Source: Roseburia sp. (GTDB taxonomy: Bacteria > Bacillota > Clostridia > Lachnospirales > Lachnospiraceae). Taken from it: a DNA stretch of 64,000 nucleotides. The notes below the pieces were generated by a model. The model saw only the letters and a list, made by a program, of their open reading frames with translations. It was not told the origin of the DNA and did no database searches. Position 1 is the stretch's first letter. Every line of letters starts with the position of its first letter. The stretch covers positions 434,001 through 498,000 of the forward strand of contig JAGBEG010000010.1 of the NCBI GenBank assembly GCA_017937095.1. Direction: 5' to 3'. Both the position numbers and the translations under genes were made by a program. Shown piece after piece: positions 1 to 64,000 of this stretch.

Positions 1-1
1 T

Positions 2-568
2 CACGATTACGCCACCGCAGCAATCAGCCATCTGCCGCATATCATCGCATACAGTCTCGTGAATCTGGTGCGCGAGTGCGACGATGACGACCACACGATG
101 AAGACGATCGCTGCCGGAGGCTTTAAGGATATCACGAGAATCGCCTCCTCCTCCCCCGTCATGTGGGAGAATATCTGTCTTTCCAACCGCGATCAGATTC
201 TGAAGCTGATCGATTCTTATATGGATAAGCTTGCCGCAATGCGGACAGATATCGCCGACGCCAACGGCGACGCGCTGATGGACGCTTTTTCTGCGGCAAA
301 GGATTACCGCGATTCCATCACGATCAACACGAACGGTGCGCTAAAGCAGGTCTACGAGCTGTATATCGACCTGCTGGATGAGGCGGGCGGTATCGCGACT
401 GTGGCGACAATTCTTGCGAGCAATCATTTAAGCATCAAGAATATCGGCATCATCCACAATCGCGAATTTGAGGACGGTGTCCTGCATCTTGAAATGTACG
501 ATGCAGAGTCGCTCGACGACGCCGTTAAGCTTTTATCCCATCACCACTACACTATCTACGAACGCTAA
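2..568 (+). CDS. tyrA: Prephenate dehydrogenase, C-terminal part (5' end outside window)
   Basis: The reading frame is open from base 2, so the start lies upstream of the window. The 188 visible residues match the C-terminal half of prephenate dehydrogenase, which converts prephenate to 4-hydroxyphenylpyruvate in tyrosine synthesis. The first part has the helical dimerisation segment with HDYATAAISHLPH and GGFKDITRIASS, which is typical of TyrA. The last 70 residues (from about YELYIDLL) look like an ACT domain, so allosteric control by an amino acid, probably tyrosine, is likely. It converges on the PilZ gene, with a hairpin terminator between them. The partner branch enzyme PheA lies about 54 kb away in this window rather than adjacent. 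The identity is secure; the exact length is unknown. Confidence 0.9.
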   Translation, partial: HDYATAAISHLPHIIAYSLVNLVRECDDDDHTMKTIAAGGFKDITRIASSSPVMWENICLSNRDQILKLIDSYMDKLAAMRTDIADANGDALMDAFSAAKDYRDSITINTNGALKQVYELYIDLLDEAGGIATVATILASNHLSIKNIGIIHNREFEDGVLHLEMYDAESLDDAVKLLSHHHYTIYER

Positions 569-588
569 ATTTTCTCTTCTAAAATCAT

Positions 589-640
589 AAAAAGGGACTG
601 CCCCATTAACCTGATGATCCGTTAATGAAGCAGTCCCTTT
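589..640. terminator. Bidirectional Rho-independent terminator between tyrA and the PilZ gene
   Basis: A long stem pairs 589-610 with 621-640 (AAAGGGACTGC against GCAGTCCCTTT, then CATTAAC against GTTAATG) around a short loop. Runs of T or A flank both sides, so it can end transcripts from tyrA (+) and from the convergent PilZ gene (-). Confidence 0.85.
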
Positions 641-669
641 GTGCAGGCAAAAATGTTGCCATATCTTAT

Positions 670-1005
670 TTAAATATCATTGAATACCTGATAAATGTCG
701 ATCTTTAACGCGTCACTGTCGGAAATACCGATAAATTCTCCGCCATACCGGTAGCCCTTCTCAAGCTCTTCACCGTGCACGATTTCAAGCACGGCATTCA
801 CCATCTCACGGCTCCAGAGCGTGATTTTCGTATCGTAATAGGTACCGATCTCAAGCGGATACGCCGTCTCAAATCCGATGCCGCCGCGGGAAATATCCAG
901 AATATTCGCATTCACACGTTTTTCCGTAGCGGTTCCGTCTTCATTCAGACGGGCAAGCTCTACATCTGTAATCATGTCCACTCTTTTGTTTTTTCTCTTT
1001 TCCAT
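670..1005 (-). CDS. PilZ domain protein (cyclic-di-GMP receptor candidate)
   Basis: This is a single-domain PilZ protein of 111 residues. The c-di-GMP binding signature is visible: a basic cluster at the N-terminus (KRKNKR) and DISRGGIGFE further on, equivalent to the RxxxR and (D/N)xSxxG motifs of the family. A longer frame reaches 1056, but I chose the ATG at 1005 because AAGGAGAGG sits just upstream at 1012-1020, while nothing comparable precedes 1056. It is the last gene of the pheS-pheT-queA run, 66 bp after queA, and could be read from the same transcript. Single-domain PilZ proteins often tune motility or exopolysaccharide; which process applies here cannot be told from sequence. Confidence 0.85.
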   Translation of the reverse strand: MEKRKNKRVDMITDVELARLNEDGTATEKRVNANILDISRGGIGFETAYPLEIGTYYDTKITLWSREMVNAVLEIVHGEELEKGYRYGGEFIGISDSDALKIDIYQVFNDI

Positions 1006-1071
1006 GGAAAACCTCTCCTTCTTCTGCCGCAGTTTTGTGTTTGCCGCAGCAGCCATACGTCTAGGCAGCCG

Positions 1072-2103
1072 CTATTTTTCCGTGATGAACATGGCGTCCC
1101 CGAAGCTGAAAAAGCGGTAACGCTCCTTCACAGCAGTCTCGTAAGCCGCAAGTACATGCTCTCTGCCGGCAAGCGCAGACACCAGCATCACCAGCGTGGA
1201 TTCCGGCAGATGAAAATTCGTAATCAGTGCGTCGATCACCTTGAACTGATACCCCGGATAAATAAAAATTTCTGTCCATCCGCTTGTCTCACGCAGAAAG
1301 CCCTGTTCATCCGAAGCCGCCTCGAGCGTGCGCGTGCTCGTCGTTCCGACTGCAATGACACGGTGTCCCTCGCGCTTTGCCCGGTTGATCTTATCCGCTT
1401 CGCTCTTTTCAATCCGGTAGAACTCGGAATGCATATGATGCTTCAATACATCCGTCTCCTTGACCGGACGGAACGTGCCAAGTCCGACATGAAGCGTGAC
1501 CTCTGCAATTGTAACGCCCATGTCCTTCACCTGCTCTAAAAGTTCCGGCGTGAAATGAAGTCCGGCAGTCGGAGCCGCCGCCGAGCCGTCATATTTGGCA
1601 TATACCGTCTGGTAGCGGTTCTTGTCGGAAAGCTGATGCGTAATATAAGGCGGAAGCGGCATCTGACCGAGCTGATCTAAAATTTCCTCAAATATTCCTT
1701 CATAATGGAACTGAATCAGGCGGTTGCCCTCCTCCACGATGTCAATGATCTCGCCCACAAGAAGCCCGTCACCGAAACTGATTCTCGTTCCCGGTTTACA
1801 CTTTTTCCCGGGTTTTACAAGTGTCTCCCAGACGTCGTTCTCCTTCCGTTTCAGAAGGAGAATCTCTATCTTCGCCTGCGTGCCCTCTTTAACGCCGTAA
1901 AGCCTTGCAGGAATCACCTTTGTATTATTGATGACAAGACAGTCGCCCGGTCTTAAATAATCCACAATATCCCGAAATACACGGTGCTCCACCTCCCCGG
2001 TGTTCTTATCAAGCACCATCAGTCTGGAACTGGAGCGGTCGGGAAGCGGGTCCTGTGCGATCAGTTCCTGCGGAAGCTCATAATAAAAATCCTTAACGTC
2101 CAT
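1072..2103 (-). CDS. queA: S-adenosylmethionine:tRNA ribosyltransferase-isomerase
   Basis: At 343 residues it has the normal QueA length and typical motifs: N-terminal [15 protein letters not shown], then [10 protein letters not shown] and the C-terminal [14 protein letters not shown]. QueA transfers and rearranges the ribosyl part of SAM onto 7-aminomethyl-7-deazaguanine in the anticodon wobble position, making epoxyqueuosine in tRNAs for Asp, Asn, His and Tyr. The start at 2103 has AAGGAAA upstream and lies 15 bp after the pheT stop, so it is probably cotranscribed with pheST and exposed to the T-box control. Confidence 0.96.
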
Positions 2104-2118
2104 ATTATTTTCCTTACA

Positions 2119-4539
2119 TTATGCACGAAGTGAGATATCATACTTCGCATTCAGATTCTTTAAAATATCCGCCACATATCCGTCTACGGTATCTTTTTTA
2201 AATTCTTCCTCCCGCGGAGTGAACACAACAGAAAATGCCATGCTCTTCTTATTTGCCGGAAGCTGAATTCCCTCGTAAACATCAAACAACGAGACGCTTG
2301 TCACAAAGTCGCAGGATTTCATGATTGCCTGCTCTACCTGAGCGCAGGTCACCGCCTTATCCATCACAAAGGCAAAATCCCGCTTCTCCTCCGGATATTT
2401 CGGCAATGGCCGGAACGTCACATATTTTCCGTACCACTGGGAAAGAACCGCCAAGTCAATCTCCATGACGTAAGCCGGCGTACGCATATCCAGCTCACTC
2501 TGTACCTCGTAAGCCAGCTTTCCGAGATAACCGACCTCAATTCCCTCACAGAAAATCTTTGCGGTCTGGTATGGATGCAAAAATGGTTTTGCAGCCGGCT
2601 CATAGTCAAAGGATAAGCAAAGAGTATCTGCAACCGTCTCAGCCAGTCCTTTCAGCGTAAAGAAGGATTCCTCCTCACCGAACACACCCACGCAGAGCGT
2701 TGCCCGCTCATCCGGGTATTCCGTCAACGGCAATGCTTTTGGCACGAAGATATTTCCAAGTTCAAAAATACGTCCATCTAAGATGCCGCGTTTCTGATTC
2801 CGGGAAATTGCATACAACATCTCGGAGACCAGAGTCGTACGCATCAAAGAAAGATCTACTGTAATCGGATTTATAATGCTGATGGCATTTCTTTCTTTTG
2901 CATCCTCCGGCAGTCTCAAAAGGTCGAAATCCGCCGGGGAGAAAAAGGAATAATGAATGCCTTCATAAGCTCCGGCTGCGCACAGTGCACGCTTGATCTT
3001 AAGTTCCGTCTTCTGTTTTAAATTCAGTCCGCCCAGTGTGACCTCCGCTGTAGGCATAAAAGTCGGCGTCACATGATCGTAGCCATACATACGGATCACT
3101 TCCTCCGCGACGTCCGGATAGGACTCCATATCCTCACGGAATGCAGGTACCTGAATGGTAAGCTCATCGCCGTCAATGACCGGACTCATCTGTAAATTAG
3201 TCAGAATCCGCACAATATCTGCATCCGGGACCTCAATTCCAAGTACTCCGTTGACCCGTTTTACGCTTACCTTCATCTCCTGCGGTTCGATGGAATTTCC
3301 GGTGTTGATGTCCACATGCGTGCAGGAAACCTTACCACAGCCCAGTTCTTCGATCAAATGCAATGCACGTTTCATTGCAACTACGGTTGTGTATTCATCG
3401 ACTCCCTTTGCATAGCGCGCACTGGAATCCGAGGACTGTCCCAGTGCACGGGAGCTCTTGCGGATATTATCTCTGGCGAACTTTGCTGCTTCGAACATTA
3501 CTTCTGTTGTGGTATCAAGGATTTCGGAATTCAGTCCGCCCATGATGCCTGCAAGTGCAACCGGTTTTACCCCGTCACAGATGACCAGGTTGGACGAATT
3601 CAGCGCAAATTCCCTGCTGTCCAATGTTACAATTTTTTCTCCGTCCTCCGCACGTCTGACCTTGATCTGATCTCCCTCAAGATAGGAATAGTCAAATGCA
3701 TGCATCGGCTGTCCCAGTTCTTTTAAGATATAGTTCGTGATATCCACCACATTGGAAATGGAATCACAGCCCACCAACGCAAGTCTCCGTCTCATCCAGG
3801 CAGGAGACTCTCCTATTTTCACGTCATATACATAGTGTGCAATGTAACGGGGACAAAGATCGCTTGCATCCACAGATACCGAAAATGGCGTCTTTGCCAC
3901 TTCCGTCTCCGTATAGCTTAAGTCAAGCGGCTTGCATTCCTTTCCAAGAACCGCAGCCACTTCTCTGGCAATTCCATAGATGCTCTGGCAGTCCGGTCTG
4001 TTCGCCGTAATCGCGATATCAAAGATCCAGTCATCCATGCCAAGAATCGGTTTTACATCTGCTCCGATCTTCGCATCCTCCGGGAGCTCCAAAAGTCCGT
4101 TATATCCTGCTCCCGGATAGAGATTATCATCCAGTCCAAGTTCTGTTCCTGAGCACAGCATACCAAAGGAATCATAGCCCCGAAGCTTTCCCGCTTTGAT
4201 TTCCATCACGCCTTCGATGGTCTTATGATCCTTTGCCGTCGCATAGACGGTCGCTCCAATCAGCGCCAGGGGAAACTTACCTCCTGCATGTACGTTGTCT
4301 GCGCCGCAGCAGATCTGGAAAGTACCATGTTCCCCGGCATTTACTTTACATAAGCTTAAATGCGTGTCAGAAATCGGCTCGCATTCCTCCACATATCCCA
4401 CAACGACATTGGAGATATCCTTTCCGACCTCAATCAGTTCCTCCACCTCGAAACCGCAGGAAAATAACTTTTCTTCCAGCTCCTTTGGCGTCACATCTAT
4501 ATCCACATATTCTTTTAACCAACTTAAGGGTGCTAACAT
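2119..4539 (-). CDS. pheT: Phenylalanyl-tRNA synthetase beta subunit
   Basis: 806 residues, the usual size for bacterial PheT. An N-terminal tRNA-binding OB domain (about residues 40-150), the B3/B4 editing region, the B5 domain and a C-terminal FDX-ACB anticodon-binding domain (last ~90 residues, beginning near FRPLPKYPEEKRDFAFV) can be followed in order. With PheS it forms the alpha2-beta2 enzyme that charges tRNA-Phe; the beta subunit carries the editing site for mischarged Tyr. It starts 18 bp after pheS with AAGGAGG-like sequence upstream and is under the same T-box. Confidence 0.97.
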   Translation of the reverse strand: MLAPLSWLKEYVDIDVTPKELEEKLFSCGFEVEELIEVGKDISNVVVGYVEECEPISDTHLSLCKVNAGEHGTFQICCGADNVHAGGKFPLALIGATVYATAKDHKTIEGVMEIKAGKLRGYDSFGMLCSGTELGLDDNLYPGAGYNGLLELPEDAKIGADVKPILGMDDWIFDIAITANRPDCQSIYGIAREVAAVLGKECKPLDLSYTETEVAKTPFSVSVDASDLCPRYIAHYVYDVKIGESPAWMRRRLALVGCDSISNVVDITNYILKELGQPMHAFDYSYLEGDQIKVRRAEDGEKIVTLDSREFALNSSNLVICDGVKPVALAGIMGGLNSEILDTTTEVMFEAAKFARDNIRKSSRALGQSSDSSARYAKGVDEYTTVVAMKRALHLIEELGCGKVSCTHVDINTGNSIEPQEMKVSVKRVNGVLGIEVPDADIVRILTNLQMSPVIDGDELTIQVPAFREDMESYPDVAEEVIRMYGYDHVTPTFMPTAEVTLGGLNLKQKTELKIKRALCAAGAYEGIHYSFFSPADFDLLRLPEDAKERNAISIINPITVDLSLMRTTLVSEMLYAISRNQKRGILDGRIFELGNIFVPKALPLTEYPDERATLCVGVFGEEESFFTLKGLAETVADTLCLSFDYEPAAKPFLHPYQTAKIFCEGIEVGYLGKLAYEVQSELDMRTPAYVMEIDLAVLSQWYGKYVTFRPLPKYPEEKRDFAFVMDKAVTCAQVEQAIMKSCDFVTSVSLFDVYEGIQLPANKKSMAFSVVFTPREEEFKKDTVDGYVADILKNLNAKYDISLRA

Positions 4540-4557
4540 AAGAAACCTCCTTCTTCT

Positions 4558-5601
4558 TTAATCATCAATCTGCTTTAAGACACGCAGGTCTGATTCAAAT
4601 AACAATTTGATATTGTTGATTCCGTATTTGAGCATTGCGATGCGTTCCAGACCAATGCCAAATGCAAAGCCGCTGTATTCATTCGTATCAACACCACAGC
4701 CCTCCAACACCTTATTGTTGACCACGCCTGCACCAAGCACCTCGATCCAGCCGGTTCCCTTACAGAGTTTACAACCGCAGCCGCCGCACTGGAAACAGCT
4801 CACATCCACCTCCACGGATGGTTCCGTAAACGGGAAATAAGATGGTCTAAGACGTGTCTTTGTCTCTTTTCCGAAGATCTTCTTTACAAATTCATCCAGC
4901 ATTCCCTTTAAGTCACAGAGTGTAATCCCCTTATCGACCACGAGACCTTCCATCTGTGTAAACATCGGCGAGTGAGTCGCATCATCATCGGAGCGGAATA
5001 CCTTTCCCGGAGATACGACCTTGATCGGAGGCTTTTTCGCTTCCATTACGTGAATCTGTCCGGCAGAGGTCTGCGTGCGAAGCAGAAATTCCGGTGACAG
5101 ATAGAACGTATCCTGCATATCACGGGCAGGATGATCCTTGGGAGTATTTAATGCCGTAAAATTATAATAATCTGTCTCAATTTCCGTCCCCTCATAAATC
5201 TCAAACCCCATGGACGCGAAAATATCCGTCAACTGATTGCGCACCTGAGTCACAGGATGAAGATTGCCATGCGCATGCTTCTTCGCAGGCATGGTGACAT
5301 CGATCTTCTCACTCTCATAACGCCGTCTCATCTCTTCCTGCCTGAACTTCGTATCCAGTTCTTCAAAGTAAGACTGCGCCCATGCCTTAAGCTCGTTCAC
5401 TTTCTTACCGTAATCTGCTTTCTGCTCCTTAGGAACTTTTCCCATCTCTTTCATCAAAGAGCCAATTTTCCCGGTCTTGCCGTCTAAAATGACCTTCTTA
5501 TATTCGTATACGCTCTTTGAACTTTCGAGTTTTTCAAGTTCGTTTTGTACTTCTTGCTTGATTTTCGCAATTTTGCCGGTTAATTCATTTAACTCTGCCA
5601 T
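4558..5601 (-). CDS. pheS: Phenylalanyl-tRNA synthetase alpha subunit
   Basis: 347 residues with an N-terminal coiled-coil arm (about 1-90) and a class II catalytic core. Visible core motifs are [19 protein letters not shown] (motif region 1), the [15 protein letters not shown] stretch of motif 2 and [17 protein letters not shown] of motif 3. A Cys-rich loop ([17 protein letters not shown]) sits before motif 3, as in many clostridial PheS proteins. It catalyses ATP-dependent charging of tRNA-Phe together with PheT. The start has GAGGAGAG upstream and lies about 75 bp past the T-box terminator, so expression depends on readthrough when tRNA-Phe is uncharged. Confidence 0.97.
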
Positions 5602-5675
5602 CTTCTACTCTCCTCAACTATTTTCATTGACTGCGTCCATATGTGTTTCCACGGCATTCTTTGAACTGTTCTTAT

Positions 5676-6020
5676 GCTCAAAAAAAATCCCATGATAACG
5701 AACGTTATCATGGGACGAAATATTCCGCGGTACCACCCTGATTCTTTCCCGACTGACCGAAATCCCACCTGCACAAGGCAGGGAACTTCCGACAACTCTC
5801 TGAAAAGCGCTTTCTATGCGTAACGTGCATCCACGTCATCTGCTACTTGGGTTCACAGATGCGGCTCCTGTGCGAACTTCGATTCCTACCTTGTCTTAAA
5901 CGGGCTTGCAGCCGGCGACCCATTCTCTCTGAAAGAAATATAGTGCTCTACTGAATATCACAAACGGATACCCGGAATTACTTCCGTACACATTCACAGC
6001 CTTTGAATTTCTAAATTCTG
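5676..6020 (-). promoter_or_regulatory. T-box leader controlling pheS-pheT (tRNA-Phe sensing)
   Basis: On the minus strand the conserved T-box core AGGGTGGTACCGCG is at 5739-5726. It is followed by a near-perfect terminator hairpin (5688-5715, TCCCATGATAACG paired with CGTTATCATGGGA) and a run of T to 5680. An upstream stem I region with AGAGAGAATGGG and later structured segments is present. A UUC triplet at 5876-5874 lies where the specifier would be expected, which fits phenylalanine. Uncharged tRNA-Phe should stabilise the antiterminator and let pheST be transcribed. The class is secure; the specifier assignment is an inference because I did not fold the RNA. Confidence 0.93.
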
Positions 6021-6026
6021 TATTGC

Positions 6027-6055
6027 ATTTTATCACAAGAAACGCAGAAGTTCAA
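6027..6055 (-). promoter_or_regulatory. SigA-type promoter of the pheST T-box transcript
   Basis: TTGAAC (6055-6050), a 17-bp spacer and TAAAAT (6032-6027) on the minus strand; transcription would begin near 6020, just before the T-box stem I. Confidence 0.8.
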
Positions 6056-6138
6056 GAACTTTTTTCGCGCCGGGATTGCACATTTTTTTGTGCCGGGATT
6101 GTACTCCTGTGCTGTAACTTAGTCCAGGACCTCTGCTT

Positions 6139-6972
6139 TTAATTCTTACCTATTCTTCGCTTCTTCATATATGTGACATGCTCCGCCTCATAATCACTGA
6201 AATATGTGACATCCAGATCCTTTATCTGCGCTTCCATTTCCTCGATCTCCTCGATCTCCCAGTCCTCTTTTGGCAGCAACTCGCTTTTTTCTGTATTATA
6301 TTCCCCTGTGGTATTATGATACCATCTAAGCTGCGGCAGCTCATCCGGGTCCTTGGGATAATACAGATATGTGAAATAATAATCTATCGGCGAAAGGCGG
6401 ATGCCGTCCTCTGCTATACGGTAGGTTCCGTAGCCGGTAGCCGCCGGAGTTCCGGAACTCGCATTATAGATCGTATTGTCATTTAATATATAAAACCGGT
6501 CTTCTGCCATACTGGAAAAGACGAGAACAGGCCTGCCGTCTCTGAATGTATACATAAAAAGAACCATGTTATGAAAGTCCGACGTTTCCTTATCAACTAT
6601 TAGCAATTCCTCCGTTCCGTTGCCGTCTACATCATACAGCATATACCCGATAACTGATAAAGCCTCCTCCGTCCCGAGACACTCACATCTTTCTTCCATA
6701 AAATCCGTTCCCTGATTCCGCCAATCCAAATCATGCGGATGCTTCTCCGCAAGGATGGACTGATAGGTACGCTCAATGATATCATCATATGCCGCTACAT
6801 GTGCAGTTGTATTTTCCCTTGTGTTCTTCTCCTCCGTGCCTGCATAACTGACCGTCTGTCCAAGCAGGCAGAATATGACAACCGCGCACAGAAATCTGTC
6901 TCCTGTACCTTTTATGTATCTCCTTTTTCTTCGCAGTTTTTTCCGCTTAAGCATAGCGTCAGTTCGTAACAT
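6139..6972 (-). CDS. Secreted or membrane-anchored protein of unknown function with a DxDGNGxxE loop
   Basis: 277 residues. A basic N-terminus (about residues 7-22) followed by a hydrophobic stretch FLCAVVIFCLLGQTVSYAG looks like a signal peptide or anchor. The mature part contains YDVDGNGTEELLIVD, a calcium-binding-type loop common in secreted Lachnospiraceae proteins that measure the state of a sample value, and an acidic C-terminal region (WEIEEIEEMEAQI). I recognise no enzyme motif. The start at 6972 overlaps the end of the LysM gene by 14 bp and has GGAG just upstream inside that gene, so translation is probably coupled. An alternative start is the ATG at 6954. The two neighbours are likely made together at the cell surface. 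Confidence 0.72.
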   Translation of the reverse strand: MLRTDAMLKRKKLRRKRRYIKGTGDRFLCAVVIFCLLGQTVSYAGTEEKNTRENTTAHVAAYDDIIERTYQSILAEKHPHDLDWRNQGTDFMEERCECLGTEEALSVIGYMLYDVDGNGTEELLIVDKETSDFHNMVLFMYTFRDGRPVLVFSSMAEDRFYILNDNTIYNASSGTPAATGYGTYRIAEDGIRLSPIDYYFTYLYYPKDPDELPQLRWYHNTTGEYNTEKSELLPKEDWEIEEIEEMEAQIKDLDVTYFSDYEAEHVTYMKKRRIGKN

Positions 6973-8497
6973 AGGTCTCCAGCCCCTCCGGGAAAATCAG
7001 TTCTTCTTCCGCCACCGCAGTCTCAAACTCCAGATATTCCAGCTTCGGGCAGTCCTTTAACACCGACCAGTCCGTAACCGTATCAAACGCATCTTCCAGA
7101 TAAAGCTCCTCTAAATTATCCAGCTTTCCCAAAAACGAAATATCCTCTACACTGGCGTCTCCTGCCCATACGCACCCGCCAAGAGACAGCCTGGTAAGAC
7201 CTGTAAGATTTCCGATTCCTTCATAGTTCTCCACATCCGAAAGCGAAATCAGCAGTCTGGAAAGATTGATAAAATTCTGCATATCCGAAATGGCAGCCTC
7301 TCCGTAATTCTGCGACAGCTCCTGTCCGCCGAGCTTCTGGCAGATTTCCTTATAAGAACAGGTATACACCTCATCATTGATATAGATATAGTCTGAAGGA
7401 TACCACTCAATCATCCCAAGATAAGTGATTTCCTCAAGATCGCTCACATAGACAGGCTCGTCTGTCTCTTTCCCCAGATAATGCCGGACGGTAAACTCTA
7501 TAATCGGACTTTCCCACTCTACCGCGTGGTCCTCCTCCTCTGTCACATGACGAAGAGACGCGATTTCTTCCTGTGATTTCCAATGTTCGCCATTTATAGC
7601 AAGGTAACCTAAAGCAAACGCATTGTGAAAGCCCTCGTAATCCCAGGCTTCCTCCGACAGATAGCCGCCGCTTCTGCCTCCGCCCCAGAGGCTGAAATTT
7701 TTGGCATCCTCCGTTGTAATCTGCTCCGTGAAGCCTGCTGTCATATAACGGATCACATCCCCGACCGGATAATTCTCCTCGAGAGGCGAAATGATAAGAA
7801 CCTCCGCCTGCAGATGTTCCCCCAGACGGTAACCCGCCGCTTCCTTCCACGTTCTTCCCGCTTCATCTGTCATTTCAAATGAATAAAGATAAAAATCATC
7901 CCCGTCTTTCACAGTATATTTCTGAAAGGTCAGATTGGAAGCATTTTCTCCGAAGACCTCCGCCATCCGCGTACGGATATTGCCGCAGAACTCATCCCAG
8001 CAGTCTGAAAATGCATTTCTTGCTCTGGTATTTTTCGCGATGTTAAAATAGATGACAGTCTCTTGTTCATCGGAAAACAAGCAGCTCAATTCCCGATCCA
8101 GTGAAGTTGCTCCGTGCGCAAAGTTCGCCGGAAAATATAACCTATATGCTCCGTCATACCCCAGAACATTCCAGTTCTTCTCTCCGGGAATACAGATTCT
8201 TTCACCATAAACCGAAAGCTCCTGCCCCGGAAAAATCAAGCCCGGATCAGAAAGCCCGTTTTGTGCTGCGATTTCTGTGTATGCCGCTCCCTCACCGTAA
8301 TAATCCTTAGCAATTGTCCACAGACAATCGCCTTCCTTTACGGTATAAGCGCTTTCTTCCCCATAGATGACAATGTCATCTGCCGCCTGCTCCGCCGCAA
8401 GAACGCTCTCCGTTCCCCAATGTCCGGCAGCAAAACATAGCAGCAGGGCAAAAACCGCGCTATAAGAAATTTTACCTGCGTCCCTCTTTATCTTCAT
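6959..8497 (-). CDS. LysM and leucine-rich-repeat surface protein
   Basis: 512 residues, starting with a signal peptide (KISYSAVFALLLCFAAG to about residue 35). Residues about 50-100 form a LysM domain (YTVKEGDCLWTIAKDYYGEG to the PGQELSV end), which normally binds peptidoglycan. A central region of unknown fold follows, and the C-terminal 130 residues have internalin-like leucine-rich repeats (LTGLTRLSLGG, LDNLEELYLED, CPKLEYLEFE). Of two possible starts I prefer ATG 8497: GGAGGAA at 8510-8504 is well spaced for it, and the predicted transcription start near 8517 leaves almost no leader for ATG 8512. It is probably a cell-wall-associated binding protein, cotranscribed with the next gene. No sorting signal was seen. 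Confidence 0.82.
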   Translation of the reverse strand: MKIKRDAGKISYSAVFALLLCFAAGHWGTESVLAAEQAADDIVIYGEESAYTVKEGDCLWTIAKDYYGEGAAYTEIAAQNGLSDPGLIFPGQELSVYGERICIPGEKNWNVLGYDGAYRLYFPANFAHGATSLDRELSCLFSDEQETVIYFNIAKNTRARNAFSDCWDEFCGNIRTRMAEVFGENASNLTFQKYTVKDGDDFYLYSFEMTDEAGRTWKEAAGYRLGEHLQAEVLIISPLEENYPVGDVIRYMTAGFTEQITTEDAKNFSLWGGGRSGGYLSEEAWDYEGFHNAFALGYLAINGEHWKSQEEIASLRHVTEEEDHAVEWESPIIEFTVRHYLGKETDEPVYVSDLEEITYLGMIEWYPSDYIYINDEVYTCSYKEICQKLGGQELSQNYGEAAISDMQNFINLSRLLISLSDVENYEGIGNLTGLTRLSLGGCVWAGDASVEDISFLGKLDNLEELYLEDAFDTVTDWSVLKDCPKLEYLEFETAVAEEELIFPEGLETYVTN

Positions 8498-8523
8498 TTG
8501 TTGTTCCTCCATATCCTTCTGTC

Positions 8524-8579
8524 AGTATAAAGGAACCGTGCATCAAAGTTTCATCATAGTTGCATCATTTTTGCATCAT
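8524..8579 (-). promoter_or_regulatory. Promoter with four 11-bp direct repeats before the LysM gene
   Basis: Reading the minus strand from 8579: ATGATGCAAAA, ATGATGCAACT, ATGATGAAACT and TTGATGCACGG follow each other with an exact 11-bp period (8579-8536). Six bases later comes TATACT (8529-8524), a good -10 box, with no recognisable -35. This layout, tandem 11-bp direct repeats in place of the -35, is the usual architecture of sites for PhoB/OmpR-type response regulators. The first repeat overlaps the stop codon of the YihY gene. Which regulator binds is not known; an OmpR-type regulator lies at 18287-18961. Confidence 0.65.
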
Positions 8580-9412
8580 TTCTTATCGCGTCTCAACCAT
8601 TTTTTGATGCTCTCGTTAAAGACGACATTGACCTCCGCCGACATCATCATAATATACATACAAAAATAAAGCCACAGCATGATAAGCGCAATCGTCGTCA
8701 AGCTGCCGTACATGGAAAATCCATTGAAATAATCCACATAGACAGACAGCCCAAACGAAAATGCATACCATGCCACACTGCAGATCGCCGCGCCCGGGAG
8801 CTGGCTCTTAAAGGAAAGCTTGCAGTTTGGCAGCGCCGTAAACACCACGGCGAAGAACAGCGTCAGAATCGCGATCATCGCAAGCCCTTTAAAATGCGAC
8901 AAAAAATCCGCCGCATGCTTCAGAATCGGAACATACTGCATCGCCAGATCATGCAGGGAATTGCCGAATACGAGCACAAGCAGCGTAAAGACGATCGCAA
9001 CCAGAAATATGATGGTATAGACCACCGCCCAGAAACGCAGAATGAACCAGTTCCGCGTCTCTTCCAGATCATTGACCGCATTCAGTCCGTCCGCCATATA
9101 CTGCACGCCCTTTGCCGCAGACCAGATCGCGACGACTGCCGTCACGGATATGATTCCCATGGAACGGTTATATACCTCATCTACCAGTGAAATTACAAAT
9201 GGCGATACATATTCCGGCATGATCCTGCTTATGATGTCGAGAATCATCGCCTCCGTCACTGCTGTGTACTGCAGCAGCGAGGAGAATACCATCAAAAACG
9301 GAATGGCAGACAATATGATAAAAAATGCCGACTGCGCGGAATATGCATTGATTTTGTCACGCTTGCATTTGTCCATAAAGGACTTTATATTACCGATTAC
9401 TTTCCAGAACAT
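8576..9412 (-). CDS. YihY/BrkB-family membrane protein
   Basis: 278 residues with six hydrophobic segments, typical of the YihY/virulence-factor-BrkB family (older annotation: ribonuclease BN, which is not supported). The family signature is seen in the N-terminal AYSAQSAFFIILSAIPFL, in IWSAAKGVQYMADGLNAVND, and in the C-terminal half with LPGAAICSVAWYAFSFGLSVYVDYF and YGSLTTIALIMLWLYFCMYIMM. Its molecular function is not established; a role as an envelope transporter is often suggested. The start has AAGGAAGG upstream. It lies 19 bp downstream of the SpoIID/LytB gene and is probably cotranscribed with it. Confidence 0.9.
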   Translation of the reverse strand: MFWKVIGNIKSFMDKCKRDKINAYSAQSAFFIILSAIPFLMVFSSLLQYTAVTEAMILDIISRIMPEYVSPFVISLVDEVYNRSMGIISVTAVVAIWSAAKGVQYMADGLNAVNDLEETRNWFILRFWAVVYTIIFLVAIVFTLLVLVFGNSLHDLAMQYVPILKHAADFLSHFKGLAMIAILTLFFAVVFTALPNCKLSFKSQLPGAAICSVAWYAFSFGLSVYVDYFNGFSMYGSLTTIALIMLWLYFCMYIMMMSAEVNVVFNESIKKWLRRDKK

Positions 9413-9431
9413 AGGTATCCCTTCCTTGTGC

Positions 9432-11663
9432 TCATTCTATAACACTTATCTTAATATCGCTGTAGAAATATTGCAAGATTTCTTCATAATTCATCCCGGC
9501 TTTCGCCATGCCGTTCGCTGCATTCTGGCTCATGCCAAGACCGTGTCCGTAGCCTCCGCCCTGCAAGGTCAGCTTTCCGTCATCGTTCTTTACAATGGCG
9601 CAGAAAGCGCTTGGCAGCATTGTGATATCGCTGCTCTCCGTGGAATCTGCGTAGACGATTTTCTGCACGCACGCGCCTAATACTTTTCGGATATTGTATT
9701 CTGTCCGCACAAGCGCACTTCCCTTCTCATAGGAAATCCGAAGCGCTAAAATAGCGCCGGAGGCGCTGCGCTCCTCGACTGTCAGCCCTGTGATTTTTCC
9801 GAGTTCCCCAACCGTGGATGCAGAAGGATTTTCCAGCTCATCGCCGCCGTTCCCCTTGTAAAAGGTGATATTGCGCTCCGAGACCGCCCGCCTGTTCATA
9901 AGAATTGCGTTCAGTTCCTCCGTGCGCCCCGCAAAGTCTGCCGATGCAAACCAGCGGTAATACTTAACATCACTGTCGTATGCCTCCGGCTTCGCCTCGA
10001 TATAGGAAAGAAAGTCCTCCTCATCTGACAGATCGGTCTCCTCCTGTGAGAGCAGCAGGGACGCCTTTTTCAGATAGCCGTAGGCGTTCTCATCCTCCAC
10101 ATTCCAGATGGCGGCAGTGTCTGTATAACCCATTGAGGTCGAGAAATAATATGCCTCCACCGTGCTGCCGTCATAGGTGAGCACCTCGCCTGCCGTTTCC
10201 GACACCGCCGTCTTAGACGCATCCGTCGCAGGCACTTTATTATACACCTGATAAGAGGTGCTGTCGTTGATATGCGCACCGTACTCCGCCAGATCCGCCC
10301 GCAGAAGCTGGATGTACGCGTAGCTTCTCGCACAGACTGCCTGCGCTTTTAACGCCTCCGGCGCGTAGGTCGACGGCATTTCACTCGGAACGACCGCGCA
10401 CAGATAGGTTTCAAACGGGAGATCATTGACGACCGTATAGCCGTCCTCGCGCGCACGCACCTCGATACTGCCCGCATAACCGTTCGATGCCGCAACGCCA
10501 TTCGCGTCGCATATCGTAATCTGACCGCCCTCCTCCGGTGTGAGAATCAAAGTGCGCGAGGGATCAGCCGCAAGAAATTCCGACGCAGGAATGACTTTTC
10601 CCGCCTCGATGTGTTCCTCCCAGTCTCCGCACTTCATAACGGCTGATGTATCGCATGTTAAATACACCGATTCCCGTGTGTTGCCGCCATCCTCCGCAAG
10701 CAGAAGCACGCGGATATTACAGATTTCGGCAGGCTGCCGGATCAGAATAGCGCAGACCTGATTTTCACCCGTCACATATTCCACCTGCATATTTCCCAGA
10801 ATAACGTCGGAAAGCGACTTTTCCGTCACCTCCCCGTAGGTCTGGTACACCGGAATTTTCCCCGGATGCGCGATCTTTCCGTAATTCTCAATTTCTATCG
10901 AAGTATCATCATAGGAGAGCAGCGCCCCCTGTATCATTTCCTGCTTCATGCGAAGGGAAACGAGACTTCCTCCCGAAAAGACGAGATCGCACACGCCCTC
11001 TTCTGCCTCCTGCTTTGTTGTGCCAATCTCTTTCCGGTAGAAATCTCCTCCATATAAGAACGCAATTTCCCCATCCGAGACCTCCGTCAGGTATGCATTT
11101 TCAACGGCAAGCTCCCGGTCTGAAATTCCAACGATGCCAAGACAGTTCTCCTCTTCGCAATACAGCTCATAGCCGTTCCACTTTTCAAAGTAAGCTTCGG
11201 GAAGCGTCGTGTAATAATCGCCCTCGTTGGTGATGAGGACACGCCCCTCCTTCGCCTCCATCGTATCAAGAATCAGAACCGTCTTCTTCTGCACCGAGCG
11301 CTCCATATCCAGCAGATCTAAAATCTGACTGTAGGCAAGATTCCACTCATCCCTTGTCACTGTATGCCGTCCGGTCATTCCCGGCAATTCTATGTAATCG
11401 GTAAGCTCCAGCGTTTTCAGAAGATCCTTTAATATATCGCTTGTGAGACTGTCACTGTGATACGCCGAAAAGAACGCATCCCAATTTTCTTTTTCATAAA
11501 CGCCAAATGAAAGCTCCGACGTTACTTCGGCAATACTGACCCGCTTTTGGGAATAGTTCTCATCCACGCCTGCCTTTCTTCCTGTAAAAAGCCAGATTCC
11601 CGCAAACAGGAAAAACAGCAGCAGAAACAATAATTTTATGACAGTTCGATTCTTTTTTCTCAT
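9432..11663 (-). CDS. SpoIID/LytB domain protein
   Basis: 743 residues. One N-terminal transmembrane segment (about residues 9-27, VIKLLFLLLFFLFAGIWLF) anchors a large extracellular part. The C-terminal 330 residues carry the SpoIID/LytB domain: FETYLCAVVPSEMPSTY, with the Glu that serves as catalytic residue in SpoIID at about residue 425, then EALKAQAVCARSYA and near the end LQGGGYGHGLGMSQNAANGMA. SpoIID is a lytic transglycosylase that cuts denuded glycan strands during engulfment; LytB-like relatives modify autolysins or glycan in other settings. The protein is about twice the size of SpoIID, with a long N-terminal region of unknown function, so it may be a vegetative relative. ATG 11663 has GGAAG upstream; a TTG at 11678 is a weaker alternative. 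Confidence 0.88.
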   Translation of the reverse strand: MRKKNRTVIKLLFLLLFFLFAGIWLFTGRKAGVDENYSQKRVSIAEVTSELSFGVYEKENWDAFFSAYHSDSLTSDILKDLLKTLELTDYIELPGMTGRHTVTRDEWNLAYSQILDLLDMERSVQKKTVLILDTMEAKEGRVLITNEGDYYTTLPEAYFEKWNGYELYCEEENCLGIVGISDRELAVENAYLTEVSDGEIAFLYGGDFYRKEIGTTKQEAEEGVCDLVFSGGSLVSLRMKQEMIQGALLSYDDTSIEIENYGKIAHPGKIPVYQTYGEVTEKSLSDVILGNMQVEYVTGENQVCAILIRQPAEICNIRVLLLAEDGGNTRESVYLTCDTSAVMKCGDWEEHIEAGKVIPASEFLAADPSRTLILTPEEGGQITICDANGVAASNGYAGSIEVRAREDGYTVVNDLPFETYLCAVVPSEMPSTYAPEALKAQAVCARSYAYIQLLRADLAEYGAHINDSTSYQVYNKVPATDASKTAVSETAGEVLTYDGSTVEAYYFSTSMGYTDTAAIWNVEDENAYGYLKKASLLLSQEETDLSDEEDFLSYIEAKPEAYDSDVKYYRWFASADFAGRTEELNAILMNRRAVSERNITFYKGNGGDELENPSASTVGELGKITGLTVEERSASGAILALRISYEKGSALVRTEYNIRKVLGACVQKIVYADSTESSDITMLPSAFCAIVKNDDGKLTLQGGGYGHGLGMSQNAANGMAKAGMNYEEILQYFYSDIKISVIE

Positions 11664-11686
11664 TCCAGATTCTTCCAATTCTTATT

Positions 11687-11722
11687 CAAAAAAATTGCGC
11701 CTTAGGGCAGACCGCCCGGCGC
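11687..11722 (-). terminator. Second Rho-independent terminator downstream of the ncRNA
   Basis: On the minus strand GCGCC-GGGC pairs with GCCC-TAA-GGCGC (11722-11697), followed by seven T (11694-11688). It backs up the hairpin at 11735-11770 and separates the ncRNA from the SpoIID/LytB gene. Confidence 0.75.
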
Positions 11723-11734
11723 TTTGTTTTCCTT

Positions 11735-11770
11735 AAAAATAGAAGCTGCTTATATTGCAAAGCAGCTTCT
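11735..11770 (-). terminator. Rho-independent terminator of the ncRNA
   Basis: AGAAGCTGCTT (11770-11760) pairs with AAGCAGCTTCT (11751-11741) around an 8-nt loop, followed by ATTTTT on the minus strand. Confidence 0.85.
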
Positions 11771-12097
11771 TTCCTTGGTATCCTTCTATCTTCCTTGGTA
11801 CTTCGTCGATTGTCTTTGGTAGAGGTTCTCTTCCGTGCATAAATGCTTCTTCCTAAGTTCCTCATCCATCTCCTGCGTACCTTATATGCTCTTTCGTGAT
11901 GACCCAAAATGCCGTTTCCTACGTTTTTGACTCCTAGCCTAAGCCAGGTGGGTAACCGCACGTCGGTTTCTGCCTTCCACTGCTCGCGTACCAAAAGGTA
12001 CTGGTGGCCTGACATCTGCCTTCGAATATAAGAATCCCATAAAAGTAAATGTAGGTTCAAAAATGTAGGGTGTCGTACATCCCAGGCTGTTTCGTTA
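11735..12097 (-). ncRNA. Structured non-coding RNA of about 360 nt, family not assigned (6S-like fold possible)
   Basis: The 530-bp stretch between the SpoIID/LytB and AIM24-like genes has a consensus promoter (TTGCGA, 17 bp, TATAAT), a predicted start near 12097 and a terminator (stem 11741-11751 with 11760-11770, then T-run to 11735). A 149-codon frame exists on this strand but begins upstream of the promoter, has no ribosome binding site and gives a basic, low-hydrophobicity sequence, so I treat it as non-coding. The 5' half can fold into a long rod: ACAGCC near 12090 and GTACG pair with CGTGC and GGCT near 11945, and an apical hairpin AGTACC-TTTT-GGTAC is inside. That shape and the promoter suit a 6S RNA, but the transcript is longer than usual, and I could not match it securely to 6S, RNase P, tmRNA, SRP or raiA-type RNAs. 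Confidence 0.7.
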
Positions 12098-12102
12098 CTC
12101 TT

Positions 12103-12131
12103 ATTATACTTTAATATGTCCTGATTCGCAA
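12103..12131 (-). promoter_or_regulatory. Promoter of the ncRNA
   Basis: TTGCGA (12131-12126), spacer of 17 bp, TATAAT (12108-12103) on the minus strand. No coding start with a ribosome binding site follows. Confidence 0.8.
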
Positions 12132-12194
12132 CCAAAAATTAGTGCCAATTTCTGTAGGGATTTCTATATATTTTCTCTATTGACAAATTGAATT

Positions 12195-12875
12195 TTAATG
12201 GTTATTGCTCGGGAAATACGGGCGCAGCGTATTTGCCATCTGCGAGATCGGCATACTCTGCAGCCAGATTCTTCCCGGACCTGTGACAACGGTATTAAAG
12301 ATTCCCTCGCCGCCGAAGAGCATATTCTTCACGCCCGGCACAGTGCGCACCTCTACCTGACACGTACCGGTCATTGCAGCCAGATATCCGGTATCTACCA
12401 CGATCTGCTGTCCGGCTGCAAGCTCATACTCTTTGATATATCCGTCAAATTCAAGAAACGCCGTTCCGTTTCCCGATACCTTCTGCATGATAAAGCCTTC
12501 GCCGCCGAACAGACCGCTTCCGATCCTCTGCTGGAAAAAGATCGACAGATCAACGCCGGCTGTCGCCGCAAGGAATGCTGACTTCTGCGCTACAATCTCC
12601 TGCCCCGGCGCAATGTTAAACGCACGGATCGATCCCGGAAAACTCGAGGCAAATGCAATCGTTCCCATACCGTTTAACGCAGTATAACGATTCAGAAAAA
12701 TGCTTTCCCCAGACAAAGCCCTTCCGAACATTTTGCCGAGACCGCCCCCGGTCGTCTCCATCTGCATATTCGGAGACATCCATGACATGGCCCCGCTCTC
12801 AGTGATCATTGTTTCCCCGTTTTCCAGTTCACAGATTACGACCGGCAACGGCTCTCCTTCGATTGAATATCTCAT
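12195..12875 (-). CDS. AIM24/TIGR00266-family protein
   Basis: 226 residues matching the AIM24 family (TIGR00266): N-terminal MRYSIEGEPLPVVICELENGE followed by GAMSWMSPNM, Gly-rich GGGLGKMFGRALSGESIF, and repeated beta-helix-like segments ending in GPGRIWLQSMP. The family folds as a trefoil-like beta barrel; the biochemical function is unknown in bacteria, and it is related to a yeast mitochondrial protein. No signal peptide is seen, so it is probably cytoplasmic. It stands alone, with the pckA terminator upstream and the ncRNA promoter downstream. The start has AGGAGG upstream. Confidence 0.9.
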   Translation of the reverse strand: MRYSIEGEPLPVVICELENGETMITESGAMSWMSPNMQMETTGGGLGKMFGRALSGESIFLNRYTALNGMGTIAFASSFPGSIRAFNIAPGQEIVAQKSAFLAATAGVDLSIFFQQRIGSGLFGGEGFIMQKVSGNGTAFLEFDGYIKEYELAAGQQIVVDTGYLAAMTGTCQVEVRTVPGVKNMLFGGEGIFNTVVTGPGRIWLQSMPISQMANTLRPYFPSNNH

Positions 12876-12913
12876 AACAAACCTCCTGCAATCTTATATT
12901 TTCTCCCGCATTT

Positions 12914-12946
12914 GTAAAAATGAGACACAGAAACTCTGTGTCTCAT
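12914..12946 (-). terminator. Terminator of pckA
   Basis: TGAGACACAG (12945-12936) pairs with CTGTGTCTCA (12930-12921) around a 5-nt loop, followed by TTTTT on the minus strand. Confidence 0.88.
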
Positions 12947-12997
12947 CCTTAGAATAAAATCCATTTTATAAATCTGCAATAAAATCAGATCACCTGA

Positions 12998-14602
12998 TTA
13001 TAACTGCGGACCTGCGCTGACTAATGCTTTTCCTGCATCGTTTCCTTCGTATTTTGCGAAGTTCTTGATGAAGCGGCCTGCAAGGTCTTTTGCCTTTGTC
13101 TCCCACTCTGCAGCGTCTGCATATGTGTCACGCGGATCAAGAATGTTCGTATCTACGCCCGGAAGCTCTGTCGGAACCTCGAAGTTGAAGTAAGGAATCG
13201 TCTTTGTGGATGCCTTCTCAATGGAACCGTCAAGAATTGCATCGATAATACCTCTTGTATCACGGATAGAGATACGCTTTCCGGTACCGTTCCAGCCTGT
13301 GTTCACAAGGTATGCCTTAGAACCGTTTGCTTCCATCTTCTTAACCAATTCCTCTGCATACTTTGTCGGATGCAGCTCTAAGAATGCCTGACCAAAGCAA
13401 GCGGAGAAGGTCGGAGTCGGCTCTGTAATACCGCGCTCTGTACCTGCAAGCTTTGCAGTAAATCCGGATAAGAAGTAATATTTTGTCTGCTCCGGTGTCA
13501 GGATGGAAACCGGCGGAAGTACGCCGAATGCATCTGCGGAAAGGAAGATAACGTTCTTTGCTGCCGGTGCTGCGGAAACAGGACGTACAATATTTGTAAT
13601 ATGGTCAATCGGATAAGATACACGTGTGTTCTCTGTCACGCTCTTGTCATCGAAGTCAATCTTTCCGTTTGCATCTACCGTAACGTTCTCAAGAAGAGCG
13701 TTGCGCTTGATTGCATTGTAGATATCCGGCTCAGACTCCTTGTCCAGATTGATGACCTTTGCATAGCAGCCGCCCTCGAAGTTGAATACGCCGTTGTCAT
13801 CCCAGCCGTGCTCATCATCACCGATCAGAAGACGCTTCGGATCTGTAGATAATGTAGTCTTACCTGTTCCGGAAAGACCGAAGAAAATAGCTGTATTCTC
13901 ACCGTTCATATCGGTGTTTGCGGAGCAGTGCATAGCAGCGATGCCCTTTAACGGTAAGTAGTAATTCATCATGGAGAAGAGACCCTTCTTCATCTCGCCG
14001 CCGTACCAGGTATTTAAGATTACCTGCTCTTTGCTTGTGATGTTGAATGCTACGGCTGTCTCTGAATTAAGACCTAACTCTTTGTAGTTCTCAACCTTTG
14101 CCTTGGAAGCATTGTAAACAACGAAGTCCGGCTCGAAATTCTCAAGCTCCTCAGCGGTCGGTCTGATGAACATATTTGTAACAAAGTGAGCCTGCCAAGC
14201 AACCTCAACGATAAAGCGGATTGCCATTCTGGTATCCTTGTTCGCGCCGCAGAATGCATCTACAACGAATAATCTCTTATTGGAAAGCTCTTTCTTCGCG
14301 ATCTCTTTGAGCTCGTTCCATACATCTCCGGAAATCGGATGATTATCGTTCTTATACTCATCTGAAGTCCACCATACAGTGTCCTTAGAATTATCGTCCA
14401 TAACGATATACTTATCTTTCGGAGAACGTCCCGTATAGATACCTGTCATAACGTTGACTGCGCCAAGCTCTGTCTCCTGTCCTACTTCATAACCGTCTAA
14501 GCCAGCCTTGGTCTCTTCTTCGAATAATACTTCATAAGAAGGATTGTACACGATCTCGGTCGCTCCGGTAATGCCGTACTTTTCCAAATTAACCATTGAC
14601 AT
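12998..14602 (-). CDS. pckA: Phosphoenolpyruvate carboxykinase (ATP)
   Basis: 534 residues, normal for the ATP-dependent family. Clear motifs are [18 protein letters not shown] (about 50-67), the PEPCK-specific [10 protein letters not shown] (198-206), the P-loop [11 protein letters not shown] (242-252) and the metal-binding [11 protein letters not shown] after it. The enzyme interconverts oxaloacetate and PEP; in anaerobic gut Clostridia it often runs toward oxaloacetate, but direction cannot be read here. The start at 14602 has AAGAGG at suitable spacing. A -10 box TATAAT is at 14664-14659. It is monocistronic, ended by the hairpin at 12914-12946. Confidence 0.97.
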
Positions 14603-14725
14603 CTTTTATACCTCTTTCCTTTTTATTATAAATTAGCTATGTATAATTTACCGCTACCATTATACTAGATAATTTTTAAATTGTATAGCCCAAACTTTAA
14701 AACTTTGTGAATAATTTGTCATATT

Positions 14726-15142
14726 TTATTCTTTTCTGCCCTTTTCCAAATCCGCGACGGTAAACGCCCCCGGAAGGATTTCTTCCAGTGTGAAAATCCT
14801 GTAGTCGCTTTCCGTATTTACCAGAATAATCTGAAATTCCTTCGGATCGCAGAATTCCGCCATGACCTGTCTGCACACGCCGCACGGATACAGATAGTCG
14901 TCGGCGTCTCCTGTGACCGCAATCGCTGTAAATGCCCGCTCCCCCTCTGAAACCGCTTTAAAAAACGCCGTGCGCTCCGCGCAGTTCGTCGGCGTGTAGG
15001 CGGCATTCTCAATATTGCAGCCTGTGTATATTTTCCCGTCTGCGGTAAGAAGCGCCGCCCCCACGCGGAAATGTGAATACGGAACATAGGCGTTCTCCTT
15101 CGCCGCAATTGCCTCTCTTGCAAGTAATGCTATATCCATCAT
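14726..15142 (-). CDS. cdd: Cytidine deaminase
   Basis: 138 residues, the usual length for the homotetrameric enzyme. The zinc site is complete: TNCAERTAF (Cys plus catalytic Glu, around residue 53-57) and PCGVCRQVM (two Cys, about 89-93). The substrate-binding YVPYSHFRVGAALLTADG is at the N-terminus. It deaminates cytidine and deoxycytidine to uridine and deoxyuridine in pyrimidine salvage. Two ATGs are adjacent (15142 and 15139); AAAGGAG is better spaced for the second. It is transcribed away from the citrate synthase gene. Confidence 0.95.
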   Translation of the reverse strand: MMDIALLAREAIAAKENAYVPYSHFRVGAALLTADGKIYTGCNIENAAYTPTNCAERTAFFKAVSEGERAFTAIAVTGDADDYLYPCGVCRQVMAEFCDPKEFQIILVNTESDYRIFTLEEILPGAFTVADLEKGRKE

Positions 15143-15287
15143 GCGTCTCCTTTTCTCTCTTTTTGTTCAACTTCTATATTGTAACGGACGTTTCCCGAAA
15201 ATGGAAGTGATTTTTAGTACCTCCCTGCTGAAAAGTACTAATTATTTTTCCATTTTTAAATTTTTCATTAAATAATATGCAATTTTC

Positions 15288-15317
15288 TTGTATTAAAATA
15301 AATACATATGCTATGAT
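15288..15317 (+). promoter_or_regulatory. Candidate promoter of the citrate synthase gene
   Basis: TTGTAT (15288-15293), 18 bp, TATGAT (15312-15317), placed 33 bp before the start codon. Confidence 0.6.
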
Positions 15318-15349
15318 AAAAAGAGGATATAACGAAAAGGAGGGTTACT

Positions 15350-16708
15350 ATGAATGAATTTTGCGAAATCACCCCTGAACTCAAGCGCCTTGCTGCCAGA
15401 TCAGAGGAATGTGCAAAGATAGATCCGGAGCTGTACACAAAGTACGACGTCAAACGCGGTCTTCGTGATTTGAACGGCAAGGGGGTTCTCGTGGGACTGA
15501 CCGAAATTTCTGAAGTTTGTTCCACAAAAGAGGTGAACGGTGAAACAGTGCCCGCCGACGGTGAGCTTTTCTATCGCGGCTATAATGTAAAAGATCTGAT
15601 TTCCGGTCTTCCTGAAAACAGCCATTTCGGTTTCGAGGAATGCACCTATCTTCTGCTCTTTGGCAAGCTTCCGAACGCAGAGGAACTAAAGGAATTTACC
15701 GGGATGCTGAGTCATTACCGGACGCTTCCGACCAGCTTTGTGCGTGACATCATCATGAAAGCTCCAAGCAAGGATATGATGAATACGCTTGCCCGAAGCG
15801 TTCTGACCCTGTATTCTTACGATGATATGGCAGATAATATTATGCTTCCGAATGTTTTAAGACAGTGTCTTCAGTTAATCAGCCTGTTCCCGCTTCTCTC
15901 GGTATACGGTTATCAGGCCTACAAGCACTATCACGACGGCGCAAGCCTGTTTATCCACTCCCCGAAGGAGGAATACTCTACTGCGGAAAACATTCTGCAT
16001 ATCTTAAGACCGGACAGTCAGTTCACGCCGCTTGAGGCAAAGCTTTTGGACATTGCATTGATTCTCCACATGGAGCACGGCGGAGGTAACAACTCTTCCT
16101 TCACTACGCATCTCGTCTCTTCCTCAGGAACAGATACTTATTCTGTCATTGCGGCATCGCTTGGCTCCTTAAAGGGTCCAAAGCACGGCGGCGCCAACAT
16201 CAAGGTCGTGCGGATGTTTGATGATATGAAGGCAAACCTTAAAGACTGGACGGACGAGGAAGAGATCAGCCGCTACCTGACAGCACTACTTCACAAGGAG
16301 GCATTCGATCATGCCGGACTGATTTACGGTATGGGGCATGCTGTCTACTCTCTCTCAGATCCGAGAGCGCAGATTTTCCGGCGCTTCGTGGAGCGTCTCT
16401 CTGCCGAGAAGGGATATGAGAAGGAATTTGCCCTCTACACAGCAGTGGAACGGCTCGCGCCGCAGATCATCGCAAAGGAGAGGAAGATTTACAAGGGCGT
16501 CAGCCCAAATGTCGATTTTTTCAGCGGTTTTGCCTACAGCATGTTAGGGCTTCCGGTCGAATTATATACGCCGATCTTTGCGATTGCCCGTATCTCCGGC
16601 TGGAGCGCGCATCGCCTCGAGGAGGTCGCAGGCGGCGGCAAGATCATGCGCCCGGCTTACAAGAATGTCGGCGAACACAAGACATATATACCAATGGATC
16701 AGCGCTAA
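15350..16708 (+). CDS. Citrate synthase
   Basis: 452 residues of the longer clostridial citrate synthase type. Active-site residues are in place: His243 in MEHGGGNNSS, His279 in GPKHGGANIK, His330 in GMGHAVYSLSDPR and Asp389 in SPNVDFFSG. It condenses oxaloacetate and acetyl-CoA to citrate, feeding 2-oxoglutarate and glutamate synthesis; a 2-methylcitrate activity cannot be excluded from sequence. The start has AAGGAGGG. The stop codon lies inside a terminator hairpin, and the last 4 bp overlap the convergent histidine kinase gene. No aconitase or isocitrate dehydrogenase is next to it. Confidence 0.93.
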   Translation: MNEFCEITPELKRLAARSEECAKIDPELYTKYDVKRGLRDLNGKGVLVGLTEISEVCSTKEVNGETVPADGELFYRGYNVKDLISGLPENSHFGFEECTYLLLFGKLPNAEELKEFTGMLSHYRTLPTSFVRDIIMKAPSKDMMNTLARSVLTLYSYDDMADNIMLPNVLRQCLQLISLFPLLSVYGYQAYKHYHDGASLFIHSPKEEYSTAENILHILRPDSQFTPLEAKLLDIALILHMEHGGGNNSSFTTHLVSSSGTDTYSVIAASLGSLKGPKHGGANIKVVRMFDDMKANLKDWTDEEEISRYLTALLHKEAFDHAGLIYGMGHAVYSLSDPRAQIFRRFVERLSAEKGYEKEFALYTAVERLAPQIIAKERKIYKGVSPNVDFFSGFAYSMLGLPVELYTPIFAIARISGWSAHRLEEVAGGGKIMRPAYKNVGEHKTYIPMDQR

Positions 16709-16725
16709 GGCTGATCCATTTTTAA
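16693..16725 (+). terminator. Terminator of the citrate synthase gene, overlapping both stop codons
   Basis: AATGGATCAGC (16693-16703) pairs with GCTGATCCATT (16710-16720); the loop contains the TAA of citrate synthase and the TAG of the opposing kinase gene. TTTTTAA follows on the plus strand. The minus strand side lacks a T-run. Confidence 0.75.
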
Positions 16726-18297
16726 TTCAAACCAGAATGTCGATCCTTTTCCCGGCTCACTGTCCACGCCGTAGCGGGCACTGTGCAGTTCCAGGATATT
16801 TTTCACTATGGACAGACCAAGCCCCGTTCCCATCACGGCGCGCTTATGCGTCTTGTCCACCTTATAGTAGCGGTCCCATACATACGGCAGCGCCTCCGGT
16901 GCAATGCCTTCCCCGCTGTCCGTCACCTCAATGCGCACATAGCCATCATCCTTTACGCGCTGTGTGATCCATACCTGCCTGTCCTCTCCCGTGTAATTGA
17001 TGGCATTGTTCACCAGATTATAGATGACCTGAAAAATCTTGTCCTCATCCGCCTCCACCGTCACCTTCCTGTCATAAGAGAAGTTGATGGTATAGCCTTC
17101 CTGTTCTTTCAGCTTATTGTATCTTTCAAAAACAGATTCAATGCTCTCGGTCAGATTGTAGACAGACGCATGTTTTTCAAGCACTCCCGCCTGGAGCTTT
17201 GAAATGTCAAGCATGTCATTGACCAGATTGGTCAGCCGCTCCGCCTCATCGATTACGACCTGCACATTTTCCGGCGTATTTTCTCCCGGAAGATCCCGCA
17301 TGACCTCAGCATACGCAATAATCATTGTAAGCGGCGTCCGAAGATCATGGGAGACATTGGCGATCAGCTCCCGGCGCAGCCGTTCATTTTTCTCAAGCTC
17401 ACGTACTGTCATATTGAGCGTATCGGAAAGCTCCGCAACCTCGCGGTAATCCTTTCCCTCGAAACGCACCGTCAGATCGCCGCCCGCCATCTTCTTCGCC
17501 GACGCATTGATGCGGATCAGTGATTTGGACACCTGTCTGGAAATCAGAAGCGCGATCACAAGGGACAATACGATCATGACGGCCGTAATCCATACCAGTT
17601 CCACGCGCAGCGTATTTACCGTGGCGTCCACCGGGGTAAGCTGGGCGTTTACCAGAAGAATGCAATCCTCCCCGTCAAGTTCAACTACATTTGCATATAT
17701 AACACTCTCCGCCCGCTCCTGCCCGTGATTCTGCAGGAATCCTGCCGGCATATCCGTTTCCATGGGATTCTCTTCTCCCGCCTGCATATCCGCTTCCATG
17801 GGATTCTCTTCTCCTGCCGGTATGTCCGCTTCCATGGGATTTTCTTCTCCCGCCTGCATGTCCGTTTCCATGGAATCATGCGCGGCGTCCATGAACGCTT
17901 TGCTGATACCGCCCTCAAATTCAACCTTGGCGCTTCCTCCATTCGCCTTCGCCTGTTCGTAGAACCGGAGCAAAAGCTCCTTCGGCATGGAGTCCAGACG
18001 CGAATTGGGAATATATTCCGCACTGTAGATGACGTTCCCTTCAGTGTCAGCCACATACACGATCATATTCTTCTGCGCCGCAAGCGCGTCGATCTGCTCT
18101 TCGATGTTCGCGGAATCGCTCTCAAGCACACCGATAATCTCGGAAGTGAACGCCTCCGTCTCGTTTGTTCTGATTTTCTTATAGAGCGTGTCCAGATAGC
18201 AAACCTGTATCAGCCAGAGCAGTACCAGAAGGATTCCTACAAACGCCAGCAGATACAGGAATATTTTCCATTTAATACTGATCTTCTCATGCTTCAA
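16705..18297 (-). CDS. Sensor histidine kinase with Met-rich repeat in its extracellular domain
   Basis: 530 residues. Two transmembrane helices (about 11-31 and 232-254) flank a ~200-residue extracellular sensor. HAMP follows to about 305, then HisKA with the phospho-accepting His near 317 (NVSHDLRTPLTMI), and HATPase_c with NLVNNAINYT (N box), DSGEGI (G1) and GTGLGLS (G2). Residues about 142-186 hold 3.7 copies of a 12-residue unit (MEADMQAGEENP and variants), encoded by 36-bp DNA repeats. The repeats contain MxxxM pairs and many acidic residues. The frame starts with TTG at 18297, overlapping the regulator gene by 11 bp, because no in-frame ATG is close; a G-rich stretch precedes it. The pair is a PhoR/PhoB-like two-component system of unknown signal. 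Confidence 0.9.
   Translation of the reverse strand: MKHEKISIKWKIFLYLLAFVGILLVLLWLIQVCYLDTLYKKIRTNETEAFTSEIIGVLESDSANIEEQIDALAAQKNMIVYVADTEGNVIYSAEYIPNSRLDSMPKELLLRFYEQAKANGGSAKVEFEGGISKAFMDAAHDSMETDMQAGEENPMEADIPAGEENPMEADMQAGEENPMETDMPAGFLQNHGQERAESVIYANVVELDGEDCILLVNAQLTPVDATVNTLRVELVWITAVMIVLSLVIALLISRQVSKSLIRINASAKKMAGGDLTVRFEGKDYREVAELSDTLNMTVRELEKNERLRRELIANVSHDLRTPLTMIIAYAEVMRDLPGENTPENVQVVIDEAERLTNLVNDMLDISKLQAGVLEKHASVYNLTESIESVFERYNKLKEQEGYTINFSYDRKVTVEADEDKIFQVIYNLVNNAINYTGEDRQVWITQRVKDDGYVRIEVTDSGEGIAPEALPYVWDRYYKVDKTHKRAVMGTGLGLSIVKNILELHSARYGVDSEPGKGSTFWFELKMDQP
17741..17873. repeat. 36-bp tandem repeat inside the histidine kinase gene
   Basis: Copies run 17741-17776, 17777-17812, 17813-17848 and a partial 17849-17873. 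Copies 1 and 3 resemble each other more than their neighbours (CCTGCCGG against CCCGCCTGC starts), so the array looks like a duplicated 72-bp unit. The length is a multiple of three, so copy-number changes keep the frame. Confidence 0.92.
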
Positions 18298-18961
18298 ACC
18301 GATACCCCACCCCTCTTAACGTCACGAGGAACTTGCGGTATTCTCCGAGACTGCTCCGGAGCAGCTTGATGTGGGTATCCAGTGTACGGTCATCCCCGTA
18401 ATAATCGTATCCCCAGACCTCCGTAATCAGTTTTTCTCTCTCCAGGGCAATATTGCGGTTCCTGACAAGATAAAACAGAAGTTCATACTCCTTCGGAGAT
18501 AGCTCGACCCGTCTGCCGTCCACACTGACCGTCCGTCCGGTAAAATCCACACACAGCCCTTCCGCCGAGAAAATCTCGTGTTCTGTGACAAGCTCTCTGC
18601 CGCTGTTCCGCTCGATCACGACCTTCACGCGCATCATCAGTTCCTTTGGAGAAAACGGCTTGACCACATAGTCGTCAATACCAAGTTCAAAGCCGTGTAT
18701 CTTGTCGTACTCCTCGCCGCGGGCGGACAACATGATGACAGGAATCCGTTTTATCTTACGGATTTCCCGGCAGGCGGAAAAGCCATCCAGCTCCGGCATC
18801 ATCACATCCAGAATAATCACGTCGAAATCCTGCTCTTTACAGAGCCTTACCGCCTCCATGCCGTCCTGCGCCTCTGTGATATCATAGCCTTCAAACTCTC
18901 CATACTTACGGATAATGGCGCGAATCTTCTCCTCATCGTCAACTACTAATATTTTTCTCAT
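18287..18961 (-). CDS. OmpR/PhoB-family response regulator
   Basis: 224 residues: a receiver domain with Asp8/Asp9, phospho-acceptor Asp52 (ILDVMMPELDG), Ser79 and Lys101 (VVKPF), then a winged-helix DNA-binding domain with the family's ELSPKEYELLFYLVRN and the recognition-helix region DDRTLDTHIKLLRSSLG, ending in TLRGVGYRFEA. It overlaps the kinase gene by 11 bp, so the two are translationally coupled partners. Phosphorylation should promote dimer binding to direct repeats. Possible targets include the repeat-bearing promoter at 8524-8579, but nothing links them beyond site type. Confidence 0.95.
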   Translation of the reverse strand: MRKILVVDDEEKIRAIIRKYGEFEGYDITEAQDGMEAVRLCKEQDFDVIILDVMMPELDGFSACREIRKIKRIPVIMLSARGEEYDKIHGFELGIDDYVVKPFSPKELMMRVKVVIERNSGRELVTEHEIFSAEGLCVDFTGRTVSVDGRRVELSPKEYELLFYLVRNRNIALEREKLITEVWGYDYYGDDRTLDTHIKLLRSSLGEYRKFLVTLRGVGYRFEA

Positions 18962-19087
18962 AACATATGTCCTCCGTTTCCTGCATCATACCCGCTCAAT
19001 GTGATGTCCCTGTGAAGAACTTCTGATTATTACCGGAAAGCCGCACGCAAAACTTCGCGTCCTGCCGATTGCCGAAAGGCCTGCGCG

Positions 19088-19423
19088 TTACAGGAAACGC
19101 TCGCGCGCCCTGCGAAGCTGGCTCTGGAACCAGAGAAACGCCGCGAGGAACACGAGCATCTCTACGATATTAAATGCCCCCAGCGATACCACCTGGTCAT
19201 TGATGATGCCCAGGATGCCCACCAGAACGATCAACGCGCCAAACAGCGCTTCCTTCCAGTAGATAAATGCAATAAAGCCCTTTTTGTCCTTACACTTGCG
19301 GATTTCCTCCGCCGTGATAACTGCGGAAGAAATCTCTCCGGTCTTCTTCATTTTAAGCGCAGCGCCTATCATATATACTCCGAATATTGTGATTACGGCG
19401 TCAAAAATTGTCATCACATCCAT
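19088..19423 (-). CDS. Small membrane protein, function unknown
   Basis: 111 residues from the ATG at 19423, which has GGAGG nine bases upstream; a start at 19429 has only three bases of spacing, and the longer frame to 19516 has no site. There are three hydrophobic stretches (MTIFDAVITIFGVYMIGAAL, ALFGALIVLVGILGII, FNIVEMLVFLAAFLWF) and a basic cytoplasmic tail RRARERFL. No known motif. It lies between the two-component genes and the CheY-like gene, transcribed away from the latter. Confidence 0.65.
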   Translation of the reverse strand: MDVMTIFDAVITIFGVYMIGAALKMKKTGEISSAVITAEEIRKCKDKKGFIAFIYWKEALFGALIVLVGILGIINDQVVSLGAFNIVEMLVFLAAFLWFQSQLRRARERFL

Positions 19424-19544
19424 AGTCATATTCCTCCATATCAAAACATTTTTCTTCATTATAAGCGTCCAAAATCCAATATGCAATGAATTGTTTGAAT
19501 TTTCTATAAAATTCATCTTTTTGCATATAATTTCAAGTTACAGA

Positions 19545-19573
19545 TTGAACTATTTTTTGAGTTAGTGTACAAT
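19545..19573 (+). promoter_or_regulatory. Promoter of the CheY-like/CheX-like operon
   Basis: TTGAAC (19545-19550), 17 bp, TACAAT (19568-19573). The first good start codon follows at 19610. Confidence 0.75.
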
Positions 19574-19609
19574 ATAAGTAAATATAATGAAGGACAGAGG
19601 AGATGCGAT

Positions 19610-19987
19610 ATGATGTTAAATGACGTTAAAATACTCATTGGCGACGATTCTATTCTTGCAAGAAAGCAGTTAAAGGATATTATATCGACTTATGGCAATC
19701 CGGTTTTCATCGAGGCTTCCAACGGACAGGATACCATCGACCAATACAAGAAGGAATCGCCGGCCCTTGTTTTTCTGGATATCGTAATGCCTGTAAAGGA
19801 TGGGAACGTTGCAATCCGGGAGATCATGGAATACGATAAGGATGCCGACATCATTGTCGTATCATCCGTTGGTACGCAGTCCCAGTTAAAGGCCGCCATT
19901 GAAGCCGGCGCCCGCGATTTTATTCAGAAGCCTCTGAATGCCGAACAGATTCATCACATTATTACCTCAAGGTTTGAAGGGAGATAA
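19610..19987 (+). CDS. CheY-like single-domain response regulator
   Basis: 125 residues from ATG 19610, preceded by GAGGAG; a longer frame from 19565 would begin upstream of the -10 box and is rejected. It consists only of a receiver domain: acidic pair in LIGDDS, phospho-acceptor Asp in LVFLDIVMPVKDGN, Ser in VVSSVGT and Lys in FIQKPL. It has no output domain, so it should act through protein contact, as CheY does on the flagellar motor. The next gene starts 3 bp after its stop and encodes a CheX-like protein, the usual phosphatase for CheY. Confidence 0.9.
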   Translation: MMLNDVKILIGDDSILARKQLKDIISTYGNPVFIEASNGQDTIDQYKKESPALVFLDIVMPVKDGNVAIREIMEYDKDADIIVVSSVGTQSQLKAAIEAGARDFIQKPLNAEQIHHIITSRFEGR

Positions 19988-19990
19988 AAT

Positions 19991-20887
19991 ATGTACGCTC
20001 AGTTTTTCGGAAACTTTTTGTTATCACGTAACGTCGTCACAAGGAAGCAGCTTATTGACATCATGCAGAAGAAAGCCGACACGAAAGTCAAGCTCGGCAC
20101 GCTTGCCATTCATGCAGGTTATATGACTGCCAGCGAAGTTGACCGTATTTACATCCTTCAGACCCATCAGGACAAACGTTTTGGAGAACTTGCCATCAGC
20201 GAAGGTTATCTGACCGAGGAACAGGTGACGAATCTTCTTCTCGAACAGGAACCGGATTTTCTTCTTCTCGGACAGGCGCTTATTGAGGAAGGCATCATCG
20301 ACAACCAGCAGCTTCAGGATTTGATCATCGCTTACCAGTCCGACAACGAATTGGATGAATTTACATATTCTTCGGAGACGCAGGATGCGATCCATCATAT
20401 GGTAGAAAATTTCTTCGTTCTGGCAGAACGCTCCCTCTCCCCTTATGAGATTTCGTTCTTCCATCTTCTCCTCAATAACCTGATTCGTTTTATCGGAGAC
20501 GACTTTACGCTCGTTTCCCCAAGTGACTGCAAGGAATATCCTACGAATTACTGCATATCACAGAAGCTGAACGGTACTTTCTCCGTCCGCACTTATATGG
20601 ACATTCCCGAGGAAGCATGCGTCGCGTTCGCATCCCGATATGTCGGCGAGGAATTTACCGAATTTGACGAATACGTCACTTCCTCTCTTGAGGACTTTTT
20701 GAATCTGCACAATGGCGTATTCAGTGTCAATATGTCAAATGAATACTCTATGGAGCTTGAATTGGAAGCACCGGTTGTCGAAGACAAGGATTTACTGACC
20801 TTTAACGGTACGGAATGCTATCTGCTTCCGATCGTATATCCGTTTGGAACCGTACATTTCATCTTCGAAATCTATAAGTCCGAATAA
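19991..20887 (+). CDS. CheX-like protein with N-terminal MshEN-like repeats
   Basis: 298 residues. The C-terminal ~150 resemble the CheX/CheC/FliY phosphatase fold: TSSLEDFLNLHNGVFSVNMSNE with the conserved acidic and Asn residues (E..xxN) expected for dephosphorylating CheY-P, and an earlier LSPYEISFFHLLLNNLIRFIGDDFTLV segment. The first ~110 residues contain repeated units of the form LG(T/E)LAI..GY(M/L)T..EV....LQ (KLGTLAIHAGYMT, RFGELAISEGYLT, LLGQALIEEGIID), which resemble MshEN/GspE N-terminal segments; some of those bind c-di-GMP. The combination would join a CheY phosphatase to a regulatory input. CheX assignment is by motif pattern, not by alignment. Confidence 0.72.
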   Translation: MYAQFFGNFLLSRNVVTRKQLIDIMQKKADTKVKLGTLAIHAGYMTASEVDRIYILQTHQDKRFGELAISEGYLTEEQVTNLLLEQEPDFLLLGQALIEEGIIDNQQLQDLIIAYQSDNELDEFTYSSETQDAIHHMVENFFVLAERSLSPYEISFFHLLLNNLIRFIGDDFTLVSPSDCKEYPTNYCISQKLNGTFSVRTYMDIPEEACVAFASRYVGEEFTEFDEYVTSSLEDFLNLHNGVFSVNMSNEYSMELELEAPVVEDKDLLTFNGTECYLLPIVYPFGTVHFIFEIYKSE

Positions 20888-20932
20888 TACTTGTAAATCA
20901 AATGAAATACTGTGAAGGTATCTCATTTCTGC

Positions 20933-20968
20933 AAAAAGTCCTGCCGCGATGTCGCGGCAGGACTTTTT
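20933..20968. terminator. Bidirectional terminator between the CheX-like gene and thrC
   Basis: A perfect 17-bp stem, AAAAAGTCCTGCCGCGA (20933-20949) with TCGCGGCAGGACTTTTT (20952-20968), and a 2-base loop. T-runs occur on both strands. Confidence 0.92.
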
Positions 20969-21008
20969 CTCTCAATCTTCCATTCTATCTCCGAATCTGA
21001 CAAAATAT

Positions 21009-21068
21009 TTTCCGCTGCAAAAATACTTTCCGCTGCAAAAACACTTTCCGCTGCGAAAATACTTTCCC
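21009..21068. repeat. 18-bp tandem repeat downstream of thrC
   Basis: Three copies of TTTCCGCTGCAAAAATAC (21009-21026, 21027-21044, 21045-21062, with one or two changes each) and the first bases of a fourth. It lies in the intergenic gap between the terminator and the thrC stop codon. No role is visible. Confidence 0.85.
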
Positions 21069-21081
21069 TTCCGGCGGCTAT

Positions 21082-22572
21082 TTACATACCAAGGAATTTC
21101 TTCACTACGGAAGGCATCTCTGCCACTTCACACACCGTATCGTGAAGTACTTTCGCATTGCGAATCTCTTCGATTGCCTGCGGCACTTTGACATTCCCAA
21201 TCCTGCTAAGTTCATCCACAAGTTCAAAGTCTGACATACTGTCATACTTCATATCGATGGCATCCATAACGCTTCTCGTGAATTTGAACGGGCTGGCGGT
21301 CGATGCAATCACGGTCTTTGTCCCGGCATCGTTCGTGTCCTTCTTATATTTCTGGTATACGCCTGCCGCAACCGCTGTATGCGTATCAATGATGTACCCG
21401 GTCTTCTCGTAAAGTACACGGATGACTTCGGCAGTCTCCTGCTCGCTCGTATAATTTCCGTAGAAATCCTTAAGCTGCTCTCTCATCTCCGGTGTAATCT
21501 CATATTTCCCGGCGGAAGTAAGCTGCTTCATCAGCGCTGCGTTCTTTTCTGCGTCATTCCCTGCAATACGGTAAATCAGACGCTCCAGATTGCTGGAAAT
21601 AAGGATATCCATGGATGGCGAGCTTGTCAGCATAAATTCACGGTTCTTATCATAGGTTCCGGTAGAAAAGAAATCGTACAGTACCTTATTCTCATTGGAT
21701 GCGCAGATCAGCTTTGCAATCGGCACTCCCATGTTCTTGGCGTAGAACGCCGCCAGAATATTTCCGAAGTTGCCTGTCGGAACAACCACATTGACTGGCT
21801 CATCCTTTGCAATGACACCGTTGTCAAAAAGCTTTGCATACGCATATACATAGTACACGATCTGCGGCACGAGACGTCCGATATTGATGGAATTTGCGGA
21901 GGAGAACTGATAACCCGCGGCGTCCATCTCCTTTGCCAGAGCAGCGTCCGAAAACATCTGCTTCACACCGGTCTGCGCCTGGTCGAAGTTGCCGTTGATT
22001 CCGACAACAAATGTGTTCGCACCCTTCTGCGTCACCATCTGCTTCTCCTGAATCGGGCTGACGCCGTTCTTCGGATAGAATACAATAATCTTCGTTCCCG
22101 GCACATCTGCAAAGCCTGCAAGCGCCGCCTTACCGGTATCTCCCGAGGTGGCTGTCAGAATGACGATCTCATTCTTTACCTGATTCTTCTTCGCTGCTGT
22201 TGTGAGAAGATACGGAAGAATGGAAAGCGCCATATCCTTGAATGCAATTGTCGAACCATGAAACAGTTCCAGATAATACGCGCCGTCCGCCTCCACAAGC
22301 GGTGCAATCTCCTCTGTATCAAACTTGCTGTCATATGCCGAATTGATACAGTGCTTTAACTCTTCCTCTGTGAAATCCGTCAAAAACAGCTTCATGACCT
22401 CATACGCAGTTTCCTGATAGCTCATCTTTGCCAACTGCTCCATCGGAACAGTAAGCTTCGGAAGCTCCGTCGGCACAAATAACCCTCCGTCATTTGCCAG
22501 ACCTCTTAAGATTGCCTGTGATGCAGTTACCTTCTCCTGTGCGTCTCTCGTGCTTGCATACATTAATTCCAT
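21082..22572 (-). CDS. thrC: Threonine synthase
   Basis: 496 residues from ATG 22572 (GAGG is nine bases upstream; an ATG at 22578 is only three bases from it). The long type of threonine synthase: N-terminal MYASTRD, SYQETAYEVMKLFLTDFTEEEL, PLP-binding lysine in HGSTIAFKDMALSIL, then ATSGDTGKAALAGFADVPG and VVPTGNFGNILAAFYAKNMG. It converts O-phosphohomoserine to threonine with PLP. It is monocistronic, with a consensus promoter at 22662-22691. No thrA or thrB is nearby. Confidence 0.96.
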   Translation of the reverse strand: MELMYASTRDAQEKVTASQAILRGLANDGGLFVPTELPKLTVPMEQLAKMSYQETAYEVMKLFLTDFTEEELKHCINSAYDSKFDTEEIAPLVEADGAYYLELFHGSTIAFKDMALSILPYLLTTAAKKNQVKNEIVILTATSGDTGKAALAGFADVPGTKIIVFYPKNGVSPIQEKQMVTQKGANTFVVGINGNFDQAQTGVKQMFSDAALAKEMDAAGYQFSSANSINIGRLVPQIVYYVYAYAKLFDNGVIAKDEPVNVVVPTGNFGNILAAFYAKNMGVPIAKLICASNENKVLYDFFSTGTYDKNREFMLTSSPSMDILISSNLERLIYRIAGNDAEKNAALMKQLTSAGKYEITPEMREQLKDFYGNYTSEQETAEVIRVLYEKTGYIIDTHTAVAAGVYQKYKKDTNDAGTKTVIASTASPFKFTRSVMDAIDMKYDSMSDFELVDELSRIGNVKVPQAIEEIRNAKVLHDTVCEVAEMPSVVKKFLGM

Positions 22573-22625
22573 TTCCATAATCCTCTTATCTTATATATTT
22601 CGTTTGCCAAAGGCTTTTCTCACCT

Positions 22626-22684
22626 AAAAAGAATGTACAGCCTCCGACTGTGCTTTCACACATTATATCGGAAACTGTACATTC
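22626..22684 (-). terminator. Long hairpin, terminator of the MCP gene, overlapping the thrC promoter
   Basis: GAATGTACAG (22684-22675 on the minus strand) pairs with CTGTACATTC (22640-22631). Inside, TCCGA pairs with TCGGA and TGTG with CACA. Five T follow to 22626. The thrC promoter elements straddle the left arm. Confidence 0.65.
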
Positions 22685-22691
22685 ATGTCAA
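22662..22691 (-). promoter_or_regulatory. Promoter of thrC
   Basis: Perfect consensus boxes TTGACA (22691-22686) and TATAAT (22667-22662) with an 18-bp spacer; start near 22655, giving a leader of about 80 nt. Confidence 0.82.
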
Positions 22692-22718
22692 TGCATTAAA
22701 GTAGTAAAATGCGAAAAA

Positions 22719-24446
22719 CTATACATTCTTAAAGCGATCCGCCTCATCCTTCAGACGGTTGCTGATATTCTGGTTCGTCTTCATCTCGGCGTGAACAGTA
22801 TCAATGTTCTGTACAAGGATTGTCGTACTGTTGGCTGCATTGCCAACACTGTTCGCACTCTCCTCGATTGCCGTCGAAATATCCCGGATAGAATCCACCG
22901 TCTTCGCCATGATGCTGTTGAGATTCTGCGCCTTTGCCTCAAAGTCATCCATGGTGGAATTAACATAAGTGGCATCGTCGCGGTATTGTACGCCTGTCTC
23001 GACAAATCTGTCATAATCCGGCATGATCGTTTCGTCGATATACTCAACGATCGCATTCGAGTTATTCGCCAGCTTATTCACCGCCTGCGTTACAAGCGCA
23101 TTGATCGACTGGATATTATTCGCCGTCTCGCGTGTGGAATCAGCGAGCTTGCGAATCTCATCCGCAACAACTGCAAATCCCTTTCCTGCTTCTCCGGCAC
23201 GGGCTGCCTCGATGGATGCGTTCAGAGCCAGAAGATTCGTCTGGCTGGAAACGCTTAAGATCTCTTCCGTCAGCTCATTGACACGCTCCACGCTCTTGCT
23301 CTCCTCAATCGCAGCTTTCAGCGTATCAATAATATCCTTAATCATAAGGCTCGTGCTTTCCTTATTTGCAACCGCCATCTCCTTCATATCCTCTGCACGC
23401 TTCTGCATATCCGTAGCGTAAGAGTTCATTTTCTGGGATTCCTTCGTGATAGCGTCCACTTCTTCACCAATCTGCGCCACGTTGGAATTGACCGTATTGA
23501 CCGCCGATGCAACCTCCTGCATGGTAGCGGACAATTCCTCCATGCCCGCCGATATATCGCAGGCATTGTTGTTCGCTGTGCCCACGCTGTTCGCCACGCT
23601 TGCGACGATCTCTCCCATCTCTCTGGAATCAATCACGATACGTCCCATAATGCGCTGCAGTGTCTCTAAGAATACATTCATGCCATCGGCAAGCTGACCG
23701 ATCTCATCATGGCTCTTGATCTTAATCCTTCTGGTCAGATCGCCGTTTCCGTCCTGGATCTCTTTAATGATATCGTCCAACTGCTTCGTCACGTGCTTGA
23801 TCGGTCTGACTACGCTCCTGATGGAACTGTACACCGCGATCACAAGGAAAACCAGTACACAGACGAATGTAAGTATGCTTGTGACAAGCGAACTGGAATA
23901 TACGGATTCCTGCGACGCATTGGCGCTCTCGACATTTGCTTCCATATAGGTCTGTAAGGTCGTAAGCACTTCCTCTACACGCCCGCTTGTAATTGTAAGC
24001 TCCGCATTGCAGATCTGTCTGGCCTTATCCTTATTGCCTCTTCCGATAAAATCCGCAATCTTATCATATACGCCGGAATACTCCGTATACTTCTCACGAA
24101 GCGATGCAATCGCATCCATCTCCTCCTGCGTGCTGACGGTCGCCTCATACTCGTCGATTGCTGTCTGGATATCTGAACGGTAAGTGTCGACCTCTGCCAG
24201 CATCTCTTCTCTTGCCTCCTTCGAGGTAGAAACACACATGCTGTACGCAATCGCGTCAATATCCTTAAAGTCTGACGATATCCGGTTCAGCAGCATAAGC
24301 TGATTCACCGTTGTCTCACTGATCTGGGCACTGCTGTTGTGCAGCGCTCTTGCATTCTGAACCCCGATAAATGACGAAAGGACTGCAACCACCGCCAATA
24401 CCAGAACCGGAATCAATACTTTGACCGAAATACTGCTTTTCTTCAT
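22719..24446 (-). CDS. Methyl-accepting chemotaxis protein
   Basis: 575 residues from the ATG at 24446 (a GTG at 24473 is weaker). It has an N-terminal transmembrane helix (about 8-30), a four-helix-bundle type extracellular sensor to about 185, a second helix, HAMP, and a cytoplasmic signalling domain whose tip has the invariant [20 protein letters not shown] followed by [17 protein letters not shown]. Extended coiled coils flank it. The ligand is not evident. It would pass signals to CheA via CheW; cheW is at 47330-47788 in this window but cheA is not. Promoter TTGACG-17-TACACT is upstream. Confidence 0.95.
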
Positions 24447-24502
24447 TTGAGAATTATCCCCCTTCAAATACACGCTACTTCCGCATGGTATTATCTTCCT
24501 TT

Positions 24503-24531
24503 AGTGTAGCATTTTCTCTATTTTTCGTCAA
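24503..24531 (-). promoter_or_regulatory. Promoter of the MCP gene
   Basis: TTGACG (24531-24526), 17 bp, TACACT (24508-24503). This is a housekeeping-type promoter; no SigD-type TAAA-N15-GCCGATAA sequence was found. Confidence 0.7.
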
Positions 24532-24573
24532 CAAATCCCACCAAAAATCTTGCATCTTTTCAAAATATCTGTT

Positions 24574-24595
24574 ATTCTTGTTCCAACACAAGAAT
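24574..24595 (+). promoter_or_regulatory. Inverted repeat in the AP2-protein promoter region
   Basis: ATTCTTGT (24574-24581) and ACAAGAAT (24588-24595) are perfect inverted repeats separated by six bases. TATAGT at 24597-24602 could be a -10 box, so the repeat would sit where an operator is expected. The regulator is unknown. Confidence 0.4.
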
Positions 24596-24646
24596 GTATA
24601 GTAATGCTTATTTACATAAAATTATTATCGTAAACGAGGTGTCCGT

Positions 24647-25447
24647 ATGCTTCAGGGAGTCTGCACTGCAAAACAAAAAGACGGAACCATCTATTACCGT
24701 TCCAGCATCAATTACCGCAATAAGCACATCAGCCTCGGAAGCTTTTCTTCGGAGGAGGAGGCTGGAACGGCATATCTGAACGCCCTTTCGCTTTTGGGCG
24801 ACGCCTCGGTTACGCTCTCTGAGGTACAGGACGCCGCTCTTACGCTTTCGTTTGAGAAGGCTGTGGTACTCTTAAATTTCCGCGATAACAGGCTTTATTT
24901 CAAAAATCCCATCTATCTGCGCAACGGATATTTCAGCTACTTTCTCTCACCTTATGAAGAATTGAAATTCGATGTAGACGATCTGTTCTATTATTCCAGC
25001 CACAAGATCCAGAAGCGGCAGGGACATCTGTTCGTCAGCGATTACGGTATGCAGTATTCGGTGCTCGCGCGCTATGGAATCCGCCCCTATGCCGTTGCCG
25101 GGCGCGACTACTTTTTTGCAAACGATGATCCGCTTGATTTCCGTTATTCCAATATCATTATAAGAAATCATTTTCACGGCGTCCGCCGGATCGAGCGAAA
25201 CGGGATTCCAAAATACGAGGCGGTCATTCACATCAACGGCAATTACAAAATCGGCACATATTCAACCGAGGAAAAAGCTGCAATCGCCTATAATAAAGCC
25301 GCCGATCTCGCAAAGGCAGCCGGGATTTCCAAAGCTTTCCCCGAGAATTATATCGACAGTTATACGCCAAAGGAATACGCAGATATCTACACAAAGCTTA
25401 AAATTTCCAGACGCTACCTGAATTATCTGGAAACTCTTTCCGTATGA
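24647..25447 (+). CDS. Protein with two AP2-like DNA-binding domains
   Basis: 266 residues with two copies of an AP2/ERF-type DNA-binding module: IYYRSSINYRNKHISLGSFS to EEEAGTAYLNALS (about 18-53) and PKYEAVIHINGNYKIGTYST to EEKAAIAYNKAADLA (about 185-225). Such modules usually occur in homing endonucleases next to an HNH nuclease, but no HNH motif (HHxxxxxxxN) is visible, so this may be a domesticated DNA-binding protein. The middle part, with FYYSSHKIQKRQGHLFVSDYG, is unassigned. The start has ACGAGGTGT upstream. An 8-6-8 inverted repeat lies in its promoter region. Confidence 0.7.
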   Translation: MLQGVCTAKQKDGTIYYRSSINYRNKHISLGSFSSEEEAGTAYLNALSLLGDASVTLSEVQDAALTLSFEKAVVLLNFRDNRLYFKNPIYLRNGYFSYFLSPYEELKFDVDDLFYYSSHKIQKRQGHLFVSDYGMQYSVLARYGIRPYAVAGRDYFFANDDPLDFRYSNIIIRNHFHGVRRIERNGIPKYEAVIHINGNYKIGTYSTEEKAAIAYNKAADLAKAAGISKAFPENYIDSYTPKEYADIYTKLKISRRYLNYLETLSV

Positions 25448-25476
25448 TGCGCTTCCCGAATCATAAAAGGGGCTGT

Positions 25477-25525
25477 AAAAAAACTCGTTTTAGGCAGAAA
25501 ATAATTTGCCAAAAACGAGTTTTTT
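25477..25525. terminator. Bidirectional terminator between the AP2 gene and leuD
   Basis: AAAAAAACTCGTTTT (25477-25491) pairs with AAAACGAGTTTTTT (25512-25525); a small inner stem GGCA/TGCC is in the loop. T-runs are on both strands. Confidence 0.88.
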
Positions 25526-25568
25526 GAATCTTTTTACGAATTACAGTTGTCTCCGCTTCTTCGTGAAG

Positions 25569-26057
25569 CTATTTCTGATTGATATAATTTACCAGACCCT
25601 CACAGTCGATAATCTTCTGCATGAACGGCGGAAATGCCTGCCCCTGATAGGTCGTTCCCTTCGTCTTATCCGTGATGACACCGGTATCAAAATCAACCTC
25701 TACTTCATCGCCCGCCTCGATCGCACATGCCGCCTGCGGGCACTCAATGATCGGCAGTCCGATGTTGATCGCATTGCGGTAGAAAATACGCGCAAATGTC
25801 TCGGCAATCACACAGCTTACGCCTGCCGCCTTGATTGCGAGCGGCGCGTGCTCTCTGGACGAACCGCATCCGAAATTCTTATTCGCCACGATAATATCGC
25901 CCGCTGTCACCTTGTTCACAAAATCCTTATCGATATCCTCCATACAGTGCGTTGCAAGCTCCTTCGGATCGGAGGAATTTAAGTATCTGGCAGGGATAAT
26001 TACATCGGTGTCCACGTTATCCCCGTATTTGAATACATGACCGTTTGCTGCTTTCAT
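25569..26057 (-). CDS. leuD: 3-isopropylmalate dehydratase small subunit
   Basis: 162 residues, the size of the short archaeal/clostridial LeuD type. Motifs: [18 protein letters not shown] at the N-terminus, then [19 protein letters not shown], the swivel-domain substrate-binding loop. With LeuC it isomerises 2-isopropylmalate to 3-isopropylmalate in leucine synthesis. It starts 15 bp after leuC, with AGGAGAG upstream, and ends in a shared terminator. leuA and leuB are not in the window. Confidence 0.95.
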
Positions 26058-26072
26058 CTTCTCTCTCCTTTC

Positions 26073-27332
26073 CTACAGTTCATCCGGACCGGACAATCTT
26101 CCGGTCACTGCGCTTGCCGCCGCTACCACCGGGCTCGCAAGATAGATTTCCGACTCCACATGTCCCATTCTTCCGACAAAGTTACGGTTCGTCGTCGAAA
26201 CGCAGCGCTCGTGCTCCGCTAAGATTCCCATATAACCGCCAAGGCATGGTCCGCAGGTCGGCGTGGAAACAATCGCGCCCGCCTCAATAAATGTCTTTAA
26301 CAGACCTTCCTCCATCGCATCCAGATATATCTGCTGTGTCGCCGGAATGACGATGACACGCAGCCCCTTTGCCACTTTTCTGCCCTTTAAGATGGACGCT
26401 GCAACGCGCAGATCATCCATTCTTCCATTCGTACAGGAACCGATGACTACCTGATCGATCTTAATGTCCCCGACCTCATCAATCGTTCTCGTATTCTCCG
26501 GAAGATGCGGGAAGGCGACCGTCGGCTTTAAGGTGCTAAGGTCGATGGTATACTCCTCGTCATATTCTGCATCTGCGTCCGCCTCATAAACTGTATACGG
26601 GCGCTTGGAATGCTCCTCCATATATTTCTTCGCCAGCTCATCCACCGGGAAAATCCCGTTCTTACCGCCAGCCTCAATCGCCATATTGGCAATCGTAAAG
26701 CGGTCGTCCATCGTAAGATACTGGATTCCGTCGCCGACAAACTCCATGGATTTGTAGAGTGCGCCGTCCACACCGATCATTCCGATGATGTGCAGAATAA
26801 TATCCTTTCCGCTGATCCACTTTGCAGGCTTTCCGGTGAGGTTGAACTTGATTGCAGACGGAACCTTGAACCATGCCTTTCCGGTCGCCATGCCAGCCGC
26901 CATATCCGTGCTACCTACGCCTGTAGAGAACGCGCCGAGCGCACCGTAGGTACAGGTATGCGAATCCGCACCGATGATGACGTCCCCGGCTACGGTAAGA
27001 CCTTTCTCCGGCAGCAGCGCATGCTCGATTCCCATCTCTCCCACGTCAAAATAATTGGTGATCTCATGCTTACAGGCAAATTCACGGACACATTTGCAGT
27101 GCTGCGCGGACTTGATATCCTTGTTCGGCACGAAATGATCCAGCACAAGTGCGATCTTATCCTTATCGAACACCCCGTCCACCTTCATCTTATCCATCTC
27201 ATGGATTGCTACCGGAGACGTAATGTCGTTTCCGAGCACAAGATCAAGTTCGGCTTCAATCAGCTCTCCTGCGCGAACAGACGGAAGTCCTGCATGCGCC
27301 GCAAGGATTTTCTGCGTCATTGTCATACCCAT
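26073..27332 (-). CDS. leuC: 3-isopropylmalate dehydratase large subunit
   Basis: 419 residues, matching the short LeuC (homoaconitase-like) type. The [4Fe-4S] cysteines are in [13 protein letters not shown] and [34 protein letters not shown] is the usual active-site stretch. The protein works as a dimer with LeuD, oxygen-sensitive because of the cluster. The start has GGAGGGA upstream. A LysR-type regulator is transcribed divergently, and an 8-bp inverted repeat lies in the 5' region, so control by that regulator is plausible. Confidence 0.96.
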
Positions 27333-27381
27333 ATCTATCCCTCCATATTCTCATAAATCGTTCGTGTGTGTGTAATTCATT

Positions 27382-27409
27382 ATAAGTCATTTTATCGTCT
27401 CTGACTTAT
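27382..27409. promoter_or_regulatory. Inverted repeat upstream of leuC
   Basis: ATAAGTCA (27382-27389) and TGACTTAT (27402-27409) face each other with a 12-bp gap. A TATAAT on the minus strand (27384-27379) partly overlaps it. It could be an operator of the neighbouring LysR protein or an mRNA hairpin. Confidence 0.45.
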
Positions 27410-27468
27410 CCAGAATCATTCTAGCATACGAATTATTATAATAAAAATACATAATAAATATATTTACC

Positions 27469-27488
27469 ATAACTTGATTTCATGTTAT
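27469..27488. promoter_or_regulatory. LysR-type site upstream of the LysR gene
   Basis: ATAAC-N10-GTTAT (27469-27473 and 27484-27488) fits the LysR-type T-N11-A pattern. It overlaps a TTACCA/TATACT promoter of the gene, which suits autoregulation. Confidence 0.45.
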
Positions 27489-27562
27489 ACTACTCATACG
27501 AAATACATACGCCAGAGGCTTTTGGGCTGCCAACGCAGCTTCTGCCGGAAAGGATTTTTATT

Positions 27563-28459
27563 ATGAATCAGAATTTATCGTCTTATCGGATTTTCTATAC
27601 CGTTGCAAACACCGGAAATATTTCAAAAGCGGCGAAGGAGCTTTACATCAGCCAGCCCGCCATCAGCAAATCCATCCAGAAGCTCGAGGAAAGCATGGGC
27701 TGCCGCCTGTTCTCGCGCAGTTCCCGCGGCGTTGTCCTGACGGAGGAGGGACGGCTTTTATATGAGCACGTCAAAAGCGCCTTTGAGACGCTGACCCTCG
27801 GAGAGGAAAAGTTAAAGCGCTCCATTGAGCTTGGCGTGGGCCACTTAAAAATCGGCGTCAGCGCTACGCTCTGCAAATATATGCTGCTTCCCTATCTGAA
27901 GGAATTTATCCGGCAGAATCCGCATATTACAATTTCCATTCACTGCCAGTCCACCAATGAGACCTTAAAGCTGCTCGAGGAAAATAAGATTGACATCGGG
28001 CTCATCGGCAAGCCCGACAATCTTAAGAACATTCATTTTGATTTTCTTGAGGAGATCGAGGATATTTTCGTCGCTACGAAGGATTATCTGCGCAATCTTC
28101 ATGCGAGAGGCGTGCACAAGGACGAGATTCTCTCCTCTTCCACGCTGATGCTTTTAGACAAGAACAATATGACCCGCCAGTACATCGACGATTATTTGCA
28201 GGACAACCAGATCGTAATCCGCGATTCCATTGATATCTCGAACATGGATCTTCTGATTGATTTTGCGAAAATCGGCGTCGGCGTTGCCTGCGTCATCAAG
28301 AGCTTTGTTGCGGAGGATTTAGAAAATGGCTCGCTGCTCGAGATTCCGCTCGGCATCCCGATTCATAAACGCGAGGTCGGCTTCGCGTACCGCACGAATG
28401 TGAAGCCGTCAAAATCGTTGGCGGAGTTTATTGATTTTTATAAGAATTTTGAAGTGTAA
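27563..28459 (+). CDS. LysR-family transcriptional regulator
   Basis: 298 residues from ATG 27563 (AAAGGAT upstream); a longer frame from 27482 is rejected because it runs through the promoter region. The N-terminal winged helix-turn-helix is typical: FYTVANTGNISKAAKELYISQPAISKSIQKLEE. The C-terminal co-inducer domain starts near VGHLKIGVSATL. It is divergent from leuC, so a role in leucine synthesis, like LeuO or other LysR proteins beside leuCD, is a reasonable guess. The 3' end overlaps the convergent RpiR gene by 32 bp. Confidence 0.9.
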   Translation: MNQNLSSYRIFYTVANTGNISKAAKELYISQPAISKSIQKLEESMGCRLFSRSSRGVVLTEEGRLLYEHVKSAFETLTLGEEKLKRSIELGVGHLKIGVSATLCKYMLLPYLKEFIRQNPHITISIHCQSTNETLKLLEENKIDIGLIGKPDNLKNIHFDFLEEIEDIFVATKDYLRNLHARGVHKDEILSSSTLMLLDKNNMTRQYIDDYLQDNQIVIRDSIDISNMDLLIDFAKIGVGVACVIKSFVAEDLENGSLLEIPLGIPIHKREVGFAYRTNVKPSKSLAEFIDFYKNFEV

Positions 28460-29279
28460 AGCGATATTTTTTCTTTAACTCTCTTACTGTATCAAGGTTC
28501 TTCACTGCATCCGCGCCCATATGGGCAGCCACCGCAATGGCCAGCGCATCCACAATAGCACCCGGCGCGCTCATGGAATGGTACTCATTCTGCCCGCCGC
28601 GGTAGACAAACAGATTGATATCCGCCTGCAGTTCTTCTTCCTGATATAACTGCCCTGTAAACATGAGCGTTGTATATCCCACACATTTCTGATAATCCAA
28701 AATTACCTGTCCCTCCGACGATACTTTGGAAAAACCAAACAGAATCACCAGATCATCGGAGCGGACAGGCACAAGACCTTCCAGTACCCCGGTACCTCCC
28801 GAAGGGATTCTATGAACATCAATGCCAATCCGCCGCAGACGATATTCCAAAAGCTGCCCCATCGACACGGATGCGTTTTTGGCGTGGATGAATACCCTGT
28901 GTGCGGCCACGATTGCCGCAACGGCACGGTCGAACTCTCCCTCCTCCAACAGTTCCAGCGTCTTTTGCAGATTATATTGCTGCTGCCTGATGAAGTTCTG
29001 GAGAAGCCCGCCGTCCCCTGTCCGCAACGTATTCGCAAGCTTCTGCGCCGGTCCTTTTTGTACTGTCTGTTCCATGACCGTCTGCTTTAAATGTTTGAAA
29101 TCATCACAACCAACATGCCGGGCGAAGCGGGAAATCGTCGCCTCAGACACATTTAATGTAGAAGCTAACTGTCCGATGGTCATATAAAGAAATTCTTCAT
29201 TATGACCGGCAATATATTCAATGATTTCCTTTTCCGTTGCCGTGAGCTTGTCCGGCATTTGTGGAAATGAAAGGCACAT
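28428..29279 (-). CDS. RpiR-family transcriptional regulator
   Basis: 283 residues: an N-terminal RpiR-type helix-turn-helix (about 8-85, TIGQLASTLNVSEATISRFARHVG) and a C-terminal SIS domain (about 125-250, FIHAKNASVSMGQLLEYRLRR and DLVILFGFSKVSSEGQVIL). SIS domains of this family usually bind phosphosugars. It is the last gene of the ECF transporter operon, 15 bp after the PHP gene, with GGAGG upstream. It probably represses or activates this operon; a 14-bp palindrome at the operon start is a candidate site. Its 3' end runs 32 bp into the convergent LysR gene. Confidence 0.9.
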   Translation of the reverse strand: MCLSFPQMPDKLTATEKEIIEYIAGHNEEFLYMTIGQLASTLNVSEATISRFARHVGCDDFKHLKQTVMEQTVQKGPAQKLANTLRTGDGGLLQNFIRQQQYNLQKTLELLEEGEFDRAVAAIVAAHRVFIHAKNASVSMGQLLEYRLRRIGIDVHRIPSGGTGVLEGLVPVRSDDLVILFGFSKVSSEGQVILDYQKCVGYTTLMFTGQLYQEEELQADINLFVYRGGQNEYHSMSAPGAIVDALAIAVAAHMGADAVKNLDTVRELKKKYRFTLQNSYKNQ

Positions 29280-29294
29280 ATATGCATTCCTCCC

Positions 29295-30125
29295 CTACAC
29301 TGCTCTGTCCTTGGCAGCCAGTACGGCCGGTGATTCTCCGCCGCTGCTAAGCAGCACTGACACATAGTCTCCTCCCAGCGCATGAATCTCTTTGAGAGAA
29401 CGCTTTAAGAGTCCGGCAATTTTTACTTTAAAGGCTGCTTCCGGGCTTACACAGATGGTATAGCGCCCGGCATTCATCTCATCGCGAAGTTCGGCAAAGG
29501 AGCTTATTTCCTTTTCGAAATCGGTACGGATGCAGCCGTATTGACAAGCCTGATGCGTGTCGCTTCCCGATACCACGGGCTTCCCAAGCTGTCTGCCCAG
29601 CTCATAGGTCAACTGTTCTGTCCGCTCTCTGTCCTCCGCGATATCCTTGCCGTTTAAATCCAGAAAATCAAACTCCTTAAGCATCTGAGGCGGTAGTTCG
29701 GGAATATGTCCGCCTTCCCGGAAAGGATGTCCCGCGCCCACCAGAACCGGATACTCGTCAAACAGGTTCATCAGTCCTTCAAAGGGAATAAAACACCCCT
29801 TTTCCTTATACGGTTCCAGCCGCCTGTTCAATTCACGAATCGCGTCCATCGGGCCGATGCTTAAGACATGTCCGCCCTCGGCAATATCTGTCTCCATTCC
29901 GGGAAATACCTTAAGCCCGTCAAAGACATAGGCGTCCCCCTGACGCTCACCGGCAGAGGCAATATAACCGTAGACCTCATCAAACTGCTGTGTATTGAAA
30001 TGCTCCGTCAGACAGATTGCATCAAGTCCGGCATTTTTTGCCTCGCCAAGCAGCCAGTTGGTATATGGGATGGAAAACGGCAGATATTTTGCCAGCTTTC
30101 CATGCGTGTGAAAATCAATATACAT
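29295..30125 (-). CDS. PHP-domain metal-dependent phosphoesterase
   Basis: 276 residues. Metal ligands of the PHP fold are in DFHTHGKLAKYL (HxH near the N-terminus), LTEHFN, FPGMETDIAEGGHVL (Glu and His), GAGHPFREGG and SGSDTHQA (the final D-x-H). The active site looks complete, so it is probably a phosphatase or phosphodiesterase acting on a small molecule. In this operon it sits between EcfT and the RpiR regulator, suggesting it processes what the transporter brings in or a derived phosphate. AGGAG is eight bases before the start. It differs from the TrpH-like PHP protein at 47970-48866. Confidence 0.82.
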   Translation of the reverse strand: MYIDFHTHGKLAKYLPFSIPYTNWLLGEAKNAGLDAICLTEHFNTQQFDEVYGYIASAGERQGDAYVFDGLKVFPGMETDIAEGGHVLSIGPMDAIRELNRRLEPYKEKGCFIPFEGLMNLFDEYPVLVGAGHPFREGGHIPELPPQMLKEFDFLDLNGKDIAEDRERTEQLTYELGRQLGKPVVSGSDTHQACQYGCIRTDFEKEISSFAELRDEMNAGRYTICVSPEAAFKVKIAGLLKRSLKEIHALGGDYVSVLLSSGGESPAVLAAKDRAV

Positions 30126-30144
30126 TACATTTACTCCTACTATT

Positions 30145-30978
30145 TTATATTAATGTCGAGATCAAAACCGTGACTGCCACCCACAGAAAAGAGATGGCTA
30201 AAAACAGGAGATCATTGTTGCCGACTCTCAACGAGGAAAGCTTAATTTTCTTGACCTCCCTGTTCACAGCCGCATAGCGGTACCCCTTAATTTCCAGAAC
30301 CTCCACTGTCGTCCGGGAACGTTTGGCAGTATTGAGCATCAATGGATAAAAGGCGTGAATAATGATTTTGATCTGATAAATCAGATATTTAATTTTTCCA
30401 ACAAAGCTCTCATGCTCCGGTGGATTGCCCCGCAGACGATAGGAAAGCAGAACATTCTGAAATTCCTCCATCAAAAGCGGCAGAATCCGGTAGGCATACG
30501 AAATGGAAAAGGAAAGGCGTTCCGGGCATCCGTACCACATAAGACCATTTGACAGTTTATCCGGGTCAAGACCTGAAAAAATCGTTATGGAGGCAAGCGA
30601 TACTGTTGCGACCTTTAACGTCAATACCAAAAGCGGCGCAATGGCAGATGCATCACCGCCAAAAAGCAGTGTGACGACCAGCAGATATCCGGTCTGTGAA
30701 AAAACGCCGATTGCAAACAGAAATAACACCAGCCCTGCTACTCTTGCAAGCAGCGTCGTTATGGCAACCAGCAGAAAGCATCCGGTCAAAAAGGGAAGAT
30801 CATTTACAAACCATGGTACAAGCCCAAAAAACAGATACCAGAGCAAGAGTATCCGGGGATCCATCCCGGCAATCACAGTGTCATTGTTTCCATACGCATT
30901 TTTCAGCACCTGATTGCGCAGGAAATCAATGGACAGCTTATCTAAAATATTCTCTGATAATTTTTCAACCGCTCGCAT
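30145..30978 (-). CDS. ECF transporter T component (EcfT)
   Basis: 277 residues from ATG 30978, which has GGAAGGAG upstream and overlaps the ATPase gene by 14 bp. Five to six hydrophobic segments are present. The coupling helices carry the ARG-like motifs SYRLRGNPP and VEVLEIKGYR in place of the classical AxxxRG pairs. EcfT is the membrane scaffold that links the ATPases to the substrate-binding S component. A single T subunit sits with a fused double ATPase, so this is a dedicated (group I type arrangement) ECF module rather than a shared one. Confidence 0.85.
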   Translation of the reverse strand: MRAVEKLSENILDKLSIDFLRNQVLKNAYGNNDTVIAGMDPRILLLWYLFFGLVPWFVNDLPFLTGCFLLVAITTLLARVAGLVLFLFAIGVFSQTGYLLVVTLLFGGDASAIAPLLVLTLKVATVSLASITIFSGLDPDKLSNGLMWYGCPERLSFSISYAYRILPLLMEEFQNVLLSYRLRGNPPEHESFVGKIKYLIYQIKIIIHAFYPLMLNTAKRSRTTVEVLEIKGYRYAAVNREVKKIKLSSLRVGNNDLLFLAISFLWVAVTVLISTLI

Positions 30979-32677
30979 TTGTCTCGCTCCTTCCTTCAAA
31001 GCAATTTAAGAACTCATCAATTGTGTAGCAAAGCGCATCGGGGCAAAGAACCTGTCCCATGGTAAAGATTTCCGGCGGCCGGATACCTACCTTCTCCACA
31101 ATCTCCTGATTTGCAAAAATTTCATCGCGGTTTCCGTCCGCAACTACTTCTCCGCCACAGAGCACGATAATCCGGTCTGCCCATTCGCAGACAAGCTGCA
31201 TATCATGGGTAGCGATGATAACGGTTTCCGTGATGGCTTTCAAATCATCCAGCGTGCGCATAATCTCTTTTCGTGTGGCAATATCCAGATTTGCCGTTGG
31301 TTCATCGAGCATGAGAATCCCCGGATTGAGCGCAATCCCGATTGCAAGGCTTGCCCTGCGCATCTGTCCGCCGGATAAAAGTCTTCCGTCCCTGTCCCGA
31401 AGCTCCGTTAGTCGAAAACGCTCCAACAATTCATCTGTCCGTTTTTGGCTGTCTGTAATATTCCGAACCTCCATCGCATAAGCAATATCCGCACCGATGG
31501 AATCCTTGATGAACATGTCCTCCGGGTTCTGGTATACCAGCGAAACCTGCCTGGAAAGGGCTTCCGGCTTCACATCGCGTATACTGCTTCCGTTCAGACG
31601 GACTTCTCCGGCGGTGGGCTTTAACAGTCCCACCAGCATTTTCATCAGTGTGGATTTTCCTGCGCCGTTAGAACCGATCAGCGCCACTTTATCTCCCTTA
31701 TGGATTTCCAGATTCAAATCCGAATATACTACATGGGGTTCTCCTTTTACAGAGCGGTATCCCACTGACACATTTTCAAATGCGGCGACTGTCTCACCGG
31801 AATTGGCAGACGCAGGCGCTTTTTCCTCATGCCGCTGCTGTTTTGAAATAAAAGCCGCTTTCCCCTCTTCCACCGTAGTCGGCCAAACGGCGTTCTGCGG
31901 GAACTGCCCTGCCTTTTGCATACGATATGCCGCAATGGTGACCTGAGGCGGGAAAATATTGCACTCCTGAAGCTCCTCCACGTGCCGCAGCGCTTCGTTC
32001 GTGGGCAATGTCCATTGAACCTGCCCGTCCTTCATCAGCATAACGTGATTGCAGAAATCCGCAATATATTCTGTATGATGTTCAATGACAATAATCGTCT
32101 TTTTGTATTTCTCGTTCAGTTCCCGCAGAACCGCATATATCCGGTCTGCATGCATGGGGTCAAGCTGTGCAATCGGTTCATCCAGAATCAAAACATCCGG
32201 CTGTAGTGACACCGCACCGGCTAAGGCAAGCAGATGTGTCTGTCCACCGGAAAGCTGCCAGATATAGTCATCCTGTTTTCCGTTAAGACCGCACTGCTCC
32301 AGCGCCCGCAGGCCGCGTTCCCTGTAATCTGTCATAGCATAATTCAGACAGGCATAAGAAGCATCATCAAGCACAGTCGGACGAATGATCTGATTTTCAA
32401 AATCCTGATAGACATACCCTACCTTTTTCGCCAGCGTGCCGACATCCGTACTGCTTGTATCCAATCCGCAGGCTAAGACGGTTCCATCAAAGTCACCGCT
32501 GATAAACTGTGGAATCAGCCCATTGAGAGTTTTGCAAAATGTCGATTTTCCGCAACCGTTGTTGCCAACGATTGCAAGGAAATCCCCCTCTTTGATCTGA
32601 ACCGTGATGTCTTTTAAGGTCGGCTGCTCTGCACCCGGATAGGAATAGGTCAAATGTTCAATTTCTATCGCGTTCAT
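30965..32677 (-). CDS. ECF transporter double ATPase (fused A1-A2)
   Basis: 570 residues from ATG 32677, five bases after the S gene stop; the site AAGAGA before it is weak, suggesting translational coupling. There are two complete ABC ATPase halves. Half one has Walker A GNNGCGKST, signature LSGGQTHLLALAGA and Walker B ILDEPIAQLDP. Half two has Walker A GSNGAGKST, signature LSGGQMRRASLAIGI and Walker B MLDEPTANLD. They correspond to EcfA1 and EcfA2 joined through a linker rich in charged residues (about 290-330). It powers uptake together with EcfT and the S protein. Confidence 0.92.
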   Translation of the reverse strand: MNAIEIEHLTYSYPGAEQPTLKDITVQIKEGDFLAIVGNNGCGKSTFCKTLNGLIPQFISGDFDGTVLACGLDTSSTDVGTLAKKVGYVYQDFENQIIRPTVLDDASYACLNYAMTDYRERGLRALEQCGLNGKQDDYIWQLSGGQTHLLALAGAVSLQPDVLILDEPIAQLDPMHADRIYAVLRELNEKYKKTIIVIEHHTEYIADFCNHVMLMKDGQVQWTLPTNEALRHVEELQECNIFPPQVTIAAYRMQKAGQFPQNAVWPTTVEEGKAAFISKQQRHEEKAPASANSGETVAAFENVSVGYRSVKGEPHVVYSDLNLEIHKGDKVALIGSNGAGKSTLMKMLVGLLKPTAGEVRLNGSSIRDVKPEALSRQVSLVYQNPEDMFIKDSIGADIAYAMEVRNITDSQKRTDELLERFRLTELRDRDGRLLSGGQMRRASLAIGIALNPGILMLDEPTANLDIATRKEIMRTLDDLKAITETVIIATHDMQLVCEWADRIIVLCGGEVVADGNRDEIFANQEIVEKVGIRPPEIFTMGQVLCPDALCYTIDEFLNCFEGRSETNASG

Positions 32678-32682
32678 ATCTC

Positions 32683-33534
32683 TTATGCACCTTTTTCTAT
32701 GGGATTCTTCGCAGTCCGCATTCTCATGACAAGTACGATGGCAACGCATACTACCGCCGCAATCACAATGCCAACCGCAAAGGAGGTAGAGCTTTCTGCC
32801 CAGTCAGCTTCCCAGTCAATCAGAGCGAATCCGCTCTCTGCCATGAACTCAGCCGCAATCGCGACGCCAAATGCCACGATTGAACAGACGATGACCTTCC
32901 AGCTGATATTGCCGATATAGGTTTTCTCCGTTCTTGGCTGCATACCGAGAAGCGGCTCGATCTTACCGTAAAGTTTCGGCACAAGGAACAGCGTAGGCAG
33001 CAGGCAGAACAGGATACCGGAAAACAGTACATCGTTTAAGAAAGCAAATCCCTCCGTAGCGAATACACTTTCCGGGAGTCCTGCTACCGCTTCGAAATCT
33101 TCTACGGCAAACTGTACCTTTAGAATGTCTACGATGGTTCCCAGCAACTGCTGGATAACAACACCGCTAAATGCTGCGATACCGACCACTTTACGGTTCT
33201 TCGGATCGCGCACGAGACGTCCGGCAATATAGACACCGATGGTCACAGTGATAAATTTCTCCAATTCGCCAAGACCGCCGAACTGTCCAAGCATGATCTC
33301 ACTGAATACCAGCTCGCCGGTAGCTGCGCCAAGAGCTGCTGACATCGGATCGAACAGCATGGCAAGTGTGAGTGGAATAAACAGGAAATACTCTACCGAA
33401 AATTCCACAATACCGACCTGAAACTTTGGAATCAGTTCGGTAAACAAGGTTGCAAGTCCATACAGAGCCATTGTCAGTACGAACACCATCAGCTTCTGTG
33501 ATTGTGTGGCTGACTGTCTTTTAATAGTAGTCAT
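32683..33534 (-). CDS. ECF transporter S component, substrate unknown
   Basis: 283 residues, larger than most S components (about 180-200). Six or so hydrophobic segments with a typical N-terminal Leu/Thr-rich helix and GAATGELVFSEIMLGQFG, plus long loops (about 150-185 and 235-255) that are acidic (DWEADWAESS). It should bind the substrate outside and deliver it through the EcfT-ATPase complex. I cannot assign it to riboflavin, biotin, folate, queuosine, cobalamin or other known S families by eye. The start has AGGAGGA at ideal spacing. It is the first gene of the operon, behind the promoter and palindrome at 33660-33704. Confidence 0.82.
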   Translation of the reverse strand: MTTIKRQSATQSQKLMVFVLTMALYGLATLFTELIPKFQVGIVEFSVEYFLFIPLTLAMLFDPMSAALGAATGELVFSEIMLGQFGGLGELEKFITVTIGVYIAGRLVRDPKNRKVVGIAAFSGVVIQQLLGTIVDILKVQFAVEDFEAVAGLPESVFATEGFAFLNDVLFSGILFCLLPTLFLVPKLYGKIEPLLGMQPRTEKTYIGNISWKVIVCSIVAFGVAIAAEFMAESGFALIDWEADWAESSTSFAVGIVIAAVVCVAIVLVMRMRTAKNPIEKGA

Positions 33535-33545
33535 TTTACAATTCC

Positions 33546-33655
33546 TCCTGAATTTGGTGATATTTTCTTTCGAAGATAAGTTGAATATACATGGCGAATG
33601 TAAAATCTACGGTATGAATTATGTAAAATGTTCGCAATATTTTCCTGAATTTGGT
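33546..33655 (-). repeat. 13-bp direct repeat pair in the ECF operon leader
   Basis: On the minus strand ACCAAATTCAGGA occurs at 33655-33643 and again at 33558-33546, 97 bp apart. The second copy runs into the AGGAGG ribosome binding site of the S gene. Confidence 0.6.
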
Positions 33656-33659
33656 TTAT

Positions 33660-33704
33660 GAAAATATATTTTCTTATTTGTACTATAACGTTGCTATACA
33701 CCAA
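33660..33704 (-). promoter_or_regulatory. Promoter of the ECF operon with a 14-bp palindrome at the start site
   Basis: TTGGTG (33704-33699), 16 bp, TACAAA (33682-33677). The perfect palindrome GAAAATATATTTTC (33660-33673) begins three bases further on and covers the expected transcription start. That is where a repressor site would be; RpiR proteins often bind similar palindromes, so the regulator at 28428-29279 is a good candidate. Confidence 0.5.
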
Positions 33705-33722
33705 AAAGATAGCCACTAAACG

Positions 33723-33752
33723 AAAAAACACACCATTTCTGGTGTGTTTTTT
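33723..33752 (-). terminator. Terminator of the MATE gene
   Basis: AAAAAACACACCA (33723-33735) pairs with TGGTGTGTTTTTT (33740-33752) around a TTTC loop. T-runs exist on both sides, so readthrough into the ECF operon is blocked. Confidence 0.9.
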
Positions 33753-33787
33753 CGCCATATCCGCAAAGCGAATTGGCATTTAGCCCT

Positions 33788-35131
33788 CTATTTTTTTTCA
33801 AAGCTATGCAGCCAGTCGGCTTTCAGAAAGTAAATCAGAAAGATCACCGAACTGATCGACCATGTCAGCGGATACGCCCAGAAGATCACCTGAATTTTCG
33901 GGATAAAATGCACCGTTACCGTAATGTAGGTGATACGGATGATGCACCATGAAATCAGCATGACGAACATCGGCACGGTGGATTTCCCGGCGCCGCGCAT
34001 GATACCCGCGATACAGTGCGAGAACGCGAGGAAGAGGTAGAACAGCGCTTCCGTGTGCGCCTGTTTTGTCGCAATCGCAACTACTTCTGGCGTACTGTCA
34101 AATGCCGCCGCGAAATAAGGAATTGCAAAGAAGACAATCACGCCCACAAGCTCTGCAAGCGTCACAGAGCAGGCAATGCCAAAAACGGCGCCCTTCTTTG
34201 CCCGGTCGTACTTTCTCGCGCCGAGATTCTGCCCGATAAAGGTCGTCAGCGACATCGCAAAACAGGTAATCGGCAGAAAGGCAAATCCCTCGATCTTAGA
34301 GTATACGCCGCAGCCTGCCACCGCCATCACGCCGAACTTGTTGATATTCGACTGTACAACGATATTCGCAATCGAGATAATTGAATTTTGCAGACCCGAG
34401 GGCAGACCGATTCCGATAATCTGGCGCAGTATTGCCGGATGAAACCGGATCTCGTGAATTTTCACCTGATAGACCTCTGTACTTCGCACGAGCCGCACAA
34501 AACAAAGAATAGCGCTCGCCGCCTGTGATATCGCGGTAGCCAGCGCCGCCGATCCGACCCCGAGGCGGAGCACGCCCACAAACAGCAGATCCAGCACGAC
34601 GTTCACAATGGACGAAAAAATCAGATAATAAAGCGGATGCTTACTGTCGCCGACCGCCTGCAAGATTCCCATGACGATATTATACATGACAAACGCGAGC
34701 GAGCCTGCAAAATACGTTCGGAAATAAACGATCGAATTGGGCAGCACCGACTCCGGCGTCCCCATCCACACGAGAATCTGCGGCGCCAAAAGCATGCCGA
34801 TTCCCATAAGCAGCAGTCCGGCCGCAAGCCCAAACGCCACGTCTGTGTGCACGGCTTTTTTCAGATTGTCATAATCCTTTGCGCCGAAATATTTGGATAT
34901 GACAACGCCCGCCCCCATTGCAATACCGTTAAAAAAACCGACCAGAAGAAAAATCAGACTTCCAGACGAGCTGACCGCCGCAAGCGCGTCGCTTCCAAGA
35001 AAATTTCCCACAATCAGGGAGTCTACCGTGTTGTAAAGTTGTTGAAATAAATTTCCCAAGAAGAGAGGGATTGCAAATGACACAATCCCTTTCCAGATGG
35101 AACCACTTAAAAGCTTTGTTCCTTTTTCCAT
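33788..35131 (-). CDS. MATE-family efflux transporter
   Basis: 447 residues with twelve hydrophobic helices. The family signature is visible at the N-terminus: FAIPLFLGNLFQQLYNTVDSLIVGNFLG, and in the second half PSGLQNSIISIANIVVQSNINKFG. MATE proteins export cationic compounds or drugs using a Na+ or H+ gradient; the substrate is unknown. The start is only 2 bp after the leuS stop with a weak site, so it is likely translationally coupled to leuS and hence under the leucine T-box. A strong terminator follows. Confidence 0.93.
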   Translation of the reverse strand: MEKGTKLLSGSIWKGIVSFAIPLFLGNLFQQLYNTVDSLIVGNFLGSDALAAVSSSGSLIFLLVGFFNGIAMGAGVVISKYFGAKDYDNLKKAVHTDVAFGLAAGLLLMGIGMLLAPQILVWMGTPESVLPNSIVYFRTYFAGSLAFVMYNIVMGILQAVGDSKHPLYYLIFSSIVNVVLDLLFVGVLRLGVGSAALATAISQAASAILCFVRLVRSTEVYQVKIHEIRFHPAILRQIIGIGLPSGLQNSIISIANIVVQSNINKFGVMAVAGCGVYSKIEGFAFLPITCFAMSLTTFIGQNLGARKYDRAKKGAVFGIACSVTLAELVGVIVFFAIPYFAAAFDSTPEVVAIATKQAHTEALFYLFLAFSHCIAGIMRGAGKSTVPMFVMLISWCIIRITYITVTVHFIPKIQVIFWAYPLTWSISSVIFLIYFLKADWLHSFEKK

Positions 35132-35133
35132 AT

Positions 35134-37551
35134 CTACTTCATTACAATATTGACAATTCTTCCCGGCACATAGATTTCTTTCACAATGTTTCCGGTCAGC
35201 TTATCTGCAATGGACTCCTTTGCTTTCGCAATGACGTCATCCTTTGCATCATTCCTGCCGATTGCCAATGTTCCCTTTGTCTTTCCATTGATCTGTACTG
35301 CAATCTCAACGGTATCTTCCACCGTCTTAGCCTCATCATACTCCGGCCAGGTCTGCTGATAAACATAACCCTCACCGCCAATGATCTGCCAGAGTTCCTC
35401 TGTGATGTGCGGTGCGACCGGATTTAAGAGGATGAGCAATGTCTTGTACTCGCCCTTTGTGACAGCGCCCTTCTTCGTGAAATCATTGAGCAGCGCCATC
35501 ATTGCTGCAATTGCGGTATTGTATTTCAGATTCTCAAAGTCGCTGCTTACTTTCTTGATCGTCTGATGCATCTTTGTTTCGAGGTCTGCGGAGTAGCCCT
35601 CCTCGTCTGTCATAATATCCTGCAGCTTCCAGATACGCTCTAAGAAACGGCGGCAGCCCTTGACGCCGTCCTCCGACCAGGATGCGCTTAAGTCAAACGC
35701 GCCGATGAACATCTCGTAGGTACGCAGCGTATCCGCGCCGTAATCTCTTACAATATCGTCCGGGTTTACAACGTTTCCTCTGGACTTGCTCATCTTCTCG
35801 CCGTTCTCGCCTAAGATCATACCGTGTGAGGTACGCTTCTGGTACGGCTCCGGGCACGGAACCTCTCCCTGATCGAACAGGAACTTGTGCCAGAATCTGG
35901 AATAGAGCAAATGCAGTGTTGTGTGCTCCATACCACCGTTGTACCAGTCTACCGGCATCCAGTATTTTAACGCCTCCTTGCTCGCAAGCGCCTCGTCGTT
36001 GTGCGGGTCTGTGTATCTTAAGTAATACCAGGAAGAGCCCGCCCACTGCGGCATCGTATCGGTCTCTCTCTTCGCCGGACCGCCGCAGCACGGACAGGTC
36101 GTATTTACCCAGTCGGTCATTGCGGCAAGCGGCGACTCTCCGTTATCGGTCGGCATATAGCTGTCGACCTCCGGAAGCATGAGCGGCAGCTCGCTCTCAT
36201 CGATCGGCACATAGCCGCACTTCTCGCACTCTACAATCGGGATCGGCTCGCCCCAGTAACGCTGGCGGGAGAATACCCAGTCTCTTAACTTATAATTCGT
36301 CTTGGCACATCCGATGCCCTTCTCCTCGAGAAATGCAATCATCTTCGCCTTGGCGTCCTTCACCTCAAGACCGTTGATAAAATCGGAATTGATGAGTACG
36401 CCTGTCGCGACATCTGTAAATGCAGCCGCGTCGATATCGACCTCTTCCCCGTTCTTCGCAACGACCTGAATCATCGGCAATCCGAACTTCTTGGCAAATT
36501 CCCAGTCACGCTCGTCATGCGCCGGAACCGCCATGATCGCGCCTGTTCCGTAGGACATCAGTACATAATCGGAAATCCAGATCGGAATCTCCTTGCCATT
36601 GACCGGATTCACCGCGGTGAGCCCGTCAATCTGAACGCCCGTCTTCTCCTTCGCAAGCTCTGCGCGCTCGAAATCAGACTTCTTTGCCGCTTCGTCGCGG
36701 TAAGTCTGGATTTCATCCCAGTTTGCGATTTCGTCCTTATATTTATCAATCACGGGATGCTCCGGGGAAACTACCATATACGTAACGCCGAACAGGGTAT
36801 CGCAGCGCGTTGTATAGATGCGCAGCTTCTCTTCCTTGCCCTTGATCGAGAAATCAACCTCGGCGCCCTGTGATTTGCCGATCCAGTTCTTCTGGGATAC
36901 CTTGACACGCTCGATGTAATCAACATCTTCCAGACCATCCAGCAGCTTCTCCGCATAATCGGTAATCTTTAACATCCACTCGCTCTTGACCTTGCGGACG
37001 ACCGGCGCACCGCAGCGCTCGCAGACGCCGTTTACAACCTCCTCGTTCGCAAGTCCGACCTTGCAGGAGGTACACCAGTTGATCGGCATCTCTTTCTTAT
37101 ATGCAAGCCCCGCCTTAAATAACTTTAAGAAAATCCACTGCGTCCACTTATAGTAATTCGGGTCTGTCGTGTTGATCTCTCTGTCCCAGTCAAAGGAATA
37201 TCCGAGAGAATGAAGCTGCTCTTTGAAACGCTTCACATTGTTCTCAGTCACAATCTTCGGATGAATCTTATTCTTGATCGCATAATTCTCTGTCGGAAGC
37301 CCGAACGCATCCCATCCCATCGGATAGAGCACATTGTAGCCCTGCATTCTGCGCTTTCTCGCAACGATATCAAGCGCAGTATACGGTCTTGGATGACCTA
37401 CGTGAAGTCCCTGTCCTGACGGATACGGAAATTCCACCAGCGCATAGTATTTCGGCTTGCTGTAATCGTCGGATGCTGCAAACGCCTTGTTCTCATCCCA
37501 GACCGCCTGCCACTTTTTCTCGACGACCTTGTGATTGTAAAGTTCTGACAT
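35134..37551 (-). CDS. leuS: Leucyl-tRNA synthetase
   Basis: 805 residues, a normal bacterial class I LeuRS. HIGH-type motif in [19 protein letters not shown]; the editing domain (CP1) is in the middle with [19 protein letters not shown]; the KMSKS signature is in [16 protein letters not shown]; and the anticodon-binding domain follows. Zinc-binding cysteines appear in CTSCKVG and CERCGAPV. It charges tRNA-Leu. The start has AGGAGGA. Transcription passes a T-box leader, and the MATE gene follows within 2 bp. Confidence 0.97.
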
Positions 37552-37566
37552 CTTCTTTCCTCCTCA

Positions 37567-37930
37567 TTCATAAAAAAATTCGTCTCCGAACAATGAAAAT
37601 CCGCTTGGATTCCTCACTGTTCAGAGACGAAGATTATGATTCTCCGTGGTACCACTCTTTTTCGTATCTTATATCACACATGACGCAACCTCATGTGGCG
37701 GACACAAAAATACGCACTTATTATTCTTAACGCGAATCACACGCTTTGGCTTACACGCATATATAGGATGTACGCTGACAACTATATCATGTTTCGGTCA
37801 AAGGACTCAAAGGCGAGTTGGGAACTTGCGAATACCGTCTCACACCATCCGGCGGCTCTCTGAAATCGCAGACTTCTTAATACTCCTCATCATTGTCTGT
37901 AGCTCTCTGCCCATGCAAAACAAAACACGA
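37567..37930 (-). promoter_or_regulatory. T-box leader controlling leuS (tRNA-Leu sensing)
   Basis: The T-box core AGAGTGGTACCACGG is at 37658-37644. It is followed by a long terminator (37633-37572; TTCGTCTC pairs with GAGACGAA) with a T-run. Upstream lies stem I (AGAGAGC... ). A CUC codon at 37817-37815 within CCCAACTCGCC is in the specifier position and fits leucine. Readthrough should occur when tRNA-Leu is uncharged, raising leuS and probably the MATE gene. Confidence 0.92.
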
Positions 37931-37963
37931 AAATCTGATGTATTTTATCCTGCAACATGATTT

Positions 37964-37991
37964 ATTTTAACATAACAAAGAGATTTGTCAA
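37964..37991 (-). promoter_or_regulatory. Promoter of the leuS T-box transcript
   Basis: TTGACA (37991-37986) and TAAAAT (37969-37964) with a 16-bp spacer on the minus strand; it starts just past the ilvC stop. Confidence 0.72.
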
Positions 37992-38002
37992 CACATTTCT
38001 GC

Positions 38003-39046
<1,044 letters not shown>

Positions 39047-39112
39047 TTATACATAACAGCGGCGTCATTGACTGGCCCCTGCTGTACGCGTACATCCTAT
39101 GTATCGCAGTTT

Positions 39113-39637
39113 CTACAAGCTGTGCATCTGACCGTTCTCGTCAATCATCTTGACTCCTGCGGTACCTCTGGACAATCCCGTGATACCTGTCCGTGCGAGT
39201 TCTAAGATCTCGTAGCCGGACAGAAGATCCATAAATGCATCCAGCTTATCCTGATGCCCTGTCAGTTCGATGACCATGGCATCGTGCGTCACATCCACGA
39301 TCTTCCCGTGGAAAATCTCGGTCACATTGAGAATCGGCTGACGCTCAGTGTCCTTCGCGCGAATCTTGATCATGATAAGCTCTCTCGTCACCGATGAACC
39401 CTGCTCGAGCTTTTTGATGTCAACGACATCCTCAAGCTTGGCAAGCTGCTTCTCGATCTGCTCTAAGATCTGTTCGTCTCCGCTCGCGACAATCGTAATC
39501 CGTGTATAGCGCGGATCTGCGGTCACACCCGACGAAAAACTGTCGATATTGTAGCCTCTGCGGCTGAACAGACCGGAAATGTGGCTCGTCACGCCCGGAT
39601 TATTCTCAACTAAGAGTGATAATACCTGTCTTCTCAT
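39113..39637 (-). CDS. ilvN: Acetolactate synthase small (regulatory) subunit
   Basis: 174 residues with an N-terminal ACT domain (VLSLLVENNPGVTSHISGLFSRRGYNIDS, allowing valine feedback) and a C-terminal domain with FHGKIVDVTHDAMVIELTGHQDKLDAFMDLL, the length of IlvH-type proteins. It activates and confers feedback control on the catalytic subunit IlvB, which is not adjacent and not in this window. Promoter TTGACA-17-TATTAT upstream. Cotranscription with ilvC is likely. The symbol ilvH is equally used. Confidence 0.95.
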   Translation of the reverse strand: MRRQVLSLLVENNPGVTSHISGLFSRRGYNIDSFSSGVTADPRYTRITIVASGDEQILEQIEKQLAKLEDVVDIKKLEQGSSVTRELIMIKIRAKDTERQPILNVTEIFHGKIVDVTHDAMVIELTGHQDKLDAFMDLLSGYEILELARTGITGLSRGTAGVKMIDENGQMHSL

Positions 39638-39694
39638 AAAAGAAAACCTTCCTTACTACTTGCTATCTAAAATTACACATCACACTTAACATTG

Positions 39695-39723
39695 ATAATA
39701 GCAATGTCCATTTTTTTTGTCAA
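39695..39723 (-). promoter_or_regulatory. Promoter of ilvN-ilvC
   Basis: TTGACA (39723-39718), 17 bp, TATTAT (39700-39695). The leader is about 50 nt and too short for a T-box. Confidence 0.82.
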
Positions 39724-39732
39724 TATCAGAAT

Positions 39733-39762
39733 AAAAAAAGGGTATACCTATTAGGAATACCC
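39733..39762 (-). terminator. Terminator after the TM2 genes
   Basis: GGGTATTCC (39762-39754 on the minus strand) pairs with GGTATACCC (39748-39740), with one mismatch, followed by seven T. Confidence 0.82.
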
Positions 39763-39809
39763 AAAATAACCGATGCATACCGCATCGCCCTGGTGCAGCG
39801 ACACATTCA

Positions 39810-40313
39810 CTAGTTGCGCAGCAGCATCCCTTTTCCGTCGCGGTTGATCTTGCCGCAGAGAATCATGACGCCCTCGACAAATGCCCAGATTTCCACGCCC
39901 AATATCAGCAGCACATCAGCCCATAGCAGCAAGGGAAAAATGATAGCTGTCGTCTCATTCGGTCCGTTCATTTCCATAAAAAAGATAAGCACAACCGCAA
40001 ACACGATGGCACCTATGATACAGCCAAGCTGTACAATGCCCTTCTTGATATATCCAAGGTAGAAATTGTGCACGCCATAACATCCAAGAAAGATACCGAG
40101 CAGTCCTGCCGCTACCTTTGATTTGTTGCTGGTTCCGTATCCATAATCTACCACATCCACACCGCAATTCTGGCAGATGCGCATGGAAGTCGCCATCTGA
40201 CTGCCGCAGCAGGGACAGAACTGATCCCCCATGCCCTTCGGTGCCTGACAATTCACGCATATGACCGCCTCATCCGTCACATATCGCTGTCCGCAATTCT
40301 TACAAATGTACAT
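39810..40313 (-). CDS. TM2-domain protein with zinc ribbons (copy 2)
   Basis: 167 residues. The N-terminal 55 residues hold three CxxC pairs of zinc-ribbon type (CKNCGQRY, CVNCQAPKG, CPCCGSQ, CQNCGVDV). The TM2 domain follows, with KSKVAAGLLGIFLGCYGVHNFYLGY and two hydrophobic helices. The C-terminus is longer than in the neighbouring paralogue. Function is unknown; TM2 proteins are small membrane proteins of uncertain role. It starts 7 bp after the paralogue, which it clearly duplicates. Confidence 0.85.
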   Translation of the reverse strand: MYICKNCGQRYVTDEAVICVNCQAPKGMGDQFCPCCGSQMATSMRICQNCGVDVVDYGYGTSNKSKVAAGLLGIFLGCYGVHNFYLGYIKKGIVQLGCIIGAIVFAVVLIFFMEMNGPNETTAIIFPLLLWADVLLILGVEIWAFVEGVMILCGKINRDGKGMLLRN

Positions 40314-40320
40314 AATTCAC

Positions 40321-40734
40321 CTAGTCCTTTAACATATTTCCGTCCGCATCCGTATTGATGCTTCCGGTCAGAATCAGAATACCCTCGATAAGCGCCCAGA
40401 TTCCGGAAACAACAGAACCCAGTCCGCAGGTCAGAAGCGTAATGAGAAGCTGCGCTACCGCTTTCCCGGTATAGCCAAGATAAAAATTATGTACGCCAAA
40501 GCCTCCCAGAAAAATAGCAAGCAGCCCCGCCGCCACCTTCGACTTCGCGCTCACCGGCGCATACATTCCTCCATTTAAGGCAATCCCGCAATTCATGCAC
40601 ACCTGATTTCCCAGCGGTGTCGGCTGTCCGCAGTTCGGACAATAATTGCTGCCAACGCCCTTCTGCGCTCCGCACTTCACACACATGACCGCCTGATCTG
40701 TCACATACGGCTGTCCGCAATTCTTACAAAACAT
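40321..40734 (-). CDS. TM2-domain protein with zinc ribbons (copy 1)
   Basis: 137 residues. Four Cys pairs are in the first 55 residues (CKNCGQPY, CVKCGAQKG, CPNCGQPTP, CMNCGIAL), forming zinc ribbons. A TM2 domain then appears: KSKVAAGLLAIFLGGFGVHNFYLGYTGKAVAQLL, then a second helix and an acidic end. The paralogue downstream at 39810-40313 is in the same frame of order, so a tandem duplication with later divergence is likely. GGAGGAG precedes the start. Confidence 0.85.
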   Translation of the reverse strand: MFCKNCGQPYVTDQAVMCVKCGAQKGVGSNYCPNCGQPTPLGNQVCMNCGIALNGGMYAPVSAKSKVAAGLLAIFLGGFGVHNFYLGYTGKAVAQLLITLLTCGLGSVVSGIWALIEGILILTGSINTDADGNMLKD

Positions 40735-40825
40735 AACAAACTCCTCCGTCCTCTTTCTAACATTACTACCCTATTCTCCCACAAGAGTGCCTGCTTGTAA
40801 ATGTTTTTTTGATAATCAAACCAAA

Positions 40826-41002
40826 TTAACGAAGATTTGCCGTAACGATCCAGATGACCGCCGCAAGCGCCAGCCAGATTCCCATCGTGCGCGTACGCGC
40901 CTCTGCGCTCTTATCCCCACGCGCCTGCTTTCTCGTGCAGGCGCCCGGAGCCGCCGCCATAAAAAGGCCTGTAAGCAGCATTACCAATTGTATTAACAAC
41001 AT
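40826..41002 (-). CDS. Small membrane protein, 58 residues
   Basis: Starting with ATG 41002 behind AGAGAGG at 7-base spacing and ending with TAA at 40826. The product has two hydrophobic stretches: MLLIQLVMLLTGLFMAAAPG at the start and GIWLALAAVIWIVTANLR at the end, with a basic linker containing KQARGDKSAEARTRT. It therefore looks like a two-helix hairpin in the membrane. It lies 16 bp after the YhgE/Pip gene and is probably part of its transcript. I do not recognise the family. Confidence 0.6.
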   Translation of the reverse strand: MLLIQLVMLLTGLFMAAAPGACTRKQARGDKSAEARTRTMGIWLALAAVIWIVTANLR

Positions 41003-41018
41003 ATCGCATCCTCTCTTA

Positions 41019-43166
41019 TCAGATCATCACGCCCGACTTTTCCTTGCTCTTCTCAATGACATGGTTCAGCCTGCGGAACGGGATCGCAAGCACAAGTCCG
41101 ATGAACAGGGAAATCAATATGTAAATGCCAAGCGCCCCCACATATTCCCAGTAATCCATCTTATAAATTCCGCCGATCGTCTCACGCATCGCATTCATAC
41201 CGTACGGGAACGGCAGATATTTGTAGACCATCTGGTAGACCGCAGGCAGCGTCTCGATTGGGAACGTTCCCCCTGCTCCCGCCACCTGAATAACCATGAC
41301 AACGATTGCAAGCGCTTCTCCGACATTTCCGAATGCGACCGTCAGCGAATAGATAAACAGCGTAAATACCAGACTGGATACCGCCGCCGCAAGCCAGAAC
41401 AAAAACGGATTATGGCACTGTATTCTGATATAGAACAGATCGCCGAGCACCGTAATCAGCGTCTGCACCTGACCGATCAGGAAAAAGAGGATATAGCGCC
41501 CGAAATATTCCTGATATGGCTTCACATTCTCTACGCCTGCAATCGGATGCACCTTCACATGGATGATCGCCACGAGAATCAAAGCGCCCACCCAGAGTGC
41601 CAGAATCGTATAGAACGGCGCCATTGCCGAGCCGTAATTCTCGATTTCATACATTCCTACTGTCTCTAAATTTACCGGAGAGGAAATAAACTCTCCCAAA
41701 AGCGCCGGATCGCTCTGAACAATCTCCAAAAGCTGCTGGTACTGTTCATTCTGCTGAAGACTGATGAGATCCGCCGTGACTTCATTCAGTCCGGTCAGCA
41801 GATCCTGCGCCATCCCAAGGGAATCCATAAGGCTTGCATTTCCCCTCTCCAGCGTGCTGTGGTAATCATGAAGCGCATCCTCCACGCCGTCAAAATCCGC
41901 ATTGACGCCGTCTAAGATCCCCGCAGTTGCAATCATGGATTGCTGCATGGAATTCATGCTCGCATCAAGCTGCGGCTTGACTGTATATGCAAAGCTGTTT
42001 CGCAGATTATCAATCGCCGCCTTGCAGTTATTGATTTCCGTAATGATCTTGTTGCTTAACGCCGTCACCTCTTCCGCAGTCGCATCCGCGTTCGCTTCCA
42101 GCGCCGCCAGATCTGCCGAGATCACGTCAAGCTGGTTTCTGACATCCGCGATCTGCGCCTGTGTATCCGCATCCGCCGAACCCTCCCAGCCGGAAACGGC
42201 TCCGTCGAACATCTGCTCTAAATACGGCATAATCGCCTGTACGCCGGAAACGGCAGTCCCTGCACCCTGTCCGTAACTTCCGATTGCATTCAGCTTATCC
42301 GTAATCACAGCGGAAATATTATTGAGCGTATCATTTACCATATCAAAGCTGTAGGACACCATATCCGCCACGGAATCTGCCGTACCGTTTCCGGTGACTA
42401 AAAGACTCTGCATACTGTTGATCGACGCTTCTCCGGTATTGACCATATTATTGATATTCGGCATCATTGCCTGGCTCGTCTCCACGATGCTCTGCGCCGA
42501 ATTCATAATGCTGACAAAGGAATTGAGTATATTGACATAATTCTGCAGATCTCCGCTCAATTCGTTCAGGCGTACCAGCACATTATTGGTAAGCCCGTCG
42601 CCCTCCCCGTCTATGCCGGACACCGAGTTCGACACCTTCATCAGCGTCTCTGCGAGCGTGCTCACGAACGTACTGTTCACCTGCTCCTGTACCGCAGTCT
42701 TCGCCTTCTGTGTAATCTTTGGCGCGATCGCGTTCTTCTTGGCGTTCTCATAGTAAATGATGTCCGGATGCTCGACCTCGCCGCCTAAGAAGCTGATCAT
42801 TTCCTCCGTAAAATTATCCGGGATAATCAGCGCCGCATAATATGTGCCGTCATATACCCCGTCGATCGCCTCTTCGGTCGTATCCGTAAAGACCCAGCCG
42901 ATCGTCGTGTTCGTCTTTAACGCTTCCAGAACACTCGAACCGATATTCACACTGTTGCCCGCAATCACGACTCCTTCATCGTCCGATGCCACAGCGACCT
43001 TTAAATTGGAGGTCGCATCCGGTCCGTAAGGATCCCAGTTCGAAAAAATATTGAACCATGCATACAGGGATGGCAGAATGCAAAGTCCCATAATGACAAC
43101 GACTGCTACGACGTTGGTACTGATGCGCTTTACGTCACTTAGAAAAATCCGAAAGATATTACGCAT
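41019..43166 (-). CDS. YhgE/Pip-family membrane protein (copy 1)
   Basis: 715 residues: one N-terminal transmembrane helix followed by the conserved [19 protein letters not shown], a ~450-residue extracellular helical (coiled-coil) region rich in Asn and Ser, and five C-terminal helices ending in [11 protein letters not shown]. The extracellular part has the family's [12 protein letters not shown]-type segment ([14 protein letters not shown]). YhgE/Pip proteins include the phage infection protein of Lactococcus and are ESX/type VII-linked in some species; the function is otherwise undefined. It overlaps the small helper gene by 8 bp and resembles the second copy at 43601-45793. Confidence 0.93.
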   Translation of the reverse strand: [715 protein letters not shown]

Positions 43167-43590
43167 GTTCCGTCACCTCCGCCTGTTCCTTTTCATCCTC
43201 TTTTTGCTCCGCCTCCAAGCCCAGATTTTCATCCAGCTTCTTCATCGCATTCTTAAAATTCTCTTCCACTTCCTCAATTTCCTGTCCGATGAGGTTATCT
43301 ACCCCGCCTTCCCCGTCGCTGATCTCATTTAGCTTTTCCTGAAGGTTATAATCCATATATTCGACAAGAATCAGATACGCCGCAATCGCAAACAGCGAAA
43401 CGATCCAAAGAATCAGAAACACGACCTTGTTGCTCTCTGTCCAGAACAGCAAAATCAGAAAAATCAGCGGAATGATCAGAATACACTTTAAGCCGATCCG
43501 GATGCGCTTCTGGTTCTTCTCATGGATCTTTCGCTCATAGTCCACGAGCATTTCATACATCTGTTCATACTTTTCTTTCTTTTCCATCAT
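43159..43590 (-). CDS. Membrane protein with acidic tail between the YhgE/Pip genes
   Basis: 143 residues. The N-terminal 28 residues are charged and helical (MEKKEKYEQMYEMLVDYERKI), two adjacent transmembrane helices follow (about 35-50 and 57-75), and the C-terminal 65 residues form an acidic coiled-coil tail. No catalytic motif. It sits between two YhgE/Pip genes, 10 bp after the first and overlapping the second by 8 bp, so it is likely an accessory subunit. The start has GAGGAAGAG upstream; two ATGs are adjacent. Confidence 0.72.
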   Translation of the reverse strand: MMEKKEKYEQMYEMLVDYERKIHEKNQKRIRIGLKCILIIPLIFLILLFWTESNKVVFLILWIVSLFAIAAYLILVEYMDYNLQEKLNEISDGEGGVDNLIGQEIEEVEENFKNAMKKLDENLGLEAEQKEDEKEQAEVTEHA

Positions 43591-43600
43591 CTCTTCCTCA

Positions 43601-45793
43601 CTACATCAACTCGGTATCTTCCATCCGCTTCTCAACAAAATGATTGATCTTAACGAACGGCAGACGGATCACCAGACCGATCAACAGCGCGGCCACCGCA
43701 AAAATCAACAGCTCCGCAAGATATTTCATATAGTCGCTCCCATACATGCCTCCAATCGTCTCGCGCATTGCATTGATCGCATATGGGAACGGGAAAAAGA
43801 TATAAATATTCCGGTAAATGGCAGGAAGCAGTTCGATTGGGAACGTTCCGCCCGACCCCGCAATCTGGATAACCATGACGACAACCGCCGCCGCTTTTCC
43901 GACATCACCGAACGCAAGCGCTAGCGAGTAGATGAGCAGCGTAAAAGTAAGGCTTGCAAGCGCCGCGGTCAGCCAGAACAGCCCCGGATACAAAATGTGG
44001 CACTTTAACAGGTAGATATCGCCGAGTACAATGACCGCCGCCTGTATCTGCCCTAACACAAAGAACAACAGATAACGCCCGAAATAGAGCTGATAAGGTT
44101 TTACATTCTTAAGCTCCTTCGGCTCTGCCTTAACCTTAATAAGCGCCACTAAGATGGTCCCGCCTACCCACAGTGCCAGCACAGAATAAAAAGGCGTCAT
44201 AGCCGAACCGTAATTCGGAATCGCGTAGACCTCCTCCGTCGTCACAAGCACCGGCTCCGCAAAAAATGCTCCGTAGCTCTCGGGATCTCCCTGCAAAAAT
44301 TCCATCAGCGCCTGTACTTTCTCGTCATCCTCCGCATCCGCAAGACGTTCCAGCAGATCGGTGAGCTTGGCGCTCACACCGTCAATGACCGACTGAATCT
44401 GTTGGAGACTGTCCGTCGTCTCAACCACGGTCTGCTCGATTCCCGTGAATACGCCTCCCATGTCGTTTACCGCCGTATTCAGATTATTCAGAAGGCTCGT
44501 CGCATTATTTAGCATCTGCGACATGCTCGTAATCACATTGTCGAGCTGCGGCACAAGACTGTTCGTATAGACGCTCTTCATATTGGCAACAGACTGGCTG
44601 CAGCTATTTAACACCTGGGACATATTCCCCATAGAGGAATTGACCATGTCCGCCACAATCTTGCCTGTCTCATCCGTTGACTCGCCGGGCTGTGTGCCGA
44701 CAATCCCGCTGATGGCTCCCTGTATATCCTCTGCGCCGCTGTTTAAAATTCCAAGCGTATCTAAGATTTCCTGTATCTGCTGCTTTGTCTCCTCGGAAGC
44801 ATTCTCATCGATTGCCTGCTGATTCAAGCTCTGCTGCAATTCATTCAACTGCTTTACAAGCTCCGCCGTATCTGTCACCGTCTGGTTCAGACTGTCCGCC
44901 GTCGCCTGCGCATTCTGTGCCAGATTCGCATTGCTGATGTCCGTTGCGATCGAATTGATGGACATGTTGATTCCATCCATCGTCTGCTGTACGTTCTGAT
45001 TAAAATCCGCCAGTGTGGTCTGCGTATTTGTAAGATCCGCCTTCGCTGTATTAAAGCTGTCCTCCCCCTTCTGGATGCGAGCGCTTAAATCGGGAAGCGC
45101 GTCGTTTGCCTCCGATATCTCCGACTCAAGCACAGCATTTGCCTGAATAAAGGTATCAATCATCCCGCTATAGGAAATGAGATTGCTGTTCAGATCTGTC
45201 AGCTTGCGCTCAAATTCTTCGAATACATCCTCCTGCTCCATCTCCGCAGACAGGCTGTTCGTCTCCGTAAAGATCGTGCTTGCAACAACTTCAATGAACT
45301 TCTCATTGATGCTCTGTTTTAATGTGGCGACAGCGGTGTCCGTGATCTTTGTGGCAACGGCATTGCGCTTTTCATTCTCATAGTATGTAATCGTAGGATT
45401 CTTGAAATTCTCCTTGAATACATTATACATGCTGTAGGTAAAATCCTTACTGATAATGACCGCCGCATAATAATCGCCGCTTCTGACGCCCTCGAGCGCT
45501 TCATCCGACGAATCTAAGAAGACCCAGCCGATACTCTCATTCTCCTTTAATTCCTCTATAACCTCCGCTCCCATGTTCTCGTTCGTTCCGTCAGAAAGCA
45601 GATAGCCCTCATCCTCGCTCACGACCGCGATCTTGATATTCGACGTATTCGCGTATGGATCCCAGTTGGAATAAATATTGAACCAGGCATACAACGACGG
45701 AATGATGCAGAGTCCGATTGCAATGATGAGTGCAAACGGAGCTTTCAGCAATCCCTTCATATCGGTAGTGAAAATGCGCCATATATTCTTCAT
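43601..45793 (-). CDS. YhgE/Pip-family membrane protein (copy 2)
   Basis: 730 residues from ATG 45793, which has GGAG seven bases upstream; a longer frame to 45889 has no site and crosses the promoter-like TATAAT. It has the N-terminal anchor and the YhgE/Pip hallmark [25 protein letters not shown]-type segment, a long helical extracellular region (about 60-520) and a C-terminal five-helix module ending in VEKRMEDTE. The two copies have the same domain order and are about 10 bp apart around the small gene, so they probably arose by duplication and may act together as a pair. Confidence 0.92.
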   Translation of the reverse strand: [730 protein letters not shown]

Positions 45794-45912
45794 ATGAATA
45801 CTCCCATTCTTCCTTTCGTATTCGGGTTCTGGTCTAAAAGTCCCTAGTATTATATTATACTGCATTTTTTTACAAATGAAAACATACAAAAAAGCATTCC
45901 TGTATAATACAA

Positions 45913-45958
45913 AAAGAACTTACTTTCTGCCGGGTTGTCCAACAAAAGTAAGTTCTTT
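45913..45958 (-). terminator. Terminator of infC-rpmI-rplT
   Basis: AAAGAACTTACTTT (45958-45945 on the minus strand) pairs with AAAGTAAGTTCTTT (45926-45913), followed by TTTTTG. Confidence 0.85.
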
Positions 45959-45968
45959 GTTATCCTGC

Positions 45969-46325
45969 TTACGCTACTTTGCTTTTTGCCAGTTCTGCAA
46001 GGCTCTTAAAGCCCTCTGCGTCGTTGACTGCCATCTCAGCTAACATCTTACGGTTGATGTCTACGCCGGCTACCTTTAAGCCGTGCATCATCTGGCTGTA
46101 AGAGATTCCGTTCATTCTTGCCGCTGCGTTGATACGTGCGATCCATAACTGACGGAACTGTCTCTTTCTCTCTTTTCTACCTGCATAAGAACTTGTTAAG
46201 GCTCTCATGACAGACTGCTTTGCTACACGGTACTGTTTGGAACGTGCGCCTCTGTAACCTTTCGCTAATTTTAATGTTCTATTATGTCTCTTCTTAGCGC
46301 CTAAGCCGCCTTTTACTCTTGCCAT
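45969..46325 (-). CDS. rplT: Ribosomal protein L20
   Basis: 118 residues, full length, with the typical basic start [30 protein letters not shown] and [21 protein letters not shown] in the C-terminal half. It binds 23S rRNA early in large-subunit assembly and in Firmicutes also binds its own operon leader, repressing the infC-rpmI-rplT transcript. Good AGGAGG-type site (AAGGAGG) is upstream. It is the last gene of the operon. Confidence 0.98.
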
Positions 46326-46349
46326 TTTACAATCCTCCTTAACTTATTC

Positions 46350-46547
46350 CTATAAATATGGTAAAATCTTCTTCATATTCTTAACATTGGTTGCATCCGT
46401 CATCGCCGGCTTGCGAAGATTTCTCTTGGTCTTGGTCGTCTTCTTGGTTAAGATATGTCTCTTGTAAGCTTTATTTCTCTTTAACTTTCCTGTTCCTGTT
46501 ACTTTGAAACGTTTTGCAGCTGCTCTGCTGGTTTTCATTTTTGGCAT
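46350..46547 (-). CDS. rpmI: Ribosomal protein L35
   Basis: 65 residues, full length, basic, with [27 protein letters not shown] and the [18 protein letters not shown] stretch expected of L35. Upstream lies AGGAGG. It sits between infC and rplT in the canonical order. Confidence 0.98.
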
Positions 46548-46565
46548 GATATATTCCTCCTTAAA

Positions 46566-47075
46566 TTATGATTTTTTCTCTGCCAACACCATGCTGATGC
46601 TTCTACCTTCAACCTTTGGTGCTTTTTCCACTACTGCTATTTCGCCGAGGCTTGCGGCAAAATCATCCAAAATGTGCTTGCTCGCATTCATGTGAGCCAT
46701 CTCGCGCCCGCGGAAACGCAGTGTAATCTTCACCTTGTCTCCCTTGGTAAGGAACTTCTTCGCGGCGTTCATTTTGGTGTTCAAATCGTTTGAATCGATA
46801 TTTGGTGATAAGCGAATCTCTTTCAGTTCCACCACTTTCTGCTTCTTTCTGGCTTCCTTTTCCTTGCGCGCCAGCTCATATCTGTACTTGCCGTAGTCGA
46901 TAATCTTGCATACCGGTGGCTTTGCGGTTGGAGCAATCTTCACCAGGTCAAGCTCTGCCTCTTCCGCCAGCTTCATGGCTTCCCTTGCTGACATTATGCC
47001 AAGCTGTTCTCCATTCTCTCCAATCAGACGAACTTCCTTATCTCTGATCTGTTCATTAATCATTAACTCGCTAAT
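46566..47075 (-). CDS. infC: Translation initiation factor IF-3, AUU start
   Basis: 169 residues starting with the codon ATT at 47075. The Shine-Dalgarno GGAGG lies 9 bases before it, while the next ATG is too far (21 bases). The product begins with (M)SELMINEQIRDKEVRLIGENGEQLG, the normal start of Firmicute IF-3, and continues with KPPVCKIIDYGKYRYE and the C-terminal domain ending ISMVLAEKKS. IF-3 rejects non-AUG starts, so an AUU start gives autoregulation. It binds the 30S subunit. It leads the infC-rpmI-rplT operon. Confidence 0.94.
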   Translation of the reverse strand: MSELMINEQIRDKEVRLIGENGEQLGIMSAREAMKLAEEAELDLVKIAPTAKPPVCKIIDYGKYRYELARKEKEARKKQKVVELKEIRLSPNIDSNDLNTKMNAAKKFLTKGDKVKITLRFRGREMAHMNASKHILDDFAASLGEIAVVEKAPKVEGRSISMVLAEKKS

Positions 47076-47234
47076 GGTATTATACCTCCAAATAAAAAAG
47101 TGGATAGGCAGACTATCCACTTGCATCATTCAAACTTCGGAACACGATATGTTCGCAATACTTTGAAATATGAACCATGAGTCACGTATTTGTGCTCCGG
47201 TGAGAGTGGATACTCTACTTTGTTTTCTAACAAC
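47076..47234 (-). promoter_or_regulatory. L20-type leader with attenuator upstream of infC
   Basis: The 160-nt leader ends in a strong hairpin: GTGGATA (47120-47114) with TATCCAC (47106-47100) and six T. Near the 5' end AGAGTATCCACT (47216-47205) can pair with AGTGGATAGTCT (about 47121-47110) at 11 of 12 positions, forming an antiterminator. L20 binding should favour termination, as known for the Bacillus subtilis operon. No other ORF fits in this space. Confidence 0.85.
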
Positions 47235-47240
47235 TATTAG

Positions 47241-47269
47241 AATCTATCACAGAATCATTCTGTTGTCAA
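47241..47269 (-). promoter_or_regulatory. Promoter of the infC operon
   Basis: TTGACA (47269-47264), 17 bp, TAGATT (47246-47241). Confidence 0.8.
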
Positions 47270-47329
47270 GAGTTTTTTGTGATTTTCATACTGATTTTTC
47301 ATGCTAAACTGTTACGCTGATTCTGCTTC

Positions 47330-47788
47330 TCACGCTTCATTGCCGCCTGCTCCGTCGCTTATCATCCTGCGGATCGCCTGCTGTTCCTCAAGCGACACCA
47401 GACTCTTTACATCCAGCATGACAATCAGCTCCTTCTGGCAGGAAGCCACGTCGTTAAAGCAGTTCGCCTCCGCATTCATGATCGTCGGCATCGGCAGTAC
47501 CCGCTTGTTCTCTACGTTCACAATCTCCTTGACCTTCTCGACCTCAAGCGCGATCTTCATGCCGCCCACATTGGAAACGACCAGATTCTCCACCGGAAGA
47601 TTCCCAAGTCCGAATCTGGACGCTAAGGAAAATACCGGAACAATCTCGCCATGCAGTCTGATAATTCCCCTGATGTGGCTCGGGGAGGTCGGAACCGTCA
47701 CAACATTCATCCTGTTCTCGATCGACTCTACATCCTGAATCGGAATACCGTAATCCATCCCGTTTAATGAAAATGTCAGTAACTGCAT
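47330..47788 (-). CDS. cheW: CheW-type chemotaxis coupling protein
   Basis: 152 residues with a single CheW domain. The typical features appear: LTFSLNGMDYGIPIQDVESIE at the start, PTSPSHIRGIIRLHGEIVPVFSLASRFG in the middle, and the conserved VLDVKSL-like MLDVKSLVSLEE near the end. CheW couples chemoreceptors to CheA. It has its own promoter (47830-47858) and no adjacent che genes, so it may serve the MCP at 22719-24446 or a separate pathway. The start has AGGGGGA upstream. Confidence 0.93.
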   Translation of the reverse strand: MQLLTFSLNGMDYGIPIQDVESIENRMNVVTVPTSPSHIRGIIRLHGEIVPVFSLASRFGLGNLPVENLVVSNVGGMKIALEVEKVKEIVNVENKRVLPMPTIMNAEANCFNDVASCQKELIVMLDVKSLVSLEEQQAIRRMISDGAGGNEA

Positions 47789-47829
47789 CGTGCATTCCCC
47801 CTGTTTCTATCATGTAAAACACTGTTTTT

Positions 47830-47858
47830 ATTATAGCCCCTTTTGCCGGATTAGGCAA
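47830..47858 (-). promoter_or_regulatory. Promoter of cheW
   Basis: TTGCCT (47858-47853), 17 bp, TATAAT (47835-47830). An inverted repeat TTGCC-N6-GGCAA (47847-47858 region) overlaps its -35. Confidence 0.75.
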
Positions 47859-47860
47859 CC

Positions 47861-47889
47861 TTGACAAGCCCAAAATTCTATCCTATCAT
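47861..47889 (+). promoter_or_regulatory. Promoter of the TrpH-like PHP gene
   Basis: TTGACA (47861-47866), 17 bp, TATCAT (47884-47889). It is back to back with the cheW promoter. Its start near 47896 excludes the upstream ATG at 47898 as a normal start and supports 47970. Confidence 0.72.
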
Positions 47890-47969
47890 TTTATCTGATG
47901 CTTAAAATGGATAACCTATTTGACATAGAAAGCCGTTGCCACACGGCGTTTAGAAAGGATTATAAAATT

Positions 47970-48866
47970 ATGAATCAACGTCTTATCGATCTTCATGTAC
48001 ACTCCACCGAATCGGACGGCACCTTAACGCCGGAGGAAGTCGTTCGCGCGGCGGCCGCAGCAGGACTCTCAGCGATTGCCTTAACGGATCACGATACCGC
48101 TTCCGGCGTTGCCAAGGCGGCGAAGACGGCGGCGGCACTTAGGATTGAACTGATTGCCGGCATCGAGCTCTCCACGGAATACCAGCTTCCCGGTTCCGCC
48201 GGGGGAAAAGAGGTTCACATTGTAGGACTTTTTATTGATCCCGCGCATCCCACGCTTCTTGAAAAGACAAGGGGATTTCGCGAGTGCAGAAATCTGCGCA
48301 ATGAAAAGATGGTTGCCGCCCTGCAAAAGGAAGGCTTTTCCATCACGACGGACGAGCTTATCGCAGCCAACCCGGACAGTGTTATCACACGCGCCAATAT
48401 TGCGCGCTTTCTCTATCAGACCGGGCAGATCAAAAGCGTACAGAAGGCATTTGAAAAATATATCGGCGACGGCTGCCGCTGCTATGTCGGACGCTTTAAG
48501 GTCACTCCGATGGAGGCAGTCGAACTGATTCATGCGGCGGGCGGCGTCGCCGTCCTCGCGCATCCGCTGCTCTATCATCTAAAGCCTGCCGTTTTACAGC
48601 AGCTCATCGACGACCTGAAACAGGCGGGGCTCGACGGGATCGAGGCGGTCTATTCCACCTATACCGCCGCAGACGAACAGTACGTCCGAAAACTTGCAGA
48701 AGAAAACGGGCTTCTCATAAGCGGCGGTTCTGATTTTCACGGTGCGAACAAGCCCGCGATCCAGATCGGCAGCGGTCACGGAAACCTGCGCATTCCCTAT
48801 GAGGTCTTAGACGCCCTGCGCGGCAGACACGTATCACGGATGCAGAATGCCCGCCGGGACGTCTGA
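47970..48866 (+). CDS. PHP-domain phosphoesterase, TrpH/YciV type
   Basis: 298 residues from ATG 47970, with AAAGGAT before it. The PHP metal ligands are clear: DLHVHSTESDGTLTPEE (HxH), ALTDHDT, IAGIELSTEY (Glu), LAHPLLY (His) and GGSDFHGANKP (D-x-H). The closest known group is the TrpH/YciV/RNase AM family of 5'-3' exonucleases or nucleoside 3',5'-bisphosphate phosphatases, and the acting substrate should be short RNA or pAp-like nucleotides. The middle part (about 105-190) is the small helical insert of that family. It is distinct in sequence from the PHP protein of the ECF operon. Confidence 0.88.
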   Translation: MNQRLIDLHVHSTESDGTLTPEEVVRAAAAAGLSAIALTDHDTASGVAKAAKTAAALRIELIAGIELSTEYQLPGSAGGKEVHIVGLFIDPAHPTLLEKTRGFRECRNLRNEKMVAALQKEGFSITTDELIAANPDSVITRANIARFLYQTGQIKSVQKAFEKYIGDGCRCYVGRFKVTPMEAVELIHAAGGVAVLAHPLLYHLKPAVLQQLIDDLKQAGLDGIEAVYSTYTAADEQYVRKLAEENGLLISGGSDFHGANKPAIQIGSGHGNLRIPYEVLDALRGRHVSRMQNARRDV

Positions 48867-48910
48867 ACCGCATTCATCCATACCGCATACCGGATGCTTC
48901 TGCGTTTTTT

Positions 48911-48936
48911 GAGCCGGCACATAACCGTGCCGGCTC
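48911..48936. terminator. GC-rich hairpin between the convergent PHP and Cof-phosphatase genes
   Basis: GAGCCGGCAC (48911-48920) pairs perfectly with GTGCCGGCTC (48927-48936). The plus strand has TCTTA, with only a weak T-run, so it ends transcription with modest confidence. Confidence 0.6.
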
Positions 48937-48945
48937 TCTTATATC

Positions 48946-49758
48946 CTACAGTATGAACTTCTCGATGACTTCCGCAATCGCATCATGGTTGTTATCCAGC
49001 TCTGTGATATAATCTGCGGCATCTTTTACCTCCTGAATGCCGTTCTTCATGGCAATGCCCACATGCGCCGCCTCGAGCATCGAAATATCATTCTGCTCGT
49101 CTCCCACTGCAATCGTGCTCTCCTCTGGCATATTAAGCATCCTCGTCAGATACTCAACGCCCGTTCCCTTGCTCGTATCAAGCGGGCAATATTCCAGATA
49201 TTCCCTGCAGGAGAAAAAGCTGTTGCATTTTCCCTTTTCCCAGCGAAGGTTATCCTTCTGGAATTTCTCCAGACGCTTTTCATCCTTTAAGTCGATCAGA
49301 AGCACTTTCTGCGGCTCTTCTTCCAGCATATCCAACACATTGGGGGAAAGCTTATAGGACAGTCCTGATTTCTTCCGGTAATAATCGAGTTCCTTCGTGT
49401 GTTTTCTGGTAATGATGTCCATGTTGTTGTAAGTCTGTACATAAATCCCGGCTCTGGCAGCGCGCTCAAAGATTCCCTCCACAACGTCGATCGGTATGGA
49501 GCGCTTAAGCAGCGCCCGGTCTGCGGCACAGTCATACAGGACAGCTCCGTTAAATGCCACCATATAACAGCCGGGGCGCGTCAGTCCCAGTTCTCTCGCC
49601 ACCACTCTGCCGCTCTCCACCGGACGTCCGGTTGCAAGCGCAATGTAGTGCCCGGCATTAAGCATCTTCTGGATTGCCTCTTTGTTCCGCTCGGATACCG
49701 TCTTGTCATCCCTGAGCAATGTCGCATCCATGTCTACAAATAGTATCTTATTGTTCAT
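48946..49758 (-). CDS. Cof-type HAD-superfamily phosphatase
   Basis: 270 residues of the HAD-IIB (Cof) type. Catalytic Asp motif I FVDMDATLLRDDKTVS, motif II LATGRPVESG with Thr, motif III Lys in the SKGTGVEYL region, and motif IV VGDEQNDISML. A cap domain lies between motifs II and III. These enzymes dephosphorylate sugar phosphates or pyridoxal phosphate. It is the last gene after ppk1 (61 bp gap). Confidence 0.93.
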   Translation of the reverse strand: MNNKILFVDMDATLLRDDKTVSERNKEAIQKMLNAGHYIALATGRPVESGRVVARELGLTRPGCYMVAFNGAVLYDCAADRALLKRSIPIDVVEGIFERAARAGIYVQTYNNMDIITRKHTKELDYYRKKSGLSYKLSPNVLDMLEEEPQKVLLIDLKDEKRLEKFQKDNLRWEKGKCNSFFSCREYLEYCPLDTSKGTGVEYLTRMLNMPEESTIAVGDEQNDISMLEAAHVGIAMKNGIQEVKDAADYITELDNNHDAIAEVIEKFIL

Positions 49759-49819
49759 AACGATTCCCCCTTCTAGCCGCTTCCTCTTCCGTCATTTGAT
49801 ATCGCCGCAGCGATATGGT

Positions 49820-51976
49820 TTATTCTGCAGGCTCTGCCGGAACAAATACCCTGTCATGATATACATGATCCTGCTTTGGTACTGCCGCAGCAGCCTCCTT
49901 ACAGAACTGCTCCTGGGAATTTACAAGAACCTTTCCCCTTTTATCTATTTTCTCATAATATCCGTCAGATTTCAATACATGAGCCTTCATATTGTCAGAT
50001 AATTCTACGTCAAGAATATGTTTTACCTGTTCTTTTATCTTATCGTCCAGCACCGGAAACAAAATTTCCACACGGCGGTCCAGATTACGCGGCATCCAGT
50101 CCGCACTTCCCATATAGACTTCCCCGTCCCCGTCGTTCAGGAAAAAGAAGATACGGCTGTGCTCTAAGAAATTGCCGACGATCGAGCGCACTCTGATATG
50201 CTCGCTCACACCCGGGATTCCGACTTTCAGGCAGCAGATGCCGCGGACAACGAGATCGATCTCCACGCCTGCGGCAGAAGCCTCGTAAAGCGCCGCAATG
50301 ATTCCCTCGTCACACAGGGAGTTCATCTTCGCAACGATCCGCGCAGGCTTCCCCTCCCTTGCATGCTTCGTCTCACGCTCAATCAGCCGCATAAAACGGG
50401 AGCGCAGCCAGATCGGTGCAAGCACCAGACGGTTCCATGAAAGCGGCTCCGAATAACCGGAGAGCATATTAAATACCGCTGTGGCGTCCTCGCCGATTCC
50501 CTCGTCACAGGTAAAGATACCGCAGTCCGTATAAAGCTTCGCGGTAGAATCATTGTAGTTGCCCGTGCCAAGGTGCACATAACGGCGGATTCCGTCCTCC
50601 TCGCGGCGCACGACAAGCGCAATCTTGCTGTGCGTCTTTAAGCCTACAAGTCCGTAAATTACATGACATCCCGCCTGCTCAAGCTTCTTCGCCCAGACAA
50701 TATTATTCTCCTCATCAAACCGCGCCTTAAGCTCCACCAGAACAGAAACCTGCTTGCCATTCTCCGCCGCCTGCGCGAGTGAGGCGATAATCGGGGAATT
50801 GCCGCTGACGCGGTAGAGCGTCTGCTTGATGGCGAGCACATCCGGATCGACAGACGCCTGCCTGATGAAATCCACGACCGGGTCAAAAGTCTGATACGGG
50901 TGGTGCAGCAGAATATCGCCCTCCCTTATCGTTGCAAACAAATCCGCCCCCGGCTCGATCTGCGGCACTCTCTGCGGCTTATACGGCGCATAACGCAGAT
51001 CGTCGCAGCCCGGCAGACCATACATCTTCATCAAAAAGGTCAGATCGATCGGACCGGAAATCGGATAAATATCTTCCTCGGCGACTTTTAATTCATCCTT
51101 CAGGAAACGAAGCAGCTTCTTGTTGATGGAAGACTCCACCTCAAGACGGATCACCTCTCCCCACTGACGCATCTTAAGCTGCTTTTGAATCTCCTTTAAG
51201 AGATCCGCCGCCTCGTCCTCGTCGATGGTGAGGTCTGCATTTCGCATCACACGGTAGGGGTGCGCACAGAGCACCTTGTAATTTAAGAACAACTGATCGA
51301 TATTCTTCTCGATGATCTGTTCCAGCAGGATAAACGTCTGGCACATCCTCACCCCGTTATCCTCCGCCGGATTGGCAGGAATCTGTACGAGACGCGGAAG
51401 AACCCCCGGCACCTGTACGGTCGCGAACTCGACCGCCTCCTTATGCTTCTCGTCCTTCTTGCTGGAAAGCAGCGCCGCGATATTAAGCGTCTTGTTCCGG
51501 ATCAGCGGAAACGGCCGTGAAGCATCCACTGCCATCGGCGTGAGCACCGGATAGACGCTTTCCGCAAAATAGCGGTCGACGAACGCCGACTGCTCTTCGG
51601 TCAGGTCCTCATACTTTTCTACAATATGAATATTATTTGCCTCCATCAGCGGCACAAGCGAACGGTTGTAGGTGCTGTACTGACTGTCCACCAGTTCCTT
51701 CGTCCGCGCGCTGATCGCCGCAAGCTGCTCCTCCGCCGTCATCCCGGCGATATCCTTCTTGCGGTAATCCGCATGCACCATATCCTTCAGCGACGCAACG
51801 CGCACCATGAAAAACTCATCCAGATTCGAAGATGTGATGCTGACGAACTTAAGACGCTCCAATAGCGGAATACTCTTATCCTTCGCCTCACTGAGCACTC
51901 TGCCCTCAAATTTCAGCCAGCTTAATTCGCGGTTCTCGTAATATTCCGGCAGATGAAATTCTTTTTTCTTCTCCAT
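49820..51976 (-). CDS. ppk1: Polyphosphate kinase 1
   Basis: 718 residues, normal for PPK1. Motifs: N-terminal ENRELSWLKFEGRVLSEA, SNLDEFFMVRVASLKD, the HKD-like phospho-histidine region LKTHSKIALVVRREEDGIRRYVHLGTGNYNDSTAKLYTD, and the second histidine region RVRSIVGNFLEHSRIF. It reversibly transfers the ATP gamma-phosphate to polyphosphate. It starts 23 bp after a Ppx/GppA-type gene, forming a synthesis/degradation pair. The start has GGAGG-like AGGAAA upstream. Confidence 0.96.
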   Translation of the reverse strand: MEKKKEFHLPEYYENRELSWLKFEGRVLSEAKDKSIPLLERLKFVSITSSNLDEFFMVRVASLKDMVHADYRKKDIAGMTAEEQLAAISARTKELVDSQYSTYNRSLVPLMEANNIHIVEKYEDLTEEQSAFVDRYFAESVYPVLTPMAVDASRPFPLIRNKTLNIAALLSSKKDEKHKEAVEFATVQVPGVLPRLVQIPANPAEDNGVRMCQTFILLEQIIEKNIDQLFLNYKVLCAHPYRVMRNADLTIDEDEAADLLKEIQKQLKMRQWGEVIRLEVESSINKKLLRFLKDELKVAEEDIYPISGPIDLTFLMKMYGLPGCDDLRYAPYKPQRVPQIEPGADLFATIREGDILLHHPYQTFDPVVDFIRQASVDPDVLAIKQTLYRVSGNSPIIASLAQAAENGKQVSVLVELKARFDEENNIVWAKKLEQAGCHVIYGLVGLKTHSKIALVVRREEDGIRRYVHLGTGNYNDSTAKLYTDCGIFTCDEGIGEDATAVFNMLSGYSEPLSWNRLVLAPIWLRSRFMRLIERETKHAREGKPARIVAKMNSLCDEGIIAALYEASAAGVEIDLVVRGICCLKVGIPGVSEHIRVRSIVGNFLEHSRIFFFLNDGDGEVYMGSADWMPRNLDRRVEILFPVLDDKIKEQVKHILDVELSDNMKAHVLKSDGYYEKIDKRGKVLVNSQEQFCKEAAAAVPKQDHVYHDRVFVPAEPAE

Positions 51977-51999
51977 ATACTTTCCTCCATGTCAGTCAC

Positions 52000-53532
52000 T
52001 TAGTAGACACGCTTTTCTTTTATGACCGGTTTGACCGAAAAAACTCTCTCAAAATATGCGGTCTTGGAATCAAACAGCGCCTTCTCCAGCGCGATGTCCT
52101 CTCCCGTCTCTATCGTAATTACAAGCTCCTTGCCCCGAAGCTGCGCTTTTACATTCTTGAACTTCTGTCTGTGGCTTCGGTCCATCGCATTCGATACACG
52201 TAAGATGGCGGACAGCTTCGCAACGGTCAGATAGCTGTCGTGATCCAGGCACTCCGCCAGTTCCTCATACTCCGCAAGCGGATAGGTATTGTAGAGCACA
52301 GTGTACGCCACGATCTCGCGCTCAAGATGCGACAGACCGATGATCTCGGACGCCATGATAATCTCATAAGCGCTCTGCGGCGCATTCGAAAAGCTGATAT
52401 ATTTCCCACAGTCGTGCAGAATCGCCGCGACCTTAAGGAGCAGCCGCTCCCGTTTTCCAAGTCCATGCTGCTTCTTCATCGTATCAAAAATCAGCGTTGC
52501 CATCTGTGTGAGCGCATCAATGTGCGGCGAGTAGCTCATGTACCGCCTGGAAAGGCTCTCCGCCGCCGAGATAATATCCAGATCAAAATCATGCGGCGAC
52601 TTGTATATGTGGTTCCGCAGCGAATAATCACAGGCGATTCCGTCGCTCACGCTGACACCCGGCGCCCACAGGTCATGCGCCCCAAGTTCCTTTGCCATGC
52701 ATTTGCAGATGATGATATAGGGAACGATCAACGGATCGCTCTCATTGGAAAGTCCAAGTTCCCCGGTAATCTCCTCTAAGCTCTTCTTCCCAAGCTCCTC
52801 CAGAAACCGGATAAACTTCGCAATATCCACGGTATTCTCATCGTGTTTCCTATCCATCTTCTGCACAAGCTCCGAGACATAATCGCCGATGATGATCAGA
52901 TATTCGATTTTCTGATTCTCCAGATACATCGCCTTGAATACCTCAAGCTCCTTTACGACCATCTCCTCGATCTGAAGCTCATACTGCGCCAGATTGCGGC
53001 TCTTCTTAGATAGCTGTTCGCGCATGCGCATCGTGCCCAGTCCCAGATGCTGTGTCGTCAGCACCTTTCCCCTGGAAAAAACCGTAATCTGAAGCCCTGC
53101 TCCGCCCACATCCACAACAGCGGCGCTTCTCTCGATAAAGCTTTCAAATTCCTCCTGCATCGCCATGGACTTATAGCTGATGAAGCGGTGTTCGGAATTG
53201 CTTAAAACATGCACGAAAAGCCCGGTGCGTATCTTGATCTGATCCAGAATAAACAATTCGTTGCTGACGTCGCGGAGCACCGCCGCCGCATACGCCTCAT
53301 AGTCATCGACGCGGTATTCCTTCATGATCTGCGTAAATTCCCTGAGTGTCTCGCAGAGCGCCTCCACAAGTTCATACCCGATACTTCCCTTGGAATAAGC
53401 ATCCGTCCCAAGTTCAATTCTCCTGCGCACATAATCAATGGTGCGCATTTTCTTCTTCGCAGACAATTCAAATATCTTAAGACTCACCTCATAGGAACCG
53501 ATATAGATTGCCGCAAACGTGTGAATTGTCAT
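52000..53532 (-). CDS. Ppx/GppA phosphatase with C-terminal HD domain
   Basis: 510 residues. The N-terminal half is an exopolyphosphatase/GppA-type ASKHA fold: AAIYIGSYEVSLKIFEL, the VVDVGGAGLQITVFSRG loop, and HLGLGTMRMREQ. The C-terminal part (about 315-480) is a HD-superfamily domain with AAILHDCGKYISF, where His and Asp are in place. Such Ppx2-like proteins hydrolyse polyphosphate or (p)ppGpp-related nucleotides. It stands 21 bp after the AAA gene and 23 bp before ppk1, suggesting joint control of polyphosphate levels. Confidence 0.9.
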   Translation of the reverse strand: MTIHTFAAIYIGSYEVSLKIFELSAKKKMRTIDYVRRRIELGTDAYSKGSIGYELVEALCETLREFTQIMKEYRVDDYEAYAAAVLRDVSNELFILDQIKIRTGLFVHVLSNSEHRFISYKSMAMQEEFESFIERSAAVVDVGGAGLQITVFSRGKVLTTQHLGLGTMRMREQLSKKSRNLAQYELQIEEMVVKELEVFKAMYLENQKIEYLIIIGDYVSELVQKMDRKHDENTVDIAKFIRFLEELGKKSLEEITGELGLSNESDPLIVPYIIICKCMAKELGAHDLWAPGVSVSDGIACDYSLRNHIYKSPHDFDLDIISAAESLSRRYMSYSPHIDALTQMATLIFDTMKKQHGLGKRERLLLKVAAILHDCGKYISFSNAPQSAYEIIMASEIIGLSHLEREIVAYTVLYNTYPLAEYEELAECLDHDSYLTVAKLSAILRVSNAMDRSHRQKFKNVKAQLRGKELVITIETGEDIALEKALFDSKTAYFERVFSVKPVIKEKRVY

Positions 53533-53553
53533 AAACTCCCCCTCTTTTCCCTG

Positions 53554-54846
53554 TTATTGTCTTCCGAGCAGATAATTGATGAACTGCTGGGCTGTTCTGC
53601 CGGATAATCCGCCATGTGAAAGTTCCCATTTGTTCGCCTCTAAAAGCAGTTCTTCCGTCTCCATCTGCACCTGATATTTCTCCGCCAGAGCCGTCACGAT
53701 CTTCTGGAACTCTTTCTTGTCCGGCGCGCCGTAATAGATCGTAACGCCAAAACGCGCGTACAAAGAAAGCTTTTCCTGTACCGTATCCGAGGTGTGCATA
53801 TCCTCGCGTACCTCTTCCTTATCGGAAAACTTCTCACGGATTAAGTGTCTTCGGTTAGAGGTCGCGTAAATGAGCACATTGTCCGGCTTCTTCTCAAGCC
53901 CTCCTTCAATCACAGCCTTCAGATACTTGTATTCGATTTCAAACTCTTCAAACGAGAGATCATCCATATATATGATAAATTTGTAATTCCGATTCTTGAT
54001 CTGTGCAATCACATCATTCAAATCGCCAAACTGATGCTTGTAAATCTCAATCAGACGCAGTCCCCTGTCATAATACTGGTTTGCAATTGCCTTGATGCTC
54101 GTGGACTTTCCGGTTCCCGCATCTCCGTAAAGCAGACAGTTGTTCGCCTCCCTGCCGTTTACAAAGGCCTCCGTATTGTCGATCAGCTTCTGCTTTGCAA
54201 GCTCATAGCCCACCAGATCATCCAGCCTTACATGGGCGATATTGGTAATCGGAATAATCCTTGCGCCGTCTTCGGCGTGCGCTACTCTAAATGCCTTGTG
54301 CAGCCCGAGCTTGCCGACGCCAAATTCCCGGTAAAAGTCCGTCACGGCATCCTTAAATTCCTCTGCACTTCCCGCGCTCTCAAGATGTGACGTAAGTTCC
54401 GCAATCCGGTCCCTGATGCGCCTGTTAAACAGCTTACCGCTGTTTTCCGGCGCCTCGTAGTGCAGGATTGCATCCATGCAGTCCACCGCAAAATAGTCCC
54501 CAAGCTGCCCAAGATCAAAATCGAACAGATCCTTCATGATTGCAAAATCATGCAGCGCGACGGCGTTGATCGAGCCTTCTACCGCTCCGCGTATCTCACA
54601 TGCGCAGCTATAAGCGTTCTCATTGTTCACCAGAAGAAACGCGAGAAAGCTGTGCCAGAGATTGCCGGAAAATCCGTGGCTCGCCGCAAGCTCCATCAGC
54701 CGCTTCATACACTCGTAGAACAGTCCCTCTATGTCCTCCCTGTTGTAATACCCGTTCTGATAATTTTCCATGACCCATGTAAAATCATAGAACAGCTTTC
54801 CGTTTTCAAATTCCTTATAGAGAATTAAATTCTTTGTACTTTTCAT
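53554..54846 (-). CDS. AAA ATPase, DUF815 family
   Basis: 430 residues from ATG 54846, with GGAG six bases upstream; a GTG four codons before it is less likely. N-terminal ~180 residues are helical; then a P-loop ATPase domain begins: Walker A LLYGDAGTGKSTSI, Walker B FIIYMDDLSFEEFE, followed by ATSNRRHLIREKF. DUF815 proteins are single-copy AAA+-type ATPases of unknown function, possibly loaders for another protein. It begins 18 bp after pheA and precedes the Ppx and ppk1 genes, so it is in the same operon. Confidence 0.88.
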   Translation of the reverse strand: MKSTKNLILYKEFENGKLFYDFTWVMENYQNGYYNREDIEGLFYECMKRLMELAASHGFSGNLWHSFLAFLLVNNENAYSCACEIRGAVEGSINAVALHDFAIMKDLFDFDLGQLGDYFAVDCMDAILHYEAPENSGKLFNRRIRDRIAELTSHLESAGSAEEFKDAVTDFYREFGVGKLGLHKAFRVAHAEDGARIIPITNIAHVRLDDLVGYELAKQKLIDNTEAFVNGREANNCLLYGDAGTGKSTSIKAIANQYYDRGLRLIEIYKHQFGDLNDVIAQIKNRNYKFIIYMDDLSFEEFEIEYKYLKAVIEGGLEKKPDNVLIYATSNRRHLIREKFSDKEEVREDMHTSDTVQEKLSLYARFGVTIYYGAPDKKEFQKIVTALAEKYQVQMETEELLLEANKWELSHGGLSGRTAQQFINYLLGRQ

Positions 54847-54864
54847 CTTATGCTCCACCCTGCA

Positions 54865-55995
54865 TCAATAATTTCCGAGAACCTTTAAACGGATGGTCTC
54901 CTCCGAAAGCCCGCGAAGCGCGTTCTGCACCGCAGCGTCATTTAAATTTCCGTCGAAATCAATGAAAAACCGGTATTCCCAGTTCTTCCCCGCCACCGGG
55001 CGCGACTCGATGTGGTTCATGTTGATTCCATTGTAAATAAAATGCGACAGCATATGATACAGAGAACCGCTCTCATGCGGAATCTCAAAACAAACGCTGA
55101 TCTTCTTCGCATTTTTCAGAAATACATGCTTTCCCGTAACGATAATAAAACGGGTCGCATTCAGCTTATTGTCCTGAATCCCCTCATCCAGCACTTTAAG
55201 TCCATAAATATCCGCGTTCAGCTTACTTGCGATCGCCGCTTTGTGAAGCTTCCCGTCCTCTTTTACCTTCTGTGCCGCAAACGCGTTATTCTTCATGGTG
55301 TGCCGTTCCCAGTCCCTGTGCGCATCCAGATATCTGCTGCACTGCATGATCGACTGCGGATGGGAATAGACATCTGTAATATCTGAAATCTCTGCGTCCG
55401 GCAGGCCAAGCAGCGCGTGATCGATCCGGATAATCTGCTCACCCACGATACAATGGTCGTACTCTACCATCAGATCATAGTTCTCCGACACAATCCCTGC
55501 CGAGGAATTTTCAATCGGAAGTACTGCGTAATCCGCTTCACCGTTTTCAATCGCCTCCATTGCATCCCGCCAGGTCTCCACGTGATAGCTGTTTGCATCC
55601 TCCCCGAAATATTCCTTCAGGGCAAGCTGCGTATAAGCGCCCTCCGTCCCCTGAAAAACGATCCGCGCCTTCTTATAATCAAGCTTCTCCACCTCTGTAA
55701 AATCCGGCTTCTCGTAGATGCCGTGCTCCGTCATAAGCTGATACTGCCGCTTCCTGCTGATGGACATGATCTGCTCAAACAATTCCCGTATTCCATGCCT
55801 GTTGAACTCCGTGTCCCCCTGCGCCGTAAGCTTATTCAGCTTGGAGATCTCACGCTCCCTGTCAAATACCTTTTTGCCGTTTTCTATCTTGTACGCAGCC
55901 ACCTCCTGCGCGATTGCCATTCTCTGCTGGTAAAGCTCTACCATCTTCTGATCGATCACATCGATTTCATCCCGCAACTCTAATAAATCCTTCAT
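54865..55995 (-). CDS. pheA: Bifunctional chorismate mutase / prephenate dehydratase
   Basis: 376 residues: a chorismate mutase domain (about 1-90, ELRDEIDVIDQKMVELYQQRMAIAQEVAAYK), a prephenate dehydratase domain (about 105-285, FQGTEGAYTQLALKEYFG to the NKLNATRFIIV motif with catalytic Thr-Arg-Phe), and an ACT regulatory domain with the phenylalanine-binding ESRP sequence in MNHIESRPV. It makes phenylpyruvate from chorismate and should be inhibited by Phe. The start has AGAAGGAG. Promoter TTGCCA-17-TATAGT upstream; there is no T-box in front. Confidence 0.96.
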   Translation of the reverse strand: MKDLLELRDEIDVIDQKMVELYQQRMAIAQEVAAYKIENGKKVFDREREISKLNKLTAQGDTEFNRHGIRELFEQIMSISRKRQYQLMTEHGIYEKPDFTEVEKLDYKKARIVFQGTEGAYTQLALKEYFGEDANSYHVETWRDAMEAIENGEADYAVLPIENSSAGIVSENYDLMVEYDHCIVGEQIIRIDHALLGLPDAEISDITDVYSHPQSIMQCSRYLDAHRDWERHTMKNNAFAAQKVKEDGKLHKAAIASKLNADIYGLKVLDEGIQDNKLNATRFIIVTGKHVFLKNAKKISVCFEIPHESGSLYHMLSHFIYNGINMNHIESRPVAGKNWEYRFFIDFDGNLNDAAVQNALRGLSEETIRLKVLGNY

Positions 55996-56043
55996 AATGC
56001 TCCTTCTTCTCTGTCGTTCCTGTTCTCAAAAATATCCACCTTT

Positions 56044-56072
56044 ACTATAGTACATTAACGTGCTGATGGCAA
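56044..56072 (-). promoter_or_regulatory. Promoter of the pheA-AAA-ppx-ppk1 operon
   Basis: TTGCCA (56072-56067), 17 bp, TATAGT (56049-56044). The leader is about 40 nt. Confidence 0.75.
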
Positions 56073-56126
56073 GTACATTCACACATCAGAAACCAATCCG
56101 TTCCTGTACATGCGCGCAAGTGCCCC

Positions 56127-56156
56127 TTGCATGTTCTTATGTGGAAATGCTATAAT
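56127..56156 (+). promoter_or_regulatory. Promoter of the beta-propeller-like protein gene
   Basis: TTGCAT (56127-56132), 18 bp, TATAAT (56151-56156); the start codon is 50 bp downstream. Confidence 0.78.
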
Positions 56157-56205
56157 TTTTGATAGAAATCTGACAATCATTATACACGAAAGAAGGGCTT
56201 ATTTC

Positions 56206-57231
56206 ATGAAAAAATTTATCCCCATCCTCGTCGCTGCAGTCGTTGTCATTCTCGGCATCGGCGTTGGCGTTTTTTTCTATCTGTCCGGAAGGACCAGATT
56301 CAATGAAGGCTATGTCAACGGAAATACCGCGGGGAATCTCTACAACGAAGGTCTTTACTGTGAGTACGGCGGCACCATATATTTCGCGAATCCGGACGAC
56401 GGCGGGAAGCTCTACTCCATGGATGCAGACGGCGGAAATCTCACCAAGCTCTGTGACGACGTCGTATCTTCCATCAATGCCGACGAGAACTATCTCTACT
56501 ACGTCAGGGACAATCCCGGCACCGGAAACGGCGCGTTGTCTTTCTTAAGCATCAGCACCAACGGTCTCTGCCGCATCGACCGGGACGGCGGAGCGGATTC
56601 CATTCTGATTCTGGATTCCGACCCCTGTATCTATGCTGCGTTAAGCGGCAATTACGTCTACTATGTCCACTATACAAGCGAGGAAGGCTCCTCCGTATAC
56701 AAGGTCAAAATCGACGGCTCCGAGCGTGCACAGGTCGATGCCAACCCGCATTATACCTGCTCCGTCAACGGGCGGTATATGTACTATAACGGCATGGAGA
56801 ACGAGCATTATATCTGGCGTCTTGACACGGAGAATGATTCAGGCGGTATGCTCTATGGCGGCAACTGCTGGATGCCGATTGTCACGGACGATTCCACTGC
56901 CTACTTTATGGACTGTGACAATAATTACGCCATCGCGCGCGTGGATTTTTCCACCGGAGAGAAGACGCTTCTCGCCGAAGACCGCGTGGACTGGTATAAT
57001 GTCTACGGCGATTATATTTATTTCCAGAGAAATGACGCCGAAAATCCGGCGCTGTGCCGTATGCGCACAGACGGAAGCGGCTACGAGGAGCTTGTACCCG
57101 GAAACCACATGAACATCAATGTGACCTCCTCCTATGTATACTTTAAGGATTTCGTCAGCGAACAGACCTTCCGCATTGCCACAACCGCGGGAGCAGAGCC
57201 GGAAATCTTCTCTCCCGGCAAGGCGGAATAA
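56206..57231 (+). CDS. Membrane-anchored beta-propeller-like protein (DUF5050 type)
   Basis: 341 residues from ATG 56206, with GAAGGG upstream; a longer frame from 56110 crosses the promoter and is rejected. An N-terminal transmembrane helix (about 5-27, ILVAAVVVILGIGVGVFFY) precedes a repeated beta-rich extracellular part with units like NYLYYVRDN, GNYVYYVHY, GRYMYYNG, GDYIYFQRND and SSYVYFKDF, each followed by an R-D-G or DG loop. This pattern matches DUF5050 (prolow-density receptor-like, YWTD-type) propellers. It has no catalytic motif and may bind a ligand on the cell surface. The palindromic element lies 30 bp past its stop. Confidence 0.82.
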   Translation: MKKFIPILVAAVVVILGIGVGVFFYLSGRTRFNEGYVNGNTAGNLYNEGLYCEYGGTIYFANPDDGGKLYSMDADGGNLTKLCDDVVSSINADENYLYYVRDNPGTGNGALSFLSISTNGLCRIDRDGGADSILILDSDPCIYAALSGNYVYYVHYTSEEGSSVYKVKIDGSERAQVDANPHYTCSVNGRYMYYNGMENEHYIWRLDTENDSGGMLYGGNCWMPIVTDDSTAYFMDCDNNYAIARVDFSTGEKTLLAEDRVDWYNVYGDYIYFQRNDAENPALCRMRTDGSGYEELVPGNHMNINVTSSYVYFKDFVSEQTFRIATTAGAEPEIFSPGKAE

Positions 57232-57261
57232 TTGCTGCAGCAGAATTATTTTATTTGTGTG

Positions 57262-57788
57262 TAATTCTTGTTAGGCGCATAACATATGCCACATTACGGA
57301 ATGAGAACGGAATGTGGCATTTTCATTGGAGCTAAAATCCTGTTATTTCTTCGAGGCGGATTTCACGCATCGGATTTCGTGTCTTTGCATTGCGTGAACA
57401 GTCCGCCGATGTGTTTCGATGGGCGAAAGACAATAGGACGAACTTCCTAGCGCCGCCAGGCAGGCTTTCTTACAAAATCATGATAAAACCGCGTCATCCG
57501 AAACTCGACATCATCTGCGATTGAAATGATTGGCAGATGATGTCTCAAACATCGGATGACGCGGTTATGTTTTGTGCGAAAACCCGCCAAGCGGCGCACG
57601 AAAGTTCTCAAATATTGTCTTATCGCCCACGAACACATCCAGGCGGAGGTGTCCACCATTGGAAAGACATGAAACATCATAGGATGCGTGAAACGGCTCG
57701 TTAGAAATACCGGATTTTACGACTGAAATGCCGCAGCCGTTCTCCATTCGGAATGTGTGATATGCCGCATTACGCATAACAAGAATTA
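57262..57788. repeat. 527-bp imperfect palindrome with 12-bp perfect inverted ends (possible foldback/MITE element)
   Basis: The ends TAATTCTTGTTA (57262-57273) and TAACAAGAATTA (57777-57788) are perfect inverse copies. The sequence between them is one imperfect inverted repeat centred near 57525: inner stems 57488-57500 with 57553-57565 (ACCGCGTCATCCG) and 57507-57518 with 57533-57544 (GACATCATCTGC) are perfect, and outer segments such as TTTCACGCATC and TCTTT.. align with gaps. Both arms carry similar short reading frames: on the minus strand 57777-57565 gives 70 residues (containing MENGCGISVVKSG and FENFRAPLGGFSHKT), and on the plus strand 57286-57450 gives 54 residues (with ECGIFIGAKI and FHASDFVSL) but has stop and frame changes. 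No ribosome binding site precedes either. The element fills the space between two convergent genes and ends 8 bp before the polC stop. Confidence 0.85.
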
Positions 57789-57795
57789 TGACAAT

Positions 57796-60700
57796 TTAAA
57801 AATCAAACAGCGACAACTGATTTGACTCCGGAAGATCCCCGAGCAGACCTAAATCCGCCATCAGATCGATGACCGTCTTGGTCGCCTTGGTGCGCTGCCT
57901 GAAATCGTCCTTGGATAAGAATTTGCCGTCCTTTGCAGCCTCCGCCACCGCAATCGCCGCGTTGTCCCCCATTCCGTCTATGGTGTTCAATGCCGGCATC
58001 AGCTTGCCGTCGATGATCTGGAAACGGTCGGGCTTTGCGCGGTAAATGTCTATCGGTATAAACTCAAAGCCTCTCGCATACATCTCCTGCACAATCTTCA
58101 TATCGCGGTAGATATCCTGCTCCTTTTTGGATAATGAATCCTTTCTTCTCGTATAATCCTTGTAGAAATATTCCAGCCGCTCTTTCCCCTGACACATGAT
58201 CTCATAGTCAAAGCCTGTCGCACGGATGGAGAAATACGCCGCATAATAGGCAAGCGGGTAATATACCTTACAGTAGGCGATACGCCATGCCATCATAACG
58301 TAAGCCGCCGCGTGCGCCTTCGGGAACATGTACTTGATTTTAAGACACGACTCAATATACCACTCCGGCACATTATGCGCGCGCATCTCCTCCTTCCACT
58401 CTTCCTTTAACCCCTTTCCTTTTCGCACGGACTCCATGATCGTAAAGGACTGCTCACTGTCAAGCCCCATCTGAATCAGGTAGATCATGATATCGTCACG
58501 CGTACAGATTGCCGTGGAAATGGTTGCAAGCCCCTGTTCGATCAAGGTCTGCGCATTGCCAAGCCACACGTCCGTACCATGGGACAGTCCCGAGATACGG
58601 ATCAGATCCGAGAACTCCTGCGGCTTGGCGTCGATAACCATCTGCATCGCGAACTCCGTTCCAAACTCCGGGATGCCGAGACACCCAAGTGGAATCCCGT
58701 GAATATCATCCGGCTCTACACCGAGCGCCTTTGTATTCTTAAAAAGGGACATGACCGTCTCATCGTCGAGCGGAATCGTCGTCGGGTCGATCCCCGTTAA
58801 ATCCTGCAGCATACGAATCATCGTCGGATCATCGTGTCCGAGTATATCAAGCTTTAAGAGGTTATGGTCGATCGAGTGGTAGTCAAAGTGTGTCGTGACC
58901 GTCGCGGTCGTCATATCGTTCGCCGGATGCTGTACCGGGGTGAACGTATTGATCTCCTCTCCCACCGGAAGTACGACGATACCGCCCGGATGCTGTCCTG
59001 TCGTCCTGCGCACGCCGACACAGCCCTGCACGATGCGGTCAATTTCACAATTGCGCTTATGTACGCCGCGCTCCTCATAATAATTCTTGATGTAGCCGAA
59101 CGCGGTCTTGTCGGCAAGCGTACCAATCGTTCCGGCGCGGAACGTCTGACCGTAGCCGAAAATAACCTCACAGTAGGCATGCGCCTTACTCTGGTACTCT
59201 CCCGAGAAATTCAGGTCGATATCCGGCTCCTTATTTCCCTTAAATCCAAGGAACGTCTCGAACGGAATATCAAAGCCGTCCTTGACGAGCTTCTTGCCGC
59301 AGACCGGACAGATCTTATCCGGCATATCACATCCGCTGCGCCCGGAAAACGCCTTGACCTCCGGCGAGTCAAAATCACTGTATTTACAGTATGCACAGCG
59401 GTAATGCGCCTGAAGGGGATTGACCTCCGTGATACCGGACATGGTCGCCGCAAAAGATGAACCGACCGAACCACGCGACCCCACCAGATAACCGTCCTCG
59501 TTGGACTTCCACACAAGCTTCTGCGCAATGATATACATAACGGCATAGCCGTTCGAGATAATGGAGTTCAGCTCTCTGTCCAGCCGTTCTTTTACAATTG
59601 GCGGTAAATCGTCGCCATACATACTGTGCGCCTTGGTATAGCAGATGTCGCGCAGCATCTGATCGGAATTTTCGATGACAGGCGGACATTTATCCGGGCG
59701 CACCGGGGCAATCTTCTCACACATATCCGCAATCTTGCCCGGATTTGTGATAACGACCTCCTCCGCCTTCGCGCTTCCGAGATACTCAAATTCCTTTAGC
59801 ATCTCCTCCGTCGTCCGAAGGTAGAGCGGCGCCTGGTCATCTGCGTCCTTAAAGCCCTTTCCCGCCATAATGATGCGGCGGTACACCTCATCCTCCGGGT
59901 CAAGAAAATGCACGTCACAGGTCGCAACGACAAGCTTATTGAATGTCTCCCCAAGCTTTACGATGCGGCGGTTGATATCCTGTAAATCCTCTATCGAATT
60001 TACCGCCGCGATCTTATCGTCGCGCAGCATAAAGTTGTTATTGCCGAGCGGCTGAATCTCAAGATAATCGTAAAACTTCACCAGACGGATAATCTCTTCC
60101 TCCGGTCTGCCGTCTAAGATCGCACGGTACAACTCTCCCGCCTCACACGCAGAGCCAAGGAGCAGTCCCTCCCTGTATTTTACAAATTCGCTCTTTGGCA
60201 CGCGCGGCGTCTTATGAAAATATGTCAGATGCGACATGGAAACCAGCCGGTACAGATTGATACGCCCGATATCATTTGTCGCAAGGATGATCGCATGATA
60301 ACTCTTCAGCTTCTTGACAAGCTCCGGAGAGGTCGCCCCCATCCGGTTCACATCGTCAAGCGTCTCCATACCGCGTTCGTGCAGCATCCCGATGAACTTC
60401 ACGAAAATCTCCGCAGTACATGCCGCATCATCCACCGCGCGGTGATGATGGTCTAAGGACACGCCGACCGCTTTCGCTACCGTATCCAGTTTAAAACGGT
60501 TTAACTGCGGCAGAAGGATACGCGCAAGCGCAACCGTATCTACAATTGTAAAATCAAATGGTAGCCCCATTCTCTCACAGTTCTTGCGGATGAAGCTGGT
60601 ATCGAACTCCGCGTTGTGTGCCACCATAACCGTTCCCTCGCAGAACCGCATGAACTCCGGTAAGATTTCTTCGATCTTTGGCGCATCGAGCACCATGTCG

Positions 60701-62355
60701 TCCTTGATGGAGGTGAGCTGTTCGATATTATAAGGGATCGGCACCTCCGGGTTGACGAACGTGGAGAAGCGCTCTGTAATCGCTCCTCCCTCCACCTTGA
60801 CCGCACCGATCTCAATAATCTTATTCTTATCCGGCGAGAGTCCCGTCGTCTCCAGATCGAATACCACATAAGCATCATTTAAGCTCTGTCCGCGCGGTGC
60901 GATAATGATGTCCTTTAAGTCATCCACCAGATAAGCTTCCACACCGTAGATAATCTTAAAGTCCGAATCAGCCGGAACCGCATGGTTCGCATCCGGGAAC
61001 GCCTGCACGTCCCCGTGATCCGTGATTGCAATCGCCTTATGTCCCCACTTCATGGCGCGCTTTACGATATTCTTGACATCCGACACCCCGTCCATATCGC
61101 TCATCTTCGTGTGGCAGTGCAGCTCCACACGCTTCTCAGGACTGGTATCTGCCCTCGTCGAGGTGAAATCCGAAATCTTCTTAATTCCGACAATGGATGC
61201 GATCGTAAGCTCGCTGTCGAACTTGTCCACGGTCGTGACGCCCTTGATCTTTAAGAAGGCGCCCTTCGCAAGCCCCGCGTCCAAAAGTTCGGGAAGCTGA
61301 TCGTTCCTCGTAAAAATCTTAAGTACAATCGAGTCCGTGAAATCCGTGACAGACATAATGATAATCGTCTTCTCATTTCGGATTTCCCTCGTCTCAAGCG
61401 ACATGACCTGACAGCGGATCGTCACCTCTCCCATCTCGCCGACGATCTTCTCAATCGCAATCGGTTCATCTTCAAAATCACGCCCGTAAATGACATCCGG
61501 GTTGTCCGACTTTTTGAAGCCTCCGTCGAACTTCTTGCGAAACTCCCTTTTGCCTTTTTCTGCGCCGTTTTTCTGGTCAAAACCACCGGAAAATCCCCTG
61601 TTTCCTGCAGTTTTTCCTGCACCCTCCGCCGAATTTGCAGCTTTTTTTGCAGACGAAACGATATTTGCCGCAGCCCCAGCGGAATCACCACCAGATATTG
61701 TGCCGCCGTCCTGCGCGCCGCTTTCTGCGCCTTCTTCCGCCCCTACAGGCACACTTTCGCCGTCCTCGTTTCGAATATGCACTTTTTTCATGATATTCTT
61801 GATCTCGAACTCTATCTGAAGATCACTGTTTTTCTTGTATTTGCTCTCCTTCGGCTCCTCATAGGCAAGTTCTACTGACAAATTTAGTCCGCAGCGTTCG
61901 CAGATGACCTTCTCTAAGAACTCTACGATCTCATTGGCGCGCGTCTGTGCGATAATCGTGTTCTCCAGCGTGAGCCGCATATGCGTCTCGTCTGAAAATT
62001 CCATCTTCGCCGTCCGAAGAAGGTTGTACTCCATCAGACTGTAGTTCTTCAGTTCTTCCAGAATGCTGTCCTTATACAGATCAAGCAGCTTCTCCGGCGT
62101 GTACTGCCCGGAAAGCTGATACTTCTCAATAACTGTGACCTGCATCATCCGCCCTTTGAATATCTGCTTTTCGATGGCATTCTGCAGGCGGTAGATATCC
62201 TTTTTATGTATCAGACGCGTGCTGTTCAAATAAACGCGCAGACGATCCTTCTCGTGGTTCATTCCGACCCGGGTCACTTCCGTCTCCGTCAATAAATTTT
62301 TAATCTCGCCATCCACTTCCAAGGATGGAAACACGTCAAAAAACAGCTTCGCCAT
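57796..62355 (-). CDS. polC: DNA polymerase III alpha subunit, PolC type
   Basis: 1519 residues, longer than the usual ~1440. Order: an N-terminal domain (1-195), a linker unusually rich in Ala, Ser, Gly and Lys (about 200-270), an OB-like domain, PHP-domain sequence beginning HCHTKMSDMDGV, the inserted DEDDh proofreading exonuclease (FDLETTGLSPDK, HNAEFDTSFIRKNC, HHRAVDDAAC), more PHP, then the catalytic core with EPDIDLNFSGEYQ (two Asp) and a Cys cluster in CAYCKY and CPVCGKK. It is the leading-strand replicase of low-GC Gram-positives. GGAGGGA precedes the start. ispG lies 40 bp upstream. Confidence 0.97.
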   Translation of the reverse strand: MAKLFFDVFPSLEVDGEIKNLLTETEVTRVGMNHEKDRLRVYLNSTRLIHKKDIYRLQNAIEKQIFKGRMMQVTVIEKYQLSGQYTPEKLLDLYKDSILEELKNYSLMEYNLLRTAKMEFSDETHMRLTLENTIIAQTRANEIVEFLEKVICERCGLNLSVELAYEEPKESKYKKNSDLQIEFEIKNIMKKVHIRNEDGESVPVGAEEGAESGAQDGGTISGGDSAGAAANIVSSAKKAANSAEGAGKTAGNRGFSGGFDQKNGAEKGKREFRKKFDGGFKKSDNPDVIYGRDFEDEPIAIEKIVGEMGEVTIRCQVMSLETREIRNEKTIIIMSVTDFTDSIVLKIFTRNDQLPELLDAGLAKGAFLKIKGVTTVDKFDSELTIASIVGIKKISDFTSTRADTSPEKRVELHCHTKMSDMDGVSDVKNIVKRAMKWGHKAIAITDHGDVQAFPDANHAVPADSDFKIIYGVEAYLVDDLKDIIIAPRGQSLNDAYVVFDLETTGLSPDKNKIIEIGAVKVEGGAITERFSTFVNPEVPIPYNIEQLTSIKDDMVLDAPKIEEILPEFMRFCEGTVMVAHNAEFDTSFIRKNCERMGLPFDFTIVDTVALARILLPQLNRFKLDTVAKAVGVSLDHHHRAVDDAACTAEIFVKFIGMLHERGMETLDDVNRMGATSPELVKKLKSYHAIILATNDIGRINLYRLVSMSHLTYFHKTPRVPKSEFVKYREGLLLGSACEAGELYRAILDGRPEEEIIRLVKFYDYLEIQPLGNNNFMLRDDKIAAVNSIEDLQDINRRIVKLGETFNKLVVATCDVHFLDPEDEVYRRIIMAGKGFKDADDQAPLYLRTTEEMLKEFEYLGSAKAEEVVITNPGKIADMCEKIAPVRPDKCPPVIENSDQMLRDICYTKAHSMYGDDLPPIVKERLDRELNSIISNGYAVMYIIAQKLVWKSNEDGYLVGSRGSVGSSFAATMSGITEVNPLQAHYRCAYCKYSDFDSPEVKAFSGRSGCDMPDKICPVCGKKLVKDGFDIPFETFLGFKGNKEPDIDLNFSGEYQSKAHAYCEVIFGYGQTFRAGTIGTLADKTAFGYIKNYYEERGVHKRNCEIDRIVQGCVGVRRTTGQHPGGIVVLPVGEEINTFTPVQHPANDMTTATVTTHFDYHSIDHNLLKLDILGHDDPTMIRMLQDLTGIDPTTIPLDDETVMSLFKNTKALGVEPDDIHGIPLGCLGIPEFGTEFAMQMVIDAKPQEFSDLIRISGLSHGTDVWLGNAQTLIEQGLATISTAICTRDDIMIYLIQMGLDSEQSFTIMESVRKGKGLKEEWKEEMRAHNVPEWYIESCLKIKYMFPKAHAAAYVMMAWRIAYCKVYYPLAYYAAYFSIRATGFDYEIMCQGKERLEYFYKDYTRRKDSLSKKEQDIYRDMKIVQEMYARGFEFIPIDIYRAKPDRFQIIDGKLMPALNTIDGMGDNAAIAVAEAAKDGKFLSKDDFRQRTKATKTVIDLMADLGLLGDLPESNQLSLFDF

Positions 62356-62395
62356 ACTTCCCTCCGAGTCACTTTCTCTGTTGTCAGTCCTCCTG

Positions 62396-63442
62396 TCAAT
62401 TCTCGTTCCAGTGGACTAATTCATAACGCAGCGCATCAACCAACTCCGCCTCCGGCACCTTCTTGTAGACCTCACCCTTTTTGATAATCAGTCCCTCGCC
62501 GATGCCGCCCGCGATTCCGATATCCGCTTCCTTTGCCTCGCCCGGTCCGTTCACCACACAGCCCATGACCGCGACCTTGATATCGAGCGGAATATCCGCA
62601 ACCATATTTTCTACCTGATTCGCAAGTCCGATCAGGTCAATTCTCGTTCTTCCGCATGTCGGGCAGGAAACGACCTCAATGCCGCCCTTACGGATTCCAA
62701 GCGTGCGCAGAATCAGCTTCGCAGACTTGATCTCTTCGAGCGGGTCGCCGGTTAAGGACACGCGGATCGTATCGCCGATGCCCTGATTTAAAATAAGCCC
62801 AAGCCCGATTGCAGACTTGATGTTGCCGCTTATGATTGTTCCCGCCTCCGTAATGCCGACGTGCAGCGGATGGTCCGTCTTCTTTGCGATCAGCTCATGC
62901 GCCTTCACGCACATCATCACGTCGGAGGACTTAATGCTGATGACCAGATTATCATAGCCCATGTCCTCGATCAGATGCACCTTGTCAAGCGCGCTCTCCA
63001 CGATTCCCTCGGCAGTCACGCCGTGATACTTCTCAACAAGCCCCTTCTCCAGAGAACCGCTGTTGACGCCGACGCGAATCGGAATGTTCCGCTCCTTTGC
63101 CGCGTCCACAACTGCGCGCACACGCTCCACGCTTCCGATATTGCCCGGATTGATGCGGATTTTATCCGCGCCGTGCTCCATCGCCGCAATCGCAAGCCGG
63201 TAGTCAAAATGGATATCTGCAACTACAGGTATCGTCACCTGCTTTTTGATTTCGGTGAGCGCCTCCGCCGCCTCCATCGTCGGAACGGCACAGCGGATAA
63301 TATCGCACCCCGCCGCCGTAAGCGCCTGAATCTGTGCGACCGTCGCCGCCACATCCTCCGTCTTTGTATTTGTCATGGACTGGATCAGAATCGGATTGCC
63401 TCCGCCGATGACCCGGTCGCCGATTTTCACTGTCTTTGTCAT
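62396..63442 (-). CDS. ispG: 4-hydroxy-3-methylbut-2-en-1-yl diphosphate synthase
   Basis: 348 residues, usual length for the bacterial enzyme (GcpE). The [4Fe-4S] ligands are in VVSCPTCGRTRID and AVMGCVVNGPGEAKEAD, and the TIM-barrel part begins with NPILIQSMTNTKTEDV. It makes HMBPP in the methylerythritol phosphate route to isoprenoids. It lies between rseP and polC in the usual clostridial order (dxr-rseP-ispG-polC). It starts with AGGAGG-like site before ATG 63442. Confidence 0.97.
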   Translation of the reverse strand: MTKTVKIGDRVIGGGNPILIQSMTNTKTEDVAATVAQIQALTAAGCDIIRCAVPTMEAAEALTEIKKQVTIPVVADIHFDYRLAIAAMEHGADKIRINPGNIGSVERVRAVVDAAKERNIPIRVGVNSGSLEKGLVEKYHGVTAEGIVESALDKVHLIEDMGYDNLVISIKSSDVMMCVKAHELIAKKTDHPLHVGITEAGTIISGNIKSAIGLGLILNQGIGDTIRVSLTGDPLEEIKSAKLILRTLGIRKGGIEVVSCPTCGRTRIDLIGLANQVENMVADIPLDIKVAVMGCVVNGPGEAKEADIGIAGGIGEGLIIKKGEVYKKVPEAELVDALRYELVHWNEN

Positions 63443-63468
63443 AGTATTCCTCCATTAAAAAGCGTTCC

Positions 63469-64000
63469 CTAGAGCAGCCTTCGTATATCGTTGAAAAAGG
63501 TAAAGAACATCAAAGCGAACAACAGCATCATCCCGACAAAATGCACCATCCCCTCTTTGTCAGGATCGACGCGCTTCCCGCGAATCACCTCGATAATCAG
63601 AAAAAGCAGCCTTCCGCCGTCCAGCGCCGGAAGCGGCAGCAGATTCATCACACCCAGATTCGCCGACAGGAAAATCGTGATGTAAAGCATCTGCAGGAAC
63701 GCCATATAATAGCCATAGGTAACGCTTTCCTCGTAACTGTCCCCGATCATATCGACGATTCCGACCGGACCGCTCATCTCATTCACACCGACCTGCCCGG
63801 TCACAAGCGCCTTTAAGCTGTTCAACGTCACATTTATCCAGTATTTCACCTCGTAGACGCTATATCCCAGCGTTTCAAACACCGAGCCGTGTGTTTTCTC
63901 TGCACTTCCCTGAATACCGTACATATAATAGCCGTATTCTTCGTTATATTTCGGGGTAATCTCCGTCTCATACCGCTCGCCGTCCCGCTCGTAGGTGATC
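63469..64000 (-). CDS. rseP: RIP metalloprotease RseP, C-terminal part (5' end outside window)
   Basis: The frame is open at the right edge of the window. 177 residues are visible. A hydrophobic helix is followed by MSGPVGIVDMIG and, further on, MNLLPLPALDGGRLLFLIIE, the site-2 protease NxxPxPxLDG motif whose Asp binds the catalytic zinc; the HExxH motif lies outside. It is an intramembrane protease of the M50 family, cutting anti-sigma factors or signal peptides. It ends with a final transmembrane helix (MVHFVGMMLLFALMFFTFF) and is 26 bp from ispG, so the three genes are probably cotranscribed. Confidence 0.95.
   Translation of the reverse strand, partial: ITYERDGERYETEITPKYNEEYGYYMYGIQGSAEKTHGSVFETLGYSVYEVKYWINVTLNSLKALVTGQVGVNEMSGPVGIVDMIGDSYEESVTYGYYMAFLQMLYITIFLSANLGVMNLLPLPALDGGRLLFLIIEVIRGKRVDPDKEGMVHFVGMMLLFALMFFTFFNDIRRLL

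Follow-up and report, generated by a model that had tools for sequence, protein, structure and literature searches.

An apparently undescribed family of roughly 600-base hairpins, spread repeatedly to gene ends in Roseburia and in a few relatives among gut bacteria

What occupies the gap between two convergent genes of Roseburia sp., one encoding a DUF5050 protein and the other polC? The stretch of DNA that we analysed (hereafter the window, 64,000 nucleotides) holds at this point an imperfect palindrome of 527 bp, 57262..57788. It cannot reasonably be due to chance: the self-palindrome score is 320, while none of 60 other 1100-bp tiles taken from the window exceeds 62, and the RNA fold of a 561-nt stretch reaches -267 kcal/mol against -152.75 +/- 6.93 in 100 shuffles (z -16.5). 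The palindrome that an earlier, sequence-only reading had reported here is thus real. The features of the locus are as follows:

56110..57231, + strand: left convergent gene, DUF5050 protein (Pfam PF16472, E 7.3e-99)
57262..57788, no strand: whole giant-hairpin element, imperfect 527-bp palindrome (palindrome, fold, homologous copies)
57262..57277, + strand: left terminal inverted repeat, a variant of the own-genome end box CATAATTCTYATTATG
57286..57320, + strand: sub-hairpin within the left arm, 13-bp stem, 92%
57456..57595, + strand (G000:C7:491456-491595): conserved apical domain (covariance model R1, E 4.7e-29, the window copy itself being among the 31 model-building sequences)
57487..57566, + strand: apical covarying stems 57487-57501/57552-57566 and 57507-57518/57533-57544
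57502..57506, + strand: conserved asymmetric internal loop, 5' side; AACTC without variation in 31 aligned copies
57545..57551, + strand: 3' side of the same asymmetric internal loop, TCAAACA here, TCARACA in 31 aligned copies
57773..57788, - strand: right terminal inverted repeat
57796..62355, - strand: right convergent gene, polC (PolC-type DNA polymerase III)

The 527 bp fold into a single hairpin with asymmetric bulges. The sequence-only reading had described perfect 12-bp ends and perfect inner stems, and this is what we find: the terminal arms (57262-57277/57773-57788) are 16 nt long with 94% identity, their first 12 nt being perfect, and the inner stems of 15 nt (57487-57501/57552-57566) and 12 nt (57507-57518/57533-57544) pair at 100%. 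Its statement that the whole gap is palindromic holds for nearly all of the stop-to-stop gap (57232-57795), which exceeds the palindrome by 30 nt at the left and by 7 nt at the right. Elsewhere in the window, a T-box leader (37620-37902) and a 6S RNA (11897-12091) score above the Rfam gathering score. Under lenient scoring, positions 32109-32951 have weak long self-complementarity (76%, score 152), with no R1 match listed there; we think that palindromes beyond about 700 bp under such scoring are over-extensions.

Could the palindrome instead be a duplicated small gene, as was also suggested? The 70-codon minus-strand frame is present, but it is broken in the 91% identical copy L089, and merely 148 of 2590 indels are multiples of three (543 close-copy pairs, which are not independent of each other). 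Frames 57565-57777, 57447-57680 and 57286-57450 had no match in Pfam with E values up to 1 allowed, and the 70-codon frame had none in NCBIfam. We reject a coding reading of the element on account of the broken frame and the few indels in threes, and with it the duplicated gene. We read the related peptides of the two arms as a by-product of the inverted repeat.

The palindrome has many relatives. A search of the own genome (G000) gave 12 matches at E up to 0.001: seven are complete or almost complete copies, two belong to an eighth copy in pieces, one is a short end fragment, and two are opposite-strand duplicates of the kind a palindrome must give; eight copies were studied in this genome, the window copy included. 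Among 98 relatives, own genome counted, seven had blastn matches. Genome G035 (one contig, 3,592,125 bp), queried with one of its own copies, gave at least 40 places, 40 of 112 candidates having been scored. A covariance model, R1, built on the apical 138 positions, places the family in 11 of 62 Roseburia genomes (G000, G010, G013, G028, G035, G039, G044, G047, G050, G053 and G058), a lower bound since filters were stricter and no more than 53 candidates were scored in any genome, and in at least 3 of 397 family-level genomes including the own one, again a lower bound (8 scored per genome). Dispersed copies thus occur in the own genome, in the genus and in two further genera of Lachnospiraceae, which is where the sequence-only reading had proposed to look. 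In G035 they number at least 68: 58 from the own-copy and R1 searches, and 10 palindromes of at least 450 bp from an end-box search.

Among 54 fetched loci with a model hit, some of which were in the training set, 43 carry a palindrome above 500 bp (weak hits in G028 and G013 among them), nine carry one of 200-412 bp, and two (L247 and L248) have none of size. Of 13 loci from the two other genera, 12 have palindromes at least 299 bp long, nine of them above 450 bp, and the exception, L283, lies at a contig edge. In G039, the core of one copy is matched for most of its length at 91-96% identity by 10 of the 11 others, which stand at different sites; the remaining one, L165, aligns over no more than 57 bp. 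Eight stretches with the exact apical pattern among named genomes all belong to Roseburia MAGs; viral contigs gave no exact match to this pattern. A phage or plasmid origin was rejected, as a 402-bp G035 core had no blastn match in phage or plasmid collections. In the titles and abstract openings on which we judged the literature, we found no description of such elements. A survey of human microbiomes lists 250 palindromic candidate RNAs, 230 of them predicted terminators, and the word Roseburia is absent from its main text (PMC8040213).

The common anatomy is best seen in a set of 101 copies from 10 genomes. Ninety of them exceed 450 bp, with a median of 593 bp and a mean arm identity of 0.849 (range 0.792-0.899), and the remaining 11 are shorter or cut; the copies of G058, G273 and G400, G050 copies with short flanks only, the 10 late G035 palindromes, L247 and L248 stand outside this set. 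The apical domain consists of three helices with 32 pairs, 25 of which have two-sided changes, and double-changed cells number 216 compared with 69.9 in shuffles and 17-52 in slid controls. None of the 31 aligned copies departs from AACTC and TCARACA in the internal loop (33 sequences were aligned at first, of which a G000 copy without apex and L073 of G035 were dropped). Within this alignment, the covariation shows that pairing matters. The end boxes are lineage-specific yet similar (CATAATTCTTATTATG in G000, TGATAAGTAATATTAT in G035 and TGATAATTGGTATTATC in G273), and in several G035 copies the core was seen flipped relative to the outer arms.

Where do the copies sit? The neighbours of 100 copies are convergent gene pairs in 56 cases, tandem in 39 and divergent in five (one further copy lies at a contig edge), whereas control gene pairs in the same loci are convergent in 28 and divergent in 68 of 277 (convergent excess, Fisher 3e-19; the ORF calls behind these counts are crude). 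The distance from stop codon to element edge has a median of 7 nt (151 distances). The idea that the palindrome acts as a double terminator is correct insofar as the elements stand at gene ends; the gene end appears to be their place of insertion, not their nature. A rival reading, in which the palindromes are large bidirectional terminators that grew by inverted duplication at each site and never moved, would explain the position between convergent genes and the outer stems, which differ from locus to locus. Yet core and apical domain are common to different sites and genera, and the G039 copies are 91-96% identical at different sites, so we regard this reading as very improbable.

Sites lacking the element were compared as well. 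PolC was detected in 59 of 60 Roseburia genomes searched, in three of them as a weak and partial match. In up to 1000 nt behind polC at 30 loci, G000 alone has a giant palindrome (320), the other 29 reaching at most 69 (two of them with just 398 and 431 nt scannable); by reading, a DUF5050-like gene is kept directly opposite polC in 14 of the 29. G020, the nearest relative with a PolC that is 96% identical, has 54 bp and a plain terminator between polC and the DUF5050 gene, and short gaps are likewise found at the sites of L089, L090, L091b, L092 and L094; at the L091a site the left match alone was obtained and at the L093 site the right match alone. At L092 the G020 terminator is split, its two arms standing either side of the element in G000, and at L090 the element lies directly behind the terminator T-run. 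The G020 terminator is missing altogether, not split, behind polC and at L094, and at the latter site it is replaced. A 19-nt arm at L091b is single in G020 and mirrored in G000. No short direct target duplications were recognised in copy flanks read by eye. Element losses occur too: since G020 holds remnants (the end fragment L013 and, by resemblance, the L089 site), some of its empty sites may be losses. Overall, the comparison supports the copies being insertions, and not relics of one ancestral set.

With many dispersed copies, and sites empty in a close relative, the foldback or MITE-type idea of the sequence-only reading finds support, and its interpretation as a whole is partly supported. 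Our own reading, to which we give a probability of about 0.62, is that the window copy is a non-autonomous, terminator-targeting mobile element whose body is a giant imperfect hairpin, mostly of 500-660 bp. As far as genomes can be compared, they show dispersal, amplification per genome, empty sites, a strong preference for gene 3' ends, a conserved apical stem whose loop letters are fixed, and a non-coding body, and they support mobility and targeting; the moving form, the enzyme and a foldback-copying step are what we infer.

Another question regards whether DNA or RNA is the working form. Wobble mismatches amount to 722 G-U and 650 A-C (p 0.055 towards G-U); 42 unidirectional terminators taken as a control gave 15:8 (p 0.21), a tRNA control of six tRNAs was too small, and as a test of the strand of pairing these counts are suggestive only. 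The core is oriented as the upstream gene in 18 tandem pairs and opposite to it in 21. Because the wobble pairs have no clear strand and the core orientation is near random, the functional form is, in our preferred view, a folded DNA strand or both strands. These same data bear on the alternative that the element is a structured regulatory RNA or 3'-UTR element of benefit to the host (an RNase III substrate or an mRNA stabiliser, for instance), which was copied around incidentally. Strong two-sided covariation, invariant internal-loop letters and tight placement behind stop codons would all suit such an RNA, but the lack of strand preference, the near-random orientation, the patchy presence and the empty orthologous sites do not, and neither the window copy nor six other loci has an Rfam match above the gathering score. 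Rfam 15 has no match over the element in the window, and at E up to 1 the six loci gave three matches, all below gathering score (two to microRNA precursors, far below it, over elements, and one beside an element). We consider a regulatory RNA unlikely.

The outer stems tell more about how a mobile hairpin might insert. At 210-310 nt from the apex, the two arms of a G035 copy match each other at 0.69-0.81, compared with 0.59-0.67 between copies and a background of 0.54 (54 of 58 copies used); arms likewise match better within than between copies in G039 (n=10), and in G000 (n=8) such an excess is unclear. Since the arms of one copy match better than copies match each other, the outer stems are, by this comparison, locus-specific and mirrored in G035 and G039. 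Mirrored host flank was seen by eye at L091b, L090, L063 and L294, and at L157 of G039 (2779-3381) a complete terminator-like hairpin of 43 identical letters flanks the element left and right, each occurrence being the exact inverted version of the other. Terminator-like hairpins with T-runs pointing inward also stand either side of several further G039 copies. Ends of the form A-tract, stem, T-tract occur in several copies.

Smaller derivatives were also observed. In the own genome, L262 (around 1500-1580; G000:C3:297430) holds a collapsed mini-copy of about 80 bp with two end boxes and one sub-hairpin between them; a sub-hairpin resembling 57286..57320 is left both there and in the collapsed L013 of G020. 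L269 (around 1500; G000:C24:286779) is a terminator-like hairpin with a single end box in its loop, either an excision scar or a target, and L303 of G035 (943-1190) is an internal deletion derivative, a palindrome of 248 bp whose two end boxes are separated by about 126 bp. As a loose pattern, the CTGYCGCA box has 12 hits in 581 kb outside elements. Because we judged only three of the 12 to be terminators, a purely host terminator was rejected as its origin and the box probably belongs to the element.

Do copies at the same site in different genomes descend from a single insertion? For four sites of G000, an element also stands next to the same gene in G035; the genes are a beta-galactosidase/GGDEF-EAL pair and scpB (presumably, as named from translations), the DUF5050 gene, and the neighbour of L093. 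The four same-site pairs are 63.2-65.0% identical, compared with 63.7% for all G000-G035 pairs; copies within one genome are about 81% identical. G058, too, has a copy next to the L093 gene; it shares 72.8% identity with the G000 copy of that site, within the 67.2-75.6% that it shows to all eight G000 copies. In a tree, the copies of G000 and G035 separate cleanly and two G058 copies nest inside the G000 group, so that copies appear to group by genome rather than by site, with genomes not fully separated. Vertical inheritance of the sites was rejected, same-site sequences being no closer than random pairs; for the same reason, we prefer the view that the same gene ends have been targeted repeatedly.

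Which enzyme would move such an element? Two candidates, the Y1 and the IS1182 transposases, were rejected as partners because their distribution does not fit that of the carriers. Y1 transposase (PF01797) has no match in 6 of the 11 carriers (G000, G010, G039, G044, G050 and G058; draft genomes can miss genes), is present in the other five (G013, G028, G035, G047 and G053), and occurs in 22 of 62 genomes overall. The IS1182-family model NF033551 has no match in 8 of 11 (G000, G010, G013, G035, G039, G044, G047 and G050). G028 and G058 have a single weak match apiece, and G053 has 18, the best of them at 199 bits and below the 270-bit cut-off. End boxes of 15 letters, at 17 places in G000 and 79 in G035 (the G035 control reading 1), led to no transposase-bearing copy among the places inspected; in G035 the inspected boxes form pairs about 440-560 bp apart, or are solo or diverged ends. 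At L298 (1418-8593; G035:C1:2288917-2296092) an inverted end-box pair lies 7.1 kb apart, with outer arm pieces remaining and the middle of the element missing. The interior has beta-galactosidase, permease and AraC-type genes (named from translations) and no mobility gene; the element seems to have served here as an entry or exchange site for an operon.

These distributions also weigh on the idea of a MITE of a stem-loop-preferring DDE insertion sequence (IS1272/IS1182-like), whose pairing is kept by template switching from arm to arm and not by selection on the fold. IS1272, of the IS1182 family, targets stem-loops, can lose the target stem-loop and makes no target duplication, replacing target inverted repeats (PMC5678879); the terminator lost at polC may be compared with this. 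The few wobble intermediates in two apical helices would fit concerted copying. Pure arm copying, however, would correct away the invariant unpaired loop letters, and with IS1182-family matches missing from eight carriers we find this origin quite unlikely.

Among the systems we came across, IS1272 is nonetheless the closest in published behaviour, through its stem-loop targeting, target stem-loop loss and missing target duplication. It differs in having its own transposase gene, whereas our element has no gene. REPIN/BIME repeats, associated with RAYT transposases, are hairpin-forming, non-coding, extragenic and present in many copies per genome, and measure tens to about a hundred bp. Our element shares these traits, but is about 600 bp long (median 593 bp in 90 copies) and forms one continuous hairpin, not two short inverted REP hairpins, and six carriers lack the Y1 match expected for a RAYT. 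Bacterial MITEs of the ERIC, RUP, BOX and Correia type are non-autonomous, intergenic and ended by inverted repeats. Terminal inverted repeats, many dispersed copies and a lack of coding are common to both; here, however, the palindrome spans the whole element, the apical loop letters are conserved and the outer stems are locus-specific. Eukaryotic foldback transposons have long inverted-repeat arms and resemble our element by description, which in turn sits at bacterial gene ends.

Returning to the terminator-targeting mobile hairpin, we propose that an enzyme acting in trans would recognise the folded DNA strand via its asymmetric internal loops and join it at a terminator or just behind the T-run. 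The folded-back end would then be copied, extending the palindrome into host DNA, which could explain why the outer stems are locus-specific and mirrored. Since the element ends pair, a terminator-like stem could still form at the site, and flanking genes may therefore suffer little. A bolder proposal is that the family represents bacterial mobile DNA of a new class, moving as a single-stranded hairpin of about 600 nt whose internal loops are read by an enzyme, and integrated at terminator hairpins by foldback copying, with inverted and not direct duplication of the flank; this we put forward tentatively, as a possibility on the doubtful side.

Near-perfect palindromes of such size are expected to be unstable in bacteria. 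Yet this family has at least 68 copies in the genome of one gut commensal (G035). Standing at gene ends, the elements could alter how transcription terminates, where mRNAs have their 3' ends and how convergent transcription collides, and mobility accompanied by inverted flank duplication can be put to the test in this family.
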